From assembly GCF_009906955.1 (NCBI RefSeq), contig NZ_CP047656.1, forward strand, positions 1,054,001 through 1,118,000: 64,000 nucleotides of DNA, in the 5' to 3' direction. This DNA is from Paraglaciecola mesophila. GTDB lineage: Bacteria; Pseudomonadota; Gammaproteobacteria; Enterobacterales; Alteromonadaceae. The notes beneath the pieces were generated by a model. That model worked only from the letters and a program-made list of their open reading frames with translations, had not been told where the DNA came from and did not search any database. The position numbers and the translations under genes were made by a program. Shown here piece after piece: positions 1 through 64,000 of the stretch (positions within the stretch are counted from its first letter, which is position 1; every line of letters starts with the position of its first letter).

Positions 1-735
1 ACACCACCAGTCTTCACAGTATTGCTCACCGCGGTTGGTGGAGTCTGAATCTGCATATTCAGCTGATAAACTTAAAAAGCCATTGTCACCTAACGAGAAA
101 CCTAGGTTACCCGTTAGCGTGATTTGCTCACCATCACCTTCGTAGTATTGCCCCGCGTCAACTGAAAACGAGCCGCCTTCGTCATTGTCTTTTAATACAA
201 AGTTAATAACCCCTGCGATAGCATCTGAGCCGTATTGGGCTGCAGCACCATCTCGCAATACTTCGACGCCTTTAAGGGCAGATGATGGAATGGTAGCAAT
301 ATCAGGACCTTGTGTACCAGAACCCCCAATTTGTACCAAAGCAGAACGATGACGGCGTTTAGAGTTAACGAGTACCAAGGTTTTATCCGTTGGCATACCG
401 CGTAACGTTGCTGGGCGAATAAAAGACGCACCATCAGAAATAGGCTGGCGCTGTAACGAATATGACGGAACTAAGGTTTTTAATATGTCATTGGTGTCCG
501 AGAACGGAACAGCAGCTAGGTCGTCTTCACTCAAAACATCAACCGGTACAGGTGAGTCAGCGAGTGAGCGAGGAGCACCACGTGAGCCGGTAATAACGAC
601 CTTCTCGTAAGCAGCGGCGGCTTCATCTGGCGTTTGGGTTTCTTGTGCGATTGCTGATGAAATAGCAACAGAACTCATTGCGCAGGTCACCAACCCGGTT
701 TTTATTGCTTTGCTAAGTTTATTTTGCTTAAGCAT
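1..735 (-). CDS. TonB-dependent outer-membrane receptor, N-terminal part (cut by window edge)
   Basis: Outer-membrane active transporter for a ligand that cannot be told from this fragment; energised by TonB-ExbBD. 245 codons run from an ATG at 735 to the window edge with no stop. The start is preceded by an AAAGGTG ribosome site. Visible: a signal peptide (about residues 1-31, basic then hydrophobic, ending SAIAQ), a TonB-box-like stretch KVVITGSR just after it, and the plug domain with its usual signatures (LRGMP, VEVLRDGAAAQYGSDAIAG). The beta barrel lies outside the window. It follows the exported RidA gene by 104 bp on the same strand, so it may be the last gene of the amine oxidase operon and supply its substrate. 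That link is inference. Confidence 0.9.
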   Translation of the reverse strand, partial: MLKQNKLSKAIKTGLVTCAMSSVAISSAIAQETQTPDEAAAAYEKVVITGSRGAPRSLADSPVPVDVLSEDDLAAVPFSDTNDILKTLVPSYSLQRQPISDGASFIRPATLRGMPTDKTLVLVNSKRRHRSALVQIGGSGTQGPDIATIPSSALKGVEVLRDGAAAQYGSDAIAGVINFVLKDNDEGGSFSVDAGQYYEGDGEQITLTGNLGFSLGDNGFLSLSAEYADSDSTNRGEQYCEDWWC

Positions 736-801
736 GTGTGTTCACCTTTTTTATTTTTAATCTCTGCGAGCTAATTAACTTGGCTTTCCGTTATTGCACA
801 G

Positions 802-820
802 CCTGCTCGTCCCGAGCAGG
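802..820 (-). promoter_or_regulatory. GC-rich hairpin between ridA-like gene and receptor gene
   Basis: Perfect 8-bp inverted repeat CCTGCTCG / CGAGCAGG with a 3-base loop, in the 104-bp gap between the RidA stop codon and the receptor start. No T-run follows it on the minus strand, so it is not a classical intrinsic terminator. It could be an RNA-stability or attenuation element that lowers or protects receptor mRNA. Function is inferred. Confidence 0.5.
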
Positions 821-839
821 TCTCCTATCAAACTGGTTT

Positions 840-1349
840 TTACTCTGGCTTAGCCAGCACCACTTCAATTTCTATTAGCATGTTCGGACCACCTGCCAAA
901 CCTGCGATTTGAAAAGCAGAACGCGACGGTTTATTTGGCTGCTCCTTCGTACCGAAGTACTTGGTGTATGCCTTCATAAATCCACCGAAGTCCATCTTTC
1001 CATCCATGGTAGGGTCACCTACCATGAACACCTGCATTTTGACGACATCGCCAAAATCAACGCCTAAGTCTTTAAACGAGCTCTCTAGTCGTTTAAATAC
1101 ACTCAAGGCTTGGGTTTCCGTGTCGCCGTAATATTCACGACTGCCTTTCTCTGCATCTGGATTAACTGGGCCTGGGGTCATACCCGCATGAAAAATCAAT
1201 GTGGTATCAGGGGTGACTTCAACCGCACGGGAGATAGGAAACGGGTTGTTATTAGGTAAAGCATGACGCGTGACTTCTGCAAAGCTGCTAGCACTAAATA
1301 ATGCGGCAGTTGCGGCGACTAAAATGCGTTTTTTCATGGTTTTGTTCAT
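840..1349 (-). CDS. Exported RidA-family (YjgF/YER057c/UK114) protein
   Basis: 169 aa. RidA proteins hydrolyse reactive enamines/imines to ketones plus ammonia. The RidA fold features are here: the segment around PSRSAF holds the family's active-site arginine and IEIEV near the C terminus holds the conserved glutamate. Unlike most RidA proteins it has a clear Sec signal peptide (MKKR, hydrophobic AATAALFSA, cleavage after SSFA, about residue 24), so it should act in the periplasm. ATG at 1349 has GGAG about 10 bases upstream; a second ATG at 1337 is possible. It sits 19 bp after the cytochrome c gene on the same strand, and the upstream oxidase would release the imine that RidA handles. Family is secure; substrate unknown. 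Confidence 0.9.
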   Translation of the reverse strand: MNKTMKKRILVAATAALFSASSFAEVTRHALPNNNPFPISRAVEVTPDTTLIFHAGMTPGPVNPDAEKGSREYYGDTETQALSVFKRLESSFKDLGVDFGDVVKMQVFMVGDPTMDGKMDFGGFMKAYTKYFGTKEQPNKPSRSAFQIAGLAGGPNMLIEIEVVLAKPE

Positions 1350-1368
1350 CTAAAGGTAACTCCTGGTT

Positions 1369-1983
1369 TTATTTAAGTTGGCTGATATACGCTGCGAGGT
1401 TTACCGCATCAGGATCAGATTGCACCATGGAAACGGCGGCTTTCATTTGTTGTCCGTACACGTCTTTTTGGTCTGAACCGCGAATACCTGCACGAAAGTG
1501 ATTAATTTGTGTCAGCAAATACCAGTCATTTATACCCTTAAGGCGCGGAGCGCCCATGGCTTGATTTCCTGCACCATTGACACCGTGGCAAGCTGCGCAG
1601 CCTTGATATAGATTTTTTCCTGCTTCTATATCACCATGGATAGTGGGCTCTGGTGCCGGCGACTCGGTTTTACCAATCCAGTTAGCGATAGCGGAGATAT
1701 CGCTCGGAGTTAAATGACGCGTCATAGCCTGCATTTCGCTGCCAGTCACATCGCTGGTGTGTGCCCCGCGAATACCTTGCTTGAAATTATTTAACTGACG
1801 TTCGATATACCATTTAGACAATCCGCCTAAGCGCGGTGCTTTAATATTGGCGTTGCCCTTTAATTGGCTTCCGTGGCAGACAGTGCAGTATTCGAGTCCT
1901 GCAGGTGTAGGTACTTCAGAGGCACGCACCATACTTGCTGTGCCAGCAAACAAGAGAATGAAGAGTGTAGATTTAAGCGACAT
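1369..1983 (-). CDS. Periplasmic diheme cytochrome c (c4-like)
   Basis: 204 aa from the ATG at 1983, which has an AGCGGAG ribosome site about 10 bases upstream; a longer in-frame reading to 2019 exists but would put residues before the signal peptide. Signal peptide about residues 1-21. Two CXXCH haem-binding motifs: CTVCH (33-37) and CAACH (129-133), each followed by a similar half (APRLGG...WY...QL..F..GIRG...D..G.QM and the second equivalent), so the protein is a tandem duplication of a class I cytochrome c domain as in cytochromes c4. Its start overlaps the end of the FAD oxidase gene by 11 bp, indicating translational coupling. Likely the electron acceptor of that oxidase, passing electrons to a terminal oxidase (inference). 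Confidence 0.93.
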   Translation of the reverse strand: MSLKSTLFILLFAGTASMVRASEVPTPAGLEYCTVCHGSQLKGNANIKAPRLGGLSKWYIERQLNNFKQGIRGAHTSDVTGSEMQAMTRHLTPSDISAIANWIGKTESPAPEPTIHGDIEAGKNLYQGCAACHGVNGAGNQAMGAPRLKGINDWYLLTQINHFRAGIRGSDQKDVYGQQMKAAVSMVQSDPDAVNLAAYISQLK

Positions 1984-3562
1984 GACTGGCTGCTCCGCTT
2001 TTAGTGTGTGAACTGACAAGTTGGTTGAACTGTTTCAGAGCTTGCTCACTAGAGGCCAAGGCTCCCTCTTGCCAACCACTGTGGTGACTTATTTGATCGC
2101 CAATCATGAAGTGACGACCTTCCGGCTTTTGCAACAGGTGATAATATTTATCGAAATCTTCAGGGCTCATGCGCATACCACAACCCATTTGGTGATTCAT
2201 ACGGGCCCAAGGAATACTGATACCGTTTTCGATGTATTTACTGCACCCAGGATGGATTTTCTCTGCGGATAGCGCCCCAGCGGTCAGTCGCTCTTGTGGG
2301 GTCATTTTTTCAAATATGCCGCTGACTTTAGCGTCCCAAGTATATGCTCCTAGTAAAATGCCTTTTTGCGCATGAATATCATGCGACGGATACCACAATT
2401 GATTGATAGGGTCAGTGGTATAACTAATACCGCCGTAAATACCATCACGCTCCCAAAAACGCTCACTCATCTGATAGGCAATTTTAAATAAATGCCCGCG
2501 TTTCACGCTGTCTAAGCCGGCTTGATAGGTTTCAGAGAAATTATTGTCGATTCCCGCCATGAAATAAGCCGGAATGTTGTTGAAACAGTAATCTGCTTGA
2601 ACCGTGTGCAGTTTGCCACCTTGCTCATAAGTCACCTCAACACCGTTATCACGGTTAAAGATTTTCTTCACTTGCGCGTTGAGTACAGGTTGGGTTTTGA
2701 GGTGACGTAAAAAGCCTTTGATCACACCGTCCATTCCCCCGACAGGCTCCATTAGCGGCTCGCACCAATCGTACAGCTCTGCTCCTAAAAGCCCGCCATA
2801 CCAAAACTGGCTATCGAGCATGGCTTTTAATTCAATTGGTGCGTGGGGAGTCGGAAATTCCAGCATGCGATCAGTCGTAGAGCCTGCTCGCTCACTACCA
2901 ATGTATTTACCGTTTTCGGTTAAGTCACCATAGGTTTGCGAAAACTTCATGAGTTTCGCGACGTCTTCTTCAGACATCATTTGATCAAAGTTATGTGAGT
3001 CTGCTGACTTCCACAGTAACTCTGACATTAACCCGCGCACATCTGTGTGGTATTCAATAATACGCTTTGGTTTACCGTCTAAGGAGTTGTCGTCATGAAA
3101 ATATGCCATCTTGCTGCTGTTGGCTTTGATCTGTAACGGTACATTCAATGCTCTGCAATAGTGCAACAAACGTCTATGGTGGCCAGGAATACGTGCAGGA
3201 CCGCAGTTAAAATACAAATTATCTTGTTTATCAAATTGGCAAATTTGGGTATTGCCCATTTCATCGATTTTGTCGCCGTTGCGCACGGTTAAGTTACGCC
3301 CGCCAGGTCTAAACGAGGCTTCTAAGATTGTGCAATGAATACCCGCTTTTTCGAGCTCAAGTGCAGTGGCTAATCCCGCTACACCGGCTCCTAGAATAAG
3401 GGCTGTAGGTTGTTCGCCTTTAGCGGCAGGTGTGATGTGAACAGGCCCAGAATAACTATCATCAGGCATTAACCCTAAGGCAAGACTGGTTTTAAGTAAT
3501 GCTGATGAACCGCCTGCTGCCCCTACATAATTGAGAAATTGTCTTCGAGTAATATTTAGCAT
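1973..3562 (-). CDS. Tat-exported FAD-dependent amine/L-amino-acid oxidase
   Basis: 529 aa flavoprotein of the monoamine/L-amino-acid oxidase family. A twin-arginine signal (TRRQFL, residues 5-10) is followed by an Ala/Gly-rich hydrophobic stretch, so it is exported folded with its cofactor. The dinucleotide-binding GAGVAG (58-63), an acidic residue at about 81 for the ribose, and RPGGR (85-89) mark the FAD site. The C terminus has the usual flavin-contact region (GDQISHHSGWQEGALASSEQA). The enzyme would oxidise a C-N bond to an imine. First gene of the oxidase-cytochrome-RidA(-receptor) set and divergent from a LysR regulator. A dehydrogenase using the adjacent cytochrome rather than O2 is plausible. 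Substrate unknown. Confidence 0.92.
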   Translation of the reverse strand: MLNITRRQFLNYVGAAGGSSALLKTSLALGLMPDDSYSGPVHITPAAKGEQPTALILGAGVAGLATALELEKAGIHCTILEASFRPGGRNLTVRNGDKIDEMGNTQICQFDKQDNLYFNCGPARIPGHHRRLLHYCRALNVPLQIKANSSKMAYFHDDNSLDGKPKRIIEYHTDVRGLMSELLWKSADSHNFDQMMSEEDVAKLMKFSQTYGDLTENGKYIGSERAGSTTDRMLEFPTPHAPIELKAMLDSQFWYGGLLGAELYDWCEPLMEPVGGMDGVIKGFLRHLKTQPVLNAQVKKIFNRDNGVEVTYEQGGKLHTVQADYCFNNIPAYFMAGIDNNFSETYQAGLDSVKRGHLFKIAYQMSERFWERDGIYGGISYTTDPINQLWYPSHDIHAQKGILLGAYTWDAKVSGIFEKMTPQERLTAGALSAEKIHPGCSKYIENGISIPWARMNHQMGCGMRMSPEDFDKYYHLLQKPEGRHFMIGDQISHHSGWQEGALASSEQALKQFNQLVSSHTKSGAASHVA

Positions 3563-3988
3563 AAGCGTTCTAACGTACTTCCTAATTTATCGTTCTAATG
3601 AGTTGCAAAATCAGGTTTATATGCTAACGACACGCATCAAATCACAGAACGCACAATAGTATTGTGCCGCCCCATATTTTTTTTATACCCCTTAATTTAT
3701 AAGGGATTGAGTGACACTAAAGGGAAAATAAAGAAGCTTCTAAGCCGTATCCTTTACAAAAAAGCATAAGTTATGCGGCATTAAAATTGCTCTTCTCCTC
3801 GTAACGTTAGTTAACAACGATAAGTAACGCATTTGGTAGCGAAGCATGATTCCATTCTTTACTGAGAACTGACTCTTTATTTGGAGCATAAGCTCAATCA
3901 TAGAGCATATGCCAGATCGGCACTTAATTTGCTGCCATGTATTTACTAGGCAATTATTTGAACAAAACAGCGTGAATTTGGGTACTGA
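3563..3988. promoter_or_regulatory. Divergent intergenic region, oxidase operon / LysR gene
   Basis: A 426-bp region between the divergently transcribed FAD oxidase and LysR-type regulator genes. It should hold both promoters and the LysR binding site (T-N11-A type). It is A+T rich with long T/A runs near 3678. I could not pick one LysR box with confidence. Confidence 0.5.
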
Positions 3989-4987
3989 ATGAATACAAAA
4001 CAATTAGAGTATTTTTTGGCCACAGTTGAGCAAGGAAGTATTTCAAGTGCAGCTAAGGTGCTAGACGTCGCGCAACCTGCGATCAGTTTACAATTGGCGA
4101 ACTTAGAACATGAATTAAAAATCAAATTATTCGAGCGGAATTTTCGCGGAGTATCTCTTACGCTTGCAGGAACGCAGTTTGAAGAACATGCGCGGTTAAT
4201 TTTAAACCAAATTAACACCGCAAAATTCGATCTTATAGGCCTACAAACCGAGTGCAAAGGCAAAGTCGTTATCGGCCTTAGCCAGTCATTGTGCAATGTG
4301 TTGTCAGTGCAACTACAAACCGAATTAGAACATCGTTTCCCCAACGTCGAATTGGCATTTAGGGTGGGCCCATCCTATATGGTAGAAAGCTGGTTTGCTG
4401 AGCAACAAATTGATATTGCCCTGTGTTACAACGTTGAGTTGAGCAAACATGCCGCCAGCTCACTGGCGCTGATGAACGAAAATTTGTATCTGTATATCTC
4501 ACCACGTCCAAAAAACCCAAGTTACAGTGAGCTAACCTTGTATGGCTCAATTCCCTTCGAAGCGTTGCAAGATTATGAATTATTTATGCCCGACCGCAGA
4601 GATGCTTTGCCTAAGCTACTTGAAGAACAAGCACACAAGCGAGGGATTAAGTTGAAAACGCGAAATGCATTTGGCCAGTTAATGACCACCTTACATTACA
4701 TTTCCCAAGGCTTCGGCTTAGCCATATACCCCTCTTCTGCAACCTGTCATCTAGAAGTTAATCATCAAATCAGGGCGATAAAAATAACTGAACCAGAATT
4801 AAAGCGTGAAGTGTATTTGCGCCTAGCAGATCATCAACATAAAAATCCTGCGGTAGCGGCTGTTTTTGAGCTTATTCGCGAAACCACGGCAAACTTGCAT
4901 GCAGATAACAGCTGGCGAGGTGAATTATTGGATAGCAAATACCAACAGCAGTCTGTGATTAATATTGAATCCGCCGTGGCCGGCTAG
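3989..4987 (+). CDS. LysR-type transcriptional regulator (Nac/CbbR-like)
   Basis: 332 aa. N-terminal winged helix-turn-helix (residues about 3-60: QLEYFLATVEQGSISSAAK, then AQPAISLQL and LFERN) followed by the two-lobe substrate-binding domain, from about residue 90 (GKVVIGLSQS) onwards. The N-terminal style resembles the Nac/Cbl group of nitrogen or sulfur regulators. ATG at 3989; no strong Shine-Dalgarno is visible. It is divergent from the amine oxidase operon, the classic layout for a LysR regulator of its neighbour; the inducer could be the amine or its oxidation product. The C-terminal 30 residues after the domain look unstructured. Confidence 0.93.
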   Translation: MNTKQLEYFLATVEQGSISSAAKVLDVAQPAISLQLANLEHELKIKLFERNFRGVSLTLAGTQFEEHARLILNQINTAKFDLIGLQTECKGKVVIGLSQSLCNVLSVQLQTELEHRFPNVELAFRVGPSYMVESWFAEQQIDIALCYNVELSKHAASSLALMNENLYLYISPRPKNPSYSELTLYGSIPFEALQDYELFMPDRRDALPKLLEEQAHKRGIKLKTRNAFGQLMTTLHYISQGFGLAIYPSSATCHLEVNHQIRAIKITEPELKREVYLRLADHQHKNPAVAAVFELIRETTANLHADNSWRGELLDSKYQQQSVINIESAVAG

Positions 4988-5010
4988 GTGTTTGCTACCT
5001 AGCCTCTTTT
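4982..5010 (+). terminator. Intrinsic terminator of the LysR gene
   Basis: Inverted repeat GGCTAGG / CCTAGCC with a 9-base loop followed by TCTTTT. The left arm overlaps the TAG stop codon of the LysR gene. Confidence 0.7.
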
Positions 5011-5039
5011 ACTGACTATATTTAGCAGCTAAAGCAGCC

Positions 5040-5366
5040 CTAGCGTAAAATATGTAGCGCTTGGGCTCCGCTCATTCCCGTTTCTACACCTAATTGACGT
5101 GCCGCTTTTGATACTTGGGTTACCGGTCTTTGTAACATATCATCATGGGTTTTCACTCCTGAGACTATAGCGCATGCTTCACCGGTTTTTTCGCACGTTT
5201 TCACGTCAACGTAAGCACACGCAAGTAGCCCTTTGGAGCCCTGTATGGTTAGCAAAGGTAACTCTAATTCAATCCGTTCGCGCTTTAATTCTCCCCAGTT
5301 AAATTCTGACGCTTGAGCCCCAATACTAAACACTAGGCTGAGGGCAGCCCCAATTATCTTCACCAT
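5040..5366 (-). CDS. Exported DUF1805 (YunC-like) protein
   Basis: 108 aa from the ATG at 5366, chosen because GAGGAG lies 5-6 bases upstream; a TTG five codons earlier would lack this. Residues 1-20 form a Sec signal peptide (KIIGAALSLVFSIGAQA). The mature part matches the DUF1805/YunC pattern by eye: LPLLTIQGSKGLLAC, a YVDV segment, GVKTHDDML and GMSGAQAL. Function of that family is not established. YunC homologues in Bacillus are cytoplasmic, so an exported version is unusual. It is convergent with the LysR gene and not obviously part of an operon. Confidence 0.7.
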   Translation of the reverse strand: MVKIIGAALSLVFSIGAQASEFNWGELKRERIELELPLLTIQGSKGLLACAYVDVKTCEKTGEACAIVSGVKTHDDMLQRPVTQVSKAARQLGVETGMSGAQALHILR

Positions 5367-5625
5367 ATATCGACTCCTCAAACATGTTTTATAATAAAGT
5401 AGACGCGAACTTTCGCAGTATTAATGCCAGTCAGGCAGCTCAGTTAAGAGCCGTGAAAATCTTAAGTACTTGATTTTGTTGCACCAAAAGCGAGAAATTA
5501 GCGAGGTGTATTGCACTCATTTGTCGCCACTGTGGGGCGTTCATAACGAGAACGTAGCCTTCATAAGCGCTGCCTTTATAAGCGCTGCAACTAAAAAACC
5601 ACAAGCAAACCTCACAACTTCCGTA

Positions 5626-7002
5626 CTAACGCAACATTGCATAACACAGCAAGCCAACAATACTAGAAATTAAAAAGCTCAAAATGGCCCCTTCTTTAAC
5701 CATATCATTTATGCTGACTTCACCTGAGCCATAGACAATAGCATTGGGCGCAGTAGCAACAGGTAACATAAAAGCACAGCTGGCTGCCATGGCTGCAGGG
5801 ATCATAAATAGCGCAGGGTCGTTATCAGAAGATATTGCAGCCACTGCCAAGATGGGCATAAGCAGTGTTGCAGTGGCGGTATTGCTAGTGATTTCCGTTA
5901 GATAAGTCACGATCAAGCAAATGGCTAAAATAACCATTACGAGGGGCAAATTCGTCAAACCCAGTAACCATTGCCCAAGAATTTCGCTTAAACCAGAAGC
6001 GCTAAATCCTTTTGCTAATGCAATGCCACCCGCAAACAAGAGTAGTACGCCCCATGGGATGTTTTTAGCGGTCCCCCAATCGAGCAATCTGCTGCCTTTT
6101 CCATTGGGAACCACAAACATCACCACAGCAGCGGTTAAGGCGATGGTGCTGTCACCCGCATAAGGAATATCAAACCAGCCGCTCCAACCGCCAAAAGGTT
6201 CGTTGCGGGTTATCCACGCCAGCGCAGTTAAACCAAACACCCATAAGGTTCGCGATTCTTCTTTACGCCAGGGGCCCAGTTCTGGCAATTCAATATCATG
6301 CTCTAATGTCACGTTGCGCGTCAGCCATAATGCGATAATAGGTAAGCTGATTAATACCACCGGCACGCCCACTTTCATCCAGGCTAAAAAACCAAACTCG
6401 TGCCCTGTTTGCTGTTGATAAATACCGGCAAATATCACATTTGGTGGCGTTCCGATCAGGGTTCCCAGTCCACCGACACTCGCTGAGTACGCTATCCCCA
6501 AAATTAAAGCGACTTTTAGTTTCGGGTTGTCTACATGGGATAATACCGCCAATGCCATTGGCAATATAATAAGTACAGTGGCAGTGTTTGAGATCCACAT
6601 GCTTAAGAAACCAGTTGCAAAGGAGAACCCCAATACTAGGCGCCGCCCACTGCTCACCCCTACCATACGCACCATGTAAACGGCTAAACGCTCGTGGGCA
6701 CCACTTCGTTCTAAAGCGGTGGAGAGCATAAACGCCCCCATTAGCAGCAAAATAACGTGACTACCCAACGCTGAGGCAGCAGTGCCATGGTCGAGTACAC
6801 CAAATAACGGTAGTAATGCAAAGGGTACCAACGAAGTAGCAGGAATAGGCAAAGCTTCGCTCACCCACCAAATAACCGTTAATGCCGTAATAGCCGCCGT
6901 AACAGCGGGCAAATATTCAACCAGTGAATAACGTAAAAATCCGTAAAACGCAATCGCCACGACTGGGCCAATCAAAATAAAGTGCTGACGGGTTAACTGC
7001 AT
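5626..7002 (-). CDS. DASS/SLC13 family sodium:anion symporter
   Basis: 458 aa inner-membrane transporter of the divalent anion:Na+ symporter family (CitT/SdcS/NaDC group), carrying dicarboxylates, citrate or sulfate. It has about 11-12 hydrophobic segments and the two inverted-repeat SNT signatures: ISNTATVLIILP in the first half and TSNTATATLLMP in the second, which form the substrate and sodium sites. GTPPNVI in mid-protein is another family hallmark. Start ATG at 7002. It stands alone, flanked by non-coding DNA on both sides. Substrate cannot be decided from sequence; a dicarboxylate is most usual. Confidence 0.9.
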   Translation of the reverse strand: MQLTRQHFILIGPVVAIAFYGFLRYSLVEYLPAVTAAITALTVIWWVSEALPIPATSLVPFALLPLFGVLDHGTAASALGSHVILLLMGAFMLSTALERSGAHERLAVYMVRMVGVSSGRRLVLGFSFATGFLSMWISNTATVLIILPMALAVLSHVDNPKLKVALILGIAYSASVGGLGTLIGTPPNVIFAGIYQQQTGHEFGFLAWMKVGVPVVLISLPIIALWLTRNVTLEHDIELPELGPWRKEESRTLWVFGLTALAWITRNEPFGGWSGWFDIPYAGDSTIALTAAVVMFVVPNGKGSRLLDWGTAKNIPWGVLLLFAGGIALAKGFSASGLSEILGQWLLGLTNLPLVMVILAICLIVTYLTEITSNTATATLLMPILAVAAISSDNDPALFMIPAAMAASCAFMLPVATAPNAIVYGSGEVSINDMVKEGAILSFLISSIVGLLCYAMLR

Positions 7003-7349
7003 AACATGTTCTGTCCTGATGTATTGTCCTAAGAGGTTACTTAGGTTTGACGCATATTTATCTTCCCCCCTGCTTTATGAATATCGATAAAACAGAGCGT
7101 GTTCACAATGAAAAACAATCATAAGGTTTCGCTCAAACGCTAGTTGGCCTCCCGTATTTTGACCCGCCGAGTCATCAATTTAGCCGAGCTATTCGCCTCG
7201 TGTACTGACGTGCTGGCCGTCCGAAAATGCTGCGTGACCTAATGAGCGTCGTGATCTAACCCGCTGCGCAACCTACCCCGCTGCGCAACCTACCCCGCTG
7301 CGCAATCTAACCCGCTGCGCAACTTAGCGTACGGTCTTGAACTAACACC
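7003..7349. other. 347-bp non-coding region with a tandem repeat
   Basis: Between the DASS transporter and nagZ, both minus strand. It holds the transporter promoter region and the 17-bp tandem repeat listed separately. No convincing reading frame or RNA gene was seen. Confidence 0.6.
7260..7327. repeat. Four 17-bp tandem repeats
   Basis: Four head-to-tail copies of a 17-bp unit, consensus CCCGCTGCGCAACCTAC, at 7260-7276, 7277-7293, 7294-7310 and 7311-7327. Copies 1 and 2 are identical; copies 3 and 4 drift at a few positions at their 3' ends. Each unit contains the palindrome TGCGCA. It lies just downstream of nagZ, with no spacers, so it is not a CRISPR array. Confidence 0.95.
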
Positions 7350-8363
7350 TTATTGATTGTAATACTCTTCTAGTGTTCGCAGTGCGCTTGTGTAAGCATC
7401 TGTTTTACCAAGCGCTTTAAAATTAGCGCTTGACGCCTTAGCTAATTTCGGTAAACGCGGATTATGCGGAAAATCACTCGGTAAGCTGTCGATAACTTGC
7501 ACGGCAGCGTCCGGATTATTGCACACCAACACCATGTCACATCCAGCATTTAATGCCGCGCTTGCTCTTGCGGCAAAGTTACCAATAAATGCCGCCCCTT
7601 GCATGGATAAATCATCAGAAAAAATCACGCCTTCAAATTGCATTGCTTTACGTAGGTAGGTTTGAAGCCACACGTTAGAAAATCCTGCAGGCATGTCATG
7701 CACATCAGGGTAAACAACATGTGCGGGCATCACCCCATCGAGTAATCCCATTTCGTTTAAGCGGGTAAAAATCTGCATATCCAACTGAGTGATTTGTTCT
7801 AAGCTGCGATTATCGACTGGCATAGCTATGTGGGAATCTTCTTTTACATTACCGTGCCCGGGAAAGTGTTTACCTGTGGCTTTCATGCCTGCACTGTGCA
7901 TGCCTTTAATGAACTCACTGGCCATCTGAATTAAAGGCTCAGGCTGAGAATGAAAAGAACGATCACCTATTACGTCCGATACACCGTTTAAATCCAATAC
8001 CGGCGCAAAACTTAAATCAATATCAAATGCCAAACACTCGGCTGCCATCAACCAACCAAAGGTTTTGCAGTAGTGTTGGGCTTTAGATAGATCCTCTGCG
8101 CATTGATGGTATATCGCCCCCATTGCAGGAATGGCACTGAAACCATCACGAAAACGTTGTACTCGCCCACCCTCATGATCGACACCGATTAACACCTGAT
8201 TTCGTGCCGCTAAACGAATTTGCGCAATAAGTTGCGCAAGTTGCTTTTGATCATAATAGTTACGGCTGAATAAAATAACGCCACCCACCAGCGGATGGTC
8301 GAGCAACTCTTTGTCATCAGGTGTTAATTCACAACCTGTGACATCTAACATTATTGGTCCCAT
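7350..8363 (-). CDS. nagZ: Beta-N-acetylhexosaminidase NagZ (cell-wall recycling)
   Basis: 337 aa, full length for NagZ (about 340). A cytoplasmic glycoside hydrolase of family GH3 that removes N-acetylglucosamine from anhydro-muropeptides during peptidoglycan recycling; its product can induce AmpC beta-lactamase in species with AmpR. The N terminus matches enterobacterial NagZ (MGPIMLDV, HPLVGGVILFSRNY). The KHFPGHG motif (165-171) with D176 and H178 forms the flexible catalytic loop, and SDDLSM (249-254) holds the aspartate nucleophile. Start ATG at 8363. Divergent from nadK. No signal peptide, as expected. Confidence 0.95.
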   Translation of the reverse strand: MGPIMLDVTGCELTPDDKELLDHPLVGGVILFSRNYYDQKQLAQLIAQIRLAARNQVLIGVDHEGGRVQRFRDGFSAIPAMGAIYHQCAEDLSKAQHYCKTFGWLMAAECLAFDIDLSFAPVLDLNGVSDVIGDRSFHSQPEPLIQMASEFIKGMHSAGMKATGKHFPGHGNVKEDSHIAMPVDNRSLEQITQLDMQIFTRLNEMGLLDGVMPAHVVYPDVHDMPAGFSNVWLQTYLRKAMQFEGVIFSDDLSMQGAAFIGNFAARASAALNAGCDMVLVCNNPDAAVQVIDSLPSDFPHNPRLPKLAKASSANFKALGKTDAYTSALRTLEEYYNQ

Positions 8364-8613
8364 GAATCATCTTATAACGCGTTAAATTAAATCCACTATA
8401 AGAGAAGCCGTTAAATAAACAAAGTCTCAAACGCCCCTTAATAGATTAAAGTGCAAATTATTCTTAAATAGCGCCTAGACAATAAACAAACACGCATAAT
8501 CTGCGCACAAATCAAGCGTTAGAACCCTTAGAAAAATCATAGACATAAAAATGTATGACATTCCGCGCTGGGCATGATTATACTAGGTAAAATCGTTATT
8601 TTATTGAGTGACT

Positions 8614-9489
8614 ATGGGTTTTCACACCGTTGGATTGATAGGCAAGCAAGGGCATTCTGGAGCGAATTTAAGCTTGCAGGCTCTGATTGTTTATCTTAAA
8701 CAAAAAGACTGCCGAGTCATTGTTGAGCAAAGCTGCGCGTCGCAATTAAAAGGCAACGGATTTGAAATAGCCGACCTGAACACCATAGGTACCCAAGCCG
8801 ATTTAGCCATTGTGGTCGGTGGTGACGGCAATATGCTTGGCGCCGCTCGCGTGTTGGCTAAACATAATGTTGCGGTAGTCGGCATCAACCGAGGCAACTT
8901 AGGCTTTTTAACCGATATCAACCCAGATGATTTCGAACGCCAACTAGACACGATTTTTACTGGTGAGTGCCAAATCGAGCAGCGCTTTTTGCTTGAGCTT
9001 GAAGTCTATCGAGGGGGTGAGCTTCAAAGCACCAATTCAGCGGTAAACGAAGTGGTTTTGCACCACGGAAAAGTCGCTCACATGATGGAGTTCGAAGTCT
9101 ACTTAGATGAAAACTTCGTTTTTAGTCAACGCTCTGATGGGCTTATTGTTGCTACTCCAACCGGTTCAACAGCGTATTCATTATCCGGTGGAGGGCCGAT
9201 TTTAACTCCGAATTTAGATGCTCTTAGCCTAGTACCTATGTTCCCTCATACGCTCAGCGCTCGCCCCATAGTAGTGGATGCCAACAGCACGGTACGCATG
9301 AAAGTATCCAAAGAGAACAAAGATAATCTGCAGGTCAGTTGCGACAGTCACATCGTGCTCACCGTATTACCCGGAGACGAAATAGTCATCCGCAAAAACC
9401 CAGCAAAATTATCGCTAATCCACCCTAAAGATTACAATTATTTCAACGTGTTACGCACAAAACTAGGCTGGGGTAGTAAACTTTACTAA
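8614..9489 (+). CDS. nadK: NAD kinase
   Basis: 291 aa. Phosphorylates NAD to NADP with ATP or polyphosphate in the cytoplasm. The GGDGNM motif (69-74), the NE/D segment ([16 protein letters not shown]) and [15 protein letters not shown] are the family's conserved ATP/NAD-binding elements. I take ATG 8614 ([10 protein letters not shown]) as start; a GTG two codons upstream is in frame but less likely. It precedes recN by 409 bp, a gene order common in gammaproteobacteria. Here nagZ, not grpE, lies on the other side. Confidence 0.95.
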
Positions 9490-9855
9490 CCCTAGTTGCA
9501 ACACAACTTAAGCTACTGTCTTTAGATAATCGAAGATTTGATAAACCACTTTTTCGAAATATTTATACCAATTCCATTAAATAATTGGCCTGCAGGCCTG
9601 TATTGACCATAGTGTTTGACGCGAAATTTTGTATACAGTCAATTCAGTTTTGCCTACGCCAATCATCACTACATAAAGTCGTCTCTCACTTGCAACGCGT
9701 ATAGTCAGTACCTAGCCATAAATATCTCTTTATTTTAGCGCCACAGGTAACCCTTATAAAAGGATCTATCTTATTGATTTACAACCATTCCACCTAGTTG
9801 TAAAAAAAGACACTGTCGCTAATACTGAAAAAGTTCACTAGACAGGCGCGTAAAT

Positions 9856-9871
9856 ATGTATATATTTACAG
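9856..9871 (+). promoter_or_regulatory. Second, weaker LexA-like box upstream of recN
   Basis: ATGTATATATTTACAG matches the SOS consensus CTG-N10-CAG except for A in place of the first C; the inner bases are the usual A/T-rich alternating run. It lies 19 bp upstream of the better box, the kind of tandem operator known for recN in Escherichia coli. Confidence 0.6.
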
Positions 9872-9874
9872 CAA

Positions 9875-9890
9875 CTGTATATTTGAACAG
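9875..9890 (+). promoter_or_regulatory. LexA (SOS) box upstream of recN
   Basis: CTGTATATTTGAACAG fits CTG-N10-CAG with a TATAT core. It ends 8 bases before the recN ATG, so bound LexA would block the promoter or early transcription. Confidence 0.85.
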
Positions 9891-9898
9891 GCTTTGAT

Positions 9899-11572
9899 AT
9901 GTTACTTCATTTATCTATTCGAAATTTTGCTGTGGTTAAATCATTAGACATCGATTTAGCGCAAGGTATGACAGCGGTGACAGGTGAAACCGGTGCCGGC
10001 AAGTCTATTTCTGTTGATGCCCTAGGACTGTGCCTCGGTGACAGGGCCGAAGCGGGGTTCGTACGCAGCGGAGCTGATAAAGCTGAGCTGTGTGCATCAT
10101 TTGACGTGAGCAAATTAACACTCGCGACTAAATGGTTGCAAGAGCACGAATTAGATGACGGAGATGATTGTTTAATCAGACGGGTTATTTCAAGTGAAGG
10201 TCGCTCTAAAGCCTTCATTAATGGTACGCCTGTACCGCTAAGCCAACTGAAATCTTTAGGTCAATACTTATTAAGCATTCATGGTCAACATGCCCATCAA
10301 CAGATTTTAAAAGCAGAGACACAGCGCGAGTTGCTCGACAACTTTGCCGAGCACACTTCCATACTGAACAAGGTAGCGCTGCACTATCGCTCGCTGCAAC
10401 AAAAACAAAAGCAATATCGCGAACTTTTGGCTGGTCAACAACAACGTGCGGATCGTTTTCAGCTTTTGTCTTATCAAGTCTCAGAGCTAGATGAGTTTGC
10501 AATCGGTGAAGGTGAATTTGGTGAGCTTGAAAGTGAACATAAAAAACTCAGCAATAGCCAAGCCTTGCTAGAGCAAACCCAATTAAGCTTTTATCAGCTG
10601 TATGAAGCAGATGACTTCAATGCATTGTCAGCTGTGCAAAACAGCATAGATAGATTAACGGAATTACAAGAGCACGACCCTTCCCTTTCACCCATTTTAA
10701 CGCTATTAAATGAGGCCAGCATTCAAATTGATGAAGCCGCCCAAGAGCTTAGACACTACACTGAGCAATTAGAAATTGACCCCATGAAAATGCAACAGGT
10801 AGAAGCCCGTTATTCGCAAGCGTTGGATTTAGCTAGAAAGCACCAAGTGCAAGCTGAAGGCTTATATGATTATCATCAAACATTAGCTCAAGAATTATCA
10901 CAACTATCTCAAGACGATGAATTACTGGAAAGTATACAAGAAGAATTAATTTCACTAGAAAAGCAATACTTTGACAGTGCTGAGCAACTCAGCTTATCGC
11001 GCACCAAAGCCGCCGGTAAATTAGCGAAACAGGTAGAAAGCCAAATTCATAAAATGAATATGGTTGATGCGATATTTAAAATTGAAGTTGAACCGCAAGC
11101 CAACAGCGCCCCGAGTAAACACGGTTTAGATAATATTCAATTCAAAGTATCAACGAACAAAGGCCAGAGCTTAGATAAAATTGAGAAGGTCGTTTCTGGA
11201 GGTGAGTTATCGCGTATTGGTTTGGCAATACAGGTTATTAGCTCTCACAATAGCCAAGTTGCCACTATGATTTTTGACGAAGTCGATACCGGTATTAGTG
11301 GCTCGACCGCTTCAGTGGTAGGTCATCTACTGCGAAAGTTAGGAGAAACCTGCCAAGTAATTTGCGTAACGCATTTACCCCAAGTGGCTGCGCGAGCGCA
11401 TAACCAAATGTTTGTCACTAAGTTCAGTGACAAGAAAACGACTGAGACTCACATGATTTCTTTACAAGAAAGTGAACGAATTGAAGAGTTGGCACGTCTA
11501 CTAGCTGGAGACAAATTAACAGATTCTGCGCTCGCCAACGCTAAAGAGTTACTACAAATCAGTAATTCATAA
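9899..11572 (+). CDS. recN: DNA repair protein RecN (SMC-like)
   Basis: 557 aa, close to E. coli RecN (553). An SMC-family ATPase acting in double-strand break repair with RecA. Walker A GETGAGKS (29-36) at the N terminus, a long coiled-coil region from about 150 to 370, and at the C terminus the ABC signature VSGGELSR followed by Walker B (MIFDEVDTGISG) and the HLPQVAARA switch region. ATG at 9899. SOS control is supported by two LexA-like boxes immediately upstream. Single-gene unit followed by bamE. Confidence 0.97.
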   Translation: MLLHLSIRNFAVVKSLDIDLAQGMTAVTGETGAGKSISVDALGLCLGDRAEAGFVRSGADKAELCASFDVSKLTLATKWLQEHELDDGDDCLIRRVISSEGRSKAFINGTPVPLSQLKSLGQYLLSIHGQHAHQQILKAETQRELLDNFAEHTSILNKVALHYRSLQQKQKQYRELLAGQQQRADRFQLLSYQVSELDEFAIGEGEFGELESEHKKLSNSQALLEQTQLSFYQLYEADDFNALSAVQNSIDRLTELQEHDPSLSPILTLLNEASIQIDEAAQELRHYTEQLEIDPMKMQQVEARYSQALDLARKHQVQAEGLYDYHQTLAQELSQLSQDDELLESIQEELISLEKQYFDSAEQLSLSRTKAAGKLAKQVESQIHKMNMVDAIFKIEVEPQANSAPSKHGLDNIQFKVSTNKGQSLDKIEKVVSGGELSRIGLAIQVISSHNSQVATMIFDEVDTGISGSTASVVGHLLRKLGETCQVICVTHLPQVAARAHNQMFVTKFSDKKTTETHMISLQESERIEELARLLAGDKLTDSALANAKELLQISNS

Positions 11573-11685
11573 CAATTATGCATTGATTAGGCTATCTTGG
11601 CTGAGTTAGGATGCTTCGCCTAAGGACCTTTAGCGAAGTATGTGTAGGGTCATTATTTACCTATTAGCTGAGAATTTAAATAAGA

Positions 11686-12042
11686 ATGAAGTTTAGAAAT
11701 ATATTGGTGGTGATTGCTGCCTCGTTGATGTTATCTGCATGTGCTGATTGGATTTATCGAATTGACGTTCCGCAAGGTAACTTTTTGGATGAGCGTGACG
11801 TAAGTAAATTGCGTATTAACATGACAAAAGAGCAAGTAGTGTACGTATTAGGAAAGCCCGTTGTTGAAGACTCTTTTGATCACGACACTTGGTATTACTT
11901 GTATCAAATGAAGCGCGGCATGGCTAAACGCGGTAAAGATTTTCGTAAGGAACTGACTCTTAGCTTTGTAGATAACCGTGTTAGCGAGGTTTCTGGAGAC
12001 TTTGAGCTCTCTGAAGACTTCTATACCCCGTTAGATGAGTAA
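11686..12042 (+). CDS. bamE: Outer-membrane assembly lipoprotein BamE (SmpA)
   Basis: 118 aa. A small lipoprotein of the BAM complex that inserts beta-barrel proteins. Signal peptide of about 18 residues ending in the lipobox LSAC, so Cys19 is lipidated; the residue after it is Ala, giving outer-membrane sorting. The SmpA/OmlA domain follows: LRINMTKEQVVYVLGKPVVED and DTWYYLYQM are typical. Same strand as recN, 113 bp downstream, probably with its own promoter. Confidence 0.95.
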   Translation: MKFRNILVVIAASLMLSACADWIYRIDVPQGNFLDERDVSKLRINMTKEQVVYVLGKPVVEDSFDHDTWYYLYQMKRGMAKRGKDFRKELTLSFVDNRVSEVSGDFELSEDFYTPLDE

Positions 12043-12475
12043 GCCTCAGCTTAAAAAATAACAAATGTCGGTTAATTTATTCTTTATCATTTGCGTGCAG
12101 AATAAATTAATCGATCTTCAGTTACCTAGCCAATAGCCACCATATATTTTTGGACTTTATAGTCTTTTAGAGCCCTCCTCTTCTTTTCTTTTTACTGCGT
12201 AATCTAGTTATTTACCGCTATTTAATTTAGCGACAAACCCGCTAATCTGAGCGAGAGCAGGTATATTTGTCATAAAACTGACGGTAATTCCCGCTAATAT
12301 TAGCCGAGTCATGGGCGCTTATGGCATAATATGCGCCGCATTTTCCTCAAGCTGACGCGCAAATGAATGCATAACTCGACATTTGATTTATGACTTTCAT
12401 CTTTAGCTATTATTGCTAACACAATGAATAACGCTGAGGAATAACACTTTTCACCTCAAATACCGGAAGAACACA
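12043..12475. other. 433-bp non-coding region between bamE and ybiT
   Basis: Contains an A+T-rich inverted repeat at 12069-12083 / 12099-12113 (14 of 15 bases pair, 15-base loop) which may end bamE transcription, then T/C-rich sequence and the ybiT leader. No credible gene. Confidence 0.55.
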
Positions 12476-14062
12476 TTGTTAACGACCGCAAACATCACAA
12501 TGCAATTTGGCGAGAAGCCATTATTCGAAAATGTATCAGTTAAATTTGGTAACGGAAATCGTTACGGCCTAATCGGCGCAAATGGCTGTGGTAAATCTAC
12601 CTTTATGAAAATACTAGGGGGAGATTTAGAGCAAACAGCAGGTAATGTATCAACTGACCCAGGCGAGCGCATTGGTAAGTTGAAACAAGACCAGTTCGCC
12701 TACGAAGAATACAGCGTTATCGATACGGTAGTGATGGGTCATAACGAGCTATGGAAAGTAAAAGCTGAGCGAGATGCGATTTACGCTAATCCTGAGATGA
12801 CAGAAGAAGATGGCATTCGCGTAGCCGATCTAGAGTCTGAGTTTGCGGAAATGGACGGCTATACAGCCGAAGCCCGAGCAGGTGAGCTATTGATTGGTGT
12901 CGGTATTCCTGTTGAGCAACATTATGGGCCTATGAGTGAAATCGCTCCAGGCTGGAAACTACGAGTGCTGTTAGCTCAAGTTATCTTTTCAGACCCAGAT
13001 ATCATGTTACTCGATGAGCCGACTAACAACCTGGACATTAACACCATTCGCTGGCTGGAAGGCGTATTAAATGAGCGTAATTGTTCAATGATCATTATTT
13101 CTCACGATCGTCATTTTCTTAACAGTGTTTGCACCCACATGGCAGACTTAGACTACGGCGAGATCCGTTTGTTTCCAGGTAATTACGATGAATACATGAC
13201 GGCCTCGACGCAAGCGCGTGAGCGACTCGTCGCTGATAATGCCAAGAAGAAAGCACAAATTGCGGAACTGCGCACCTTTGTTAGTCGCTTCTCGGCAAAT
13301 GCTTCTAAGTCTAAACAGGCAACATCTCGCGCTAAACAAATAGACAAAATCAAACTTGATGACATTAAACCATCGAGCCGTCAAACCCCTTTTATCCGTT
13401 TTGAGCAAACGAAGAAGCTACACCGTAACGCCTTAGAAGTAACAGGCTTAAAGAAGTCCTATGAAAAAGAATTGTATAACGGCCTAGACTTAATGGTTGA
13501 AGTAGGCGAGCGGATCGCGGTTATCGGTGAGAATGGTTTAGGTAAAACTACCCTGCTTAAATGTTTAGTGGGCGATACAGACTTAACTGCCGGTGAAGTA
13601 AAATGGTCAGAAAACTCAAATATCGGCTATTACGCTCAAGACCACGCCCATGAGTTTGAAAAAGATATGACGCTTATGGAGTGGATGTACCAATGGGCGC
13701 AAGAAGGCGATGATGAGCAAGTCATGCGTGGCACACTTGGTCGCTTGCTATTCTCACAGAATGAAATTACTAAGTCTGTTAAAGTGATATCAGGCGGCGA
13801 ACAAGGTCGAATGATGTTTGGTAAGTTGATGCTTCAGCGCCCTAATATTCTGGTGATGGATGAGCCAACAAACCACATGGATATGGAGTCAATTGAATCA
13901 TTAAACTTGGCGCTTGAAAATTATGCCGGTACGCTCATTTTTGTCAGTCACGACCGAGAATTTGTTTCGTCAGTAGCGACCCGTATTATTGAAATTACCC
14001 CAAATGGTGTTGTGGACTTCCGTGGCAACTATGAAAGTTACCTAGAAAGCCTAGGCGCCTAG
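12476..14062 (+). CDS. ybiT: ABC-F family ATPase YbiT
   Basis: 528 aa, cytoplasmic ABC-F protein with two ATPase domains and no membrane segments; family members bind the ribosomal E site and modulate translation. Walker A motifs GANGCGKS (34-41) and GENGLGKT in the second half, with two [10 protein letters not shown] / [10 protein letters not shown] Walker B regions. The interdomain linker [19 protein letters not shown] is near-identical to E. coli YbiT. The start is a TTG at 12476 preceded by GGAAG; this reading ([11 protein letters not shown]) lines up with the N terminus of known YbiT, whereas the next ATG would cut into the first strand. Confidence 0.95.
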
Positions 14063-14100
14063 CGCATGATTTAGAGCGCTCACCGCGCTCTTTAGATACA

Positions 14101-14140
14101 AAAAAAGCCTGAATCACATTTAGTGATTCAGGCTTTTTTT
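14101..14140. terminator. Bidirectional intrinsic terminator
   Basis: Perfect 17-bp inverted repeat (arms 14101-14117 and 14123-14139) with a 5-base loop. The core GCCTGAATCAC is flanked by A6 on one side and T7 on the other, so it can stop ybiT on the plus strand and transcription coming the other way from the small minus-strand gene. Confidence 0.93.
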
Positions 14141-14185
14141 GAAACTTAATAGGCTGATACAACGCTCTGTATAAGCCGAGTGTGA

Positions 14186-14353
14186 TTAGTTGTTAACTAA
14201 CCATTTAACAAATTGCTTTGCTTCTATTGCGTTGGCAAATTTAGTGCTTTGGCGACCTTGCTTGTCGGCAAATGCTACGCTTTGTTTGTTTACAGAAATT
14301 GAATGCACTGGGTGCACTACACGGATCTGAGAACCGTTATATAAATAAGACAT
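14186..14353 (-). CDS. Small protein of unknown function
   Basis: 55 aa from ATG 14353, with AAAGAGAG about 7 bases upstream; an upstream in-frame TTG would remove that spacing. Composition is soluble, slightly basic, with no signal peptide or membrane span. The pattern SVNKQSVAFADKQGRQSTKF reads as a beta hairpin and ANAIEAKQFVKWLVNN as a closing helix, so a small folded domain is likely. It ends 46 bp from a bidirectional terminator that would serve it. I do not recognise the family. Confidence 0.7.
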   Translation of the reverse strand: MSYLYNGSQIRVVHPVHSISVNKQSVAFADKQGRQSTKFANAIEAKQFVKWLVNN

Positions 14354-14717
14354 AATAAAACTCTCTTTCAATTAGCGCGATAATTGGACGCGCGAAATTC
14401 AACGAAGCTTCACTATAGATTTGACGATAACTTTACGACTTTCTACAAGTCTAGGAGTGGTATACAGTGAGCACATGCTCACTCGTTCGCCGTTCAATAA
14501 TTCAGCTTAATATTTTTGTTTTTAAATGCTGGCTGACTGGATCAAGGTAAGACAAGACATTAACACGTTACCGAAATGGTAACACTGCTTGTAAATGCGG
14601 AGGTTGATTCACAAGCAAGGCAGCACATTACAGCACTTATAAAATAAACGCAATAGCTATTTTAATAATATTTAATGCTATCATGCCCTATTGGTTATAA
14701 CTTAATTTGAGTGATAT
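14354..14717. other. Divergent non-coding region, 364 bp
   Basis: Lies between the small minus-strand gene and the NYN-domain gene on the plus strand, so it holds both promoters. No reading frame, RNA gene or strong repeat was seen. Confidence 0.5.
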
Positions 14718-15194
14718 ATGCCCACTAAAATTGCCGTATTTGTCGATGTGCAGAACATTTATTACACCACACGCGATAGCTACCAAAAACAATTTAATTA
14801 TCGTAAATTTTGGCAACACTTAAATGCACAGGGCGACATTGTTATCGCCAATGCGTACGCCACTGAGCGCCACGACACTCAACAACAGAAGTTCCAAAGC
14901 GCGCTTAAACACATCGGTTTCGATGTGAAATTAAAACCCTTTATTCAACGCAGTGACGGTTCGGCAAAAGGTGACTGGGATGTGGGGATCACCATAGACG
15001 TATTAGACGCTGCCCCGCACGTCGACACTGTCGTTTTGCTTTCTGGCGATGGAGATTTTGACTTACTACTCAAAGCTGCAAAAGACAAATATAAGGTGAG
15101 CACAAAAGTGTATGGTGTACCCGCGCTCACCGCAAGCTCGCTAATGAATGCCTGTGATGATTTTGTTGAGATTACCCCGTCGTTGCTTCAGTAA
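14718..15194 (+). CDS. NYN/LabA-like PIN-fold nuclease-domain protein
   Basis: 158 aa, a single NYN domain (LabA/DUF88 group, PIN-like fold). Conserved acidic residues are in place: VDVQN near the N terminus (D10, N13), the KGDWDVG segment, and LLSGDGDFDLLL. These acidic residues normally bind metal for RNA cleavage. No added RNA-binding domain is present. Proteins of this type occur widely with mostly unknown targets. Single-gene unit; convergent with feoB. Confidence 0.88.
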   Translation: MPTKIAVFVDVQNIYYTTRDSYQKQFNYRKFWQHLNAQGDIVIANAYATERHDTQQQKFQSALKHIGFDVKLKPFIQRSDGSAKGDWDVGITIDVLDAAPHVDTVVLLSGDGDFDLLLKAAKDKYKVSTKVYGVPALTASSLMNACDDFVEITPSLLQ

Positions 15195-15217
15195 AACGTT
15201 ATGGACGACTAACCCAT

Positions 15218-15253
15218 AAAAAACCTGCGAAAGAGAATCCCCCCTTCGCAGGT
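15218..15253 (-). terminator. Intrinsic terminator of feoB
   Basis: Inverted repeat ACCTGCGAA (15223-15231) / TTCGCAGGT (15245-15253). Read on the minus strand it is followed by a T-run (the A-run at 15218-15223), placing it as the feoAB terminator. Confidence 0.85.
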
Positions 15254-15276
15254 CAAGCTAAATAGTAACCCGCTAG

Positions 15277-17094
15277 TTAGAAAATATGTGAAACGATAAA
15301 CGCAGAGGTATAGGCTAATAAACCATAGCCGGCAAATAGGCCCCATGCTATTTTCTTGCTACCTGTTTCCCCCTTGAGGGTCGCAACGGTTGCCACGCAC
15401 TGTAATGCGATAACATAAAATATTAACAGCCCGAGTCCTGCCCCTAAAGTGAGTCCATCTGCTTGAATATTTTCCGCTAAACCGGCAATGTTTTCATCAG
15501 CGCCTTCGATGCCAAACAATGTTCCTAATGCGCCAACGAATACTTCACGAGCTAAAAACGAAACCAATATGGCAACGCCGTAACGCCAATCTAAGCCTAG
15601 CGGTTCAAAAACAGGCTCTATCCACTGACCAAGCATGGACAGGTAAGAACCTTGTAAATCATGCTCAGAACTTGGGAAGTACCCCAAAAACCAGATAACG
15701 ACAGAGACCATGAAGATGACGGGCCCTGCCCTACGAATAAATTGTTTAGCGCTGGTGATCACCCGCAACATGAGTGGTTTCCAATGAGGCAAACGATAGT
15801 TAGGCAACTCCAAAATAAATGGCATCTCTGCTTTATCGCTATCGTTATCGGTAAATTTATTTAACAGCACACTTACGATGAGAGCAGTGACTATGCCTAA
15901 AAAATACAGCACAAAAAACGCGGTACCTTGAAGACTCAATAACCCACCTAAATAGGTGGTGTTCGGTATCAGCACTGCAATAAGTAGCGCATATACCGGC
16001 AAACGCGCAGAACAGGACATTAACGGTATGGTCATCATGGTAATCAAGCGCTTTCGCGGTGATTCAATGGTTCTTGCGGCCATAATAGCTGGTATAGCAC
16101 AGGCATGACCCGACAGGTACGGAATGAAACTACGACCAGATAAGCCAAAGTAACTTAAAGGTTTATGGCATATCAACGCAGCACGCGCCAAGTATCCGCT
16201 ATCTTCGAGTAAACCGATAATCAATGTCAAAACCATTATCTGCGGCACGAAAACAAGAAACGAACCGAGCCCCCCAAATATCGCGTCTTGCAGAAAATCA
16301 TTGATAACGCCGGGGCCGATAACAGATGTAACGGCTACGGCTAGCCAACCAATAATGTTTTCAACGCCATCCATAAGTGGCGTTGCCCAAGTAAAAATAC
16401 TCTGGAAAAGGACGAACATGATTGTGAAAAATGCAACACCACCTAACACACTGTTCAATAAAAAACTATCTATGGTGTTTTGTTGCTTGAGAACGATATC
16501 GGCATGTATTCCATATTGCTTCGCAATAAGGCGACTAACGTTAAATACGCTGTCATCATCTGGCACACTTTGACTTGGAATATATTTTTCAGGTTGTGAA
16601 GCAACCTCATTTAACGCCAACTTGAACTCGTGAATACCCACTAAGGTTTTCGCAGAAAGAGGAAATACAGCCGCACCTAGGTCTTTGCTTAATTTGTCGC
16701 AATCCACCTGATGACTAAACCGACCTACCTCGTCAATCATGTTTAAGGCGAACACTAACGCCTTGTCATGTTGCTTTGCTAAATCTCGTACCTGTAAGCC
16801 AAATACTAAGCTTCGTTCTAAGCGAGTGGCATCCAAATTACATACTATGACGGCCGTATTGACGTCATGCATGGCCTCGTGAATTTTTTCGACTGCTATT
16901 TCTTCATCCCGAGAAAGCGTACTTAATGAATACGCCCCAGGAAAATCAATCAGTGTATGTTCACCCAATTTACCACTTTTTAATTCAACTGTTACTCCTG
17001 GAAAATTAGCGACCTTCTGTCGCATCCCAGTGAGTTGGTTAAACAACAGACTTTTCCCTGAGTTGGGTTTACCTACTAAAATTATATTTTTCAT
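15277..17094 (-). CDS. feoB: Ferrous iron transporter FeoB (short form)
   Basis: 605 aa from ATG 17094; a TTG 13 codons upstream is in frame but adds non-conserved residues. Inner-membrane Fe(II) transporter with an N-terminal G domain: G1 GKPNSGKS (8-15), G2 NFPGVTVE, G3 DFPG, G4 NMID, G5 SAK. The membrane part carries the Gate motifs, including IPLMSCSARLPVY with its conserved cysteine. At 605 aa it is much shorter than E. coli FeoB (773 aa); the reduction is mainly in the helical region between the G domain and the membrane part. Partner FeoA lies 118 bp upstream; no FeoC is present. Confidence 0.95.
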   Translation of the reverse strand: MKNIILVGKPNSGKSLLFNQLTGMRQKVANFPGVTVELKSGKLGEHTLIDFPGAYSLSTLSRDEEIAVEKIHEAMHDVNTAVIVCNLDATRLERSLVFGLQVRDLAKQHDKALVFALNMIDEVGRFSHQVDCDKLSKDLGAAVFPLSAKTLVGIHEFKLALNEVASQPEKYIPSQSVPDDDSVFNVSRLIAKQYGIHADIVLKQQNTIDSFLLNSVLGGVAFFTIMFVLFQSIFTWATPLMDGVENIIGWLAVAVTSVIGPGVINDFLQDAIFGGLGSFLVFVPQIMVLTLIIGLLEDSGYLARAALICHKPLSYFGLSGRSFIPYLSGHACAIPAIMAARTIESPRKRLITMMTIPLMSCSARLPVYALLIAVLIPNTTYLGGLLSLQGTAFFVLYFLGIVTALIVSVLLNKFTDNDSDKAEMPFILELPNYRLPHWKPLMLRVITSAKQFIRRAGPVIFMVSVVIWFLGYFPSSEHDLQGSYLSMLGQWIEPVFEPLGLDWRYGVAILVSFLAREVFVGALGTLFGIEGADENIAGLAENIQADGLTLGAGLGLLIFYVIALQCVATVATLKGETGSKKIAWGLFAGYGLLAYTSAFIVSHIF

Positions 17095-17212
17095 GACGCT
17101 ACTTGATTGTTCGAGCACGAAAGACGTGCTCAAATAGACTTTGATGCTATTAAGTGATTACTCACGCGAAAATGTGTCGTTTAGGCTAGATGTAAAAACA
17201 AAATAAGGTAAT

Positions 17213-17446
17213 TTAGCTAAAGCTACTGACAGCAACCTTATCGGCAATACTCTGTTCTAAGGTATAAACACAGTCACCAATTTGAACAACAACCGGACCA
17301 TTCATAGGACTGCGCCGAAGGCATCGAACAGACTGACCATCGGTCAGCCCCATTTCTAATAACCGATTCGTTACCGCAGGCAACAGAGTATTATCTAAAC
17401 CACTGATTAAACCTGATTTTTTTGCAGGGATATCCCAAAGTGTCAT
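17213..17446 (-). CDS. feoA: FeoA, SH3-like partner of FeoB
   Basis: 77 aa from ATG 17446, chosen because GAGGG lies about 5 bases upstream; a TTG nine codons earlier lies inside the Fur-like palindrome. Small cytoplasmic SH3-fold protein needed for FeoB-mediated Fe(II) uptake. Recognisable pattern: LLEMGLTDGQSVRCLRRSP, then GPVVVQIGDCVYTLE. First gene of feoAB. Confidence 0.92.
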   Translation of the reverse strand: MTLWDIPAKKSGLISGLDNTLLPAVTNRLLEMGLTDGQSVRCLRRSPMNGPVVVQIGDCVYTLEQSIADKVAVSSFS

Positions 17447-17472
17447 TGTGCCCTCATCAAACAATTGATACA

Positions 17473-17491
17473 AATGAAAATTGTTTTCATT
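17473..17491 (-). promoter_or_regulatory. Fur-box-like palindrome upstream of feoA
   Basis: Perfect inverted repeat AATGAAAA-TTG-TTTTCATT, 19 bp, 27 bases before the feoA start. Size, A/T content and symmetry resemble Fur boxes (GATAATGATAATCATTATC), and feo operons are commonly Fur-regulated. The match to the exact Fur consensus is partial, so this is a candidate. Confidence 0.7.
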
Positions 17492-17529
17492 AATACCATA
17501 AGTTTGACTAAGGGCGCAACGTCAACTGA

Positions 17530-18873
17530 TTAACTCACTTTTAAATGGTCTGCGACCAAAAATGCCATCTCAAGCACTTGGTCAGCATTTAAGCGAGGGT
17601 CGCATTGGGTTTTGTAGGCTTGAGCGAGATCATCATCACCAATCTCATATGCACCACCGGTGCATTCTGTTACATGCTGACCGGTCATCTCTAAATGAAT
17701 ACCACCAGCATGCGTCCCTTCCGCCTTATGCGCTGCAAAGAACTGCTGAATTTCACGTAAAATAGCATCAAAGTTTCGCGTTTTATAACCACTAGATGCT
17801 TTAAAAGTATTGCCATGCATAGGATCAGAGCTCCAGACTACATTACGTCCTTCTTGTTTTACGCGACGTAATAATGCAGGTAGGTTCTGTTCAAGATTGT
17901 CAGCCCCCATACGGGTAATTAAGGTTAGACGACCCGAGGTATTTTCTGGGTTTAAGGCATCGATAAGACGAATTAACTCGTCACCTTGCATTGTAGGCCC
18001 AACCTTTACCCCGATAGGGTTATGTATACCGCGGAAGAATTCAATATGGGCATGGTCAAGTTGACGAGTTCGCTCTCCAATCCACAGCATGTGAGCTGAA
18101 CAGTTGTACCATTTGTCAGTCAAGGTATCCACGCGAGTCAATGCTTGTTCATAATTCAGCAAGAGTGCTTCGTGTGAAGTGTATAAGCTGGTCTCATGCA
18201 GCGTTGGCGTGTTGCTAGTGTTGATACCCATAACATTCATAAACTCCAAAGAGTCTTGAATTCGACGTGCCACATCTTGATAACGCTCTTTAAGTGGATT
18301 GTTTTCCACGAACGCCATGTTCCAACGATTCACCTGATGTAAGTCTGCTAAACCGCCCTGAGCGAAAGCACGAAGCAGGTTTAAGGTAGAAGCACTTTGA
18401 TGATAAGCATCAAGCATGCGTTGTGGATCGGGTAAACGTGCAGCTTCGGTAAATTCGAAACTGTTGATAATGTCTCCGCGGTAACTCGGAAGAGACACAT
18501 CCCCTATGGTTTCAAAATCGCCAGAGCGTGGTTTGGCGTATTGCCCTGCCATGCGCGCAACTTTGGTTACAGGGCAACGGCCTGCAAAGGTCAATACAAT
18601 TGCCATTTGCAAAATAACTTTAAAGGTATCGCGAATTTTTGGCGCATTAAATTCATCAAAAGACTCTGCACAATCACCACCTTGCAGTAAAAAACCCTTA
18701 CCGTCAGCAACTTGACCTAACTCTTTAAACAACTGACGCGTTTCCGCAGCAAAAACGAGAGGAGGATAAGATTTTAGCTTTTGCTCCACATCTTTTAGGT
18801 GTTGTTGATCATGGTAAGTGGGTTGTTGCAGAATTGGCTTTTGACGCCAACTATCAGGTTGCCATTGGCTCAC
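17530..18873 (-). CDS. Class II (plant-type) DAHP synthase
   Basis: 447 aa. 3-deoxy-D-arabino-heptulosonate 7-phosphate synthase, first step of the shikimate pathway: phosphoenolpyruvate plus erythrose 4-phosphate. It belongs to the class II (AroA-II) family. Key features: QGGDCAESF (64-72), with the metal-binding cysteine, and [11 protein letters not shown] (about 107-117); metal-binding His/Glu residues recur in HGNT and HLEMTGQ near the C terminus. Class II enzymes have different feedback control from AroFGH. Start ATG 18873. Single-gene unit with a 480-bp upstream region. Confidence 0.95.
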
Positions 18874-19353
18874 ATTGTGTCCTTAAATATCAGTAGAGTC
18901 GAAAATAAAAATAGGTTCACAAACCGCATGCTGTTAACACACGGATGTCGCCGTCAATCATACCTTATATCAGCTGTGATGAAATATACTTAACGCAAAG
19001 AATCTATGTAACCGGTGCATAAATTAGCGTGGAACGATTTCGTTAGTGCATGCATTAAAAAGAGGAATAACTAACACAACGTTGTTTTAATATTTAACTG
19101 AACATATTTAACTGAATAAGTCTTAACTTGATCTGCCAAACTCGAATTTTAGAGTTGAATCAAATCTTACAGTAAATAGCCGATTGGGCCAAAAGCAACC
19201 GTTCCGGTATAAATTATTTATGCCCCATTGTGTTTTCGTGAATTCTATCAATAGTGCAATAGAACGAGGCTGGTTCTGGTATTCACAATCTATCTATACT
19301 GCTAAGTTTCTACGTCATACCGTGCTACGAATAAGACATATAGTGCTAAACAT
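18874..19353. other. 480-bp non-coding region upstream of DAHP synthase
   Basis: Separates the DAHP synthase gene from the dehydrogenase cluster. It includes a 13-bp direct repeat ATATTTAACTGAA at 19090-19102 and 19104-19116. A short plus-strand frame at 19184 lacks any family resemblance or ribosome site and was not accepted. Confidence 0.5.
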
Positions 19354-20019
19354 TTATGTATCTATCGCCAATTGATTGATATCGTCATTTTCCAATATCT
19401 TTAATGTTTGTGGAGACATTATCGAGTTGATCATAGCTCTACCCAACTCTTCGCTGGTCGTAATAGGCATTACTTTCTTTAATATTGGAAAAAAGGGGCG
19501 TAAACCGGTATATAACAGGTTGTACAAGGCTGTTTTACTTTTTATATCTCGCTCTGGGAAAAGAGCACCAAGCCTAAACATATACGCGTCTGCAAATCCG
19601 ATGTTCAGCAACATGTTTTCGGTTTTTCCTTTCACTCTGGCCCACATTACAGAGCCTTGCTCCGAGCTATCTGCCCCTGTACCACTAAGATAATTAAACG
19701 TGATTTGCGGAGAGACATTAACTAATGCTGACGCTAACGCATAAGTCATGTCATAAGTGATGTGATTGTAGTCTTGCTCGTCAACCCCAAATGATGAAAT
19801 GCCCATGCAATGAAAGCAGGCGTCATAGCCACAAAGCTTTGATTGAACCTGACTAAAATCAGAAAAGTCAGGGTGGACTAACTCCGTTATTTTTGGGCGA
19901 TTCAATGCCAATGACGTGCGGCTGATAAGCAGTACTTCTTGCACATTATCGCTTTCAAGGCATTGGTTTAATACACTTCTTCCAACCATACCTGTTGCGC
20001 CTGTGATGATGACTTTCAT
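19354..20019 (-). CDS. NAD(P)-binding Rossmann (atypical SDR) protein
   Basis: 221 aa. N-terminal nucleotide-binding motif GATGMVG (7-13) in MKVIITGATGMVG, followed by FHCMGIS (the atypical-SDR equivalent of the NNAG region) and a FRLGALFPER segment. This fits the NAD(P)H-binding/epimerase-like group (for example YwnB- or HTATIP2-like). No classical YxxxK catalytic pair in the usual place, so it may be a redox sensor or reductase. Last gene of a four-gene minus-strand set, 19 bp after the AraC gene. Substrate unknown. Confidence 0.8.
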   Translation of the reverse strand: MKVIITGATGMVGRSVLNQCLESDNVQEVLLISRTSLALNRPKITELVHPDFSDFSQVQSKLCGYDACFHCMGISSFGVDEQDYNHITYDMTYALASALVNVSPQITFNYLSGTGADSSEQGSVMWARVKGKTENMLLNIGFADAYMFRLGALFPERDIKSKTALYNLLYTGLRPFFPILKKVMPITTSEELGRAMINSIMSPQTLKILENDDINQLAIDT

Positions 20020-20038
20020 TATTTTATTACTCCAGGCT

Positions 20039-20953
20039 CTAGTGTTTCATCTGTGATGATTTAAAGGTTCGCGGCGACATTCCTGTCTTAGATTTAAATA
20101 GCTTAGAAAAGTGCTGTGGGTATTCAAAACCAAGATCACACGCAATTTGGGTAATGCTCAAGTTGTCCTCAAGCATTAACGATTTTGATCTCTCAATAAG
20201 GAAAAGGTGGATGTACTCCAACGCGGTCTTTCCTGTTTCACGTTTTAGCAAGTCGCTTAAATAATAAGGCGATAGTCCTAACTCCTGGCCGCAATATTTA
20301 ACGGTTGGCACACCTTTCTCTAAGGGTTTATTACTAAGGTAATAGCTGTTTAAAAACTCCTCGAATCGACCCAAGTAATCACGGTTTAAATCAGTCCGAA
20401 CGTAGAACTGCCTGTCATAGAATCTCAAACAGTAATTAAGGAGGAGTTCGAGGTTAGATTGTAATAATGACTGAGTATGACGATCCATACTTTGGGAGTA
20501 TTCAGACTCTATTTTCTCTGAGATATCAGTAGCCAGTTCAATCTCCTTAGCGGAAAGGTGCAGAGATTCGTTGCTTTCATAATGGAAGAAGGTGTACTGA
20601 GCCATTTTCACCCCAAGATCTGAACGTGAGATCAGATCAGGGTGAAACGCGATTGTCCAACCTGCTGCATTCGGATCTATCTCAATATCCGAAGCGACTG
20701 CCGATTGTCCGGGGGCAATAAACACCATTGAACCATCATCAAAGTCATAGGCACTTCTTCCATAGTTCAAAGTGCACTCGATACCCTGTTTCAATGATAT
20801 CTGATACAACTCAAAAGCGTAGGTGCTACCTGATTCCACTTTACCTTGAAACGCAGATTGAGGAATCACCGTTATCAACGGGTGCAATGGGCTAGGCAGG
20901 CCCAAATAGCGATGTAATTGGGTAATGGATTTGACGGTGTTCACTTTACTCAT
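20039..20953 (-). CDS. AraC-family transcriptional regulator (copy 1)
   Basis: 304 aa. N-terminal AraC sensor (cupin) domain about residues 25-180, then a C-terminal double helix-turn-helix about 210-300, with the ITQIACDLGFEYPQHFSKLF and GMSPRTF signatures. It is a clear paralogue of the AraC protein at 24921-25838: both begin with a similar segment (LHRYLGLPSPLHPL versus LNAVLGIQPPEHPL) and share FIAPGQ/FIAPNQ and LHLSAKE/LHLSPKE. It sits 26 bp after a dehydrogenase gene and 19 bp before the Rossmann protein gene, inside their operon. Effector unknown. Confidence 0.92.
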   Translation of the reverse strand: MSKVNTVKSITQLHRYLGLPSPLHPLITVIPQSAFQGKVESGSTYAFELYQISLKQGIECTLNYGRSAYDFDDGSMVFIAPGQSAVASDIEIDPNAAGWTIAFHPDLISRSDLGVKMAQYTFFHYESNESLHLSAKEIELATDISEKIESEYSQSMDRHTQSLLQSNLELLLNYCLRFYDRQFYVRTDLNRDYLGRFEEFLNSYYLSNKPLEKGVPTVKYCGQELGLSPYYLSDLLKRETGKTALEYIHLFLIERSKSLMLEDNLSITQIACDLGFEYPQHFSKLFKSKTGMSPRTFKSSQMKH

Positions 20954-20979
20954 TGGCTATTCCTCAACTGCGTTTAGAT

Positions 20980-21831
20980 TTAGGCAGTGTGTACTTCTGG
21001 AATAAACATGTCAGAAATCGCTTTCATCAACTGATCTTCAGGCATAGATTGCTTCATTTGTAAGATTGCCTCAGCATCACTGCCAGATACGTTGTGCACG
21101 GGAGTTTCTTCCGTCACACATTGATAGATTTTATCTGCAACCTCCTGAGGATCGGAATCTTGGGCACCTTGTTGACGCATCTGCTCCATCGTAGCATTCA
21201 TCTTCTGAAGCATCTTATCACTGTAATCCTTAATTTGTTGGTCACCATTGGCAAGAATTCGATGAGGGATCGTGGTAAACAAGTTGGTCTCATAGGCCCC
21301 TGGAGCAATGACTTTTGTCTTGATGTTGAACGGGGCATACTCTAGAGCAAGCGCTTCAGTTAAGCCTTCGACAGCAAATTTTGCGGCACTATAAACCGAA
21401 GAATACGGTGAACCAAAAATTCCAGCAAGGGAGGAAATATTGATGATTATCCCTTCCTTTTGATTACGCATTATTGGTAACACTTGTTGTGCAACACGCA
21501 TTGGACCATAAACATTGGTATTGAATATCGCGTTGATCTCTTGATCGTCCCACTGTTCAAAAACGCCCATCCCAGAAATACCCGCATTGTTAACTAGTGC
21601 CTCAATGGCGCCGAATTTTTCCATGCCTGCAATGATAGCGTCAGTAATGCTTTGTGGCTCAGTGACATCAAGCCTTGTCACGAGAACATTTGGAAGCTTG
21701 TTGAGCTCAGTTTCCTTTTCAGGTGAACGCATTGTTGCGATGACATTCCAGCCTTTGCTTTGAAAAAGTCGTGCTGTCAGTTTGCCAAAGCCAGTGCTGC
21801 ATCCAGTAATCAGTATGGTTTTTTTGTTCAT
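20980..21831 (-). CDS. Short-chain dehydrogenase/reductase (SDR)
   Basis: 283 aa from ATG 21831, preceded by GAGG at suitable spacing; an ATG at 21846 overlaps the upstream stop (TAATG) and is a less likely start. Classical SDR: GCSTGFGK cofactor motif near the N terminus (ITGCSTGFG), NNAG (NNAGISGMG), catalytic serine in NISSLAG and YSAAK catalytic pair. Resembles oxidoreductases of the retinol/17-beta-hydroxysteroid type. An Arg in ATMRSPEK suggests NADP preference. Second gene of a four-gene set; translationally coupled to the preceding SDR. Confidence 0.92.
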   Translation of the reverse strand: MNKKTILITGCSTGFGKLTARLFQSKGWNVIATMRSPEKETELNKLPNVLVTRLDVTEPQSITDAIIAGMEKFGAIEALVNNAGISGMGVFEQWDDQEINAIFNTNVYGPMRVAQQVLPIMRNQKEGIIINISSLAGIFGSPYSSVYSAAKFAVEGLTEALALEYAPFNIKTKVIAPGAYETNLFTTIPHRILANGDQQIKDYSDKMLQKMNATMEQMRQQGAQDSDPQEVADKIYQCVTEETPVHNVSGSDAEAILQMKQSMPEDQLMKAISDMFIPEVHTA

Positions 21832-21845
21832 TATGTTAATCCTCA

Positions 21846-22814
21846 TTATTCAATAATAGTTTCATTTGTAGGTAGCCAACGAGAAAGGGCTTTTGTAGTC
21901 ATCTGCTGTGCTTGTGTTCGTTTTTCAGGTTTCTGTGCCTCTTGATGGTGAGGTTTCAACTTGTCTTCACAAATGTACGCGCCAGTGACGTCATCAAATT
22001 CAGATGAGATGGCCAATCTTACAATTCGGTCTGCACCAACTATGGTTGGTGAAGCCATGTAGTGCATGACATAGCTCATGACTTTTTCAGCACCTTCAAG
22101 GTGGCTGAGCAAGTTAGAGCAGATATGGCCCGGGCAAAGCGAGTTAGCGGTTACCCCTGAACCTTGCAATTGCTTTGCTAAGTCAACAGTAAACATATTC
22201 ATAGAAAGCTTCGATTCCACATAGCTTTCGTCGGTATCGAAATTAACTCTTGCCTGAATGTCATCGAAATCGATTTCAGGGATGAACTCTGTATTTGTGG
22301 TGAGGTTTACGATGCGTGCCGGCGCTGACGCTTTAATGCGATCCAGAAGCAGTTCAGTAAGCAATCTTGGGCCAAAGTAATTAATAGCCCAGTTCGTTTC
22401 AAAATTGTCGTTAGTGATAACAGGCTTTGTCATATTGATGCCCGCATTATTCACCAGAACATCTATCTTTGGATATTCAGAAAGAATACGCTCAGCACAC
22501 GCTTTCACGCTGTCCATCGAGGCCAGATCACAAATTTGTAGGTTTATCGAACCTTGCGTATGAGCTGCTTTAATCGACTCAATCACCGCCTCTGCCTTAG
22601 TCTTATTTCGAGCGAGCAGGACAATGTTTGCGCCCATTGAACACAACATTTCAACGGCACCACGTCCCATGCCATCGGTCCCACCGGTAAATACTATGGT
22701 CTTTCCTTGAAGGTTTTTATCTCCTTTGGGAATAGCATGCTGAGGGTTAGGAGTCCTTCTTTGTGGAACGAATAACTTAAGTAGTATTCGGGTTTTGTCA
22801 TTAAGTAGTGGCAT
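21846..22814 (-). CDS. SDR oxidoreductase (retinol dehydrogenase-like)
   Basis: 322 aa. Cofactor motif TGGTDGMGRG (about 44-53), then DLASMDSV, NNAG (NNAGINM), a threonine-rich NLTTNTEF in place of the usual serine region, and YVESK as the Tyr-Lys pair. The order and the CPGHICSNL segment fit retinol dehydrogenase/WWOX-like SDRs. A 40-residue N-terminal extension precedes the Rossmann domain. First gene of the four-gene set. A diverged fragment of this gene's 5' part appears at 23452-23477. Substrate unknown. Confidence 0.9.
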   Translation of the reverse strand: MPLLNDKTRILLKLFVPQRRTPNPQHAIPKGDKNLQGKTIVFTGGTDGMGRGAVEMLCSMGANIVLLARNKTKAEAVIESIKAAHTQGSINLQICDLASMDSVKACAERILSEYPKIDVLVNNAGINMTKPVITNDNFETNWAINYFGPRLLTELLLDRIKASAPARIVNLTTNTEFIPEIDFDDIQARVNFDTDESYVESKLSMNMFTVDLAKQLQGSGVTANSLCPGHICSNLLSHLEGAEKVMSYVMHYMASPTIVGADRIVRLAISSEFDDVTGAYICEDKLKPHHQEAQKPEKRTQAQQMTTKALSRWLPTNETIIE

Positions 22815-22946
22815 ATATGGTATCTCAGTAAATTAAAAACAAAGCTGTAGTACAAATTTATCAGGTGAGGTTTGAACATTCGGGAATAGAATTTATTGAA
22901 TATCCAATTTGTTGTTACTCAGCCAAATTAGTAGTGTGCTTACAGG

Positions 22947-23393
22947 TTATTTGAGTGCGGCGGATTGTGTATCACCTGCTATGTTGATCACATTGCTGCT
23001 TATCAACCAGTTTTGATAAGCCTCATCACTCATTTGTTTTTTTAGCTCCGCAGATTGAAGGGCTGTGCCTTGCACTGTGAAATATTTGGAAAAGTAAACA
23101 ATTAAATAATATGACTGAACATTGACCGTGCTATTGACCAGTAGGTCGTAGCCTTCATCCATCTCCGATAGTGCGCTGGCTAAAGCATTATCTAAATCAA
23201 ACCCGATGTTGTAAGGATGGTAGCTATCGTATTTAAAAGCTTTACCTTCTAATGGAAGTTTTTCAACTTCTGTTGAGTTGGTGTTAGCTAGCACCACATT
23301 GGCAAGTTTTGTATTACTTCCCCATGTCAAAATAGAAATGCTGATTAGTGCCATAAGCACCAATGACAAGGCAATAATATATTTAGAGTTCAT
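22947..23393 (-). CDS. Hypothetical exported or membrane-anchored protein
   Basis: 148 aa from ATG 23393, preceded by AAAGG; a longer in-frame reading to 23543 runs through what looks like a dehydrogenase remnant and is rejected. The first 22 residues form a hydrophobic signal or anchor (YIIALSLVLMALISISIL). The rest (YHPYNIGFDLDNALASAL, then LLVNSTVNVQSYYLIVYF) is soluble. No family recognised; the shape recalls small periplasmic or lipoprotein-like proteins but there is no lipobox cysteine. Downstream lies the SDR operon on the same strand after 132 bp. Confidence 0.7.
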   Translation of the reverse strand: MNSKYIIALSLVLMALISISILTWGSNTKLANVVLANTNSTEVEKLPLEGKAFKYDSYHPYNIGFDLDNALASALSEMDEGYDLLVNSTVNVQSYYLIVYFSKYFTVQGTALQSAELKKQMSDEAYQNWLISSNVINIAGDTQSAALK

Positions 23394-23451
23394 TGTCTTA
23401 CCTTTAATAGTAATTTTTAGTTTTCTCATTGTGTTAAATGAAACTTCATCA

Positions 23452-23477
23452 GCGCCCATCGAGTACAACATTTCAAT
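23452..23477 (-). pseudogene. Short remnant similar to the neighbouring SDR gene
   Basis: These 26 bases match 22630-22655 inside the SDR gene at about 22-23 positions. Read on the minus strand they encode IEMLYSMGA against VEMLCSMGA in the SDR protein, in the same frame and orientation. This suggests a leftover of a second SDR copy. The match is short and could be chance. Confidence 0.45.
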
Positions 23478-23532
23478 GGTGGGCACTTCTACTTGATTCG
23501 ATGTCGAGATCATACTGAGAGATGAAACAAGA

Positions 23533-23597
23533 AACTTACACATTTCCCAAAATAGATCCCTCCGTTTAGGCCGCTGTTTTTGGGAAATGTATAAGTT
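23533..23597. repeat. 20-bp inverted repeat with 25-base spacer
   Basis: Left arm 23533-23552 (AACTTACACATTTCCCAAAA), right arm 23578-23597, pairing at 19 of 20 bases. It lies between divergent genes. It could be an operator, a hairpin or the ends of a tiny mobile element. Confidence 0.85.
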
Positions 23598-23723
23598 GGC
23601 TTTTCCTTAACTTGCTAATCTCTGGAACACTAGAATTAATCAGCAATAATGCTGGAAACAATAAACATACCGCTATGGTCAACCGTGTACTCAACGGTCT
23701 TAGTCATGGTAACGGGAGGATTT

Positions 23724-24767
23724 ATGCGTATAGCAATAAAAGTGACAGTTGGGTTGGTGGGGGCTTTGGCTGTCATAGTGGGAGCTCTGTTCTTTCATGT
23801 GAACGCCTCTTACCCGAATGTAGACTCTGAATTGCGGCTGTTTGGGTATGTTGTCGATCGTTTTACTCAAGCCGAAACTCCGGAGCAGCTGATCGCATTA
23901 GGTCGACAGGCAGAGCCAGAGAACTATGACTTAGATAAAGGGATTGTTGTAGAAGAAACCTACATCAAAGGCCGAGATGGAAACAACATTCGAGTGGTAA
24001 TACTGCGTTCAGATAAATCGACTCCCGACGCAGTTGGACTCTTATATCTGCATGGTGGCGGCTATGTTATGGGCTCACCAGACTCAGCGCTAGATATACG
24101 TTTTATGTCCGACCTCATTCACACCTCAAACACCGTGATCGTTGCGCCTGCATATCGGCTCTCTCATGAAGCCCCTTACCCTGCTGCTTTAAATGACAGC
24201 TACGCCACCCTTGCATGGATGAAAGATAATGCTGCGGAGCTTGGTATCAATGACAGCCAATTGTTTATTGCAGGAGGAAGTGCTGGCGGTGGTTTAACCG
24301 CAGCGACAACCTTGTATGCTCGAGATCAAGGGGAAATTAACATCGCGTTTCAAATGCCACTCTATCCGATGTTAGACGATAGAAATAGCGCACCTTCTAA
24401 TACGCAGAACACGCATTTAATTTGGAATTCGACGAAAAATCGTATGGCATGGAAACTATACTTAGGAGATCTGTATCAAACTGATAAAGTGCCTATTTAC
24501 GCTGCTCCATCCAGAGCAACCGATTTATCTGGGTTACCGCCGACCTTTACTTTTGTCGGCGATCAGGACCTATTCTATGATGAAACGAATGAGTTTGTTC
24601 AGCAATTGAAAAAAGATGGCGTGCCTGTAGAGTTTTATGAATATGAAGGTGGCTACCACGTGTTTGAGATGATCGTACCCAATGCAAATGTTAGTCAATC
24701 AGTTAATGAACGGTTGCTTGCTGCGTTTAAACATGCCTCAGAGAATTACTTCGCTACGCAGAACTAA
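23724..24767 (+). CDS. Alpha/beta hydrolase, hormone-sensitive-lipase family
   Basis: 347 aa from ATG 23724, chosen for its GGGAGGA ribosome site; a reading 25 codons longer lacks this. Esterase/lipase of the bacterial HSL (family IV) group. An N-terminal hydrophobic helix (about residues 6-24) anchors or exports it. LYLHGGGYVMG is the oxyanion-hole HGGG motif and GGSAGG carries the nucleophile serine. The Asp is probably in FVGDQDLFYDE and the His in GGYHVFE. Likely hydrolyses short-chain esters in the envelope. Convergent with the second AraC gene and divergent from the SDR side. Confidence 0.92.
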   Translation: MRIAIKVTVGLVGALAVIVGALFFHVNASYPNVDSELRLFGYVVDRFTQAETPEQLIALGRQAEPENYDLDKGIVVEETYIKGRDGNNIRVVILRSDKSTPDAVGLLYLHGGGYVMGSPDSALDIRFMSDLIHTSNTVIVAPAYRLSHEAPYPAALNDSYATLAWMKDNAAELGINDSQLFIAGGSAGGGLTAATTLYARDQGEINIAFQMPLYPMLDDRNSAPSNTQNTHLIWNSTKNRMAWKLYLGDLYQTDKVPIYAAPSRATDLSGLPPTFTFVGDQDLFYDETNEFVQQLKKDGVPVEFYEYEGGYHVFEMIVPNANVSQSVNERLLAAFKHASENYFATQN

Positions 24768-24920
24768 GATCATAGCAAAAAGTGTCTTTGATTGGGCATC
24801 AGTGCCCTGCGACCTTTGCCCATGATTGATATGACAACACTCTTTTTATTACAACTGAGCACAAGCCACAATGTACTGCACCTTCCCATTAATGAAGAAG
24901 GTCAATAATGAAGAGTGCGA

Positions 24921-25838
24921 TTAATTGCGAATATTCTCCGTTCGGTATTCAGTCGGTGTCATGCCGACTCTGCTTTTGAATAGTCTTGAGAAGTATTGTG
25001 GGTATTCAAAGCCTAGGCTGTAGGCAATGGTCGCTACCGAATCCTTACTAGAGAGTAAGCGATCTTTTGACTTATCAATGAGTGCATAGTGAATCCAGTC
25101 TTTAGTTGTCTTACCCGTTTCAGCTTTCAAGGCATCGCTTAGATATCGACTGGTCATATTCATGCCTTGCGCCAATTCTTCTACTTCAGGGATTGCGGCC
25201 GATTCTTGAATAGTAGCTTTTAAACGAGCTCCCAAAAGCGTCGAAAAGTGATCGTATACAGAGGTGTTAGCTTCTTTACGCATCATAAATTGACGGTGGT
25301 AGTAGCGATTGGCGTACATCAATAATGTACTGATCTGAGATAAGATGAGGTCTTTACTAAAGGCATCTAAGTTATTGTTACTCTCCGCTTCAAGCGCTTC
25401 AAACATCGCTACCATATGTCGCTCTTCTTTTGGTGAAAGATGTAGCGCCTCGTTAACCGAATAATTGAAAAATTGATATTGTTTGAGTTCATCTTGCAGC
25501 TTATGGCCTCGAATGAAATCGGGGTGAAAACAGATAGTGCGGGCAACTGAGTCAATTATTATGCCGCTGGCTGTCAGTTCTTGATTGGGAGCAATAAAAA
25601 GCAGCGTTCCATTTGAACAATTATATTTGGTACGACCGTAAATGACCTCACCTGAAGTGATGTGTTTGAATGATATCGCGTAGAAACTTGTTGTGAGTGA
25701 AATGCTCTCACCATTGAGCAACTGATTGCGCTCACTGTTTGGATTTATTTTCATCACATCAACTAAAGGGTGCTCTGGTGGCTGTATACCAAGAACAGCA
25801 TTGAGTTCTTTAATGGTCTTAAAATGGAGCTTTTTCAT
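24921..25838 (-). CDS. AraC-family transcriptional regulator (copy 2)
   Basis: 305 aa. Same architecture as the paralogue at 20039-20953: sensor domain about residues 25-180, then the AraC helix-turn-helix pair (ATIAYSLGFEYPQYFSRLF, GMTPTEYR). The segments EHPLVDVM, FIAPNQ, NEALHLSPKE and YHRQFMMR align with those of copy 1. It is divergent from the SDR gene at 26064 across a 225-bp region with a strong inverted repeat, so it probably controls that gene. Start ATG 25838. Confidence 0.92.
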   Translation of the reverse strand: MKKLHFKTIKELNAVLGIQPPEHPLVDVMKINPNSERNQLLNGESISLTTSFYAISFKHITSGEVIYGRTKYNCSNGTLLFIAPNQELTASGIIIDSVARTICFHPDFIRGHKLQDELKQYQFFNYSVNEALHLSPKEERHMVAMFEALEAESNNNLDAFSKDLILSQISTLLMYANRYYHRQFMMRKEANTSVYDHFSTLLGARLKATIQESAAIPEVEELAQGMNMTSRYLSDALKAETGKTTKDWIHYALIDKSKDRLLSSKDSVATIAYSLGFEYPQYFSRLFKSRVGMTPTEYRTENIRN

Positions 25839-25937
25839 CGCTTTACCTTTTAGTATGACGCTTCACAGCATAATCCTCTAGATTAAGCATATTATGGTTT
25901 AGCAGCATTGAAAACCCAGAGCACAAATCGATGTATT

Positions 25938-25984
25938 GTGTATACGAAATAACGTAGCGCTTCGTTTCGTTATTTCGTATACAA
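25938..25984. promoter_or_regulatory. 17-bp inverted repeat between divergent AraC and SDR genes
   Basis: Left arm 25938-25954 GTGTATACGAAATAACG, right arm 25968-25984, pairing at 16 of 17 bases, 13-base spacer. It lies 99 bp upstream of the AraC start and 79 bp upstream of the SDR start, a fitting place for a shared operator. It could also form an RNA or cruciform hairpin. Confidence 0.75.
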
Positions 25985-26063
25985 CTCTTGCAGTTTTGTG
26001 TACTGCTACCTTTGGCCATAAGTTCTAGGATACGTCTATCGAAAAATTTGGGGACTAAAATTC

Positions 26064-26954
26064 ATGTCAAAAATATCTTGGAGTGCTGAACAAATACCGA
26101 GTCAAAAAGGCAGAGTATCTATCGTTACCGGTTCGTCTAGTGGTATAGGTAAAGAAACGGCCAAAGTCTTAGCAAAGAAACAATCGACAGTGATACTAGC
26201 TGTTAGAAATGTGTCAAAAGGTGAGAAGGTGGCAGAAGAAATACGGGCAGATTGTCCAGACGCTGACATTTTGGTTATGCAGATGGATCTTTCCAGTCTT
26301 CGTTCTGTCCGAGAATTCAGTTCAACGTTTTTAGCCAATTTCAACAGACTTGATTTACTGATTAACAACGCAGGAGTAGCGTGCCCGTATGCCAAGACTG
26401 ATGACGGGTTTGAAATTTTGATGGGCACCAATCATTTAGGCCACTTCGCATTGACTGGACATTTAATTGAAACACTCAAGAAAACCTCAGACTCCCGCGT
26501 TGTGGTTGTTACCGCTGGCGCTCATAAGGCCTCTAAGATCGATTTGGATGACCTGAATTGGGAAAAGCGAAAATACAGCAATTTTTCTGCGTACGCCGAT
26601 AGCAAACTGGCGAATATCTACTTTGCCTATGAGCTGAAAAGACGGCTTGAATTAGAAGGTGGCAACCCAATGGTTACAGCTGCTCATCCAGGGTGGACGA
26701 CATCAGAACTTCAGCGTGGGTTTGTGAAATTTTTAAATATCTTTTTCGGCCAGAGTAAAGAAACGGGGGCACTGCCAATACTGAGGGCCGCAATTGACAA
26801 AAGTGCATCTTCGGGGGATTTCTTCGGTCCGCAGGATTTCTTTGAGCTGCACGGCGCACCCATTAAAGTAGAATCAAGCAAGCCGTCACATGATGCCAGT
26901 GTTGCGCAAAAGCTTTGGACGTTATCTGAAGAACTAACAGGAATGCAATATTAA
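26064..26954 (+). CDS. SDR oxidoreductase (retinol dehydrogenase/WWOX-like)
   Basis: 296 aa. Classical SDR features in order: TGSSSGIGKE cofactor motif (about 22-31), an arginine in AVRNVSKGEKV that favours NADP, LSSLRSV, NNAG (NNAGVACPYA), GTNHLGHF, VVVTAGAHK for the serine region, and YADSK for the Tyr-Lys pair. TAAHPGWTTSEL follows, as in protochlorophyllide/retinol-type SDRs. ATG 26064. Transcribed away from the AraC gene and 44 bp before a small membrane protein gene, probably in one operon with it. Substrate unknown. Confidence 0.92.
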   Translation: MSKISWSAEQIPSQKGRVSIVTGSSSGIGKETAKVLAKKQSTVILAVRNVSKGEKVAEEIRADCPDADILVMQMDLSSLRSVREFSSTFLANFNRLDLLINNAGVACPYAKTDDGFEILMGTNHLGHFALTGHLIETLKKTSDSRVVVVTAGAHKASKIDLDDLNWEKRKYSNFSAYADSKLANIYFAYELKRRLELEGGNPMVTAAHPGWTTSELQRGFVKFLNIFFGQSKETGALPILRAAIDKSASSGDFFGPQDFFELHGAPIKVESSKPSHDASVAQKLWTLSEELTGMQY

Positions 26955-26998
26955 ACGATGATGCGGGATCATTGCGCTAGGTACGTTTAAGGATAATT

Positions 26999-27364
26999 AT
27001 GGAAAATAAAATAATTTTACAGGTGGTCGGTTTTATCATTTTATTTCTAGGGGGGGTACTCAGTTATAACCCTGAACTAGTAAGCAGTAAACCCATCCCT
27101 GTGGATACCTTCCAAGCTGTTGAAAGAAGAGTCCGGTGGGGCTTTCTAATGGGGACAGGTATGCTACTGATTTTTCATCATCAAATTACCCCATATTTTT
27201 TTACTGTTGCTGCACTCGGTATGACATTAACATTGGGAGCACTAATTTCCCGTGTGATGGGTATTGTTCTTGATGGCTCTGTACTTAGGCATTGGATGTG
27301 GGTAGCTATTGAGCTAATCATGGTCATTGGTTTTGGAATTTGGTATGCGAAACAACGGACATAA
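26999..27364 (+). CDS. Small integral membrane protein (DUF4345-like)
   Basis: 121 aa with four predicted membrane helices (about residues 5-22, 48-62, 67-90, 98-115). Patterns such as ERRVRWGFLMGTGMLL and a Gly-rich third helix followed by VMGIVLDG recall the DUF4345 family, whose function is unknown. ATG 26999 with AAGGA upstream. It follows the SDR gene on the same strand by 44 bp. Family assignment is by eye only. Confidence 0.7.
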   Translation: MENKIILQVVGFIILFLGGVLSYNPELVSSKPIPVDTFQAVERRVRWGFLMGTGMLLIFHHQITPYFFTVAALGMTLTLGALISRVMGIVLDGSVLRHWMWVAIELIMVIGFGIWYAKQRT

Positions 27365-27553
27365 TAAGTTGTCTTTCCGTATTAAAGTTAATTCATTAAT
27401 TGATAAATTAGTAGTGTCACAAACACAAAATTGTCCAAAAAAGAGTTAGCTTGACCGTCTCTTGAACATTCATAGCTGCTTGTCCGGTGAAGTCTAAACT
27501 AACTCTACTAAGCTGTAAGATCAGATATGAGCTACTACATTTAAACGTGTACA

Positions 27554-28045
27554 TTAAGTATGGTGTTGCTTTATATGTTCGATTAAACCGTCCGATGCTT
27601 GTTCGATTAAATCTAAAACGTATTCAAAACCACGTTTTCCACCGTAATAAGGATCAGGGACCTCTTCTTCGTTTGCCTCACAAAAGCTCATCATGAGAGA
27701 GATTTTGTGTTGATACTCCTCGGGACATATCTCTTTTAAATTGCGCACGTTCGCCTTATCCATGGCTATAACGTAGTCAAACTGCTCAAAATCACTGCTA
27801 TTCACTTTACGACATTTTATTTTTTTAAAGTGATAACCTCGCTCTTCGCCTACTGCTCTTGAGCGCTTATCAGGTTGTGAGCCAATATGCGCTCCTAATG
27901 TACCGGCAGAGTCGATTTTTATCGCTAAACCCGCATGATTTGCTTTGTGCCGAAAAATAGCTTCAGCTGAAGGAGAGCGGCAGATATTGCCTAAGCACAC
28001 GAATAAAACTGATGTGATATGTTTTTCTACTTTTTTGTCAAACAC
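27554..28045 (-). CDS. Low-molecular-weight protein-tyrosine phosphatase
   Basis: 163 aa. Cytoplasmic phosphatase of the LMW-PTP family. The active-site loop VCLGNICRSP (CX5R, residues about 16-25) lies at the N terminus and the catalytic aspartate is in VPDPYYGG near the C terminus. The start is a GTG at 28045. Members usually act on tyrosine kinases for polysaccharide export or are orphan housekeeping enzymes; no kinase or capsule genes are nearby, so the orphan type is likelier. Convergent with the membrane-protein gene and divergent from pqiA. Confidence 0.93.
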   Translation of the reverse strand: MFDKKVEKHITSVLFVCLGNICRSPSAEAIFRHKANHAGLAIKIDSAGTLGAHIGSQPDKRSRAVGEERGYHFKKIKCRKVNSSDFEQFDYVIAMDKANVRNLKEICPEEYQHKISLMMSFCEANEEEVPDPYYGGKRGFEYVLDLIEQASDGLIEHIKQHHT

Positions 28046-28232
28046 CTAAATAACATCCGTAAAAATTGTTCGTTGATTTGAAGGGAAGCAAGCTCGAAAT
28101 GCTAGGCATTGTGTATAAACGCGGCGCTCCCCCTAATGTTAACTGTTAGAAAACGTAAATACATCGTGCGTGCATGATTACCTTTCCACAGTTGATGGCT
28201 TTTTGGTAACCTATATAAATATAGGGTCAGAT

Positions 28233-29378
28233 ATGCACCATATGGATGAATCGATAAAGAATACAACAGCTTGCCATCAAGTTCAGTGCCACGAGTGTGC
28301 TTATGAAGTAGCGGTTCCTGCGCTTTTTCACCGTGAACGTGCACATTGTCCTCGATGTCATTATGTTATCACAACCTATTACCAAAATATGACACAAAAG
28401 CTAGTCGCGTTTTCGTTAGCCTCATTGATATTCATGGTTGCGGCATTGTGCTTTAAATTCTTGTCCTTTAGCGCTAACGGCCAATATCATGCCATCAATA
28501 TCATTGGCAGTATAGAAGCCCTCGCGAATAACGATTACCTCGGTTTAGCGATTCTACAAAGTGCGGTGATCCTCGTTCTACCCTCGACGATTTTGCTCTG
28601 TTTATTGTATTTATTGATCCCCGTTTTATTTGGCAAAAAGCCTAAGCATGCCGCACCGGTGTTAAAGCTCATTTTCACGTTACGCCCCTGGACCATGGTG
28701 GAAATTTTTCTGGTGGCGGTTTTGGTCAGCTTAGTCAAGATCATGTCTATGGCAGATATTGGCATAGGGCTTTCATTCTATGCCTATGCGTTGTTTGCGA
28801 TTTCCATGACTGCAACGCTTATGTATTTAGATCAACATCAACTTTATATTCTGACGTCTTGTGAGCTTCCTGCTCCGCCAACACCTCGCCCAGCCTCCCA
28901 CAGTATTCAGACAACTTGGGCCTTATTAATCACTTCGGTTTTGTTTTATATACCTGCGAATACGCTGCCTATTATGCATACTAATATTTTGGGAGATGAC
29001 CAACCTAGCACAATATTAGGCGGCGTAGTAACCCTCTGGAAGATGGGTTCTTACCCTATCGCCGCGATTATATTTATTGCCAGCATTTTAGTGCCGGTCG
29101 GTAAGCTGGTCATATTATGCTGGCTAAATTATTCCGTACAAACTGACTACTATGGTGGCAAAAAAACACGTATGGTCGGCTACCGTATCACAGAGTTTAT
29201 TGGTCGTTGGTCGATGATTGACGTGTTTGTGGTGGCCATTTTGGTCAGCCTGATACAACTAGGAAATATCATGAGTATTTATCCTGGTTATGCAGCATTG
29301 GCGTTTTGCACTGTGGTTATATTAACCATGCTGGCGGCTTTTTCATTTGATACAAAATTAATTTGGAGTGAACAATAA
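28233..29378 (+). CDS. pqiA: PqiA-like (paraquat-inducible protein A) membrane protein
   Basis: 381 aa from ATG 28233, with AGGG upstream; a GTG 21 codons earlier is in frame but improbable. Inner-membrane partner of an MCE lipid-transport complex (PqiA/YebS/LetA type). N-terminal zinc-ribbon motif CHECAYEV ... CPRCHY, then two PqiA repeats of four membrane helices each. The second repeat has only a vestige of the cysteine motif. It heads a three-gene operon; its stop is 2 bp from the pqiB ATG. The complex carries phospholipids between inner and outer membranes. Confidence 0.93.
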   Translation: MHHMDESIKNTTACHQVQCHECAYEVAVPALFHRERAHCPRCHYVITTYYQNMTQKLVAFSLASLIFMVAALCFKFLSFSANGQYHAINIIGSIEALANNDYLGLAILQSAVILVLPSTILLCLLYLLIPVLFGKKPKHAAPVLKLIFTLRPWTMVEIFLVAVLVSLVKIMSMADIGIGLSFYAYALFAISMTATLMYLDQHQLYILTSCELPAPPTPRPASHSIQTTWALLITSVLFYIPANTLPIMHTNILGDDQPSTILGGVVTLWKMGSYPIAAIIFIASILVPVGKLVILCWLNYSVQTDYYGGKKTRMVGYRITEFIGRWSMIDVFVVAILVSLIQLGNIMSIYPGYAALAFCTVVILTMLAAFSFDTKLIWSEQ

Positions 29379-29380
29379 TC

Positions 29381-31042
29381 ATGGCGAACAATGGCGAACC
29401 TGCTGATATTAAGCACGTTAAAAGCATTTCGAAAATATGGTTAGTTCCCTTCATTGCTGTGTGCATGGGCGGATGGATGTTCTATCACCAATGGAGCAAT
29501 CAAGGGCCATTGATCAGTATTGTGTTTGAAAATGCATCAGGATTAGAAGCAGGTAAAACGAAAATAAAAATGCATAATGTCGATGTAGGGGAAGTGAAAA
29601 GTATTGAACTGACTGAAGATTTACAAAAAGTTTTGGTAACAGCGCGTATGTCAGCCAACTCTGAAGGTTTATTGCGCGAAAACACCGAGTTTTGGTCAGT
29701 AAACCCGCGCATTTCGCTCAATGGTATTTCTGGTTTGAACACATTAGTATCAGGTACTTACATTAACATGTCAGCGAATTTGGAAGGTCGTTCAAGTCGA
29801 GATTTTGTTGCCCTCTCCGCACCACCTATTACCCCAAGTGGCACACCAGGGTTACATGTTACGTTAAACAGTAACGCTGAGTTCGCTTTCAAAGAAGGAG
29901 ACCCTGTTATCTATAAAGGGTTAAAAGTAGGGGAATTTGAGAGTATCTATTTTAACTTCGATGAACGGGTTGTGTACTACAACACCTTTATTCAAGCGCC
30001 TTATCATAAACTCATCACCACCAATACCAAATTTTGGAATAGCAGTGGTGTAGAAATGGACATAGGCGCAAACGGATTTAAAGTCAAAAGCAGCAGTATA
30101 GAAACGCTCATCACCAATGGGGTGGCATTCGGTGTCCCTGATGGTATGCCACAAGGTGAACGGGTGAATGAGCGATCGTATTTTACCATTCATGACTCTT
30201 ATGAATCAGCTGCCGAAGAACGCTACAAAGAGTCAGCTAAATTTGTGATCCTGATAGATGATACCGTACGTGGATTACGCGTTGGTGCACCGGTAGAATA
30301 CCGAGGTATCAAAGTAGGCAAAGTACTGGAAATTAACCCGCCCAATGGTAAGCAGCATAAATGGTTGGACTCAGGTGTGGCCATTCCTGTCGTGATTGGC
30401 ATTCAACCGGGCAGAGTTGAACAAACTGATGATGCAGAGGGTATCGAATTTATCAATCAGCAAATCAAAATATGGGTAGAAAACGGATTTAGGGCATCGT
30501 TGCAAACAGGCAATTTATTAACAGGCGCACTATTTGTAAATTTAGAGCAATACCCCAACGCCCCTATCGCCCAGATGGAGCAATTTCAACAATATGCCGT
30601 GATCCCAAGCATTTCAAATGAGTTCTCTCAGATAACGGAAAAGGTCAGTGCCATACTCGATAACATCAATGACATGGACCTCGTGCAGATGTCATCGGCA
30701 GCCAATCAGATGATGGCAGATATTAGTGCAAGTGCGAATAGCATGAACAGTACAGCTGATGATTTCGCTGAAACATTAAAAGAGATGGATGAGCAACAGG
30801 TCAGTACGAAACTTGCTGCCGCGCTGTCGGGTATCGCTGAGTTAACACGTGGCTTTTCTACTGGTTCTAAAACAAATAACGAGATTAACGACACATTAGA
30901 GACGTTACAGCACAGGTTACGTGAGTTACAACCCTTGTTACTTGAGCTAAACCAAGCGCCGAATAGTCTCATTTTTGATAAATCTCCCAAGCCCTATCTT
31001 CAGCCTGGAAGTCAGCCAAATACTCAGCAAGGGAACCATTAA
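29381..31042 (+). CDS. pqiB: PqiB-like MCE-domain lipid transport protein
   Basis: 553 aa, close to E. coli PqiB (546). One membrane anchor (about residues 20-38) followed by three MCE domains (about 45-135, 160-250, 285-395), then a long alpha-helical C-terminal region (about 410-530) that in PqiB forms the needle across the periplasm. Repeated pattern V-E-Y-R-G-I-K-V-G / VIYKGLKVGEFES marks the MCE cores. Translation follows directly on pqiA and runs into pqiC. With PqiA and PqiC it should form a bridge for lipid movement. Confidence 0.94.
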   Translation: MANNGEPADIKHVKSISKIWLVPFIAVCMGGWMFYHQWSNQGPLISIVFENASGLEAGKTKIKMHNVDVGEVKSIELTEDLQKVLVTARMSANSEGLLRENTEFWSVNPRISLNGISGLNTLVSGTYINMSANLEGRSSRDFVALSAPPITPSGTPGLHVTLNSNAEFAFKEGDPVIYKGLKVGEFESIYFNFDERVVYYNTFIQAPYHKLITTNTKFWNSSGVEMDIGANGFKVKSSSIETLITNGVAFGVPDGMPQGERVNERSYFTIHDSYESAAEERYKESAKFVILIDDTVRGLRVGAPVEYRGIKVGKVLEINPPNGKQHKWLDSGVAIPVVIGIQPGRVEQTDDAEGIEFINQQIKIWVENGFRASLQTGNLLTGALFVNLEQYPNAPIAQMEQFQQYAVIPSISNEFSQITEKVSAILDNINDMDLVQMSSAANQMMADISASANSMNSTADDFAETLKEMDEQQVSTKLAAALSGIAELTRGFSTGSKTNNEINDTLETLQHRLRELQPLLLELNQAPNSLIFDKSPKPYLQPGSQPNTQQGNH

Positions 31043-31043
31043 T

Positions 31044-31622
31044 ATGAAACGACTTAGCGTCTTTATTCTGCTATTCACATTAGCTGCGTGCAGCACATCG
31101 AAAGCGCCTATGAAACAGTTTTTTATGTTGAATAGCCAAACTCCGCTCATGTCAACTTCTCCAAAAGAGGTGGAGCGAGTAGTCGTGGTCGATAGAATTT
31201 TGCTAGCTGATTATCTGAAACGCCCAAACTTGGTGATGCAAATAGAAGGCAATCAACTGTACTATTCTGATATTGATCTTTGGGCGGAAAACTTACAAAC
31301 CGGAATTCATAATACCCTACTTGCATGGTTAAACGACAAGGCGACAGAAACCCGTTTTATTGCTTATGATTCACCTGATGCATCCGGGAACCATGAGCGT
31401 CTTGTTATCAGTATCAAGCGATTCATGCCGACTGATCAAGGGCAAGTCATCACTAGCGGCCAATATTGGCACGTGAACAGTAATCAAACCAATGAGCTAA
31501 CGTCTCCGGAAAGTTTTGCATTTACCTCTGAATTATCTCAACAAGGATACAGCCACAGTGTTACTCTACTTGCAGAACAATTACTCAAACTCAGTCATCA
31601 GATAATTAACGATATTGAATAA
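31044..31622 (+). CDS. pqiC: PqiC-like outer-membrane lipoprotein
   Basis: 192 aa from ATG 31044, with AAGGGAA upstream, one base after the pqiB stop. Signal peptide with lipobox LAAC (Cys about residue 15). The rest is the PqiC/YmbA-type domain (ABC-type transport auxiliary lipoprotein) with VVVVDRILLADYLKRPNLV as a typical stretch. It would dock the PqiB needle to the outer membrane. Confidence 0.92.
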   Translation: MKRLSVFILLFTLAACSTSKAPMKQFFMLNSQTPLMSTSPKEVERVVVVDRILLADYLKRPNLVMQIEGNQLYYSDIDLWAENLQTGIHNTLLAWLNDKATETRFIAYDSPDASGNHERLVISIKRFMPTDQGQVITSGQYWHVNSNQTNELTSPESFAFTSELSQQGYSHSVTLLAEQLLKLSHQIINDIE

Positions 31623-31648
31623 GCAAGAAAGAAGGATACTAAGCACAT

Positions 31649-32761
31649 ATGTTTATCGTTAGTCGTTTCATTAGAAATTATTTAAATACAGGAACAAAAG
31701 CGAGTAACTCCCCTGCGGTAAGACAGCAAATTCAAGTGACCAATCTGTTTGGTTTTATTGGATACTTTATTACGTTTATTTTAGGTGTCACTGCCTTATT
31801 TCGCAGTCAATGGGATCATAACGACGACTTCTATCTAGGGGTGACGTTATTGATCGCTAGCGTTTTATTCTTTACTTCACGGATAATTCTTAAATATTTT
31901 CAGAGTAAAAACGGCTATAAATTTTCCGCTAATTTAGTGACGTCAGCACTCATGTTACTGATGTTGTATTTGATTGTTATGGGCGGGGTAAAAAATACAG
32001 GGCCGTTATGGATATATATAGTGCCCCCCGTTGTATTATTTTTTGGTGGTCTAAAAAGAGGCCTCGTTCAACTAGGCGCTTTTGCTCTAGTCGTCATTAT
32101 TATTCTTGAATTTCCGAACAATGGTCTGTTGTTTGCTGAGTACAGCGCTGAGTTTCGCTCTCGTCTTATCTACTCATTTTTAACCGTCAGTATGCTGTTC
32201 GTGTTCTATGAATACTCTAGACAGCGCTCGTTTAAAACACTTCAAGAGCTAAGTAAAAAGTTTGAGCAACAAGCCCGGATTGATTCCTTGTCCGGCTTAC
32301 AAAACCGCCGCGGCATGTTAGAAAAACTTGAATATGAACACCATCGCATCCTTAGGCACAGTAAAAATATGACCCTGATGATGTGTGATATTGATCATTT
32401 TAAACAGGTGAATGATCAATATGGTCACGATGTCGGTGATATTGTGATTAAACAAGTCGGTCAGATGTTTGCTAATGGCCTGCGCAAGCAAGACACCGTA
32501 GCGCGCTGGGGCGGAGAAGAGTTTCTCTTTATGTTGCCTGAAACTACACAACAACAAGCGTTTGTGTTAGCTGAGAAGTTGCGAAAAAAAGTAGAAAATT
32601 ATGAACAAAAAGTGGACTCTGCGCACTTATCAGTCACCGTCAGTATTGGCATATATCAGATGCACCCACAAGACAAACTAGATCACGCTATTAGCAGAGC
32701 AGATACTAATTTATATCGCGCTAAAACACATGGTCGTAACTGTACTGTGGTAACAGACTGA
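31649..32761 (+). CDS. Membrane-bound diguanylate cyclase (GGDEF)
   Basis: 370 aa. About six hydrophobic segments in residues 25-185 form a membrane sensor without a recognised ligand domain. The GGDEF domain (about 205-365) has the intact active-site motif GGEEF and, five residues before it, an RxxD inhibitory I-site (RKQD). It should make cyclic di-GMP and be feedback-inhibited. ATG 31649. It follows pqiC by 26 bp on the same strand and may be co-transcribed, though functional coupling is not clear. Confidence 0.93.
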   Translation: MFIVSRFIRNYLNTGTKASNSPAVRQQIQVTNLFGFIGYFITFILGVTALFRSQWDHNDDFYLGVTLLIASVLFFTSRIILKYFQSKNGYKFSANLVTSALMLLMLYLIVMGGVKNTGPLWIYIVPPVVLFFGGLKRGLVQLGAFALVVIIILEFPNNGLLFAEYSAEFRSRLIYSFLTVSMLFVFYEYSRQRSFKTLQELSKKFEQQARIDSLSGLQNRRGMLEKLEYEHHRILRHSKNMTLMMCDIDHFKQVNDQYGHDVGDIVIKQVGQMFANGLRKQDTVARWGGEEFLFMLPETTQQQAFVLAEKLRKKVENYEQKVDSAHLSVTVSIGIYQMHPQDKLDHAISRADTNLYRAKTHGRNCTVVTD

Positions 32762-32877
32762 CCTCTTTGCCCGCTACCTAGCTAAACAAAGCGAAAATAA
32801 GCAACGCTGTCGTTAGTTAAACCTTCTGACACCTGAGCGCTGCGCTCATTAATCGTCAGGCAAAATAAGCGAGAGAC

Positions 32878-34674
32878 ATGCGCTCTAAACAACATACCCA
32901 AATAGAAGACAGCAAATTTAATTGGCGCGTGATAAAACAACTGTGGCCTTATCTCTTAGAGTTTAAACAACGCGTATTTTTCGCCATGCTTTGCTTGGTC
33001 GCTGCCAAGGTAGCCAGTATTGGTTTGCCTTTCATACTCAAGCATGCTGTCGATACGCTAAACGCCGAAAACTCAAGCAATGCAATAGTGCTTGTGCCTT
33101 TTGCATTAATTGCCGCATACGGTCTACTGCGTTTAGCAAATGTATTATTCGGGGAAATTCGTGACACGCTTTTCGGCAGAGTCACAGAACGCGCTATGCG
33201 TCGTATCAGCTTGCAAGTATTTGAACACCTGCACAAATTGGATCTTGATTATCACCTTAATCGTCAGACAGGTGGTTTATCTCGCGATATTGAGCGCGGA
33301 ACAAGCGGTATCAGTTTTCTAATGCGCTTCTTAGTATTTAACATCGTCCCTACTTTATTAGAGATTCTAGCCGTTGTAGGCGTACTCTTTTATAATTACG
33401 GTTGGAGCTTTGCCGTCATTATTTTAGTCTCGGTCATCAGCTACATTAGCTTTTCTGTTAAAGCCACTCATTGGCGTACTGAGTTTGTACGCGCAGTCAA
33501 CCAAGCGGATTCCCTCAGTAATACCAGGGCTATTGACAGCCTATTAAATTACGAAACCGTTAAGTACTTTAATAACGAAGAATACGAGGCAAAGCGCTAT
33601 GATGTCGCCCTAGCAGATTGGGAAGTCGCAAGGCGCAAAAACCGATTATCACTTTTTGCCTTAAATGGCGGGCAAGCCACTATAATCGCCATCGCTATGA
33701 CCAGCATGATGGCCGTGGCGGCTTACTATGTCGCTCAAGGCACCATGACCATAGGTGACTTTGTGTTAATCAATGCGTTTACCATGCAAATTTTTATGCC
33801 CCTGAACTTCCTTGGGTTCGTATATCGTGAAATACGAGGGGCATTGGCTAATATCGAAAACTTATTTGCCTTATTAGGCAAATCATCAAATATTGTCGAT
33901 AACGAGAATGCAAAAACGATTCAGGTTATCGAAGGAGAAATACGCTTTTCCCACGTTAACTTCGGTTACGGACCAGACAGGCAAATTCTTCATGATGTGA
34001 GTTTCACTGTACCAGCCGGTCAAAAAGTGGCTATAGTTGGCCCGAGCGGCGCGGGTAAATCCACTGTCATCAAGCTATTATTTCGCTTTTATAATCCAAC
34101 TAGCGGCGAAATTTACATCGATGGACAGCCCGTTAGTGATTCAACCCAAGCCTCACTGCGTCAAGCTATTGGAATAGTGCCCCAAGACACCGTCTTATTT
34201 AACGACAGCATTTTTGAGAATATTCGCTACGGCAATCCAACAGCGAATGATGAACAAGTCAATCAAGCTATCGAACATGCTCATTTATCAGCGTTTATAA
34301 ACGCCTTACCAAAAGGCAGAGAAACCAAAGTAGGTGAACGAGGGTTAAAACTATCCGGTGGAGAGAAGCAGCGCGTGGCGATTGCCCGTACCATTTTAAA
34401 AGGAGCGCCTATTCTATTGTTTGACGAAGCCACCTCGTCACTGGACAGCCAGTCGGAGCGGGCAATTTTAAGTGCCTTTAAAGAGATAGCGAAAGGCCAT
34501 ACGAGTTTAGTTATCGCTCATAGACTCTCGACGATTGTAGATGCAGATAGCATAATAGTCCTGCAAGATGGCTGTGTGGTTGAACAAGGAAATCACCCTA
34601 CACTTCTGAAGAACAAAGGCCCCTATTATCAGCTGTGGAATACCCAGCAAAAAGTGAATACGCAAGATGACTGA
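32878..34674 (+). CDS. ATM1/HMT1-type ABC exporter
   Basis: 598 aa half-transporter: six membrane helices (about residues 30-320) fused to an ATPase domain (about 350-590). Walker A GPSGAGKS, signature LSGGEKQR, Walker B LLFDEATSSLD and the H-loop IAHRLST are all intact. The Y-GR-TERAMRR and LHKLDLDYHLNRQTGGLSRDIERGT segments are typical of the ATM1 (heavy metal/glutathione conjugate) group. Bacterial members export glutathione-metal or persulfide compounds. ATG 32878 with GAGAG upstream. Its last 8 bases overlap the next gene. Confidence 0.93.
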   Translation: MRSKQHTQIEDSKFNWRVIKQLWPYLLEFKQRVFFAMLCLVAAKVASIGLPFILKHAVDTLNAENSSNAIVLVPFALIAAYGLLRLANVLFGEIRDTLFGRVTERAMRRISLQVFEHLHKLDLDYHLNRQTGGLSRDIERGTSGISFLMRFLVFNIVPTLLEILAVVGVLFYNYGWSFAVIILVSVISYISFSVKATHWRTEFVRAVNQADSLSNTRAIDSLLNYETVKYFNNEEYEAKRYDVALADWEVARRKNRLSLFALNGGQATIIAIAMTSMMAVAAYYVAQGTMTIGDFVLINAFTMQIFMPLNFLGFVYREIRGALANIENLFALLGKSSNIVDNENAKTIQVIEGEIRFSHVNFGYGPDRQILHDVSFTVPAGQKVAIVGPSGAGKSTVIKLLFRFYNPTSGEIYIDGQPVSDSTQASLRQAIGIVPQDTVLFNDSIFENIRYGNPTANDEQVNQAIEHAHLSAFINALPKGRETKVGERGLKLSGGEKQRVAIARTILKGAPILLFDEATSSLDSQSERAILSAFKEIAKGHTSLVIAHRLSTIVDADSIIVLQDGCVVEQGNHPTLLKNKGPYYQLWNTQQKVNTQDD

Positions 34675-34885
34675 ACAACCAAATCAACTGTTAATTGATG
34701 CTGTTAATCAAACCATGCCATTTGGAAAGTATGCGGGTAGAAAATTGCTAGAATTACCAGAACCTTATTTAGTGTGGTTTAGCCAGAAAGGGTTCCCTGA
34801 AGGAAAACTAGGACAGCAATTGGCGCTAATGCATGAGATTAAGGTAAACGGCTTAGAAAACATGCTACAACCGTTACTCAGATAA
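34667..34885 (+). CDS. DUF3820 family small protein
   Basis: 72 aa. Family pattern MPFGKYAGRKLLELPEPYLVWF followed by FPEGKLGQQL, the DUF3820 signature; cytoplasmic, function unknown. Starts inside the end of the ABC exporter gene (8-bp overlap), indicating translational coupling, and overlaps the next start by one base (TAATG). Confidence 0.88.
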   Translation: MTEQPNQLLIDAVNQTMPFGKYAGRKLLELPEPYLVWFSQKGFPEGKLGQQLALMHEIKVNGLENMLQPLLR

Positions 34886-35250
34886 TGTACTCCCCACGCT
34901 CCCGTTTTAATCGCTCTGGCAACCGTTCTAGCCCTAAACAGAATGAAAATATTGATAGGCAGATACGAGTATTGCACCAAGCGATGGCGCTAAAACTAAT
35001 TGCCCAGCCTCAGCTTCGTCAACAGGTCATCGACACCATTGAGACACGTTATCAAAATGGCTTATTGCGCCATGGTGGTTACCTAGTATGGATATGCTTG
35101 ATGGAATGTATCGATGAGTCACCCGATGACTTTATTCAAGGAGTGATAGCCGACACGCCACAAATGCGTAAGCTGCGCCGAAAAACGCCCTTTATCAACG
35201 TACTAACGGAACAAGAGCGGGAACACGCACTACTAAATATTACGCTGTGA
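34885..35250 (+). CDS. Hypothetical protein coupled to DUF3820
   Basis: 121 aa, basic N terminus, no signal peptide or membrane span, mainly helical (QALKLIAQPQLRQQVIDTIE-like stretch, then HGGYLVWICLMECIDESPDDF). Starts at the ATG that overlaps the DUF3820 stop. Its end overlaps the convergent PEP-CTERM-type gene by 11 bp. Family not recognised; the tight overlap suggests a job with the exporter or DUF3820 protein. Confidence 0.75.
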   Translation: MYSPRSRFNRSGNRSSPKQNENIDRQIRVLHQAMALKLIAQPQLRQQVIDTIETRYQNGLLRHGGYLVWICLMECIDESPDDFIQGVIADTPQMRKLRRKTPFINVLTEQEREHALLNITL

Positions 35251-35911
35251 GCCTCTTGCGTATTGCAAGCCACATAAAGGGGACACATAAAAAGGCAAAT
35301 ACATTGGGCGCCGTCGCCGATACCGTTGAGGACGCTCGGGCTTGTGGTTGAGATTGGATTAAGAAGGTGCTGTATAGATCGTTCGATTGAGTCAGCTGAG
35401 TGTTATGTGCATTGTCAAAGTCTTGCCCGTAAACATTCGCTAATGCACTACCATTTAAATAACTCCCAGCCATGCGTAAGCGGTTCGTTTCCTCATCTTG
35501 ATAAAGTCCAAACGCGTAAGTTTGATAATATCGATTGCCTTGTGTCATACCAAATAAGGTTTGCCAGTTTGTCGCTTGCACATAACAATCGCTGGTGTTT
35601 GAGCAATTTCGCTCGTAGTTAGAGGGTTCTTGTGTATCGTGACGGACCAGCTGAATATCGGTAAAGGCGCTATCAAGCAGTCCATAGACCGCATCCGCAG
35701 AAGCGTATTCCCAGCCAGAATAGGCGTTGCCTGCTTCGTTGTAACTCAAATGATTAGTCAAGGTCAGGTCAAGCCAAATTAACCCGGTCGTATTATCTTT
35801 TACAGCAAGATTATCACCCGCTTCAAATGCATCCCATTGAATAAGTTCTGCTTGTGTGCAAGGACTGAGTAAAATACAGGCGAGTATAAAAGAGCGTGTC
35901 AGGTTAATCAT
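35240..35911 (-). CDS. PEP-CTERM-type exported protein
   Basis: 223 aa. N-terminal signal peptide (residues 1-21, ending CTQA). The body has the segment TGLIWLDLTLTNHLSYNEA ... GWEYASADAVYGLL, a pattern seen in many PEP-CTERM proteins (TGLEWLDLT.T...SYN..., GWRYAT..EV..L). The C terminus ends with a hydrophobic stretch after TAPN and a basic RKRLTA tail, a degenerate PEP-CTERM sorting signal. Such proteins are processed by exosortase and sent to the envelope or exopolysaccharide. No exosortase gene is in the window. Confidence 0.75.
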   Translation of the reverse strand: MINLTRSFILACILLSPCTQAELIQWDAFEAGDNLAVKDNTTGLIWLDLTLTNHLSYNEAGNAYSGWEYASADAVYGLLDSAFTDIQLVRHDTQEPSNYERNCSNTSDCYVQATNWQTLFGMTQGNRYYQTYAFGLYQDEETNRLRMAGSYLNGSALANVYGQDFDNAHNTQLTQSNDLYSTFLIQSQPQARASSTVSATAPNVFAFLCVPFMWLAIRKRLTA

Positions 35912-36019
35912 TTTGAGTACCGTGATCTTATTGTTTTTATTGAATAAAAACTAATGTTATCAAGATATAAATGATTGAAAATTAGCCAATGGTATGACCA
36001 GAAATATACCCTCTAAAAC

Positions 36020-36046
36020 AAAAAAAGCACCCGAAGGTGCTTTCTC
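36020..36046 (-). terminator. Intrinsic terminator of rpsO
   Basis: Stem GCACC / GGTGC with CGAA loop at 36027-36040, extended by A/T pairs. Read on the minus strand it has a UUCG tetraloop and is followed by a T-run. It closes the rpsO transcript. Confidence 0.92.
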
Positions 36047-36067
36047 TCAAACGTATAAAGCTGTCGA

Positions 36068-36337
36068 TTAACGACGTAGGCCTAAACGCTTGATTAGATC
36101 TTGATAACGCTCAACGTTCTTACCTTTAAGGTAATCAAGAAGCTTACGACGCTGGCTAACCATGCGTAACAAACCACGACGTGAATGATGATCTTTTTTA
36201 TGGTCAGCAAAATGGCCTTGAAGCTTGTTGATGTTAGACGTCAACAATGCAACTTGAACTTCAGGTGAACCAGTATCACCCTCTTTTACGCCAAAATCAG
36301 CAATAATTGCTGCAGTTTCTTGAGTAGTTAGTGACAT
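36068..36337 (-). CDS. rpsO: 30S ribosomal protein S15
   Basis: 89 aa, full length. Binds 16S rRNA helices 20-22 in the platform of the small subunit. Sequence is typical ([19 protein letters not shown], then [23 protein letters not shown]). Start ATG 36337 with GGAGAAAG upstream; an upstream TTG is in the ribosome site itself. It has its own promoter (36408-36435) and terminator. In many gammaproteobacteria pnp follows; here it does not. Confidence 0.98.
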
Positions 36338-36407
36338 AACTTTCTCCAATATAAGAGCTAAAAATACAGCAGGCCGATCACTAATTCAGCCATGCCAAGA
36401 AGCGCGT

Positions 36408-36435
36408 ATTATAGTGACAAACGATGAATTAGCAA
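36408..36435 (-). promoter_or_regulatory. Sigma-70 promoter of rpsO
   Basis: On the minus strand, TTGCTA (36430-36435), 16-bp spacer, TATAAT (36408-36413), then a GC-rich discriminator ACGCGC typical of ribosomal protein and stable RNA promoters. It lies in the 110-bp truB-rpsO gap. Confidence 0.85.
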
Positions 36436-36447
36436 GGGCAAATACAA

Positions 36448-37401
36448 TTAACCTTGGTTGCTAAAGACGACAACGCGTTTTGGTGCCGCTTTATTGTCAT
36501 TATCAACCTCGGAAACCCCTAAAAAGACCTCTCCCTGAATACAATAGGTACGTACTAACGTCCCTTTGGCCAGTTGCTCATCACTTTCATAGGGTACGGG
36601 CTGACCGTGTAAAAAAGAATCTCTTGCCACTGATGTCAAGTAGACGCTAGGTAAGGCTTTTACTGCACTATCCATGGGGATCAATAAGGGGTCTAGAATT
36701 TCGGTTAACGGGATCTGCTCTGCCTGTGCTCGTTCAAGCAAGGCGTCAAGCTCTTCAAACGTCACCATTTTCTCACTAGGATAATCAGCAACAGCAGTAC
36801 GATGTAACTTACTCACATAAGCACAACAACCTAACAACTGCCCCAGATCATCAACCAAAGAACGGATATAGGTGCCTTTACTGCAATGCACTTCCATATC
36901 GACTTCATCACCCTCAAAGCGAGTAATGTTAAGGGAGAATATCGTGATGTCACGGGCTTCACGCTCAATCACAATGCCCTGACGTGCATAATGGTATAGT
37001 GGCTTTCCTTGGTGTTTCAAGGCAGAGAACATGGACGGTACTTGTTTAATTGGCCCTTTGAATGTCTCACAAGCCACTTTTAACTGTTGCTCAGTCACAT
37101 TCACATCACGGGTTTCAACCACGTCACCGTCAGCATCTGAGGTGGTAGTACGCACACCTAATTTTGCGGTAACGATATACGTTTTGTCAGCGTCTAATAG
37201 AAACTGAGAAAACTTAGTGGCTTCGCCTAAGCACACTGGCAACATACCCGTTGCCAGCGGATCAAGGGCGCCAGTGTGCCCTGCTTTAGCCGCTAAAAAC
37301 GCGCGCTTCACTTTCTGTAATGCTTGATTTGAGGATATCTCTAACGGTTTGTCTAGCAGTAGAATACCGTCTATTGCACGACCCTTACGACGTCTGGCCA
37401 A
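36448..37401 (-). CDS. truB: tRNA pseudouridine(55) synthase TruB
   Basis: 317 aa. Makes pseudouridine 55 in the T loop of tRNAs. Catalytic motif [15 protein letters not shown] (D at about 48) near the N terminus, and [13 protein letters not shown] in the middle; a C-terminal PUA-like domain follows (from about 250). Start ATG 37401, 3 bp after rbfA ends. Part of the nusA-infB operon. Confidence 0.97.
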
Positions 37402-37404
37402 TCC

Positions 37405-37821
37405 TTAGTCCTCTTGTTCGTCTTCGTCTAAAGAACGCCCTGCATTGCGAGCCCGTTCTTTGTCTTTGCTTAGCGTTTCGTCAACCAAATTACTGATACG
37501 AATACCTTCACTTAAAGAGCCGTCACGCACAAATTTGATCGCGGGAACTGCACGCATACGCATACGGTTTGCCAATAACGTGCGAATATACCCTTTGTTT
37601 TCTTCTAGGATAGCCAAATAATTCTTCATTACTTCTTCGTCATTCTCAAAGAAAGTCACGTAAATTTTGCTATACGATAAATCTCGGGATACCTCTACGG
37701 CAGATACAGTCACCATACCCAATCTTGGATCACGGTTCTTGAACTCGTTCTGTAAAATACTGGCGATTTCTTTATGGATCTGCTGACCTACTCGGTCTGT
37801 ACGAGAAAATTCTCTTGCCAT
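37405..37821 (-). CDS. rbfA: Ribosome-binding factor A
   Basis: 138 aa. KH-fold protein needed for late 30S maturation and cold adaptation. Typical N terminus (RTDRVGQQIHKEIASILQNE) and the RVSAVEVSRDLSYSKIYVTF-like central strands; the acidic tail is longer than in many homologues. ATG 37821. It lies 108 bp after infB with a terminator-like hairpin between them. Confidence 0.97.
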   Translation of the reverse strand: MAREFSRTDRVGQQIHKEIASILQNEFKNRDPRLGMVTVSAVEVSRDLSYSKIYVTFFENDEEVMKNYLAILEENKGYIRTLLANRMRMRAVPAIKFVRDGSLSEGIRISNLVDETLSKDKERARNAGRSLDEDEQED

Positions 37822-37861
37822 TCTAATCTCCTAAAGCACTAAATTATGCTTTTGTTAAGAC

Positions 37862-37887
37862 AAAACGGAGGCCTAAGCCTCCGTTTT
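37862..37887 (-). terminator. Intrinsic terminator or attenuator between infB and rbfA
   Basis: Stem AAAACGGAGGC / GCCTCCGTTTT with a CTAA loop, 11 perfect pairs and flanking A/T runs. It sits in the 108-bp infB-rbfA gap on the minus strand. As an intrinsic terminator it would cut the amount of rbfA-truB message relative to infB. Confidence 0.88.
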
Positions 37888-37929
37888 AATTCAATACTCG
37901 TTAACGCGCTAACATTCTAGGTTGGCGAA

Positions 37930-40539
37930 TTATAGCTCACGCTCAACTTGAACGATTTCAAATACTTCGATTTGGTCGCCCACTTTAACGTCATTGTAGT
38001 TCTTCACGCCGATACCACACTCAACACCGTTACGTACTTCTTGTACGTCATCTTTGAAGCGTCTTAGTGACTCAAGCTCACCTTCATAGATAACCACATT
38101 CTCACGCAATACGCGGATTGGGTTACTGCGTTTAATTGTACCTTCAACGACCATACAACCAGCAATCGCGCCCAATTTCGGTGACTTGAACACGTCACGT
38201 ACTTCAGCCAAGCCAATAATTTCTTGTTTGAACTCTGGCGCTAGCATACCTGTCATCGCCATCTTAACTTCATCAATCAAGCTATAGATAACACTGTAGT
38301 AACGTAAATCAATTTCTTCTGATTCAATGATACGTCTAGCACTTGCATCAGCACGTACGTTGAAACCAACCACGATAGCGCTTGATGCTGCAGCCAAGCT
38401 GGCATCAGTTTCAGTAATACCACCTACACCGCTGCCTACTATGTTCACTTTCACTTCAGAAGTAGACAATTTAGTCAGTGAGTCAGAGATCGCTTCAACT
38501 GAACCTTGAACGTCGGCTTTAAGCACGATGTTAAGTTCGCTAACATCTCCTGCTTCCATGTTGGCGAACATGTTTTCAAGTTTCGCTTTTTGTTGCTTAG
38601 CAAGTTTAATTTCGCGTTGTTTAGCATTACGTTTAGTCGCTACTTCACGGGCCTTACGCTCGTCTTGAACCACTAGAGCATCTTCACCGGCAACAGGCAC
38701 ACCTGATAAACCAAGTACTTCTACTGGTGTTGACGGGCCTGCGATATCAACCGTGTTGCCGTTTTCATCACGCATAGCACGAACTCGGCCATACTCAATA
38801 CCACAAAGCAAGATATCACCGGCTTTAAGTTGACCTTCTTGCACCAGTACAGAAGCGACTGGACCGCGACCTTTATCTAAGCGCGACTCAATAACAATCC
38901 CTTTAGCAGAACCTGTAGGCGGCGCTTTAAGATCAAGTAATTCAGCTTGTAAGCTAATCGCTTCTAGTAATGCATCAATACCTAAACCCGTTTTAGCGGA
39001 AACGTTAACGAACTGATGCTCACCGCCCCACTCTTCTGAAATCACTTCAAGTTGTGACAATTCAGTTTTAACGCGATCAGGATCCGCGCTGTCTTTATCC
39101 ATTTTATTAACAGCTACAATCAAAGGAACGCCAGCAGCTTTAGAGTGCTGCACCGCTTCTTTGGTTTGTGGCATTACGCCATCATCTGCTGCGACAACCA
39201 GAACAACGATATCCGTTGCTGTGGCACCACGAGCGCGCATGGCGGTAAACGCAGCGTGACCTGGTGTATCTAAGAACGCAATGCGCCCATTATCAGTCTC
39301 AACACTATAGGCACCAATGTGCTGAGTAATACCACCGGCTTCACCTGCGGCTACCTTCGCACGGCGAATGTAATCAAGTAACGATGTTTTACCATGGTCA
39401 ACGTGACCCATGATAGTCACAACTGGTGCACGAGATGCCAAGTCAGAGGTTACATTATCTGCCAACAATTCATCTTCTAACGCGTTGTCGTTAACAAGCT
39501 CGTATTTATGACCCATTTCTTCAACGACTAATACCGCTGTTTCTTGGTCTAATACTTGGTTAATCGTCGCCATCTCACCCATTTTCATCATGGCTTTGAT
39601 AACTTCAGTGGCTTTAATAGCCAACTTACTTGCTAAGTCACTAACGGTGATCGTTTCGCCTAAACGTACGATACGTTCAACCGGTTGAGCTGGCTTGTTA
39701 AACGCATGCTTAAGGTCAGAACCTGCATTACGTTTTGACTTTTTACGACGACGTCCACCACGTTCAATTTTAATATCATCAGCATCTTCAGCTTCTTGTG
39801 CATAACGGTTACTGTGTACATGCACTTCTTCTGCTTCTTGCTTCTTACGGCGCTCTTCTTCTTCTTTCCAGCGACGTGAGTTTTCTTCAGCTAACTTGCG
39901 TGCTTCTTCTGCTGCTTTTTTCGCATCTTCTTCAAGCTTGCGCTGCGCTTCTTGCTCTTGCTTCTTGCGGATATTCTCCGCTTCTGTGCGAGCACGCTCT
40001 TGTTCCGCTTTTTCCTCGGGGCTCAAAGCAGACTCTTCAGCTTGACGCGCCTCTGCTTCTTTTTTCGCTTTTTCTGCACGAGCAAGACGCTCTGCTTCTG
40101 CCTTTGCTTTAGATTCAGCGGCTTTCTTCGCTTTTTCTTCAGCGGCTTTTTTCGCTTCTTCTTCGGCGGCTTTTTCAGCTTCAAGCTTTGCTTGTTGCTC
40201 AGCTAATGCACGAGCTGTCTCTTCTTCCGCTAAACGCGCTTCTTCTAAATCAGTACGCTTAACATAAGTACGTTTTTTACGTACTTCTACCGTTACCGCC
40301 TTAGACTTGCCCATATTGAGCGTGCTAGTCGTCTTGCGTTGTAGTGTCATTCGCTTGGGCGCTTCAGAGCCCGTACCGCCATGTTGTTTGCTTAAATAAT
40401 CCAACAGCTGACGTTTTTCATCTTCAGTCACGTTTTCATTTGCCGCTTTAACAATATCAGCATCTTTAAACTGCTTAACTAAGCGGTCAACCGAAGTGCC
40501 GATATCGGCGGCGAGTTTTTCAATGGATACTTCTGCCAT
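37930..40539 (-). CDS. infB: Translation initiation factor IF-2
   Basis: 869 aa, close to other gammaproteobacterial IF-2 (890 in E. coli). Brings initiator fMet-tRNA to the 30S subunit and drives subunit joining by GTP hydrolysis. Two short IF2-N domains (residues 1-50 and about 290-340) flank a long charged coiled-coil rich in Ala/Glu/Lys (about 100-245). G domain: G1 GHVDHGKT, G3 DTPGHAAF, G4 NKMD. Domains II-IV follow to the C terminus. Start ATG 40539, 24 bp after nusA. Confidence 0.98.
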
Positions 40540-40563
40540 ATTCGTAATTCCTCTTTGGTGACC

Positions 40564-42057
40564 CTATTCTTCGTTAAACCAGACAATGTTACGTGCAGCC
40601 ATGATTAATTGGCCCGCTTTTTCTTCGTCTAGTTCTTCAATATCGCTGATCTCGTCTACGCCTTGCTCCGCTAGCGCTTCAAGATCGGTAATACCGCGAC
40701 TTGCCAATGTATAGGCAACATGGCGTTCCATACCGGCTAAACTTAATAGCTCTTCTTTTGGTTCAGAGGCTTCCAATGTCTCTTCGTTGGCTAACGCTTG
40801 CGTGGTTAATGCTGCGCGCGCTCTGCTACGTAAATCTTCAACGATGTCTTCATCAAGGCCGTCAATTTCAAGTAGCTCATTAATGGGTACATAAGCAATT
40901 TCTTCAAGCGTAGAGAAACCTTCATCAACCAATACCGCGGCGAATTCTTCGTCAATATCAAGACCATTGACGAAAACAGCCAGTACTTTAGAATTTTCTT
41001 CTTCGTGTTTGGCATTTAAGTCTTCAACTGTCATCACGTTCAACTCCCAGCCCGTAAGCTGAGCGGCTAAACGTACGTTTTGACCACTACGGCCAATTGC
41101 TTGTGCTAAGTTGTCAGACTCAACCGCAACATCCATAGTGTGGTTATCTTCATCAACTACAATTGATGCCACTTCAGCTGGTGCCATAGCATTGATAACA
41201 AACTGTGCTGGGTTGTCGTCCCACAGCACGATATCAACGCGCTCACCGCTTAGCTCACTGCTTACCGCTTGAACTCGTGAGCCCCGCATACCAACACATG
41301 CCCCCACTGGGTCCAAGCGTTTGTCATTGGTTTTCACTGCGATTTTAGCTCGTGAACCAGGATCGCGAGCCGCAGCTTTGATTTCTAATGTTTCTTCAGC
41401 AATTTCAGGCACTTCCAGTCTGAACAGCTCGACCAACATGTCTGGGTGAGTACGGCTAATAAATAACTGTGCTCCGCGCGCTTCAGGTCGAATAACGTAA
41501 AGTAAACCACGAACACGGTCACCTGGACGGAAAGTTTCTCGAGGTAGCATGTCATCGCGGTAAATAACGCCTTCAGCATTATTACCTAAATCGATAATAA
41601 TATTATCGCGGTTAACCTTTTTGACTGTACCGGTAATTAAATCACCAACACGTTCTTCGTATTCTGCCATCACTTGAGCGCGCTCAGCTTCACGTACCTT
41701 TTGTACGATGACTTGCTTAGCCGTTTGCGTCGTTATACGGTCAAATTTAATGGACTCGATTTGATCTTCAACATATTCACCTAATTGAATATCTGGCTCG
41801 TCAATTTGAGCTGCAGACAAGGTCATTTCAGCAAATGGATTCTCTTGCTTTTGATCATCAGCGATAACCATCCAACGACGGAATGTATCGAAATCACCTG
41901 TAACGCGGTCGATAGATACTCGAACTTCAATCTCGCCTTCAGTTTTCTTTTTAGTAGCACTTGCAATGGCGAACTCTAACGCTTCAAAGATTTTTTCTCT
42001 TGGAACTTGTTTTTCATTTGAAACGGCTTCCGCCACTAACAAAATTTCTTTATTCAT
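40564..42057 (-). CDS. nusA: Transcription elongation/termination factor NusA
   Basis: 497 aa, standard proteobacterial length. N-terminal RNA-polymerase-binding domain (1-130), S1 domain (about 135-200: [21 protein letters not shown]), two KH domains (about 205-345; the second has [11 protein letters not shown]), and two acidic C-terminal repeats (about 360-497). Controls pausing, termination and antitermination. Start ATG 42057. Third gene after tRNA-fMet and rimP. Confidence 0.98.
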
Positions 42058-42105
42058 GATTGCCTCACTGATTATTCTTTAGCAAAAGCCTTTATGGCCA
42101 TCTAC

Positions 42106-42564
42106 TCAATCAAACGTTGGAACAACATTGCCTTTTTCAATATTGGCAAAGGCCAATACAAATTCTTGGTTATCGACTTCAATAGTTAGCATGCCATCAG
42201 CTTCAGACAATAATTTACCTTTGAAATTACGTCTGTCTCCCATTGGCATTTTCAATCGTAATGTGACGACTTCACCCACTGAATCAATATAATGCTGTAA
42301 CTTAAATAAGGGACGTTCCATGCCCGGTGAGGACACTTCTAAGTTGTATTCGGTATTAATAGGGTCTTCCACGTCAAGCACAGCACTTACTTGGTGGCTT
42401 ACCTCTGCGCAATGATCCACCGTAATACCATCGGGGTGATCAATGTAAACGCGCATGGTTGAGTGTTTTCCTGCGCGAACAAATTCAATCCCCACCATCT
42501 CAAAACCAAGGGCTTCGACAGGTGCGGTCAACATTTCAGTTAATTTCTGTTCTAGTTGTGACAA
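42106..42564 (-). CDS. rimP: Ribosome maturation factor RimP
   Basis: 152 aa. Needed for 30S subunit maturation. Family pattern: [24 protein letters not shown], then [20 protein letters not shown] and [15 protein letters not shown]. Start ATG 42564; no sign of export. First protein gene of the operon, 160 bp after the tRNA. Confidence 0.97.
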
Positions 42565-42635
42565 AACTCACGCTCCAAAAACGAAAAAAGGGCCATCAGC
42601 CCAGAGTAAATTAAAAACAGGATAAAAAGGATAAC

Positions 42636-42663
42636 AAAAAGCCCCGTACAAGCGGGGCTTTTT
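42636..42663 (-). terminator. Intrinsic terminator downstream of tRNA-fMet
   Basis: Stem GCCCCG / CGGGGC (42641-42658) with 6-base loop, flanked by A5 and T5 that extend the stem and give a T-run on either strand. It lies between the tRNA and rimP and would end most tRNA transcripts, with read-through feeding the operon. Confidence 0.9.
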
Positions 42664-42724
42664 GTTTCTGGACCCTAGTCCACTATTCTCACCGAAAATT
42701 GACTGAATGCCAAGTTTCAAAAAG

Positions 42725-42801
<77 letters not shown>

Positions 42802-42860
42802 CTTGAAATCTTTGTCGATAACAACACATCGTAATGTGTGTCGCGTCTCGAGTGGGGCGT

Positions 42861-42888
42861 ATTATACATAGCTAACGGGACGGTGCAA
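42861..42888 (-). promoter_or_regulatory. Promoter of tRNA-fMet and the nusA-infB operon
   Basis: On the minus strand, TTGCAC (42883-42888), 16-bp spacer, TATAAT (42861-42866), followed by a GC-rich discriminator (ACGCCCC). The consensus -10 and GC discriminator are typical of stringently controlled stable-RNA promoters. It lies about 60 bp upstream of the mature tRNA 5' end. Confidence 0.88.
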
Positions 42889-42974
42889 GTGTTGTGAAGC
42901 ATAAATCACAAATTAATCCAGAAGTTTAATTGCTCTGTATACAATTCATACAAATCAGCTGGTTACGTGTTGCC

Positions 42975-43280
42975 CTAAACGTGGAAAAGATCCATTTTAG
43001 CCGCCAGTTTAAAGTCCAACTCACTTAAACCACCCACGTCGTGCGTTGTTAAATTAACTTCTACTTTATTATATACATTAAACCACTCAGGATGGTGATT
43101 GAGCTTCTCGGCCCAAATAGCAATTTGACTCATCCAGCCGAATGCGCGGATAAAACTCTTGAACTTAAAATTTTTAGTCAATTTATCGTTGTTAATTTGC
43201 CACTGCTGCTCTGCCGGCAAATCTTTGTTTAACTCATTCAACTTCGCTTGGGTTTCACCCTCTGTTAATTTGTCGACCAT
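42975..43280 (-). CDS. phhB: Pterin-4a-carbinolamine dehydratase
   Basis: 101 aa. Recycles the 4a-hydroxy-tetrahydropterin cofactor formed by phenylalanine hydroxylase. The active-site motif [12 protein letters not shown] and the later [15 protein letters not shown] (with conserved His/Asp) fit the family. Start ATG 43280. No phhA is nearby. In bacteria lacking phenylalanine hydroxylase such proteins have other or unknown roles. Confidence 0.95.
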
Positions 43281-43400
43281 ATCATCCTCTTATTTGATCA
43301 TTCTACGTCACTGCCTATCATGCCGTCACAGAGTTAAAATGAAAGTGAACGGACGATTTAAATACTACTCATGCGGGCACTTAAGTTTACAAGGCGACAT

Positions 43401-43429
43401 AACAAAAAAACCTGCCGAAGCAGGTTTTT
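43401..43429. terminator. Intrinsic terminator of the large TonB receptor gene
   Basis: Stem CCTGC / GCAGG with CGAA loop (43411-43424), extended by A7 and T5. It lies just downstream of the receptor gene on the minus strand and would also work on the plus strand. Confidence 0.9.
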
Positions 43430-43446
43430 CATAATAAAAGTAATGC

Positions 43447-46131
43447 CTAGAACTCTACTGCGAAGCGTGCGTAAATTTGACGGCCTCTTGGATCATGTAC
43501 CTTACTGTCGAAACCACTGTTGGTGAATAATTGTGGTGGCTCTTCGTCCGTTATGTTTATGCCGCCAACGGACAATACATAGTTGTTTTGTGTGTCAAAC
43601 AAGGCGCCCAAATTCACGTTGTACTGCACGTCATAGGTCACTTGGCTATCAACGCCTTTAAAACCACCTAACGCTTCACATGAACCTGTATTAACGCTGC
43701 CATCTGCACAGTTTTGATCATCATCATAGCTATCTATATAACGAGCAAAAATGTTAGCTGAGTGTGCACCTGAAGACCAGTTTAAACCTAGATTCAAGCG
43801 TAGTTCAGGAGACGAAGTACCAATATTGGTAAAGTTTCTGCGACCCGCTCCGTCTATTTTACCCGCTTGAGGGTCGTCTAGCTCATATTCTAAAATATAA
43901 GTGGCATTGATAGACGGTACAAACATGCCAGCATCTGTGTCTATTTTATAACTGGTCACAAAATCTAAACCTGAAGTTTCAAGGGAACTAGCATTCACGT
44001 AAGTGTTGTTCACTTGAGTCAGCGGGCCAGTCAGTGGGTCACCTGCACGAACAACACGCTCAGGATCGCTTGGGTCTAAATTCAACACGGCCTGCGGATT
44101 CTCTTGAATAATCAAATCTTCAAATTCGAAGTTCCAGTAGTCCACTTCAATAGAAAAGTCGCTAATTGGCTCGAACGACACACCAAGATTGTAAGCGGTA
44201 GATTCTTCAGGTTTTAAGTCTTCATTCCCTACTGTGCGTACTGCTGCAAACGCATTCGCACCGATGAGTGGGTCAACAAGTTGCTGTAGCGAGGTGCCAC
44301 CACCATTTCTCAAAAATACCGTTGGTGCTCTGAACGAGGTTGATATTGAACCACGGAATGAAAGCTCTTCACTAGCACGATAAGAAAACGCCACTTTTGG
44401 ATCAATCGTATCGCCAATAGAACCGCCGTAATCTTCGTAACGCACAGCAAGCTGAATATCTAAATCGTCAGTTACCGGTAGTGCCATCTCAGCAAACGCA
44501 GCCCACACATCTAAAGATCCGTCAAAGTCAGGGTTACCTATTACAAACGTAAAGCTGTCTTGATTAGCCAGTGCGTCGTAATCTTGGCTCAATGATTCTT
44601 CGCGGTATTGCATACCAAATGCAAGGCCAGCAGCACCGCCGTCCATATCAAACACATCGAACGACATAAAACCTTCAAATACTTGCAAATCAGATTTTGA
44701 ATCGATGGTTTCAAGCCCTGTAAATGAATCAATTACGTACTGAGAGTTAGGCGCAGTTGTGTACGATGTCGCGAAAGGATTAAAGTACTCGCAATCGCCC
44801 TCGCCTGGCGTACCTGTTAACGGATTACATTGTCCGCCGCCCAAACCATTTAACGCTAAGTTAAATTCTGTGTTCAACACGTCCGGAACGCTGAAGAAGA
44901 AGTCATTGGTGGCATTGGTATAACTCAACTCCCAGAAGCCATGCTCTAGCTCACCTTGCAATGCGGTGTTAAAACGAAATGTATCAGATTCCGTATTAGC
45001 AAAATCAGGGGCTTTACCGTTACCCTCAGCACGGCCGAAAAAAGTAACTGCTTGTCCAAATGGGTTTTCAGGGTGATCGGCAGGCACAACTGGCCCAGTA
45101 AGGATTGGGAAACTTGGCGCGCCACCACGAGATGCACGGTTACGTGCAAAGCTAACTTCAGTCGTCCAGCTCATTTCGTCAGTCAATTCATATTCTGCTT
45201 TTACATAAGCATTAAGACGAGATTCATCTGGTACGTATGAATAATCTTTACCGAAATCAAACATACACAGGCCAACATCTAAGCCTGGTACAGTCCCTGG
45301 AGGCGCGAGTAACGATGGACTTCCACCGAATTCCTCACAACCATAGGGATCAATAAACGGCGTAGGTCCAATAAAATATGAGCCTGGGTTACCGAGCGCA
45401 CTGCTGTCATCTTGCGGGCGACTTAAACGACGATCTTTAATAAAAAGAGGTGAACGATTGGTATAGCTCACTGCCGCTATAATACTGCTATCATCGCTGC
45501 TAGTGCCCCATAAACCTTGCAATACATATTCTTTATTATTGCCATGAGCACCGTCTTGGTAGTCTGCGCTGAGCTTAACGCCGTCATAATTTCGTTTGGT
45601 TATAAAGTTCACCACGCCTGCTACCGCATCTGAACCATAGAGTGCTGAAGCACCATCTTTGATAATTTCTACTCTGTCGATCGCGATCATAGGAACCAGA
45701 GAACTGGTATCCACAAAGTTCAAGCCATTGTTGGTCGGCTGCGCTGTAACCACTTGGCGTTTATTGTTTAACAACACCAAAGTAGAGGCAACACCTAACC
45801 CGCGCAGATTGATATTTGAAGTACCTGCTGTGGCGTTTTGCGTGAATGCATCTGGGTTATTTTCAGCCCCGGTGTTAATGGTGAGGGTTTGCGTGATATC
45901 GGCGATGTTTTTCGCGCCTAGCGCGTCAATAGCAACACTATCAACGACGGACAAAGGGGAAGGTGATTCAAAGTTTTCACTACGGCGAACGAAGCTACCG
46001 GTCACCATAATCATTTCTATATCTTCTTTTTTCTCTACGTTAGCTTCTTGGGCTAATACGGTAGGCGAGGTTAATAAAAATTGCGCGGAAATAGCCGCGG
46101 CTAAAGCACTGACTCGTGTGTTTATCTTCAT
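43447..46131 (-). CDS. TonB-dependent outer-membrane receptor
   Basis: 894 aa, full length. Signal peptide of about 27 residues ending VLAQ. TonB-box-like MIMVTGSFVRR (about 41-51). Plug domain about 60-180 with NLRGLG, VEIIKDGASALYGSDAVAGVVNF. The C terminus ends in a barrel strand with terminal F (YARFAVEF). Type resembles the large receptors of Alteromonadales that take up carbohydrates, oligopeptides or siderophores. Genes on both sides give no clue: phhB downstream, a MaoC-type hydratase upstream. Terminator immediately after. Confidence 0.95.
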   Translation of the reverse strand: MKINTRVSALAAAISAQFLLTSPTVLAQEANVEKKEDIEMIMVTGSFVRRSENFESPSPLSVVDSVAIDALGAKNIADITQTLTINTGAENNPDAFTQNATAGTSNINLRGLGVASTLVLLNNKRQVVTAQPTNNGLNFVDTSSLVPMIAIDRVEIIKDGASALYGSDAVAGVVNFITKRNYDGVKLSADYQDGAHGNNKEYVLQGLWGTSSDDSSIIAAVSYTNRSPLFIKDRRLSRPQDDSSALGNPGSYFIGPTPFIDPYGCEEFGGSPSLLAPPGTVPGLDVGLCMFDFGKDYSYVPDESRLNAYVKAEYELTDEMSWTTEVSFARNRASRGGAPSFPILTGPVVPADHPENPFGQAVTFFGRAEGNGKAPDFANTESDTFRFNTALQGELEHGFWELSYTNATNDFFFSVPDVLNTEFNLALNGLGGGQCNPLTGTPGEGDCEYFNPFATSYTTAPNSQYVIDSFTGLETIDSKSDLQVFEGFMSFDVFDMDGGAAGLAFGMQYREESLSQDYDALANQDSFTFVIGNPDFDGSLDVWAAFAEMALPVTDDLDIQLAVRYEDYGGSIGDTIDPKVAFSYRASEELSFRGSISTSFRAPTVFLRNGGGTSLQQLVDPLIGANAFAAVRTVGNEDLKPEESTAYNLGVSFEPISDFSIEVDYWNFEFEDLIIQENPQAVLNLDPSDPERVVRAGDPLTGPLTQVNNTYVNASSLETSGLDFVTSYKIDTDAGMFVPSINATYILEYELDDPQAGKIDGAGRRNFTNIGTSSPELRLNLGLNWSSGAHSANIFARYIDSYDDDQNCADGSVNTGSCEALGGFKGVDSQVTYDVQYNVNLGALFDTQNNYVLSVGGINITDEEPPQLFTNSGFDSKVHDPRGRQIYARFAVEF

Positions 46132-46370
46132 CGTGTGTTCTCGAGGTAATTATCAGATTAAAATCGAGCGTGTAAACAACGGCTTCCACTCAGACTGACC
46201 GCGCGTCAATTTTGTCTAATAGTTATAATTCTAACCAGTAAGTGACTGATTCTCGGGCGCTAAACTTAAGCGACACAATGATAGTAGGGGGGGATTATTG
46301 ATATGTAAACGCAATGTTACTTATATGTAAATATTAGCTCGATTCATGGTCAGACCAGTTAGTCATTATA

Positions 46371-46399
46371 GAGCAATCTTTTGGGTAAAAAGATTGCTC
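46371..46399 (-). terminator. Hairpin downstream of the MaoC-type gene
   Basis: Perfect 12-bp inverted repeat GAGCAATCTTTT / AAAAGATTGCTC with a 5-base loop, 11 bp after the hydratase stop. There is no T-run after it, so it may be a weak terminator or mRNA 3'-end stabiliser. Confidence 0.6.
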
Positions 46400-46409
46400 A
46401 GACTAAAGT

Positions 46410-46856
46410 TTAACCCAGAAGCATCATTAAGAATTTACCTACAGCAGCAGGCTTGTCTCGTCCTTTGATTTCTATCTGCGTGTCGAAGCTAAATAAGGTG
46501 CCAAGGGGCTTCTTTTCTTTACTGGCCAAAGAAGACACAAAACGTATTTCATCATCAACACGAACTGGCTCTAAAAAGCGTATTTTATCTATTCCGTAGT
46601 TCAATACTGTTTGACTTGCGGAATCGAGCTGAACCATATGATAAAAGGACTCTGGCATTAATGTCACACTCAAATAGCCATGAGCAATCGTGGTTTTAAA
46701 GGGGCTTTCTCTCGCACATCTTTTTGGATCCACATGAATCCATTGGTGATCTCCCGTCGCATCAGCGAAGAGGTTAATCCGCTCTTGGTCGATTTTCAGC
46801 CAAGTGCTTGGCGCTAGCTCCTCACCTAATTCAATTTCCAACAAACCTTTAGCCAT
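46410..46856 (-). CDS. MaoC-like (R)-specific enoyl-CoA hydratase-family protein
   Basis: 148 aa. Hot-dog fold. The hydratase 2 motif FADATGDHQWIHVDP (about 30-44) includes the catalytic Asp and His, followed by AHGYLSVTLMP. Family members hydrate enoyl-CoA thioesters, for example in polyhydroxyalkanoate precursor supply, or (NodN type) have unclear substrates. ATG 46856. Single gene; a hairpin follows. Confidence 0.88.
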   Translation of the reverse strand: MAKGLLEIELGEELAPSTWLKIDQERINLFADATGDHQWIHVDPKRCARESPFKTTIAHGYLSVTLMPESFYHMVQLDSASQTVLNYGIDKIRFLEPVRVDDEIRFVSSLASKEKKPLGTLFSFDTQIEIKGRDKPAAVGKFLMMLLG

Positions 46857-47157
46857 CTGTGGCTCCTTTAGAGTGTAATATCATCACGATAACGCTAGCA
46901 CCGAGCCTCTCGGTGTGGCAACTCACCTAAAGTTATTGAGATGTATAAATTAAATTGGGCATAAATACCGACAAATCTAGTTAAAAGAGCCGTTAAAAAA
47001 TGGTCAACATTCACAGTGGTGATGAAACGGTTGAGTATACAAGAGGCCATTCGTCTTAATAATTAGGCACTTTGCCTGACATGAGAAATTTATTTCTAGT
47101 GAAGTGGTCTGCATCTCAATACAAATGACTATGTGTAACGGTTTCCAAGAGGCTCAA
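46857..47157. other. Divergent non-coding region, 301 bp
   Basis: Between the MaoC-type gene (minus) and the M23 peptidase gene (plus). It must hold both promoters. No other feature was seen. Confidence 0.5.
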
Positions 47158-47955
47158 ATGATAAAAAGGTGGCTAAGTGTTGCGGTATTAAGTGGTATGT
47201 CGTTCTTAACCCAAGCTTATTGTATTGACGACTGGGCTTGTTTTGAAAAAATTAAGCGAGGTAAAACCATAGAATACTGGTTAAGTAACAACAAGCCCTA
47301 CCCTATTACTTCAACGCTTGATGTGGATACCCGTAACCTTAAAAGTGAAAATTCTATAAAGAACACGTACAGCGAAACTCGCGTGCTCCACGCATTAGCC
47401 CGAGTAAAAATTCTAACCCTGAGTGCCATTGATGCCAACCGTTCGGTTTCAAATCATGAAAGCTTCTATTGGACTCCCGGCATTAAAAACGCCAAGCATA
47501 ATGATAGTTATCGTTATGCTCTACCCTATGCAAAGAATCAATCCTTTAGAGTGGTTCAAGGATTCAATGGTGGTTATAGCCACCAAGGTGCATCGCGCTA
47601 CGCCGTTGATTTTGCCATGCCTATAGGCACGCCTATTCATGCTGCACGTGAAGGTCAAGTTATCGATTTGCAAGAAAACCACCGCCGTGGAGGGGCCCAT
47701 CGACGTTATGCCAAATATGCCAATTTCGTTACGCTACTTCATGAAGATGGCACCACAGGTGAGTACTATCACTTACAGCACAAAGGTGTCGCAGTTGCGC
47801 TAGGTGATCACGTTCAGCGCGGACAGTTACTAGGCTATTCAGGTAATACAGGTTTTTCATCACTGCCGCATTTACACTTCGCGGTGTACTTCGCCAAAAG
47901 TCATGGTAAATACCAGTCGGTTCCCATCACGTTTAATACCAATTCCAATAAATAA
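47158..47955 (+). CDS. Exported M23 (LytM-type) metallopeptidase
   Basis: 265 aa from ATG 47158, with AAGAGG six bases upstream; an 18-codon longer reading lacks a ribosome site. Signal peptide about residues 1-20 (ending LTQAYC). C-terminal M23 domain (about 145-255): zinc ligands in HQGASRYAVDFA and LHFAVY of SLPHLHFAVY, and typical GTPIHAAREGQVIDL. It should cleave peptidoglycan cross-links or act on a capsule/other peptide. The N-terminal 100 residues are unassigned. Single gene. Confidence 0.9.
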   Translation: MIKRWLSVAVLSGMSFLTQAYCIDDWACFEKIKRGKTIEYWLSNNKPYPITSTLDVDTRNLKSENSIKNTYSETRVLHALARVKILTLSAIDANRSVSNHESFYWTPGIKNAKHNDSYRYALPYAKNQSFRVVQGFNGGYSHQGASRYAVDFAMPIGTPIHAAREGQVIDLQENHRRGGAHRRYAKYANFVTLLHEDGTTGEYYHLQHKGVAVALGDHVQRGQLLGYSGNTGFSSLPHLHFAVYFAKSHGKYQSVPITFNTNSNK

Positions 47956-48329
47956 CTAACCACTGAGCGTAAATTATTAAAAGTAAATGGTATAAAAACG
48001 CGTCTCACTGGGGCGTGAACTCATCAGCTACGCCTAGTCAGTGAATGTAGATAAGCCAAACTTAGCTGACGACAACACCTGCTCATTCCTATTCAAAATT
48101 AGCGCCCCGTTATGGATCCACAATCGACTTTAGGCTTTCGCGCTTTTCAATAACATATTGATTTAAAAGTTTATTGACTTGATAAAAGCGGAATAAAAAC
48201 GCTATCTGTGACGAAATATTTACACAGCATAACAACCAAGAGACACACCTAAAACGAAGAAATATTTGATCTATTCAAGAATATGCGTAGTATTAATTGC
48301 AACTGGTCAGATGAGCGGATGAGTAAATT
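47956..48329. other. fadE upstream region, 374 bp
   Basis: Holds the fadE promoter. At 48301-48317 AACTGGTCAGATGAGCG shares the left half of a FadR operator (AACTGGTC..); the right half is poor. GGATGAG at about 48316-48322 may serve as the ribosome site. No other feature seen. Confidence 0.5.
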
Positions 48330-50585
48330 ATGAGTATTAGAACAAACCTGAAAAAAGTATTACCTGCAATTTCCGTAACTGAGCAAGAAGCATTAGATGC
48401 GGGAGATGTATGGATTGAATCGTCAATTTATCGTGGCAAACCAGACATGCAAGCGTTGCGTGCAATTCCTAAAGCAACGCTAAGCGCTGACGAACAAGCA
48501 TTTCTAGACGGCCCCGTGCAAGAACTGCTAGAAATGGTCGACGATTACGAGCTACAAAACAGCAATCACCTACCACAAAATGTGCTGGACTTTTTATCAG
48601 TCAATAAATTTTTCGCTTTGATCATTCCAAAGAAATTTGGCGGATTAGAGTTCTCTCCTTATGCCAACTCAACCATAGTGGCCACCATTGCCGTTAAAAG
48701 CAGTGCTGTTGCGGTTACTGTGATGGTTCCAAATTCGTTAGGCCCTGGCGAACTATTGATGCACTACGGCACTACAGAGCAGCAAAATCAATGGTTGCCA
48801 AATTTAGCTGTCGGTAAAGACATTCCATGTTTTGCCCTTACCAGCCCAGAAGCTGGCTCTGATGCGGGTGCTATTCCTGATACGGGCATAGTCACGAAAG
48901 GCCAATATAACGGTGAAGAAGTACTTGGTTTATCCGTCACTTGGGATAAGCGTTACATTACGCTGGCACCAATAGCGACTGTGCTTGGCCTTGCATTTAA
49001 AGTGTTTGATCCAGACAACCTACTTGGCGATAAAAAAGAGCTAGGCATTACCTGTGCTCTTATTCCTAAATCACACCCAGGTGTTGAACTAGGGAATCGT
49101 CACGATCCTATGGGTATTCGTTTTTATAACGGCACCACTCGCGGCAACAAAGTGTTTATCCCTATGGATTTCATTATAGGCGGGCAGAAAAACATTGGTC
49201 GCGGCTGGCAGATGCTGGTTAGTTGCCTAGGTGCAGGGCGCGGTATTTCACTTCCAGCAATGGGAGTTGCTTCTGCTCAATCGGCACTTAAATCCACTGC
49301 TGAATACTCATTTGTTCGTGAACAATTCGGCGTGCCCATTGGGCGTTTCGAAGGTATTCAAGAAAAGCTTGCCGATATTGCAGGCAAAACCTTTGTATTA
49401 GAAGCCATGCGAGTATTAACCACTGAAGGTCTGGGTTTAGGCCTTAAACCTTCTGTTGTCACTGCGATGGCTAAATACCACATGACTGAATTAGGCCGTG
49501 ATGTGTGTAATACCGCCATGGATATTCAAGCGGGTAAAGCAATTCAACGTGGCCCACAGAATACCTTAGCCAATGGTTATGCGGCACAGCCCATTGCAAT
49601 TACCGTTGAGGGTGCGAACATTCTAACTCGAAGCTTGATGATTTTCGGCCAAGGTGCGATGCGTTGTCACCCTCACATGAAAGAAATGGTTGATTTGATC
49701 CACAGCGATGAGCCATCAGCAGACAAAGAATTCAACAAGGTATTGGGGAAAACAATCAGCTTTAGCGTTAAAAATGCCTTACGCAGTTTTAGCAAAAGCT
49801 ACTTAACCTTTACCCGTTCGGCGCAGTCAAGCTTGCCTGAAGTGAAACCATACGAAAAACGCATGAATGCCCTTTCTGCCAAACTCGCTCCACTTGCTGA
49901 CTTGTCTTTGTTAGTGCTAGGCGGTGATTTGAAAAAAGCAGAAATGCTATCGGCTCGTTTGGGCGATGTAATGAGCTACTTGTATGCCTCGATGGCTGTT
50001 GTACGTTTCTATGAGCAACGTGTTACTAACCGCGTCGAAGCCAAGCCATACTTTGAATACGCCATTCAATGGTGTATACAACAGGGTGAGCAAGCGCTAA
50101 ACGAATTCGTGAATAACTTCCCGAACACAGCTACCCGTGGCTTAATGCGCGTGTTAACCAATACCTATACACGTTCAGTGCCGGCCATCTCTGACAAGCT
50201 AAAACGTGAGCTATCAGATGCGACCATGGCACAAAGCTCTATCATGGCGGATTTAACCCACTTGGTTAAGGTCATACCTGGTGATGGTAACCACATCAAC
50301 CAAGAGGCATTTGCGGCAAAACACGACGTAATGGCCATCCTTAAAGTCGTGCAAAAAGCACTACGCAAAAACCCTGTGGTCCCTTTTGTTTCCTTTGAAC
50401 ATGCAGTGACTAAACTACATGAAAACGGTGAACTAAACGCAGACGAATACGCTCGCGTAATCGATTATAACAATAAGCGACAGTTAGCCGTGCGTGTTGA
50501 CGAATACACCTTTGATATGGAACTGCTTGATGCCAATCAACAGTTAGTCAAGGAAGGTTCTCAGCCGCAAAATAACGCCGCATAA
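48330..50585 (+). CDS. fadE: Acyl-CoA dehydrogenase, FadE type
   Basis: 751 aa (E. coli FadE 814). First step of fatty acid beta-oxidation: acyl-CoA to trans-2-enoyl-CoA, FAD-linked. Acyl-CoA dehydrogenase core about residues 75-460: CFALTSPEAGSDAG for the FAD/substrate site, REQFGVPIGRFEGIQEKLA, and VEGANILTRSLMIFGQGAMRCHP with the likely catalytic residue. The C-terminal 250 residues are the FadE-specific DUF1974 domain. Start ATG 48330. Strong terminator follows. Single gene. Confidence 0.95.
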   Translation: MSIRTNLKKVLPAISVTEQEALDAGDVWIESSIYRGKPDMQALRAIPKATLSADEQAFLDGPVQELLEMVDDYELQNSNHLPQNVLDFLSVNKFFALIIPKKFGGLEFSPYANSTIVATIAVKSSAVAVTVMVPNSLGPGELLMHYGTTEQQNQWLPNLAVGKDIPCFALTSPEAGSDAGAIPDTGIVTKGQYNGEEVLGLSVTWDKRYITLAPIATVLGLAFKVFDPDNLLGDKKELGITCALIPKSHPGVELGNRHDPMGIRFYNGTTRGNKVFIPMDFIIGGQKNIGRGWQMLVSCLGAGRGISLPAMGVASAQSALKSTAEYSFVREQFGVPIGRFEGIQEKLADIAGKTFVLEAMRVLTTEGLGLGLKPSVVTAMAKYHMTELGRDVCNTAMDIQAGKAIQRGPQNTLANGYAAQPIAITVEGANILTRSLMIFGQGAMRCHPHMKEMVDLIHSDEPSADKEFNKVLGKTISFSVKNALRSFSKSYLTFTRSAQSSLPEVKPYEKRMNALSAKLAPLADLSLLVLGGDLKKAEMLSARLGDVMSYLYASMAVVRFYEQRVTNRVEAKPYFEYAIQWCIQQGEQALNEFVNNFPNTATRGLMRVLTNTYTRSVPAISDKLKRELSDATMAQSSIMADLTHLVKVIPGDGNHINQEAFAAKHDVMAILKVVQKALRKNPVVPFVSFEHAVTKLHENGELNADEYARVIDYNNKRQLAVRVDEYTFDMELLDANQQLVKEGSQPQNNAA

Positions 50586-50601
50586 CAGCAGGCGGGGAAG
50601 C

Positions 50602-50637
50602 AAAAAGGGGATGATATTTATATCATCCCCTTTTTTT
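50602..50637 (+). terminator. Intrinsic terminator of fadE
   Basis: Long stem AAAAAGGGGATGATA / TATCATCCCCTTTTT around a short A/T loop, followed by T7 on the plus strand. Confidence 0.95.
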
Positions 50638-50680
50638 ATTTTTGCTGTTTATAGATATTTTTCAATTACACATGTTAGCG

Positions 50681-50832
50681 CTAGGCCAAAGCGCTAACTT
50701 CTGCCAGTGCCTGCTCTATTTCTTGTTCGTTATTAAGCAGTGACGGTGCAAAGCGTGCGTAGCTTTGACGATAAGGCGTGCTGCTCATGATAATGCCTTT
50801 GGCGTGCATCTTTTCTACCACTGTTTCGGGCG
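50681..50832 (-). pseudogene. 3' fragment of a class V aminotransferase gene
   Basis: Last 49 codons plus TAG stop of a gene homologous to the intact one at 51998-53320, same orientation, no indels. Bases 50715-50832 match 52032-52149 at 117 of 118 positions. The remaining 34 bases at the 3' end are only about 59% identical and end in TAG, not TAA. Upstream of 50833 similarity stops abruptly. So it is a piece of a second, diverged copy, joined or converted at 50714/50715. Confidence 0.92.
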
Positions 50833-51048
50833 GCATGAATCAAACAAATTTGCCGCCGCATTTACACGGCTGATTTTGCTTGACAAAGACGGCTTACGGA
50901 ATGAGTATTATTTTACTCATTATATGGAGCGTCTCAAATGATATAAGGAATGTATTACGTTTAAAGTTAGTAAACTTCTATTTTTTGCTTTATCTGCCCC
51001 CTGCCAATAGTAATTGCAAACCAAGCATTTACTAAGATTTGTGGATAT
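50833..51048. other. Sequence between fragment and small exported-protein candidate
   Basis: Non-coding as read. It includes a hydrophobic-coding run around 50950-51020 that looks like a broken signal peptide split over two frames at a run of five C (50997-51001), discussed with the next feature. Confidence 0.4.
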
Positions 51049-51246
51049 ATGCCGTCGGGTAAATTTCAAGAACCCGTCGAAAACACTTTGACTGGTGATA
51101 GTTACTACCCTGAGTGTCCAGCTAGCATCTCTCGCACAAGTTCAACTACTTGTGTTGTAGTGCTCCCCAGCCCTCGAGCAGAGGGAGGCGTGACTTACGT
51201 GCAGAGCCACGACCAAGTTACCCAGACTTGGGAGCCTTGTTTATGA
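51049..51246 (+). CDS. Possible small secreted cysteine-containing protein, 5' end uncertain
   Basis: 65 aa from ATG 51049. The same frame runs upstream without a stop to about 50970 and there encodes IFCFICPLPIVIANQA, which looks like the end of a signal peptide, but has no ATG/GTG/TTG start. The neighbouring frame encodes VSKLLFFALSAP just before the C5 run. Joining the two by one base would give a normal signal peptide. It may be a frame-disrupted gene, a rare start or noise. Product has four spaced cysteines, no family recognised. Confidence 0.35.
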   Translation: MPSGKFQEPVENTLTGDSYYPECPASISRTSSTTCVVVLPSPRAEGGVTYVQSHDQVTQTWEPCL

Positions 51247-51326
51247 GCTACACGGCGGATATTAGCTCTATTAACAGGCTTGTACGCTAGTAGCGTACAA
51301 GCAATTTTGCAATAGGAAAGTAAAAC

Positions 51327-51878
51327 GTGTTGGTCATTATTCTTAGAAAATTCAATCTTATGTTTATACTGTTTACAATTCCACTAGCTTACGCCTCTGC
51401 TCAGCAAGCATACCAAAATGAAAAATCAGCTAGTGAAGACATTGAGAGAGTAGAAGTGCTTGGTTCTAAACCATTAAGTTCTCTTTTAAAGTTACGACAC
51501 GAAAAGCGTTTCGCTTTTATGCATAAGTTTAACGATTTAATTGACGATGAAGATTTACATTTCGTATGTAAAAAACAAGTCGCCACTGGCTCCCACATTC
51601 GAAAGGAAGTGTGCAAAAACCAATTTGAATGGCGTATTATCCGAGAAATAGTAGACGAAGAAGTATCCAAAGGGAACGAGACCGGAGCATATGCAATCGC
51701 TCTCATGGGAAGCCAAGAACAAACGTATAGAAAAAAAGATTTATTGGAAAAAATTAACGGCCTTCTTGAAAAGAATGATGATTTTGCCAAATCATTACAA
51801 GAATTTAATAGCGCTGATGAGGCTTATAAAAAAGCGCATGCGAAGAAATTTGGCGTGTTAAGCCAGCATAAAAACTGA
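51327..51878 (+). CDS. Hypothetical exported protein with TonB-receptor-like N-terminal motif
   Basis: 183 aa from GTG 51327, chosen because AGGAAAG lies about 8 bases upstream; an ATG at 51360 has no ribosome site. Signal peptide to about residue 25 (ending AYASAQQ). The mature start DIERVEVLGSKPLSS looks like the TonB-box region of receptors (IERIEVTGSR) but no plug or barrel follows. The rest is charged and helical, with two cysteines (FVCKKQ and EVCKNQ) spaced for a disulfide. Small exported proteins with this motif seem frequent in Alteromonadales. Function unknown. Confidence 0.7.
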   Translation: MLVIILRKFNLMFILFTIPLAYASAQQAYQNEKSASEDIERVEVLGSKPLSSLLKLRHEKRFAFMHKFNDLIDDEDLHFVCKKQVATGSHIRKEVCKNQFEWRIIREIVDEEVSKGNETGAYAIALMGSQEQTYRKKDLLEKINGLLEKNDDFAKSLQEFNSADEAYKKAHAKKFGVLSQHKN

Positions 51879-51997
51879 TTGCCCATTCTCGTTATTGGAT
51901 ACGTCTCGTTATTGAATACGTCTCGTTGTTAAATGCTTCACATCGTATTGAAATCTACAATCAGGTCACAGCAAGCGCGTTAATAATATACACCACA

Positions 51998-53320
51998 TTA
52001 CGCAAGAGCTCGGATCTCAGCCAGCGCCAATTCTATTTCTTGTTCGTTATTAAGCAGTGACGGTGCAAAGCGTGCGTAGCTTTGACGATAAGGTGTGCTG
52101 CTCATGATAATGCCTTTGGCGTGCATCTTTTCTACCACTGTTTCGGGCGCTACCCCTTTCACATCAAAACACACTAAGCCAGATGAAAGTGAACTGTCAC
52201 TCGGTGTATACAAAGTCACATGAGGCATTTTTGCTAGGCCTTGTTTAGTTTGCGTGTTTAATTGATGAATACGCTTTTGCACGTTTGCCTTGCCTAATTG
52301 AAGGTGTAATTTAAATGCCTCAGGCAATGCCCAGCGGTGCTCGAAAGAGTGAAAGCCTCCAGGAGACATATGCTCGCCAATTGGCACTTTATCTTGCGTC
52401 GTTGACCCCAGCCAAACATCGTAAGACGCTCCGAAGCTGGGAATAACAGGTTCGCTTTGGGCCCATGCTCGTTCATTTCCCCACACCACGCCTGTGCCCC
52501 TTGGCCCAAAGATCCACTTGTGAGTGCCGGCAACAAAAAAGTCACAGCCCAACTGACTAATATCTTGATCTTCTATGCCAAAACCATGAACACCATCAAC
52601 ACAAAATAGTATTTGTTGGTCAACTTTACGCTGACGGTTTAGCTTAGTAATAAAGTCTGCCATAGCCCGAATAGGCAGCTTTACGCCAGTGGATGAATGC
52701 ACCCATGTAGCAGCCACCACTCTTGTTTTATCAGTGATAGCGTCGCGCAAACGCGTTTGCACATCGGCAACACTTACTCGTGAAGGCTGATCGTACAATG
52801 CTATGCGCTTTACTTGTGCCCCTGTGCGATTGGCACGATGCGCTAACGACATATCAGTAGAGTAATGATCATGCACAGTTTGCAGTATCTCATCCCCAGG
52901 TTGAAGTTTTAGCCCACTGTAGATCAGGCCCAGCCCCATGGTTGTGCTGTCTGTTAAGGCGATGTGTTGTGCTTCACCTCCCATATAGTCAGCGGCAGCC
53001 TGCATTATTTCACCGTCAATGGTAAGAAAGTGCTGATGCCAATAATCGGACGGGTTCTCATCAAATGCTTGTCTGTGCTTTTCGATGGCTTGGGATACAG
53101 GTTTGGGATGAGAAGCTAATAAAAAAGTAGATAACTGGATGTAATCTCGTGTTAGTGGAAATAAGTTACGCAGTGCCTGCCAATCTCCCGGCTCAAGAGC
53201 ATTATTTGCGTCTGCTACCTTAGGTGCTGTTTTTGGTCCCGCTTTTAATACAGACGATATGCTGACCAAACCTGCCCCTGCGCTCAATCCTAATGCATGT
53301 AAAAATTGACGTCTTAACAT
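51998..53320 (-). CDS. Tat-exported class V aminotransferase (isopenicillin N epimerase-like)
   Basis: 440 aa PLP-dependent enzyme of aminotransferase class V (CsdA/CefD/NifS fold). Twin-arginine signal RRQFLHALGLSAGAG at the start, so it should be exported folded. PLP contacts: GLGLIYSGL region, FCVDGVHGFG for the cofactor Asp, and the Schiff-base lysine in AGTHKWIFGPRGTG. Closest functional type by pattern is isopenicillin N epimerase/cysteine desulfurase-like; exact reaction unknown. Start ATG 53320. A near-copy of its 3' end lies at 50681-50832. Exported PLP enzymes of this kind are uncommon. Confidence 0.9.
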   Translation of the reverse strand: MLRRQFLHALGLSAGAGLVSISSVLKAGPKTAPKVADANNALEPGDWQALRNLFPLTRDYIQLSTFLLASHPKPVSQAIEKHRQAFDENPSDYWHQHFLTIDGEIMQAAADYMGGEAQHIALTDSTTMGLGLIYSGLKLQPGDEILQTVHDHYSTDMSLAHRANRTGAQVKRIALYDQPSRVSVADVQTRLRDAITDKTRVVAATWVHSSTGVKLPIRAMADFITKLNRQRKVDQQILFCVDGVHGFGIEDQDISQLGCDFFVAGTHKWIFGPRGTGVVWGNERAWAQSEPVIPSFGASYDVWLGSTTQDKVPIGEHMSPGGFHSFEHRWALPEAFKLHLQLGKANVQKRIHQLNTQTKQGLAKMPHVTLYTPSDSSLSSGLVCFDVKGVAPETVVEKMHAKGIIMSSTPYRQSYARFAPSLLNNEQEIELALAEIRALA

Positions 53321-53527
53321 CTGATTCTCCCTTTTATCATTCTTTTCGCCGCTCCTATGGCTAGCAATGCATCTACAACGAATTAAGCCATGAAGTAAGA
53401 AAGTTAAGTGTAGGAGCTATGTGTAAATTTCGCCTTTTTACAGCACTAATATGACACTCAAAAAAAGGTCAAAAAACACATAGATTAAATCGGCAAAGCC
53501 AAAAAACGAGAATGCTGAGTCACTCAA

Positions 53528-53555
53528 CACAGTGCCTTCGAATGGCGGCACTGTG
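53528..53555. repeat. Inverted repeat downstream of the enolase-superfamily gene
   Basis: CACAGTGCC / GGCACTGTG, 9 perfect pairs with a 10-base loop, ending 24 bp after the stop of the minus-strand gene at 53579. It has no T-run, so it is a stabilising hairpin or Rho-type end at most. Confidence 0.65.
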
Positions 53556-53578
53556 CGCTTGTGCTAGGCTTGCGAGAT

Positions 53579-54754
53579 TTATTTCACTTCCATATGCGGT
53601 GAGCGATAAACGATTTCGTCGTTCAAATCGATACCAATTCCTGGGGTTTCAGTGACTTCAAAGAAACCATTTACCGGTTGTGGATCTTGAATACACAATT
53701 CGCGGTTCCAGTCTTTAATGGCGTAGGTATGGTGCTCGTGAATTAAAAAGTTAGGAATGGCCGTTTCTAGATGCAAACTCGCCGCCGTTGCTACAGGACC
53801 ACCGCATACATGGGCCTGAATGCGCACGTCATACACATCAGCATAGTCGCACACTTTTTTCGCTTCAGTGAAGCCACCACATAAACCGATATCGGGCTGT
53901 AATACGTCTAAGCTCTGGTCTTCTAGATAGGGTCTAACACCCCAACGGTTATATAAGCGCTCGCCACCGGCAATGGGCACATTGACGCGCTTTGCGACCT
54001 TATCGTGTAACTTAGAGTTTAAGTAATTCACTGGCTCTTCGTAATACAAACAGCCGATGTCTTCTACCATTTCACCTAGCTGAATGGCCGTGGCAACCCC
54101 AGGTAGACTGTGGCATTCAAAAATAATATCTACGTCATCGCCTACTGCGTCACGAATGGCTTGCAGTCGTGCTCTAAATAAACGCATTTCAGGCTGGGTA
54201 AATAACTTGGTACGGTCAAAGTGCCCTGCTCCGGTTTTGTCATACACGATTGGGTCTACTTTTACTGCATCATAGCCTTCGGCCACCGCTTTTTCTGCTG
54301 CACGTCCGTAGTCAACCGGATCATTCAAACGCGTTACTTCTTTGTCCCAATCGAACTGTAACTGACTGGCATAAGTACGCAATTTGCCGTTGGTTTTACC
54401 GCCTAACAATTGATATAAAGGGACATTTAGCGCTTTGGCTTTAATGTCCCAAAGTGCCGTATCTATCGCACTCATGGCAGCATAAAATACTGGGCCGCCA
54501 CCTAAGCCCCAGAACCCTTCTCTGAGCATTTTGCTCCACAGCAATTCTGTGTTGACTGGATTAAAGCCGATTAATAATGCCTCAGCGATTTCTTTGATCA
54601 TATGCGCAGCAGCGCTGTGTCCCCAGTCGTATGCAAGGCCCGCTTCGCCGACCCCAGCGATGCCTTCATCCGTATGGATACGAATAAAAACCGGGTTCCA
54701 CACTGGGCGTTTAGGGCATTCAATATCAAAAATTTCGACGCGAGTAATTTTCAT
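53579..54754 (-). CDS. Mandelate racemase/muconate lactonizing enzyme-family protein
   Basis: 391 aa of the enolase superfamily. N-terminal capping domain (1-125) and TIM barrel. Barrel residues: KVDP (catalytic Lys region, about 166), metal ligands in FECHS, EEPVN and GGERLY, and a histidine in QAHVCGG. The pattern resembles sugar-acid dehydratases of the galactonate/mannonate group, which dehydrate aldonic acids. Start ATG 54754 with AGGAA upstream. It lies 49 bp after the class II aldolase gene on the same strand; the pair likely forms a sugar-acid or hydroxy-acid catabolic operon. Confidence 0.88.
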   Translation of the reverse strand: MKITRVEIFDIECPKRPVWNPVFIRIHTDEGIAGVGEAGLAYDWGHSAAAHMIKEIAEALLIGFNPVNTELLWSKMLREGFWGLGGGPVFYAAMSAIDTALWDIKAKALNVPLYQLLGGKTNGKLRTYASQLQFDWDKEVTRLNDPVDYGRAAEKAVAEGYDAVKVDPIVYDKTGAGHFDRTKLFTQPEMRLFRARLQAIRDAVGDDVDIIFECHSLPGVATAIQLGEMVEDIGCLYYEEPVNYLNSKLHDKVAKRVNVPIAGGERLYNRWGVRPYLEDQSLDVLQPDIGLCGGFTEAKKVCDYADVYDVRIQAHVCGGPVATAASLHLETAIPNFLIHEHHTYAIKDWNRELCIQDPQPVNGFFEVTETPGIGIDLNDEIVYRSPHMEVK

Positions 54755-54803
54755 TTATGCTGTTCCTGAAAGTAAATTTTAATAAATTGAGTAATATCGG
54801 GGA

Positions 54804-55571
54804 TTATTCACAGAATAACGGATCGAGTTTATAGGCTTTGCGTAGCATAGCCGGCCAGGCTTTTTGGCCGCCAGTTTGCCCACTGTGTACCACATTAGCT
54901 TGGGCATAGATCCCATCGACAATCGCTTGCGGTATTTCAATAACAGACTGATTTGCTTGTAACAGATCCATTTGAATTTCACAGGCGCGCTGCAAGTCAT
55001 AAAAACGCATAAAAGCGTCCCCCACAGTCGGACCTAACGTTAGGCCACCATGGTTGTGCAACAACATATGATTGTTGCTAGCTAAATCATCTTGCAAGCG
55101 CTTTTTCTCATCAGCATTTACCGCAAGGCCTTCATATTCGTGATAGCTCATTGATGACAACGAGAACATGGCATATTGACTCCAAGGCTGTAAACCGCCT
55201 TGCAAACTGGCAACACTAATGGTGGCTTTAGTGTGTAAATGTATCACGCACTGGGCGTCATGACGCACTTCATGTATTGCGCTGTGAATAGTGAAGCCTG
55301 CAGGATTAATGGTGTATTTTGAGTCATCAAGAATATTACCGTCTAAGTCTACTTTGACTAAATTAGACGCGGTAACCTCTTCGAAAGTCAGCCCAAAAGG
55401 ATTAATCAGGTATTCGTCCGTCCCAGGAATACGTGCTGAGATGTGGGTGTAAATGAGATCTCCCCAGCGGGCATCAGCCACTAAACGGTAACAGGCAGCA
55501 AGATCTACTCGAGTTTGCCACTCAAGGTCAGAGACTTGCCCTTTTAAGCTTCTATCGGATAACGCAAACAC
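54804..55571 (-). CDS. Class II aldolase/adducin-family protein
   Basis: 255 aa. Zinc-dependent aldolase fold: HLHT and HNHG give the metal-binding histidines, with the preceding Glu in FGLTFEEVTASNLV. It could split a keto-acid or phosphorylated sugar, or act as an epimerase; related adducin-head proteins also occur. Start is GTG 55571, supported by a strong AAGGAG five bases upstream. First gene before the enolase-superfamily gene. Confidence 0.9.
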   Translation of the reverse strand: MFALSDRSLKGQVSDLEWQTRVDLAACYRLVADARWGDLIYTHISARIPGTDEYLINPFGLTFEEVTASNLVKVDLDGNILDDSKYTINPAGFTIHSAIHEVRHDAQCVIHLHTKATISVASLQGGLQPWSQYAMFSLSSMSYHEYEGLAVNADEKKRLQDDLASNNHMLLHNHGGLTLGPTVGDAFMRFYDLQRACEIQMDLLQANQSVIEIPQAIVDGIYAQANVVHSGQTGGQKAWPAMLRKAYKLDPLFCE

Positions 55572-55905
55572 CTTCGCTCCTTTTTTGATTGTCTTTCACA
55601 GATTCAACTTACCATTTGATAAGCAGTATATTTGCCCCGCTATACACGCCAACTCGGCTGCTGTTAGGGCATTTCGCCATTGACCCATTTATAGTAACTG
55701 AAACGCGAAGAATATCCGATACCTTAGGCGTTTAGCTTATAGGTTTTGTGTATAGCAGGAGAAGGTTTTGCATCCTTAATTCACTTGCTTTTTCTGTTTC
55801 AAATGCATCAAGCGTGGCACAATACCCAACTATTCCAACCGAGCACGAAGCAAAGCACATTTCCCCACGTGCCCACATAGCAAGCAGAATAAAAGGTGAT
55901 AAACA
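55572..55905. promoter_or_regulatory. Divergent non-coding region, 334 bp
   Basis: Between the aldolase (minus) and the parvulin gene (plus). Should hold both promoters. No convincing gene; a minus-strand frame overlapping the parvulin gene is a shadow. Confidence 0.5.
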
Positions 55906-56181
55906 ATGAAAGCAGGTGCATGTCACATATTGGTCAAAACGGAAAAAGAAGCACAGCAACTTAAAGCGCAATTGGACAAAGGTGCGAACTTTCAGCAACT
56001 AGCGAAAAAGCATTCACTTTGCCCATCAGGTAAAAAAGGCGGCGATTTGGGTGAATTTAGCCCGGGTACTATGGTCAAGGCATTTGATAACGTGGTGTTT
56101 AAAAAGGACATTTTAACCGTACATGGCCCAGTGAAAACTCAATTCGGTTTCCACCTCATCAAAACCCTATATCGAAGTTAA
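55906..56181 (+). CDS. ppiC: Parvulin-type peptidyl-prolyl isomerase PpiC
   Basis: 91 aa, the single-domain parvulin (E. coli PpiC 93). Catalyses cis-trans isomerisation of proline bonds in the cytoplasm. Typical pattern: [33 protein letters not shown], and TQFGFHLIK at the end. ATG 55906 with AAGGTG upstream. Convergent with the PhyH gene. Confidence 0.95.
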
Positions 56182-56189
56182 TTACCCCC

Positions 56190-57029
56190 TTACAATGGGC
56201 TCGGCTCAGCTTGCAGCCAATTTAACGGATCATATTGAGTCGTGGCGCAGGTCACGTGCAGTGTGAACGCGTGGCGCGATTTAGCTGAGCGATTTGGCGC
56301 GCTAAAATGCGGCAGTAAACCGTCAAAAACCACCAGCGAGCCTTTTTTAACTTCAAGGGGTCTAGCGTCTTCATCTTTCGGCCAAGGCGTGTCATCCAGC
56401 ACCTTTAGCTCTGTGCTGTCATTAGCAAAGCGCATAAATTGCTCGCGCAGTGGCGTATCGCTGCCGTCAGCTTTAACTTGTAAACAACCATTTTCAATCG
56501 TAGCGTCTTCCACTGCAATCCAGAATGTCACCACGGACAAAGGATCACTTAAAAAATAGGTACCATCTTGATGCCAGCGGATCACCCCGCCAATCTTTGG
56601 TTGTTTGAAAATATACATAGACTGGTGAATTTGTGGCGCCAGCAAACCAACATCGTTGGCGACTTGGCGAATACGAGGGTCGTGACTGAATTTTTTAAAC
56701 ACGGGGTTCAAAGTATGTAATGCGTGACCAATTTTATTGATGCTAACTGCTTTTTCTTGCTGTAATTCACCGCTTTCATTAAAGGCCTCTTCTTCAAAAA
56801 AACAGCGAATTTTATCGCCTGATTGCAAAAAATAATCATCTCGAGATTTACTTTGATCTTGGGTAGAAAATACAGCGCGTGTTGAATTCGGATCGAATTG
56901 CTCCACTATCGCTTGCGCTTCACTTTTCAAGGATTGCATATCTGCCGCTGAAAAGTATTCGCTGAGCACCACGTATCCATTAGTTTGAAAAAGTTGTTTT
57001 TGTTCAGTAGTTAACACGCAAGATCTCAC
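56190..57029 (-). CDS. Phytanoyl-CoA dioxygenase (PhyH)-family protein
   Basis: 279 aa non-haem iron, 2-oxoglutarate-dependent dioxygenase. Iron-binding HxD in RWHQDGTYF (His about 153, Asp about 155) with the second His in LLPHFS and the 2-oxoglutarate contact arginine in AKSRHAFTLH. PhyH homologues hydroxylate fatty acyl-CoAs or small molecules; the substrate here is unknown. No ATG near the N terminus: GTG 57029 is used, GTG 57017 is an equal alternative. It may belong to the same catabolic neighbourhood as the aldolase genes. Confidence 0.88.
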   Translation of the reverse strand: MRSCVLTTEQKQLFQTNGYVVLSEYFSAADMQSLKSEAQAIVEQFDPNSTRAVFSTQDQSKSRDDYFLQSGDKIRCFFEEEAFNESGELQQEKAVSINKIGHALHTLNPVFKKFSHDPRIRQVANDVGLLAPQIHQSMYIFKQPKIGGVIRWHQDGTYFLSDPLSVVTFWIAVEDATIENGCLQVKADGSDTPLREQFMRFANDSTELKVLDDTPWPKDEDARPLEVKKGSLVVFDGLLPHFSAPNRSAKSRHAFTLHVTCATTQYDPLNWLQAEPSPL

Positions 57030-57088
57030 TGTCGTTTACAAAATTTTTAACAGTATATTGGCAAAGATTTACGACAAGCAAGCAGAGG

Positions 57089-58657
57089 TTAAATTGTACT
57101 TTGATTTTCTCGTTTACGAATGTACATCGCATGATCTGCTTTATGCAGCATATCGCTAACGCTAATGTCACTGTGAGCAAAAGTCACGCAGCCTACACTG
57201 GCATTTACCTTAATTTGCACGCTGTCAGTGCTGATTTTTATATTGTGAAGACGCTGAGTCATTCTCGCCTTAAGCGCCATTGGTAAAGACTCGTCCTCAA
57301 ATCGCGCCAATCCCACGAATTCATCTCCCCCTAAGCGCCCTACTGCGTCTTGGTCGCGCATTTGCTTGCGAATAATTTTAGCGATAATTTGTAAAACTTC
57401 GTCTCCCGCTTTGTGGCCAAAGCTGTCATTTATTTGTTTAAAATTATCTAAATCAATATACAACAAGCATAAGACCCCGCCGTTCGCTTGATGTTCACTA
57501 AGCATTTTTTGCGCGGCGTTTTCCCATCCTCGCCTGTTTAATACTTCACAGAGGGAGTCGGTCATAGCCTGCGCCTGAGCAAATATTTTATCGTTGTTAA
57601 TCCGCTTGATCCGCTCCGATGTGGCTATCGCCAGTAAAAAACTCTCAATTGCAAATGAGTAGATTAAACCGTAGCGCTCAATAAAAGGACTCAAGTCGCC
57701 GAACCATAGGCGAAAGACCATGGCACAACATACGATGCAAGATGCCAATAGCACTAAGCGGGCTGTATGAACCCGTAAATAAGAAGCGTAACCAATTAAC
57801 GCAAAGGTACACAGCATCAGCAGCATAGTGATAATCGACATCACTGAAGAAAGCCAAGAGAATAATTGCCCCCTTGCTATAAACTGCAACGCGATAGATA
57901 TAGCTAAGACAAATGCCGCAGGATAGACAACTGTAAAACGGGTAAATCGAGGCCAGCGACGCTGTAAATCAAGCAAGGCGACCACGAAAATGGTGCCACT
58001 GAAAACCGTCAATCCAGCAAAAAGTAAATTAACTGAACGATTATTAAATGAGCTGCCATTGAGGAAAAGATCGAGGTTTCCTTCTTGCAAAAGAAAGAAT
58101 ACACCGGCGCAAAGCACGTAATAACAATAGTAGTGAAAACGCTCGTCGTTAAGGCTACGTCCCATAAAGAACAAATAGAAAACCAGCGTGATGCACAAGC
58201 CAAAAAACAACCCTAGCAACAAATTGTGTTGCTGCCCCACTAGCGCGTAATCGCGCCAGCTTTGTAGGCGTAAACTGGCGGTAAAATCTTTCTCAGCATC
58301 GATTTGAAAAGCAAGCTTAAAATTTCCTTGTGGCAACGCGTAAGCGAGTTGATTTGCAGCCAATGCGCTCTGCTCAACGCCATTTATCAGCAGGACGCTG
58401 TGTCGAATAAAGCCATCTTTAGTCATTAACACTCGCGGTTGTTCAAGGGAGCATTGAAATGAAAATAGATTATCAAACTGCGTAACTGGAAGGCTAAGCG
58501 CAGCGGCAAGTGTTAAGTCTGACACCTTAGTCTTGTTGTTATCACTCAATAATTGGCAGCGGTCTAATGGCTGGGCAGATACAGAGTGGCTAAACAAACC
58601 AAACCCTATCAAAAGAAGGCTTAATAAACGAAAGTGTGCACCTATATTTAGTGCCAT
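57089..58657 (-). CDS. 7TMR-DISM diguanylate cyclase (GGDEF)
   Basis: 522 aa from ATG 58657; starts at 58693 (ATG) and 58708 (GTG) are also possible. Signal peptide to about residue 29, then a periplasmic 7TMR-DISM extracellular domain (about 30-150), seven membrane helices (about 160-360), and a cytoplasmic GGDEF domain (about 370-520). Active-site GGDEF is intact in RLGGDEFVG, and an RxxD I-site (RDQD) lies five residues before it. It should couple a periplasmic signal to cyclic di-GMP synthesis. Single gene. Confidence 0.93.
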   Translation of the reverse strand: MALNIGAHFRLLSLLLIGFGLFSHSVSAQPLDRCQLLSDNNKTKVSDLTLAAALSLPVTQFDNLFSFQCSLEQPRVLMTKDGFIRHSVLLINGVEQSALAANQLAYALPQGNFKLAFQIDAEKDFTASLRLQSWRDYALVGQQHNLLLGLFFGLCITLVFYLFFMGRSLNDERFHYYCYYVLCAGVFFLLQEGNLDLFLNGSSFNNRSVNLLFAGLTVFSGTIFVVALLDLQRRWPRFTRFTVVYPAAFVLAISIALQFIARGQLFSWLSSVMSIITMLLMLCTFALIGYASYLRVHTARLVLLASCIVCCAMVFRLWFGDLSPFIERYGLIYSFAIESFLLAIATSERIKRINNDKIFAQAQAMTDSLCEVLNRRGWENAAQKMLSEHQANGGVLCLLYIDLDNFKQINDSFGHKAGDEVLQIIAKIIRKQMRDQDAVGRLGGDEFVGLARFEDESLPMALKARMTQRLHNIKISTDSVQIKVNASVGCVTFAHSDISVSDMLHKADHAMYIRKRENQSTI

Positions 58658-58949
58658 GACACTTAGCTTACGCAGAACATGAAAGTACGTCATAGTTAAT
58701 ATATACACGTTATTAGCACTTTTTCCTGTTCAATTTCATCAAGATGTTAAACGCGCTTAAATTCAGTAAAATTTAAATAATATCACTTAATATTTGACTA
58801 ACTTTTAGTGAATCTCACAGAAAACCTGTAAACCCACATTATTTTAGCTGTCTGAAAACAACAAATAACTATTAAAAACAATAAGTTGGATAATTGGCAT
58901 AGCAACTGCCTACTCCTCATAATAAACATTGAACACACAATGAGGGATC

Positions 58950-59618
58950 ATGGCTATTCTACCTGTCATATCAGTACTAAGTGTATTGGCATTTAGTCCA
59001 ACAGCGCATCCGACTTTACAGGCTCCTCGCACACATTTAAGCCCCGTACATTTGAGCAAGAGCCCCGAGGTTTTTAATCAAAGAAATACCGAACTCGGCC
59101 TGGAGTACTTTGCCACGCAATCAATTCAGGTTAACGTTGCTCACGTTGGCCTACCTTCAGGCACATCGGTCAGGCGCATATCATCAGTGAACGGGAATGT
59201 TTATAGTCCGTTTGAACTTTATGTTTCATCAAGTATTTTTACAGATAGCGGCAACATTACCCTAGGAGCCAACAGTGTTGTGGCGGGCTCCATTAGCACG
59301 CACAAAGGCAAGGTTTTACTCGATAGTGTGACAGTGGCAGGAGATATTAAAAGCCAATACGGCGACATATCTCTCAGTGGAAATACATTGATATACGGAG
59401 ACGTGGTCCTTGGCTATCCAAACGCTCTAAGTCATTGTCACGAGGGTGATGCATGTCACGTTCAACTGACAAATACGCTACCACGAGTACATATTGGCGA
59501 AAATGTACGTATTCTTGGTACCTTAGTCATTAACGGTTTAGCGACATTAGAAATAGATAACTCTGCGTCTTTGCTTCAAATTCACTTTAATACCGAGTCA
59601 TTGGAATATGCGCAATAG
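58950..59618 (+). CDS. Exported beta-solenoid-like protein
   Basis: 222 aa. N-terminal signal-like hydrophobic stretch (residues 1-20), then about residues 75-160 show a repeating pattern of short strands with small residues, such as VNGNVYSP, SGNITLGANSVVAGSIS, GKVLLDSVTVAGDI and GDISLSGNTLIYGDVVLG, followed by CHEGDACHV with two cysteines and a final rung IGENVRILGTLVINGL. Spacing suggests a right-handed beta-helix, as in bactofilins or polymer-forming proteins. ATG 58950. Not assigned to a family; envelope location is inferred. Confidence 0.7.
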   Translation: MAILPVISVLSVLAFSPTAHPTLQAPRTHLSPVHLSKSPEVFNQRNTELGLEYFATQSIQVNVAHVGLPSGTSVRRISSVNGNVYSPFELYVSSSIFTDSGNITLGANSVVAGSISTHKGKVLLDSVTVAGDIKSQYGDISLSGNTLIYGDVVLGYPNALSHCHEGDACHVQLTNTLPRVHIGENVRILGTLVINGLATLEIDNSASLLQIHFNTESLEYAQ

Positions 59619-59835
59619 TGTGTCTTTTTAATCGCTAGACGACCTTTTAGGCCAACATTAAAACCAAAGCGCCGAAACATACCAACAGAACACTTTAGAT
59701 TAATTATTGTATAAACCTATGATTGCATTGGCATTCATCTTTAAATCTCGGGGACTGAGCGCATTGTGATACTTCGATGATAGAATAACGATATTATGCG
59801 AAGCAATGTTATACATATAATAAGAAGAGGTATGA

Positions 59836-61215
59836 ATGAAACACTTCCATGTCGCCAGTGTCATGTTGGCACTCAGTTTGACCAGTACTATGAGCTTGGC
59901 CCAGAGCACCACTGACTATCAAGACCAAGCAAAACTGCATGATATCGCCAAGGCTGTCTCACCTGAACGTATTGAGGCCGATATTCGAACTTTAGTCGGC
60001 TTTGGCACTCGCCATACGTTATCTGAAACCGAATCAGATACCCAAGGAATTGGCGCTGCACGGCGCTGGATAAAAAATGAGTTTGAACAGATATCCCAAG
60101 CCTGCGGTGGCTGTTTAGAGGTCTATTTTCAAGCGAAAACCATCAGTGGTGAAACGCGAATTCCTGACGCTACCGAGGTGGTCAGTGTTATCGCTGTACA
60201 GCGCGGAAGTCACGATCCAAATCGCTATGTGTTGATGTCTGGCGATATTGACTCTCGGGTCTCTGACGTAATGAACAGCACCTCTATTTCCCCTGGTGCT
60301 AATGACAACGCGTCTGGTGTCGCAGGGACTTTAGAAGCAGCTCGCGTGTTATCAAAGTATAAATTCAATGGCAGCATAGTGTACGCAGCGTTAGCAGGTG
60401 AAGAGCAAGGATTATTCGGAGGTAAAATACTGGCCGAACAAGCTCAAAAAGACGGTTGGCGCATCAAAGCCGTGCTGAACAACGACATGATTGGCAACAT
60501 AGAAGGCATTAACGGGGTGATTAACAACACCACTGCCCGCATATTCGCTGAAGGCACCCGCCAAACAGAGACACCTGAAGAAGCCCGTGTTCGACGCTTT
60601 ACAGGTGGCGAAGTTGACTCACCAAGTCGCAATTTAGCCCGTTATATAGACCTGATGGCAGATCGCTACATTCCAAATTTAGATACCATGGTTATTTATC
60701 GATTAGATAGATTTGGTCGCGGCGGTCACCATAGACCATTCAATGACTTGGGTTATCCGGGTGTGCGAATTATGGAAACCAACGAGAATTACAATCGTCA
60801 ACACCAAGACATTCGCAGTGAAAACGGTATCGATTATGGGGATACTATCGAAGGGGTTAACTTTGAGTATGCGGCAAAGCTGACTGCGCTTAACGCAGTA
60901 TCGCTTGCTGGTATGGCATGGGCTCCCGCCCCTCCTGCGAAAGTAGAGATTAATGGCGCTGTCAAACCAAGCACCACCTTAAATTGGCAAGCGCTAGATC
61001 CTAAACAAAATCCACAACTTAAAGGCTATAAAATCTATTGGCGTTACACAGACGCACCGCAATGGCAGTTCAGTCGTTTTGTGGGCAATGTGAATAGCTA
61101 CACGTTAGACAATATAGTGATCGACAACTACTTCTTTGGTGTGGCCAGTGTGAGTCAAGATGGCGCAGAAAGCCCCGTTGTATTTCCAGGTGCCGCAGGG
61201 GCGTTTGGCGAATAA
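59836..61215 (+). CDS. Exported M28-family metallopeptidase
   Basis: 459 aa. Signal peptide about 1-22 (ending SLAQ). Dizinc aminopeptidase fold: ANDNASGVAG gives a bridging Asp, LAGEEQGLFGG the general base and a ligand Glu, NNDMIGN another Asp, and GGHHRPFND a His. The first ligand of the usual HxDS motif is replaced (SGDIDSRVSD), so one zinc site may be atypical. C-terminal about 100 residues (from 370) look like a fibronectin III/Ig-type domain. Probably a secreted or periplasmic aminopeptidase for peptide nutrition. ATG 59836 with AAGAGG. Confidence 0.9.
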   Translation: MKHFHVASVMLALSLTSTMSLAQSTTDYQDQAKLHDIAKAVSPERIEADIRTLVGFGTRHTLSETESDTQGIGAARRWIKNEFEQISQACGGCLEVYFQAKTISGETRIPDATEVVSVIAVQRGSHDPNRYVLMSGDIDSRVSDVMNSTSISPGANDNASGVAGTLEAARVLSKYKFNGSIVYAALAGEEQGLFGGKILAEQAQKDGWRIKAVLNNDMIGNIEGINGVINNTTARIFAEGTRQTETPEEARVRRFTGGEVDSPSRNLARYIDLMADRYIPNLDTMVIYRLDRFGRGGHHRPFNDLGYPGVRIMETNENYNRQHQDIRSENGIDYGDTIEGVNFEYAAKLTALNAVSLAGMAWAPAPPAKVEINGAVKPSTTLNWQALDPKQNPQLKGYKIYWRYTDAPQWQFSRFVGNVNSYTLDNIVIDNYFFGVASVSQDGAESPVVFPGAAGAFGE

Positions 61216-61468
61216 ATGGGTACGTAATCGCTCTCTTACAACGTAGGTGCCTTAGGCGCCTGCGTTATGCATAAGACACTGGTAGCGTATTATCTGAGCT
61301 ACCAAACATGTTTAATCGGTCCAGCTATCTAATCGAAAACATACCTAACCCAGCAACATACTTATCTCGGTAAATATAACTCCCTCAACAGTTTACTTAT
61401 ACTTTTCTCCGCATATCTCCTTGTCCAGTTGTCCAGTTGGCCCCTTGTCATAGTAGAAATAGGCTACA

Positions 61469-61678
61469 TTGAAAATTCGCCGCAAAATAGCGCTAGCGTA
61501 CTCGTGGTTTCTTGGTCTTTTGTGTTTTGCGTTTGCGTTTGGCCTCACCTACCTTGCTCTCGCTACTTTAATTACTAGCCATTCCATGAAGTTCAAATTT
61601 TTTGAATTAACATCTCAAATCATTCTAATTTCATTTCTTTTATCGGCGAGGTACATTTACCCCATCGCCGCAGCTTAA
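61469..61678 (+). CDS. Possible small membrane protein
   Basis: 69 aa with two hydrophobic stretches (about residues 11-35 and 48-62) and a basic N terminus. The start would be TTG 61469 with only AGG as ribosome site. It lies 76 bp upstream of doxX on the same strand. No family recognised. The clear membrane pattern supports a gene, the weak start argues against. Confidence 0.4.
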   Translation: MKIRRKIALAYSWFLGLLCFAFAFGLTYLALATLITSHSMKFKFFELTSQIILISFLLSARYIYPIAAA

Positions 61679-61754
61679 TAGTTAATGAGACTAACATGCA
61701 TGGCAGATTGAAAAGATTGAACACTATTAACATCAAATATTTTGAGGAAAAATC

Positions 61755-62204
61755 ATGAAAAGCACATTTTTGAACAAATTACTCTCATCTCAAGCGGGCT
61801 TGTCAGCACTAGCACTGAGAATTCCAGTAGGCATTATTTTTATTGCTCATGGTTCCCAGAAGTTATTCGGAGCCTTTGGCGGGTATGGCCTTGAAGGCTC
61901 CGGCCAATGGATGGCATCTATTGGCTTAGAGCCTGGCTACACACTTGCCTTTTTAGCTGGTAGTGCCGAGTTCTTTGGGGGCATAGCGTTACTTGTTGGT
62001 TTGCTAACACGCCCCGCGGCAGCGGTTCTCGCTATTACTATGCTGGTCGCTATTTTTAGCGTGCACATTAGCAATGGGTTATTTATGGCAAATAACGGTT
62101 ATGAATACGCCTTAGCGTTACTGGCTGCCTCTGTGTCCTTAATGTTTTCTGGCGCAGGTAAATTATCGATTGATTCCGCTATTGCCGCGCGTAGTGAGCA
62201 ATAG
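61755..62204 (+). CDS. DoxX-family membrane protein
   Basis: 149 aa with four membrane helices. Typical DoxX N terminus (LALRIPVGIIFIAHGSQKLFG, then GLEGSGQWMASIGLEPG) and central GSAEFFGGIALLVGL. Family links to redox/thiol metabolism and to detoxification, but enzymatic role is uncertain. ATG 61755 with GAGG. A terminator overlaps its stop, and a pirin gene and a LysR gene follow on the same strand, a combination often seen in proteobacteria. Confidence 0.93.
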   Translation: MKSTFLNKLLSSQAGLSALALRIPVGIIFIAHGSQKLFGAFGGYGLEGSGQWMASIGLEPGYTLAFLAGSAEFFGGIALLVGLLTRPAAAVLAITMLVAIFSVHISNGLFMANNGYEYALALLAASVSLMFSGAGKLSIDSAIAARSEQ

Positions 62205-62216
62205 CGGCGCTTTTTT
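62176..62216 (+). terminator. Intrinsic terminator overlapping the doxX stop
   Basis: Perfect 10-bp inverted repeat CCGCTATTGC / GCAATAGCGG (62176-62207), then CGC and T6 on the plus strand. The right arm contains the doxX TAG. Confidence 0.85.
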
Positions 62217-62350
62217 CCACGACACTTTTTCCACGACTCTTTCCCCAACGACACTTATTTTCGAAGGAACTTATTGTGGATAAAACATCGGTTCGATGGG
62301 GCTTACTTTTGATACAAGTTACTTTTGATTAAACACTGACGGAGGACACC

Positions 62351-63046
62351 ATGATTGATATCCGATTAGCAGCAGATCGCGGACATGCAAACTTTGGATG
62401 GTTAGATAGCAAACATACCTTCTCGTTTGGCTCATATCACGATCCAAAGTATATGGGTTACTCGGCACTTCGCGTGATCAACGATGATGAAATAGAGCCT
62501 GGTGCAGGCTTTGGTACTCACGGGCACAAAGATATGGAAATCATTAGCTTTGTGACCCAAGGCGTGATTGCCCATAAAGACAGTATGGGCAATGTGATTA
62601 ACATGCCAACTGGTGAGTTTCAGCTGATGTCTGCCGGTACTGGCGTGACACACAGTGAATACAATGCCTCACAAAGTGAGCCGTTGCATTTATTGCAGAT
62701 TTGGATAGTGCCTAACAGTAAAGGAGGCACGCCGAGCTACCAGCAAAAAAATTTCGGCGAGCACCAAGGACTTACCCAAATTGTGACTCCGACAGGTGAA
62801 AATGGCACCTTGGCAATCAAACAAGATGCTCGATTAAATCAGGTACGGTTAGCGCCTGGAACCAGCATACGTGTTGACATCGATAAGCAGCGACATATTT
62901 ATCTACACCTAGTTGACGGCACACTTGATGTTAATCAGCAGCGTTTGCACCCTGGGGATGGGGCACAAGTAACTCAACTGGACACGCTGCTATTAGCAAA
63001 CAATAGCAAGGTTCCAAGTGTGGCTTTAATGTTTGACCTTCCTTGA
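62351..63046 (+). CDS. Pirin-family protein (YhhW-like)
   Basis: 231 aa bicupin. Metal site in the first cupin: FGTHGHKDMEIISFV (two His and the Glu nearby) and THSEYN. The N terminus (ADRGHANFGWLDSKHTFSFG.YHDP) is typical of YhhW, which can oxidise quercetin in vitro; the natural substrate is unknown. ATG 62351 with a perfect GGAGG. Between doxX and LysR. Confidence 0.95.
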   Translation: MIDIRLAADRGHANFGWLDSKHTFSFGSYHDPKYMGYSALRVINDDEIEPGAGFGTHGHKDMEIISFVTQGVIAHKDSMGNVINMPTGEFQLMSAGTGVTHSEYNASQSEPLHLLQIWIVPNSKGGTPSYQQKNFGEHQGLTQIVTPTGENGTLAIKQDARLNQVRLAPGTSIRVDIDKQRHIYLHLVDGTLDVNQQRLHPGDGAQVTQLDTLLLANNSKVPSVALMFDLP

Positions 63047-63074
63047 TGAAGATAAAGTACAATTAAGCCAACCT

Positions 63075-63112
63075 AGCTGCCTTGATCCGTTTCAAGGCAG
63101 CTTATTTTGTTT
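63075..63112 (+). terminator. Intrinsic terminator of the pirin gene
   Basis: Inverted repeat AGCTGCCTTGA / TCAAGGCAGCT (11 pairs) with a 6-base loop, followed by TATTTTGTTTT. It separates the pirin gene from the LysR gene. Confidence 0.9.
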
Positions 63113-63124
63113 TATGGAGAAAAT

Positions 63125-64000
63125 ATGCGCCACGCAGTAACCCTTGACGCACTTAGAGTACTCGAGGCTATTCATAACAAAGGCAGTTTTGCAGCTGCTG
63201 CTGAAACACTATTCAAAGTGCCCTCGGCACTGACCTACACCGTCAGCAAGTTAGAGAATGATTTGGGTGTCGCACTATTTGACCGAAAAGGACAAAGAGC
63301 CATATTAACACCAGCGGGAAAACTGGTACTCGACGAAGGCATTGAAATACTCAGGGCTGCAAGTGATCTTGAAGAGCGTGTTCAACAGTTAGAGTCTGGT
63401 TGGGAATCGAAATTGGTGATCGCCAAAGACACTATCATTAGTGAGGCGCCACTGATTGAATTGATTTCACAATTTTGTTCATTAGATAAACACGTCGAAA
63501 TTACAGTTATCGAAGAAGCGTTAGGCGGTGGCTGGGACGCGCTGCAATCAAATCGTGCCGATATCGCATTGGGGGTGACAGGTGAATTACCCAAGGGCCA
63601 ATACGACGTTGCCCTTTTAGGTGAATTAGAATTTGTATTTGCAGTGAGTGCTGACCATCCACTGGCGGATTTTATCGGATTAATTGAGGGGCAGCACATC
63701 CGTCAATATCCGTATATTGTTGTGGCAGATAGCTCTCGTACATTACCTGGGCGCACCAGCGGCTTGTTTGACAACAAGCAATTAATCCGCGTGAGCAGTA
63801 TGTATAGTAAAGCGCGTGCCCAAGCAGCTGGAATTGGGGTGGGTTTTTTACCTATTCATATTGCCAAACCGTTTCTAGATGACGGCAGCTTAGTGGCCAA
63901 AGCAACCTCTTTACCTAGACCGCCTATTTCAATTTATTTTGCCAAGGAAAAATCAACCTCAGGTAAGGCCGCCCAGTGGTTCTGGCAAAGGTTGAACCAA
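63125..64000 (+). CDS. LysR-type regulator, cut by window edge
   Basis: 292 codons from ATG 63125 to the end with no stop, so only a few C-terminal residues are missing. HTH about residues 5-62 (GSFAAAAETLFKVPSALTYTVSKLE), then the substrate-binding domain. TYTVSKLENDLGVALFDRKGQRAILTP-type core puts it with the LysR regulators found beside pirin/doxX. Ribosome site GGAG in TATGGAGAAAAT. Likely controls the two preceding genes. Confidence 0.9.
   Translation, partial: MRHAVTLDALRVLEAIHNKGSFAAAAETLFKVPSALTYTVSKLENDLGVALFDRKGQRAILTPAGKLVLDEGIEILRAASDLEERVQQLESGWESKLVIAKDTIISEAPLIELISQFCSLDKHVEITVIEEALGGGWDALQSNRADIALGVTGELPKGQYDVALLGELEFVFAVSADHPLADFIGLIEGQHIRQYPYIVVADSSRTLPGRTSGLFDNKQLIRVSSMYSKARAQAAGIGVGFLPIHIAKPFLDDGSLVAKATSLPRPPISIYFAKEKSTSGKAAQWFWQRLNQ

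Follow-up and report, generated by a model that had tools for sequence, protein, structure and literature searches.

Among the closest described systems is the lao-cccA-ridA operon (GDI2456-GDI2454), reported in 2016 from Gluconacetobacter diazotrophicus PAL5 (PMC5053998). In a lao mutant, expression of lao, cccA and ridA drops together, and the production of indole-3-acetate from tryptophan requires lao, with ccm mutants also producing little (PMC5053998). Clustering of Rid genes with FAD amine oxidase genes was noted in 2015, in a report that called the in vivo substrates of Rid3-type proteins unknown (PMC4433059). PFL_1385 and PSPTO_3006 are tested Rid3 imine deaminases, and the tested Rid3 members hydrolyse imino acids made by L-amino acid oxidases (LAAOs) (PMC5619798); the in vivo partners of these two proteins are not established in either report (PMC5619798, PMC4433059). 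Flavoprotein amine oxidoreductase (FAO)/cytochrome c dehydrogenases, published by 2025, comprise NicA2-CycN, Pnao and FAO clades 1-3 (PMC9396064, PMC12224317). For the FAOs tested, a Tat signal and an adjacent Sec-exported cytochrome predicted cytochrome-using dehydrogenases, some with dihaem c4 partners; the tested c4-partner clade showed only modest reaction with cytochrome in solution (PMC12224317). The best known of these enzymes act on nicotine and its products, and no Rid is mentioned in PMC12224317. Chlamydomonas LAO1 with LAO2/RIDA is a periplasmic LAAO with a cluster-encoded Rid partner, as found here; however, it produces H2O2, and a cytochrome is not reported in the excerpts of that paper (PMC10805672). 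Proteus-type membrane L-amino acid deaminases (PMC5651824), compared by description, are Tat-delivered and deaminate L-amino acids while membrane-bound.

We analysed a 64,000-nucleotide window of the Paraglaciecola mesophila genome (NZ_CP047656.1, positions 1,054,001 to 1,118,000, forward strand). Positions 1-4987 contain, in order, genes for a TonB-dependent receptor clipped by the window edge (1..735, minus strand), a Rid protein (840..1349, minus), a dihaem cytochrome (1369..1983, minus), a flavoprotein (1973..3562, minus) and a divergent LysR-type regulator (3989..4987, plus). Proteus-type L-amino acid deaminases are not known to have a cytochrome or a Rid gene of their own. The five genes and their export signals, as listed by a first-pass annotation, are borne out: the flavoprotein carries a Tat motif, the cytochrome a Sec-like signal and two CXXCH motifs (two haem sites), and the Rid protein a Sec-like signal. 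The cytochrome gene had been called as 1369-2019(-) with a TTG start, but relatives favour the ATG at 1983, which gives an 11 bp overlap with the flavoprotein gene. The rid gene starts 19 bp past the end of the cytochrome gene and is separated from the receptor gene by 104 bp. None of the five proteins reaches the cut-off of any NCBIfam family.

The features of the Gluconacetobacter cassette are thus present at the Paraglaciecola locus: a Tat-exported LAAO-type flavoprotein, an adjacent same-strand c-type cytochrome and a Rid protein within the gene run, with co-expression known for Gluconacetobacter. When the published qPCR primers are translated, in place of a comparison of full-length proteins, those for lao encode YPSHGYF and QVIHPNY, spaced exactly as YPSH391 and IHP436 in the Paraglaciecola flavoprotein, and a ridA primer encodes GKID, resembling GKMD in the Paraglaciecola Rid. 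The operon paper (PMC5053998) mentions neither a LysR nor a TonB gene, whereas Paraglaciecola has both. The gene set is of a sort already described, and this further member is marked by its dihaem partner, LysR regulator and TonB receptor. The first-pass annotation knew of no described system with all these parts; taken as a claim of no precedent, this is wrong, because the lao-cccA-ridA operon (2016), the Rid/FAD clustering (2015) and the Tat-flavoprotein/cytochrome dehydrogenases (by 2025) had been published.

Relatives' loci were examined by profile searches across all reading frames, as greedy ORF calling was poor in GC-rich loci. The five genes occur in identical order in 14/14 of the closest loci (Paraglaciecola, Psychrosphaera, Thalassotalea, Pseudocolwellia, Pseudoalteromonas and others), where the outer flanks often differ. 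In an even phylum sample of 30 oxidase loci, the flavoprotein has the Tat RR motif in all 30, a cytochrome gene adjoins in 22, and cytochrome and Rid genes both lie next to the oxidase gene in 17. A same-strand Rid gene lies within 1 kb of the oxidase in 22 of these loci, where a crude calculation with 5 Rid genes per 4.5 Mb leads one to expect approximately 0.1% per locus. The oxidase-cytochrome-Rid triplet also occurs on plasmids of Paracoccus marcusii and Comamonas odontotermitis, and in Dinoroseobacter shibae the flavoprotein-cytochrome pair immediately follows genes for cytochrome c oxidase subunits and assembly. The operon was found in 13 of 22 Paraglaciecola genomes and, across the order, in 15 of 395. 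Co-occurrence in other genomes, on which the first-pass annotation had staked its proposal, is thus observed, and the conserved linkage backs its central idea of an exported flavin enzyme with its own cytochrome and a matching imine hydrolase. The five-gene block is a real functional unit. That these are five unrelated neighbours forming a pathway by coincidence has nothing in its favour except that chance adjacency is possible; order kept in all 14 close loci despite changed outer flanks, and a triplet retained phylum-wide as well as on plasmids, refute this reading and leave it a negligible probability.

We propose that the operon encodes a periplasmic L-amino-acid dehydrogenase with a c4-type acceptor cytochrome and Rid-assisted imine hydrolysis, and assign this reading a probability of roughly 0.72. 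The flavoprotein (529 aa; Pfam Amino_oxidase, E 1e-30) has the N-terminus MLNITRRQFLNYVGAAGG, and its best solved relative is the Rhodococcus opacus LAAO (roLAAO, 2jae; E 1.6e-65). Four roLAAO-site residues are conserved, as Arg124, Lys360, Tyr407 and Trp497; Arg, Lys and Trp are invariant among the 50 aligned sequences, and Tyr is present in 47 of them. Arg124 and Tyr407 correspond to Arg84 and Tyr371 of roLAAO, which bind the carboxylate, and Lys360 and Trp497 to its active-site Lys and Trp467. The active-site argument is based on sequence alignment because the AlphaFold model is poor (pLDDT 39.8, with 11 close sequences only). L-amino acids are most likely the substrates, and the enzyme would convert these to imino acids. 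Side-chain specificity is presumably unlike that of roLAAO, as pocket residue Gln228 is replaced by Trp266 in the alignment. A literature search found no paper on a Paraglaciecola LAAO.

The presumed electron acceptor is the 204-residue cytochrome, whose best sequence match is cytochrome c4 (1etp). Its predicted model (pLDDT 79.5) matches c4 structures with Z 18-19 across 160-167 residues (1h1o: Z 19.2, rmsd 2.1, 160 aligned; 1etp: Z 18.8, rmsd 2.4, 166 aligned), indicating a tandem c-type c4 fold for the modelled protein. The flavoprotein and its adjacent Sec-exported cytochrome carry the mark of the FAO dehydrogenases, of which clade 1 has dihaem c4 partners; the likeness to FAO clades 1-3 is drawn from gene features. 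Because the linkage is conserved and Tat-flavoprotein/cytochrome pairs have been tested elsewhere, we infer that the reduced flavin would be re-oxidised by the co-encoded cytochrome, with electrons passing on to a terminal oxidase.

The closest solved relative of the flavoprotein is a true oxidase, an observation that runs against the dehydrogenase reading. An enzyme that uses O2 in the periplasm and releases H2O2 for competition or signalling, next to a cytochrome that serves some other role (general electron transfer, for instance), would fit the nearest solved relatives being oxidases. It would also fit one homologue clade that has the Tat signal and Rid and lacks an adjacent cytochrome (L063, L064, L068-L071, L074), for which reason some homologues may use O2 or another acceptor. 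For the Paraglaciecola enzyme, however, we consider O2 use improbable: the cytochrome gene adjoins that of the flavoprotein in most phylum-wide loci and overlaps it here, and among related enzymes Tat export combined with a neighbouring cytochrome has proved, when tested, to predict dehydrogenase function. Furthermore, the cytochrome type tracks the flavoprotein tree, being dihaem throughout one clade and monohaem throughout another; it is dihaem at the Paraglaciecola locus and monohaem in the majority of distant relatives.

Under the dehydrogenase reading, the imino acid would be released in the compartment to which the Rid protein (169 aa; Pfam Ribonuc_L-PSP, E 1e-12) is predicted to be exported. 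Its Sec-like signal terminates SSFA-EV and is conserved among relatives; the export claim covers the closest clade and those phylum loci with a readable signal, since a crude signal-peptide scan missed some Rid proteins. By sequence it appears closest to Rid3 proteins, the best solved relatives being PFL_1385 and PSPTO_3006 (E 3e-30 and 1e-29; others 1e-4), and the PFL_1385 alignment also covers the N-terminal signal-like stretch. The catalytic Arg143 (RidA Arg105) and Glu162 are invariant across the close clade, and the catalytic Arg is also retained in the phylum loci read. Given the tested Rid3 relatives and this conserved Arg, the protein would accelerate the step in which the imino acid is hydrolysed, yielding the 2-oxo acid and ammonia.

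The LysR-type regulator (HTH_1 and LysR_substrate domains) occupies an identical position, with unchanged orientation, at each of the 14 closest loci and most likely controls the divergent operon. It ranks nearest NAC/GltC, but far under the cut-off, and is consequently assigned no ligand. Alignment of 12 Alteromonadales intergenic regions (3563..3988 here) reveals two conserved dyads, TATAAAAAAAATAT, a candidate T-N11-A site, and CACAAT-N3-ATTGTG. A sigma-70 promoter scan returned sites rarer than chance expectation.

The window holds the first 245 of the 868 residues of the TonB receptor, whose full gene in the genome (L005:6129-8735(-)) encodes Pfam Plug and TonB_dep_Rec_b-barrel domains. 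Copies at the same position in the closest loci share 74-97% identity, whereas within this genome the best-matching paralogue reaches at most 53% over part of the protein. The first-pass pathway is supported in part, as one functional unit; electron transfer to the cytochrome and substrate import by the receptor are putative steps, and the receptor is constant in the closest subclade only. The weakest step is its role: it probably imports the substrate or a precursor. Free amino acids seldom need a TonB receptor, and the flavoprotein substrate may thus be larger. The same machinery acting on an imported peptide, amine or amino-acid derivative instead of a free L-amino acid is a possibility we hold tentatively and think somewhat unlikely. 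It draws on the constancy of the receptor in the closest clade, a receptor gene within 5.5 kb of the oxidase in 16/30 phylum-wide loci, a receptor of 61% identity close to a much more remote oxidase locus (L079), and the pocket Trp266. Chlamydomonas LAO1 reportedly supports growth on certain short peptides in addition to free amino acids (PMC10805672). Conversely, the retained carboxylate-binding Arg and Tyr are consistent with amino acids, and the 28 TonB receptor segments matched in this genome imply that the linkage at distant loci may be partly chance. Among solved structures, siderophore and colicin I receptors come nearest, matching best in the plug region, and no solved receptor is near enough to name a ligand. 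More speculatively, and in our view rather improbably, the five Alteromonadales genes could form a single dedicated system in which the receptor imports an amino-acid-bearing compound that is bulky or scarce (a peptide, for example), the dehydrogenase feeds the respiratory chain through a dihaem cytochrome specialised for it, and Rid works bound to the enzyme; nitrogen and electrons would then be gained without cytoplasmic amino acid uptake.

If the L-amino-acid dehydrogenase reading is correct, periplasmic respiratory amino acid deamination with on-site imine disposal would be widespread in Pseudomonadota and patchy among marine Alteromonadales. Rid3-type proteins would gain a clear and testable functional home, and the rule that a Tat signal and an adjacent cytochrome denote a dehydrogenase would extend to LAAO-type enzymes.

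The locus at window 1-4987 comprises a run of minus-strand genes and a divergent LysR gene (3989-4987, plus strand). The Tat-exported flavoprotein (1973-3562, minus) is first in transcription order, followed by a dihaem cytochrome (1369-1983, minus) whose gene has an ATG start and overlaps that of the flavoprotein by 11 bp. Next, after a 19-bp gap, comes the gene for an exported Rid protein (840-1349, minus), and a TonB receptor gene, also on the minus strand, begins 104 bp further on; the window begins inside this gene, and its full length of 868 aa was read from the genome.

The best solved relative of the flavoprotein is the Rhodococcus opacus L-amino acid oxidase (roLAAO; full length, E 1.6e-65), followed by ancestral and snake L-amino acid oxidases, while monoamine oxidases match through the FAD-binding part only. 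Alignment places roLAAO Arg84, Tyr371, Trp467 and the lysine near the flavin at Arg124, Tyr407, Trp497 and Lys360. In roLAAO, Arg84 and Tyr371 bind the substrate carboxylate, with Trp467 shaping the site. The Arg, Lys and Trp are kept in 50/50 aligned flavoproteins and the Tyr in 47/50; the roLAAO pocket residue Gln228 is replaced by Trp in the window's clade. Given the best match and the conserved site residues, an L-amino acid is most likely the substrate class. The Tat-signal RR occurs in 30/30 phylum loci.

The Rid protein has PFL_1385 (E 3e-30) and PSPTO_3006 (E 1e-29) as its best solved relatives, with all others at 1e-4 or worse, and is assigned by best match as a probable Rid3. Both relatives are tested Rid3 proteins that hydrolyse iminoarginine and the imino acids into which an L-amino acid oxidase converts Leu, Gln, Phe, Met and His (PMC5619798). 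The arginine required for activity corresponds to Arg143 and is kept in the phylum loci read; throughout the closest clade, Rid keeps its signal peptide. Elsewhere in the same genome, at L004:1483-3366 (about C1:4,711,500), the gene for a Tat-exported class-V aminotransferase-like PLP enzyme (441 aa) is followed after 33 bp by one for a second exported-looking Rid (174 aa, PF14588/PF01042); the PLP enzyme matches SufS and PvdN weakly, with scores well short of the cut-off. This would again pair an exported imine-making enzyme with an exported Rid, by different chemistry. Two Paraglaciecola genomes (G750, G752) hold a second flavoprotein-family member, 37% identical.

The first-pass annotation had proposed a five-gene unit, and this proved real: the order LysR<, flavoprotein>, dihaem cytochrome>, Rid>, TonB> is found in 14/14 closest loci (the 12 best relatives in named genomes, L060 from the phylum sample and the window's own copy); the TonB gene of L012 is broken into two frames. 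The best segment match to the flavoprotein is 100%, in P. chathamensis. As the outer flanks differ in Psychrosphaera, Pseudocolwellia and Pseudoalteromonas, the conservation is not mere chromosomal synteny. At E < 1e-40 the flavoprotein is present in 27/398 genomes of the phylum; it occurs in 15/395 of the order and 13/22 of the genus Paraglaciecola, and this patchiness marks the gene set as an accessory unit. Of 30 phylum loci, examined together with as much as 8 kb of flank, 22 show a cytochrome gene on the same strand no more than 600 bp from the flavoprotein gene, and 22 have a Rid gene on that strand at up to 1 kb (24 at up to 4 kb). Both accompany the flavoprotein in 17 loci and neither in one; in 16, a gene for a TonB receptor lies no further than 5.5 kb away. 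The flavoprotein-cytochrome-Rid triplet is the core of the system, LysR and the downstream TonB being constant only in the window's subclade of the flavoprotein tree. A TonB receptor sharing 61% identity with that of the window was also found at L079:14647-17551, where the nearby oxidase is just 35% identical; the receptor may pass from lineage to lineage with, or close to, oxidase loci of this kind.

A TATAAAAAAAATAT-like element, a T-N11-A site, is common to 12 aligned flavoprotein-LysR intergenic regions, several of which also carry a CACAAT-N3-ATTGTG dyad; these putative sites fit LysR control of the divergent operon. In 10 loci the LysR gene faces, tail-to-tail, the gene of an exported-looking DUF1805 protein (PF08827; window 5040-5381, minus). 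One of them is Thalassotalea locus L013, where the further flank is unlike that of Paraglaciecola, and the DUF1805 gene may travel with the unit.

The flavoprotein tree divides into three clades according to partner genes. The clade that includes the window always has a dihaem cytochrome then Rid; the second always has a monohaem cytochrome and usually Rid; the third lacks an adjacent cytochrome and, with one exception, has Rid. That cytochrome type tracks flavoprotein lineage argues that the two proteins act as partners, and we infer that the cytochrome is the electron acceptor. At two homologous loci, L067 and L072, an extra three-haem cytochrome gene (~490-510 aa) lies just upstream of the flavoprotein gene, with a monohaem cytochrome gene downstream. 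The window's cytochrome has two CXXCH sites and cytochromes c4 as best sequence matches; its predicted model (pLDDT 79.5) reaches Z 17-19 against c4 structures, and is also near the dihaem parts of TsdBA (thiosulfate dehydrogenase) and flavocytochrome c sulfide dehydrogenase. Among the matches is 8smr, in which cytochrome c4 sits within the Pseudomonas bc1-cbb3 supercomplex, which by analogy suggests that electrons could pass on along a bc1-cbb3 route. The Dinoroseobacter shibae flavoprotein-cytochrome gene pair comes immediately after genes for cytochrome c oxidase subunit and assembly proteins.

The pathway logic of the first-pass annotation was well guessed, with the acceptor and substrate, like the TonB receptor's ligand, at the level of inference. 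That annotation knew of no described system containing all these parts. A system of this kind had been described, however: the lao-cccA-ridA operon of Gluconacetobacter diazotrophicus, whose LAAO bears a Tat signal. In a lao mutant, all three genes were expressed less and indole-3-acetate was lost; the authors proposed a joint function of LAAO with the cytochrome and RidA, and gave Caulobacter and Xanthomonas as further bacteria in which the gene arrangement is conserved (PMC5053998). The printed lao primers translate to YPSHGYF (residue 404) and QVIHPNY (447) (PMC5053998), and the YPSH-to-IHP distance is 45 residues both there and in the window flavoprotein (391, 436); the ridA primer gives KLGKID, and the window Rid has a like GKMD. 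These matches in motif and spacing, in primer-translated stretches, support homology to the Gluconacetobacter products. Elsewhere, genes for RidA, or sometimes for Rid3, were reported to lie in clusters with those for FAD amine oxidases (PMC4433059). Flavoproteins of this superfamily that combine a Tat signal with a neighbouring cytochrome were shown to be, for the most part, dehydrogenases that use the cytochrome, and in one clade the partners are of the dihaem c4 type (PMC12224317). A Chlamydomonas study describes periplasmic LAO1 with LAO2/RIDA and itself refers to the Gluconacetobacter cluster (PMC10805672).

The window's gene set belongs to an already known kind of system, to which this analysis adds the Alteromonadales five-gene form with a dihaem partner, a phylum-wide count, a flavoprotein tree whose clades agree with the type of partner, and the assignment of the Rid protein to Rid3 from its best matches.
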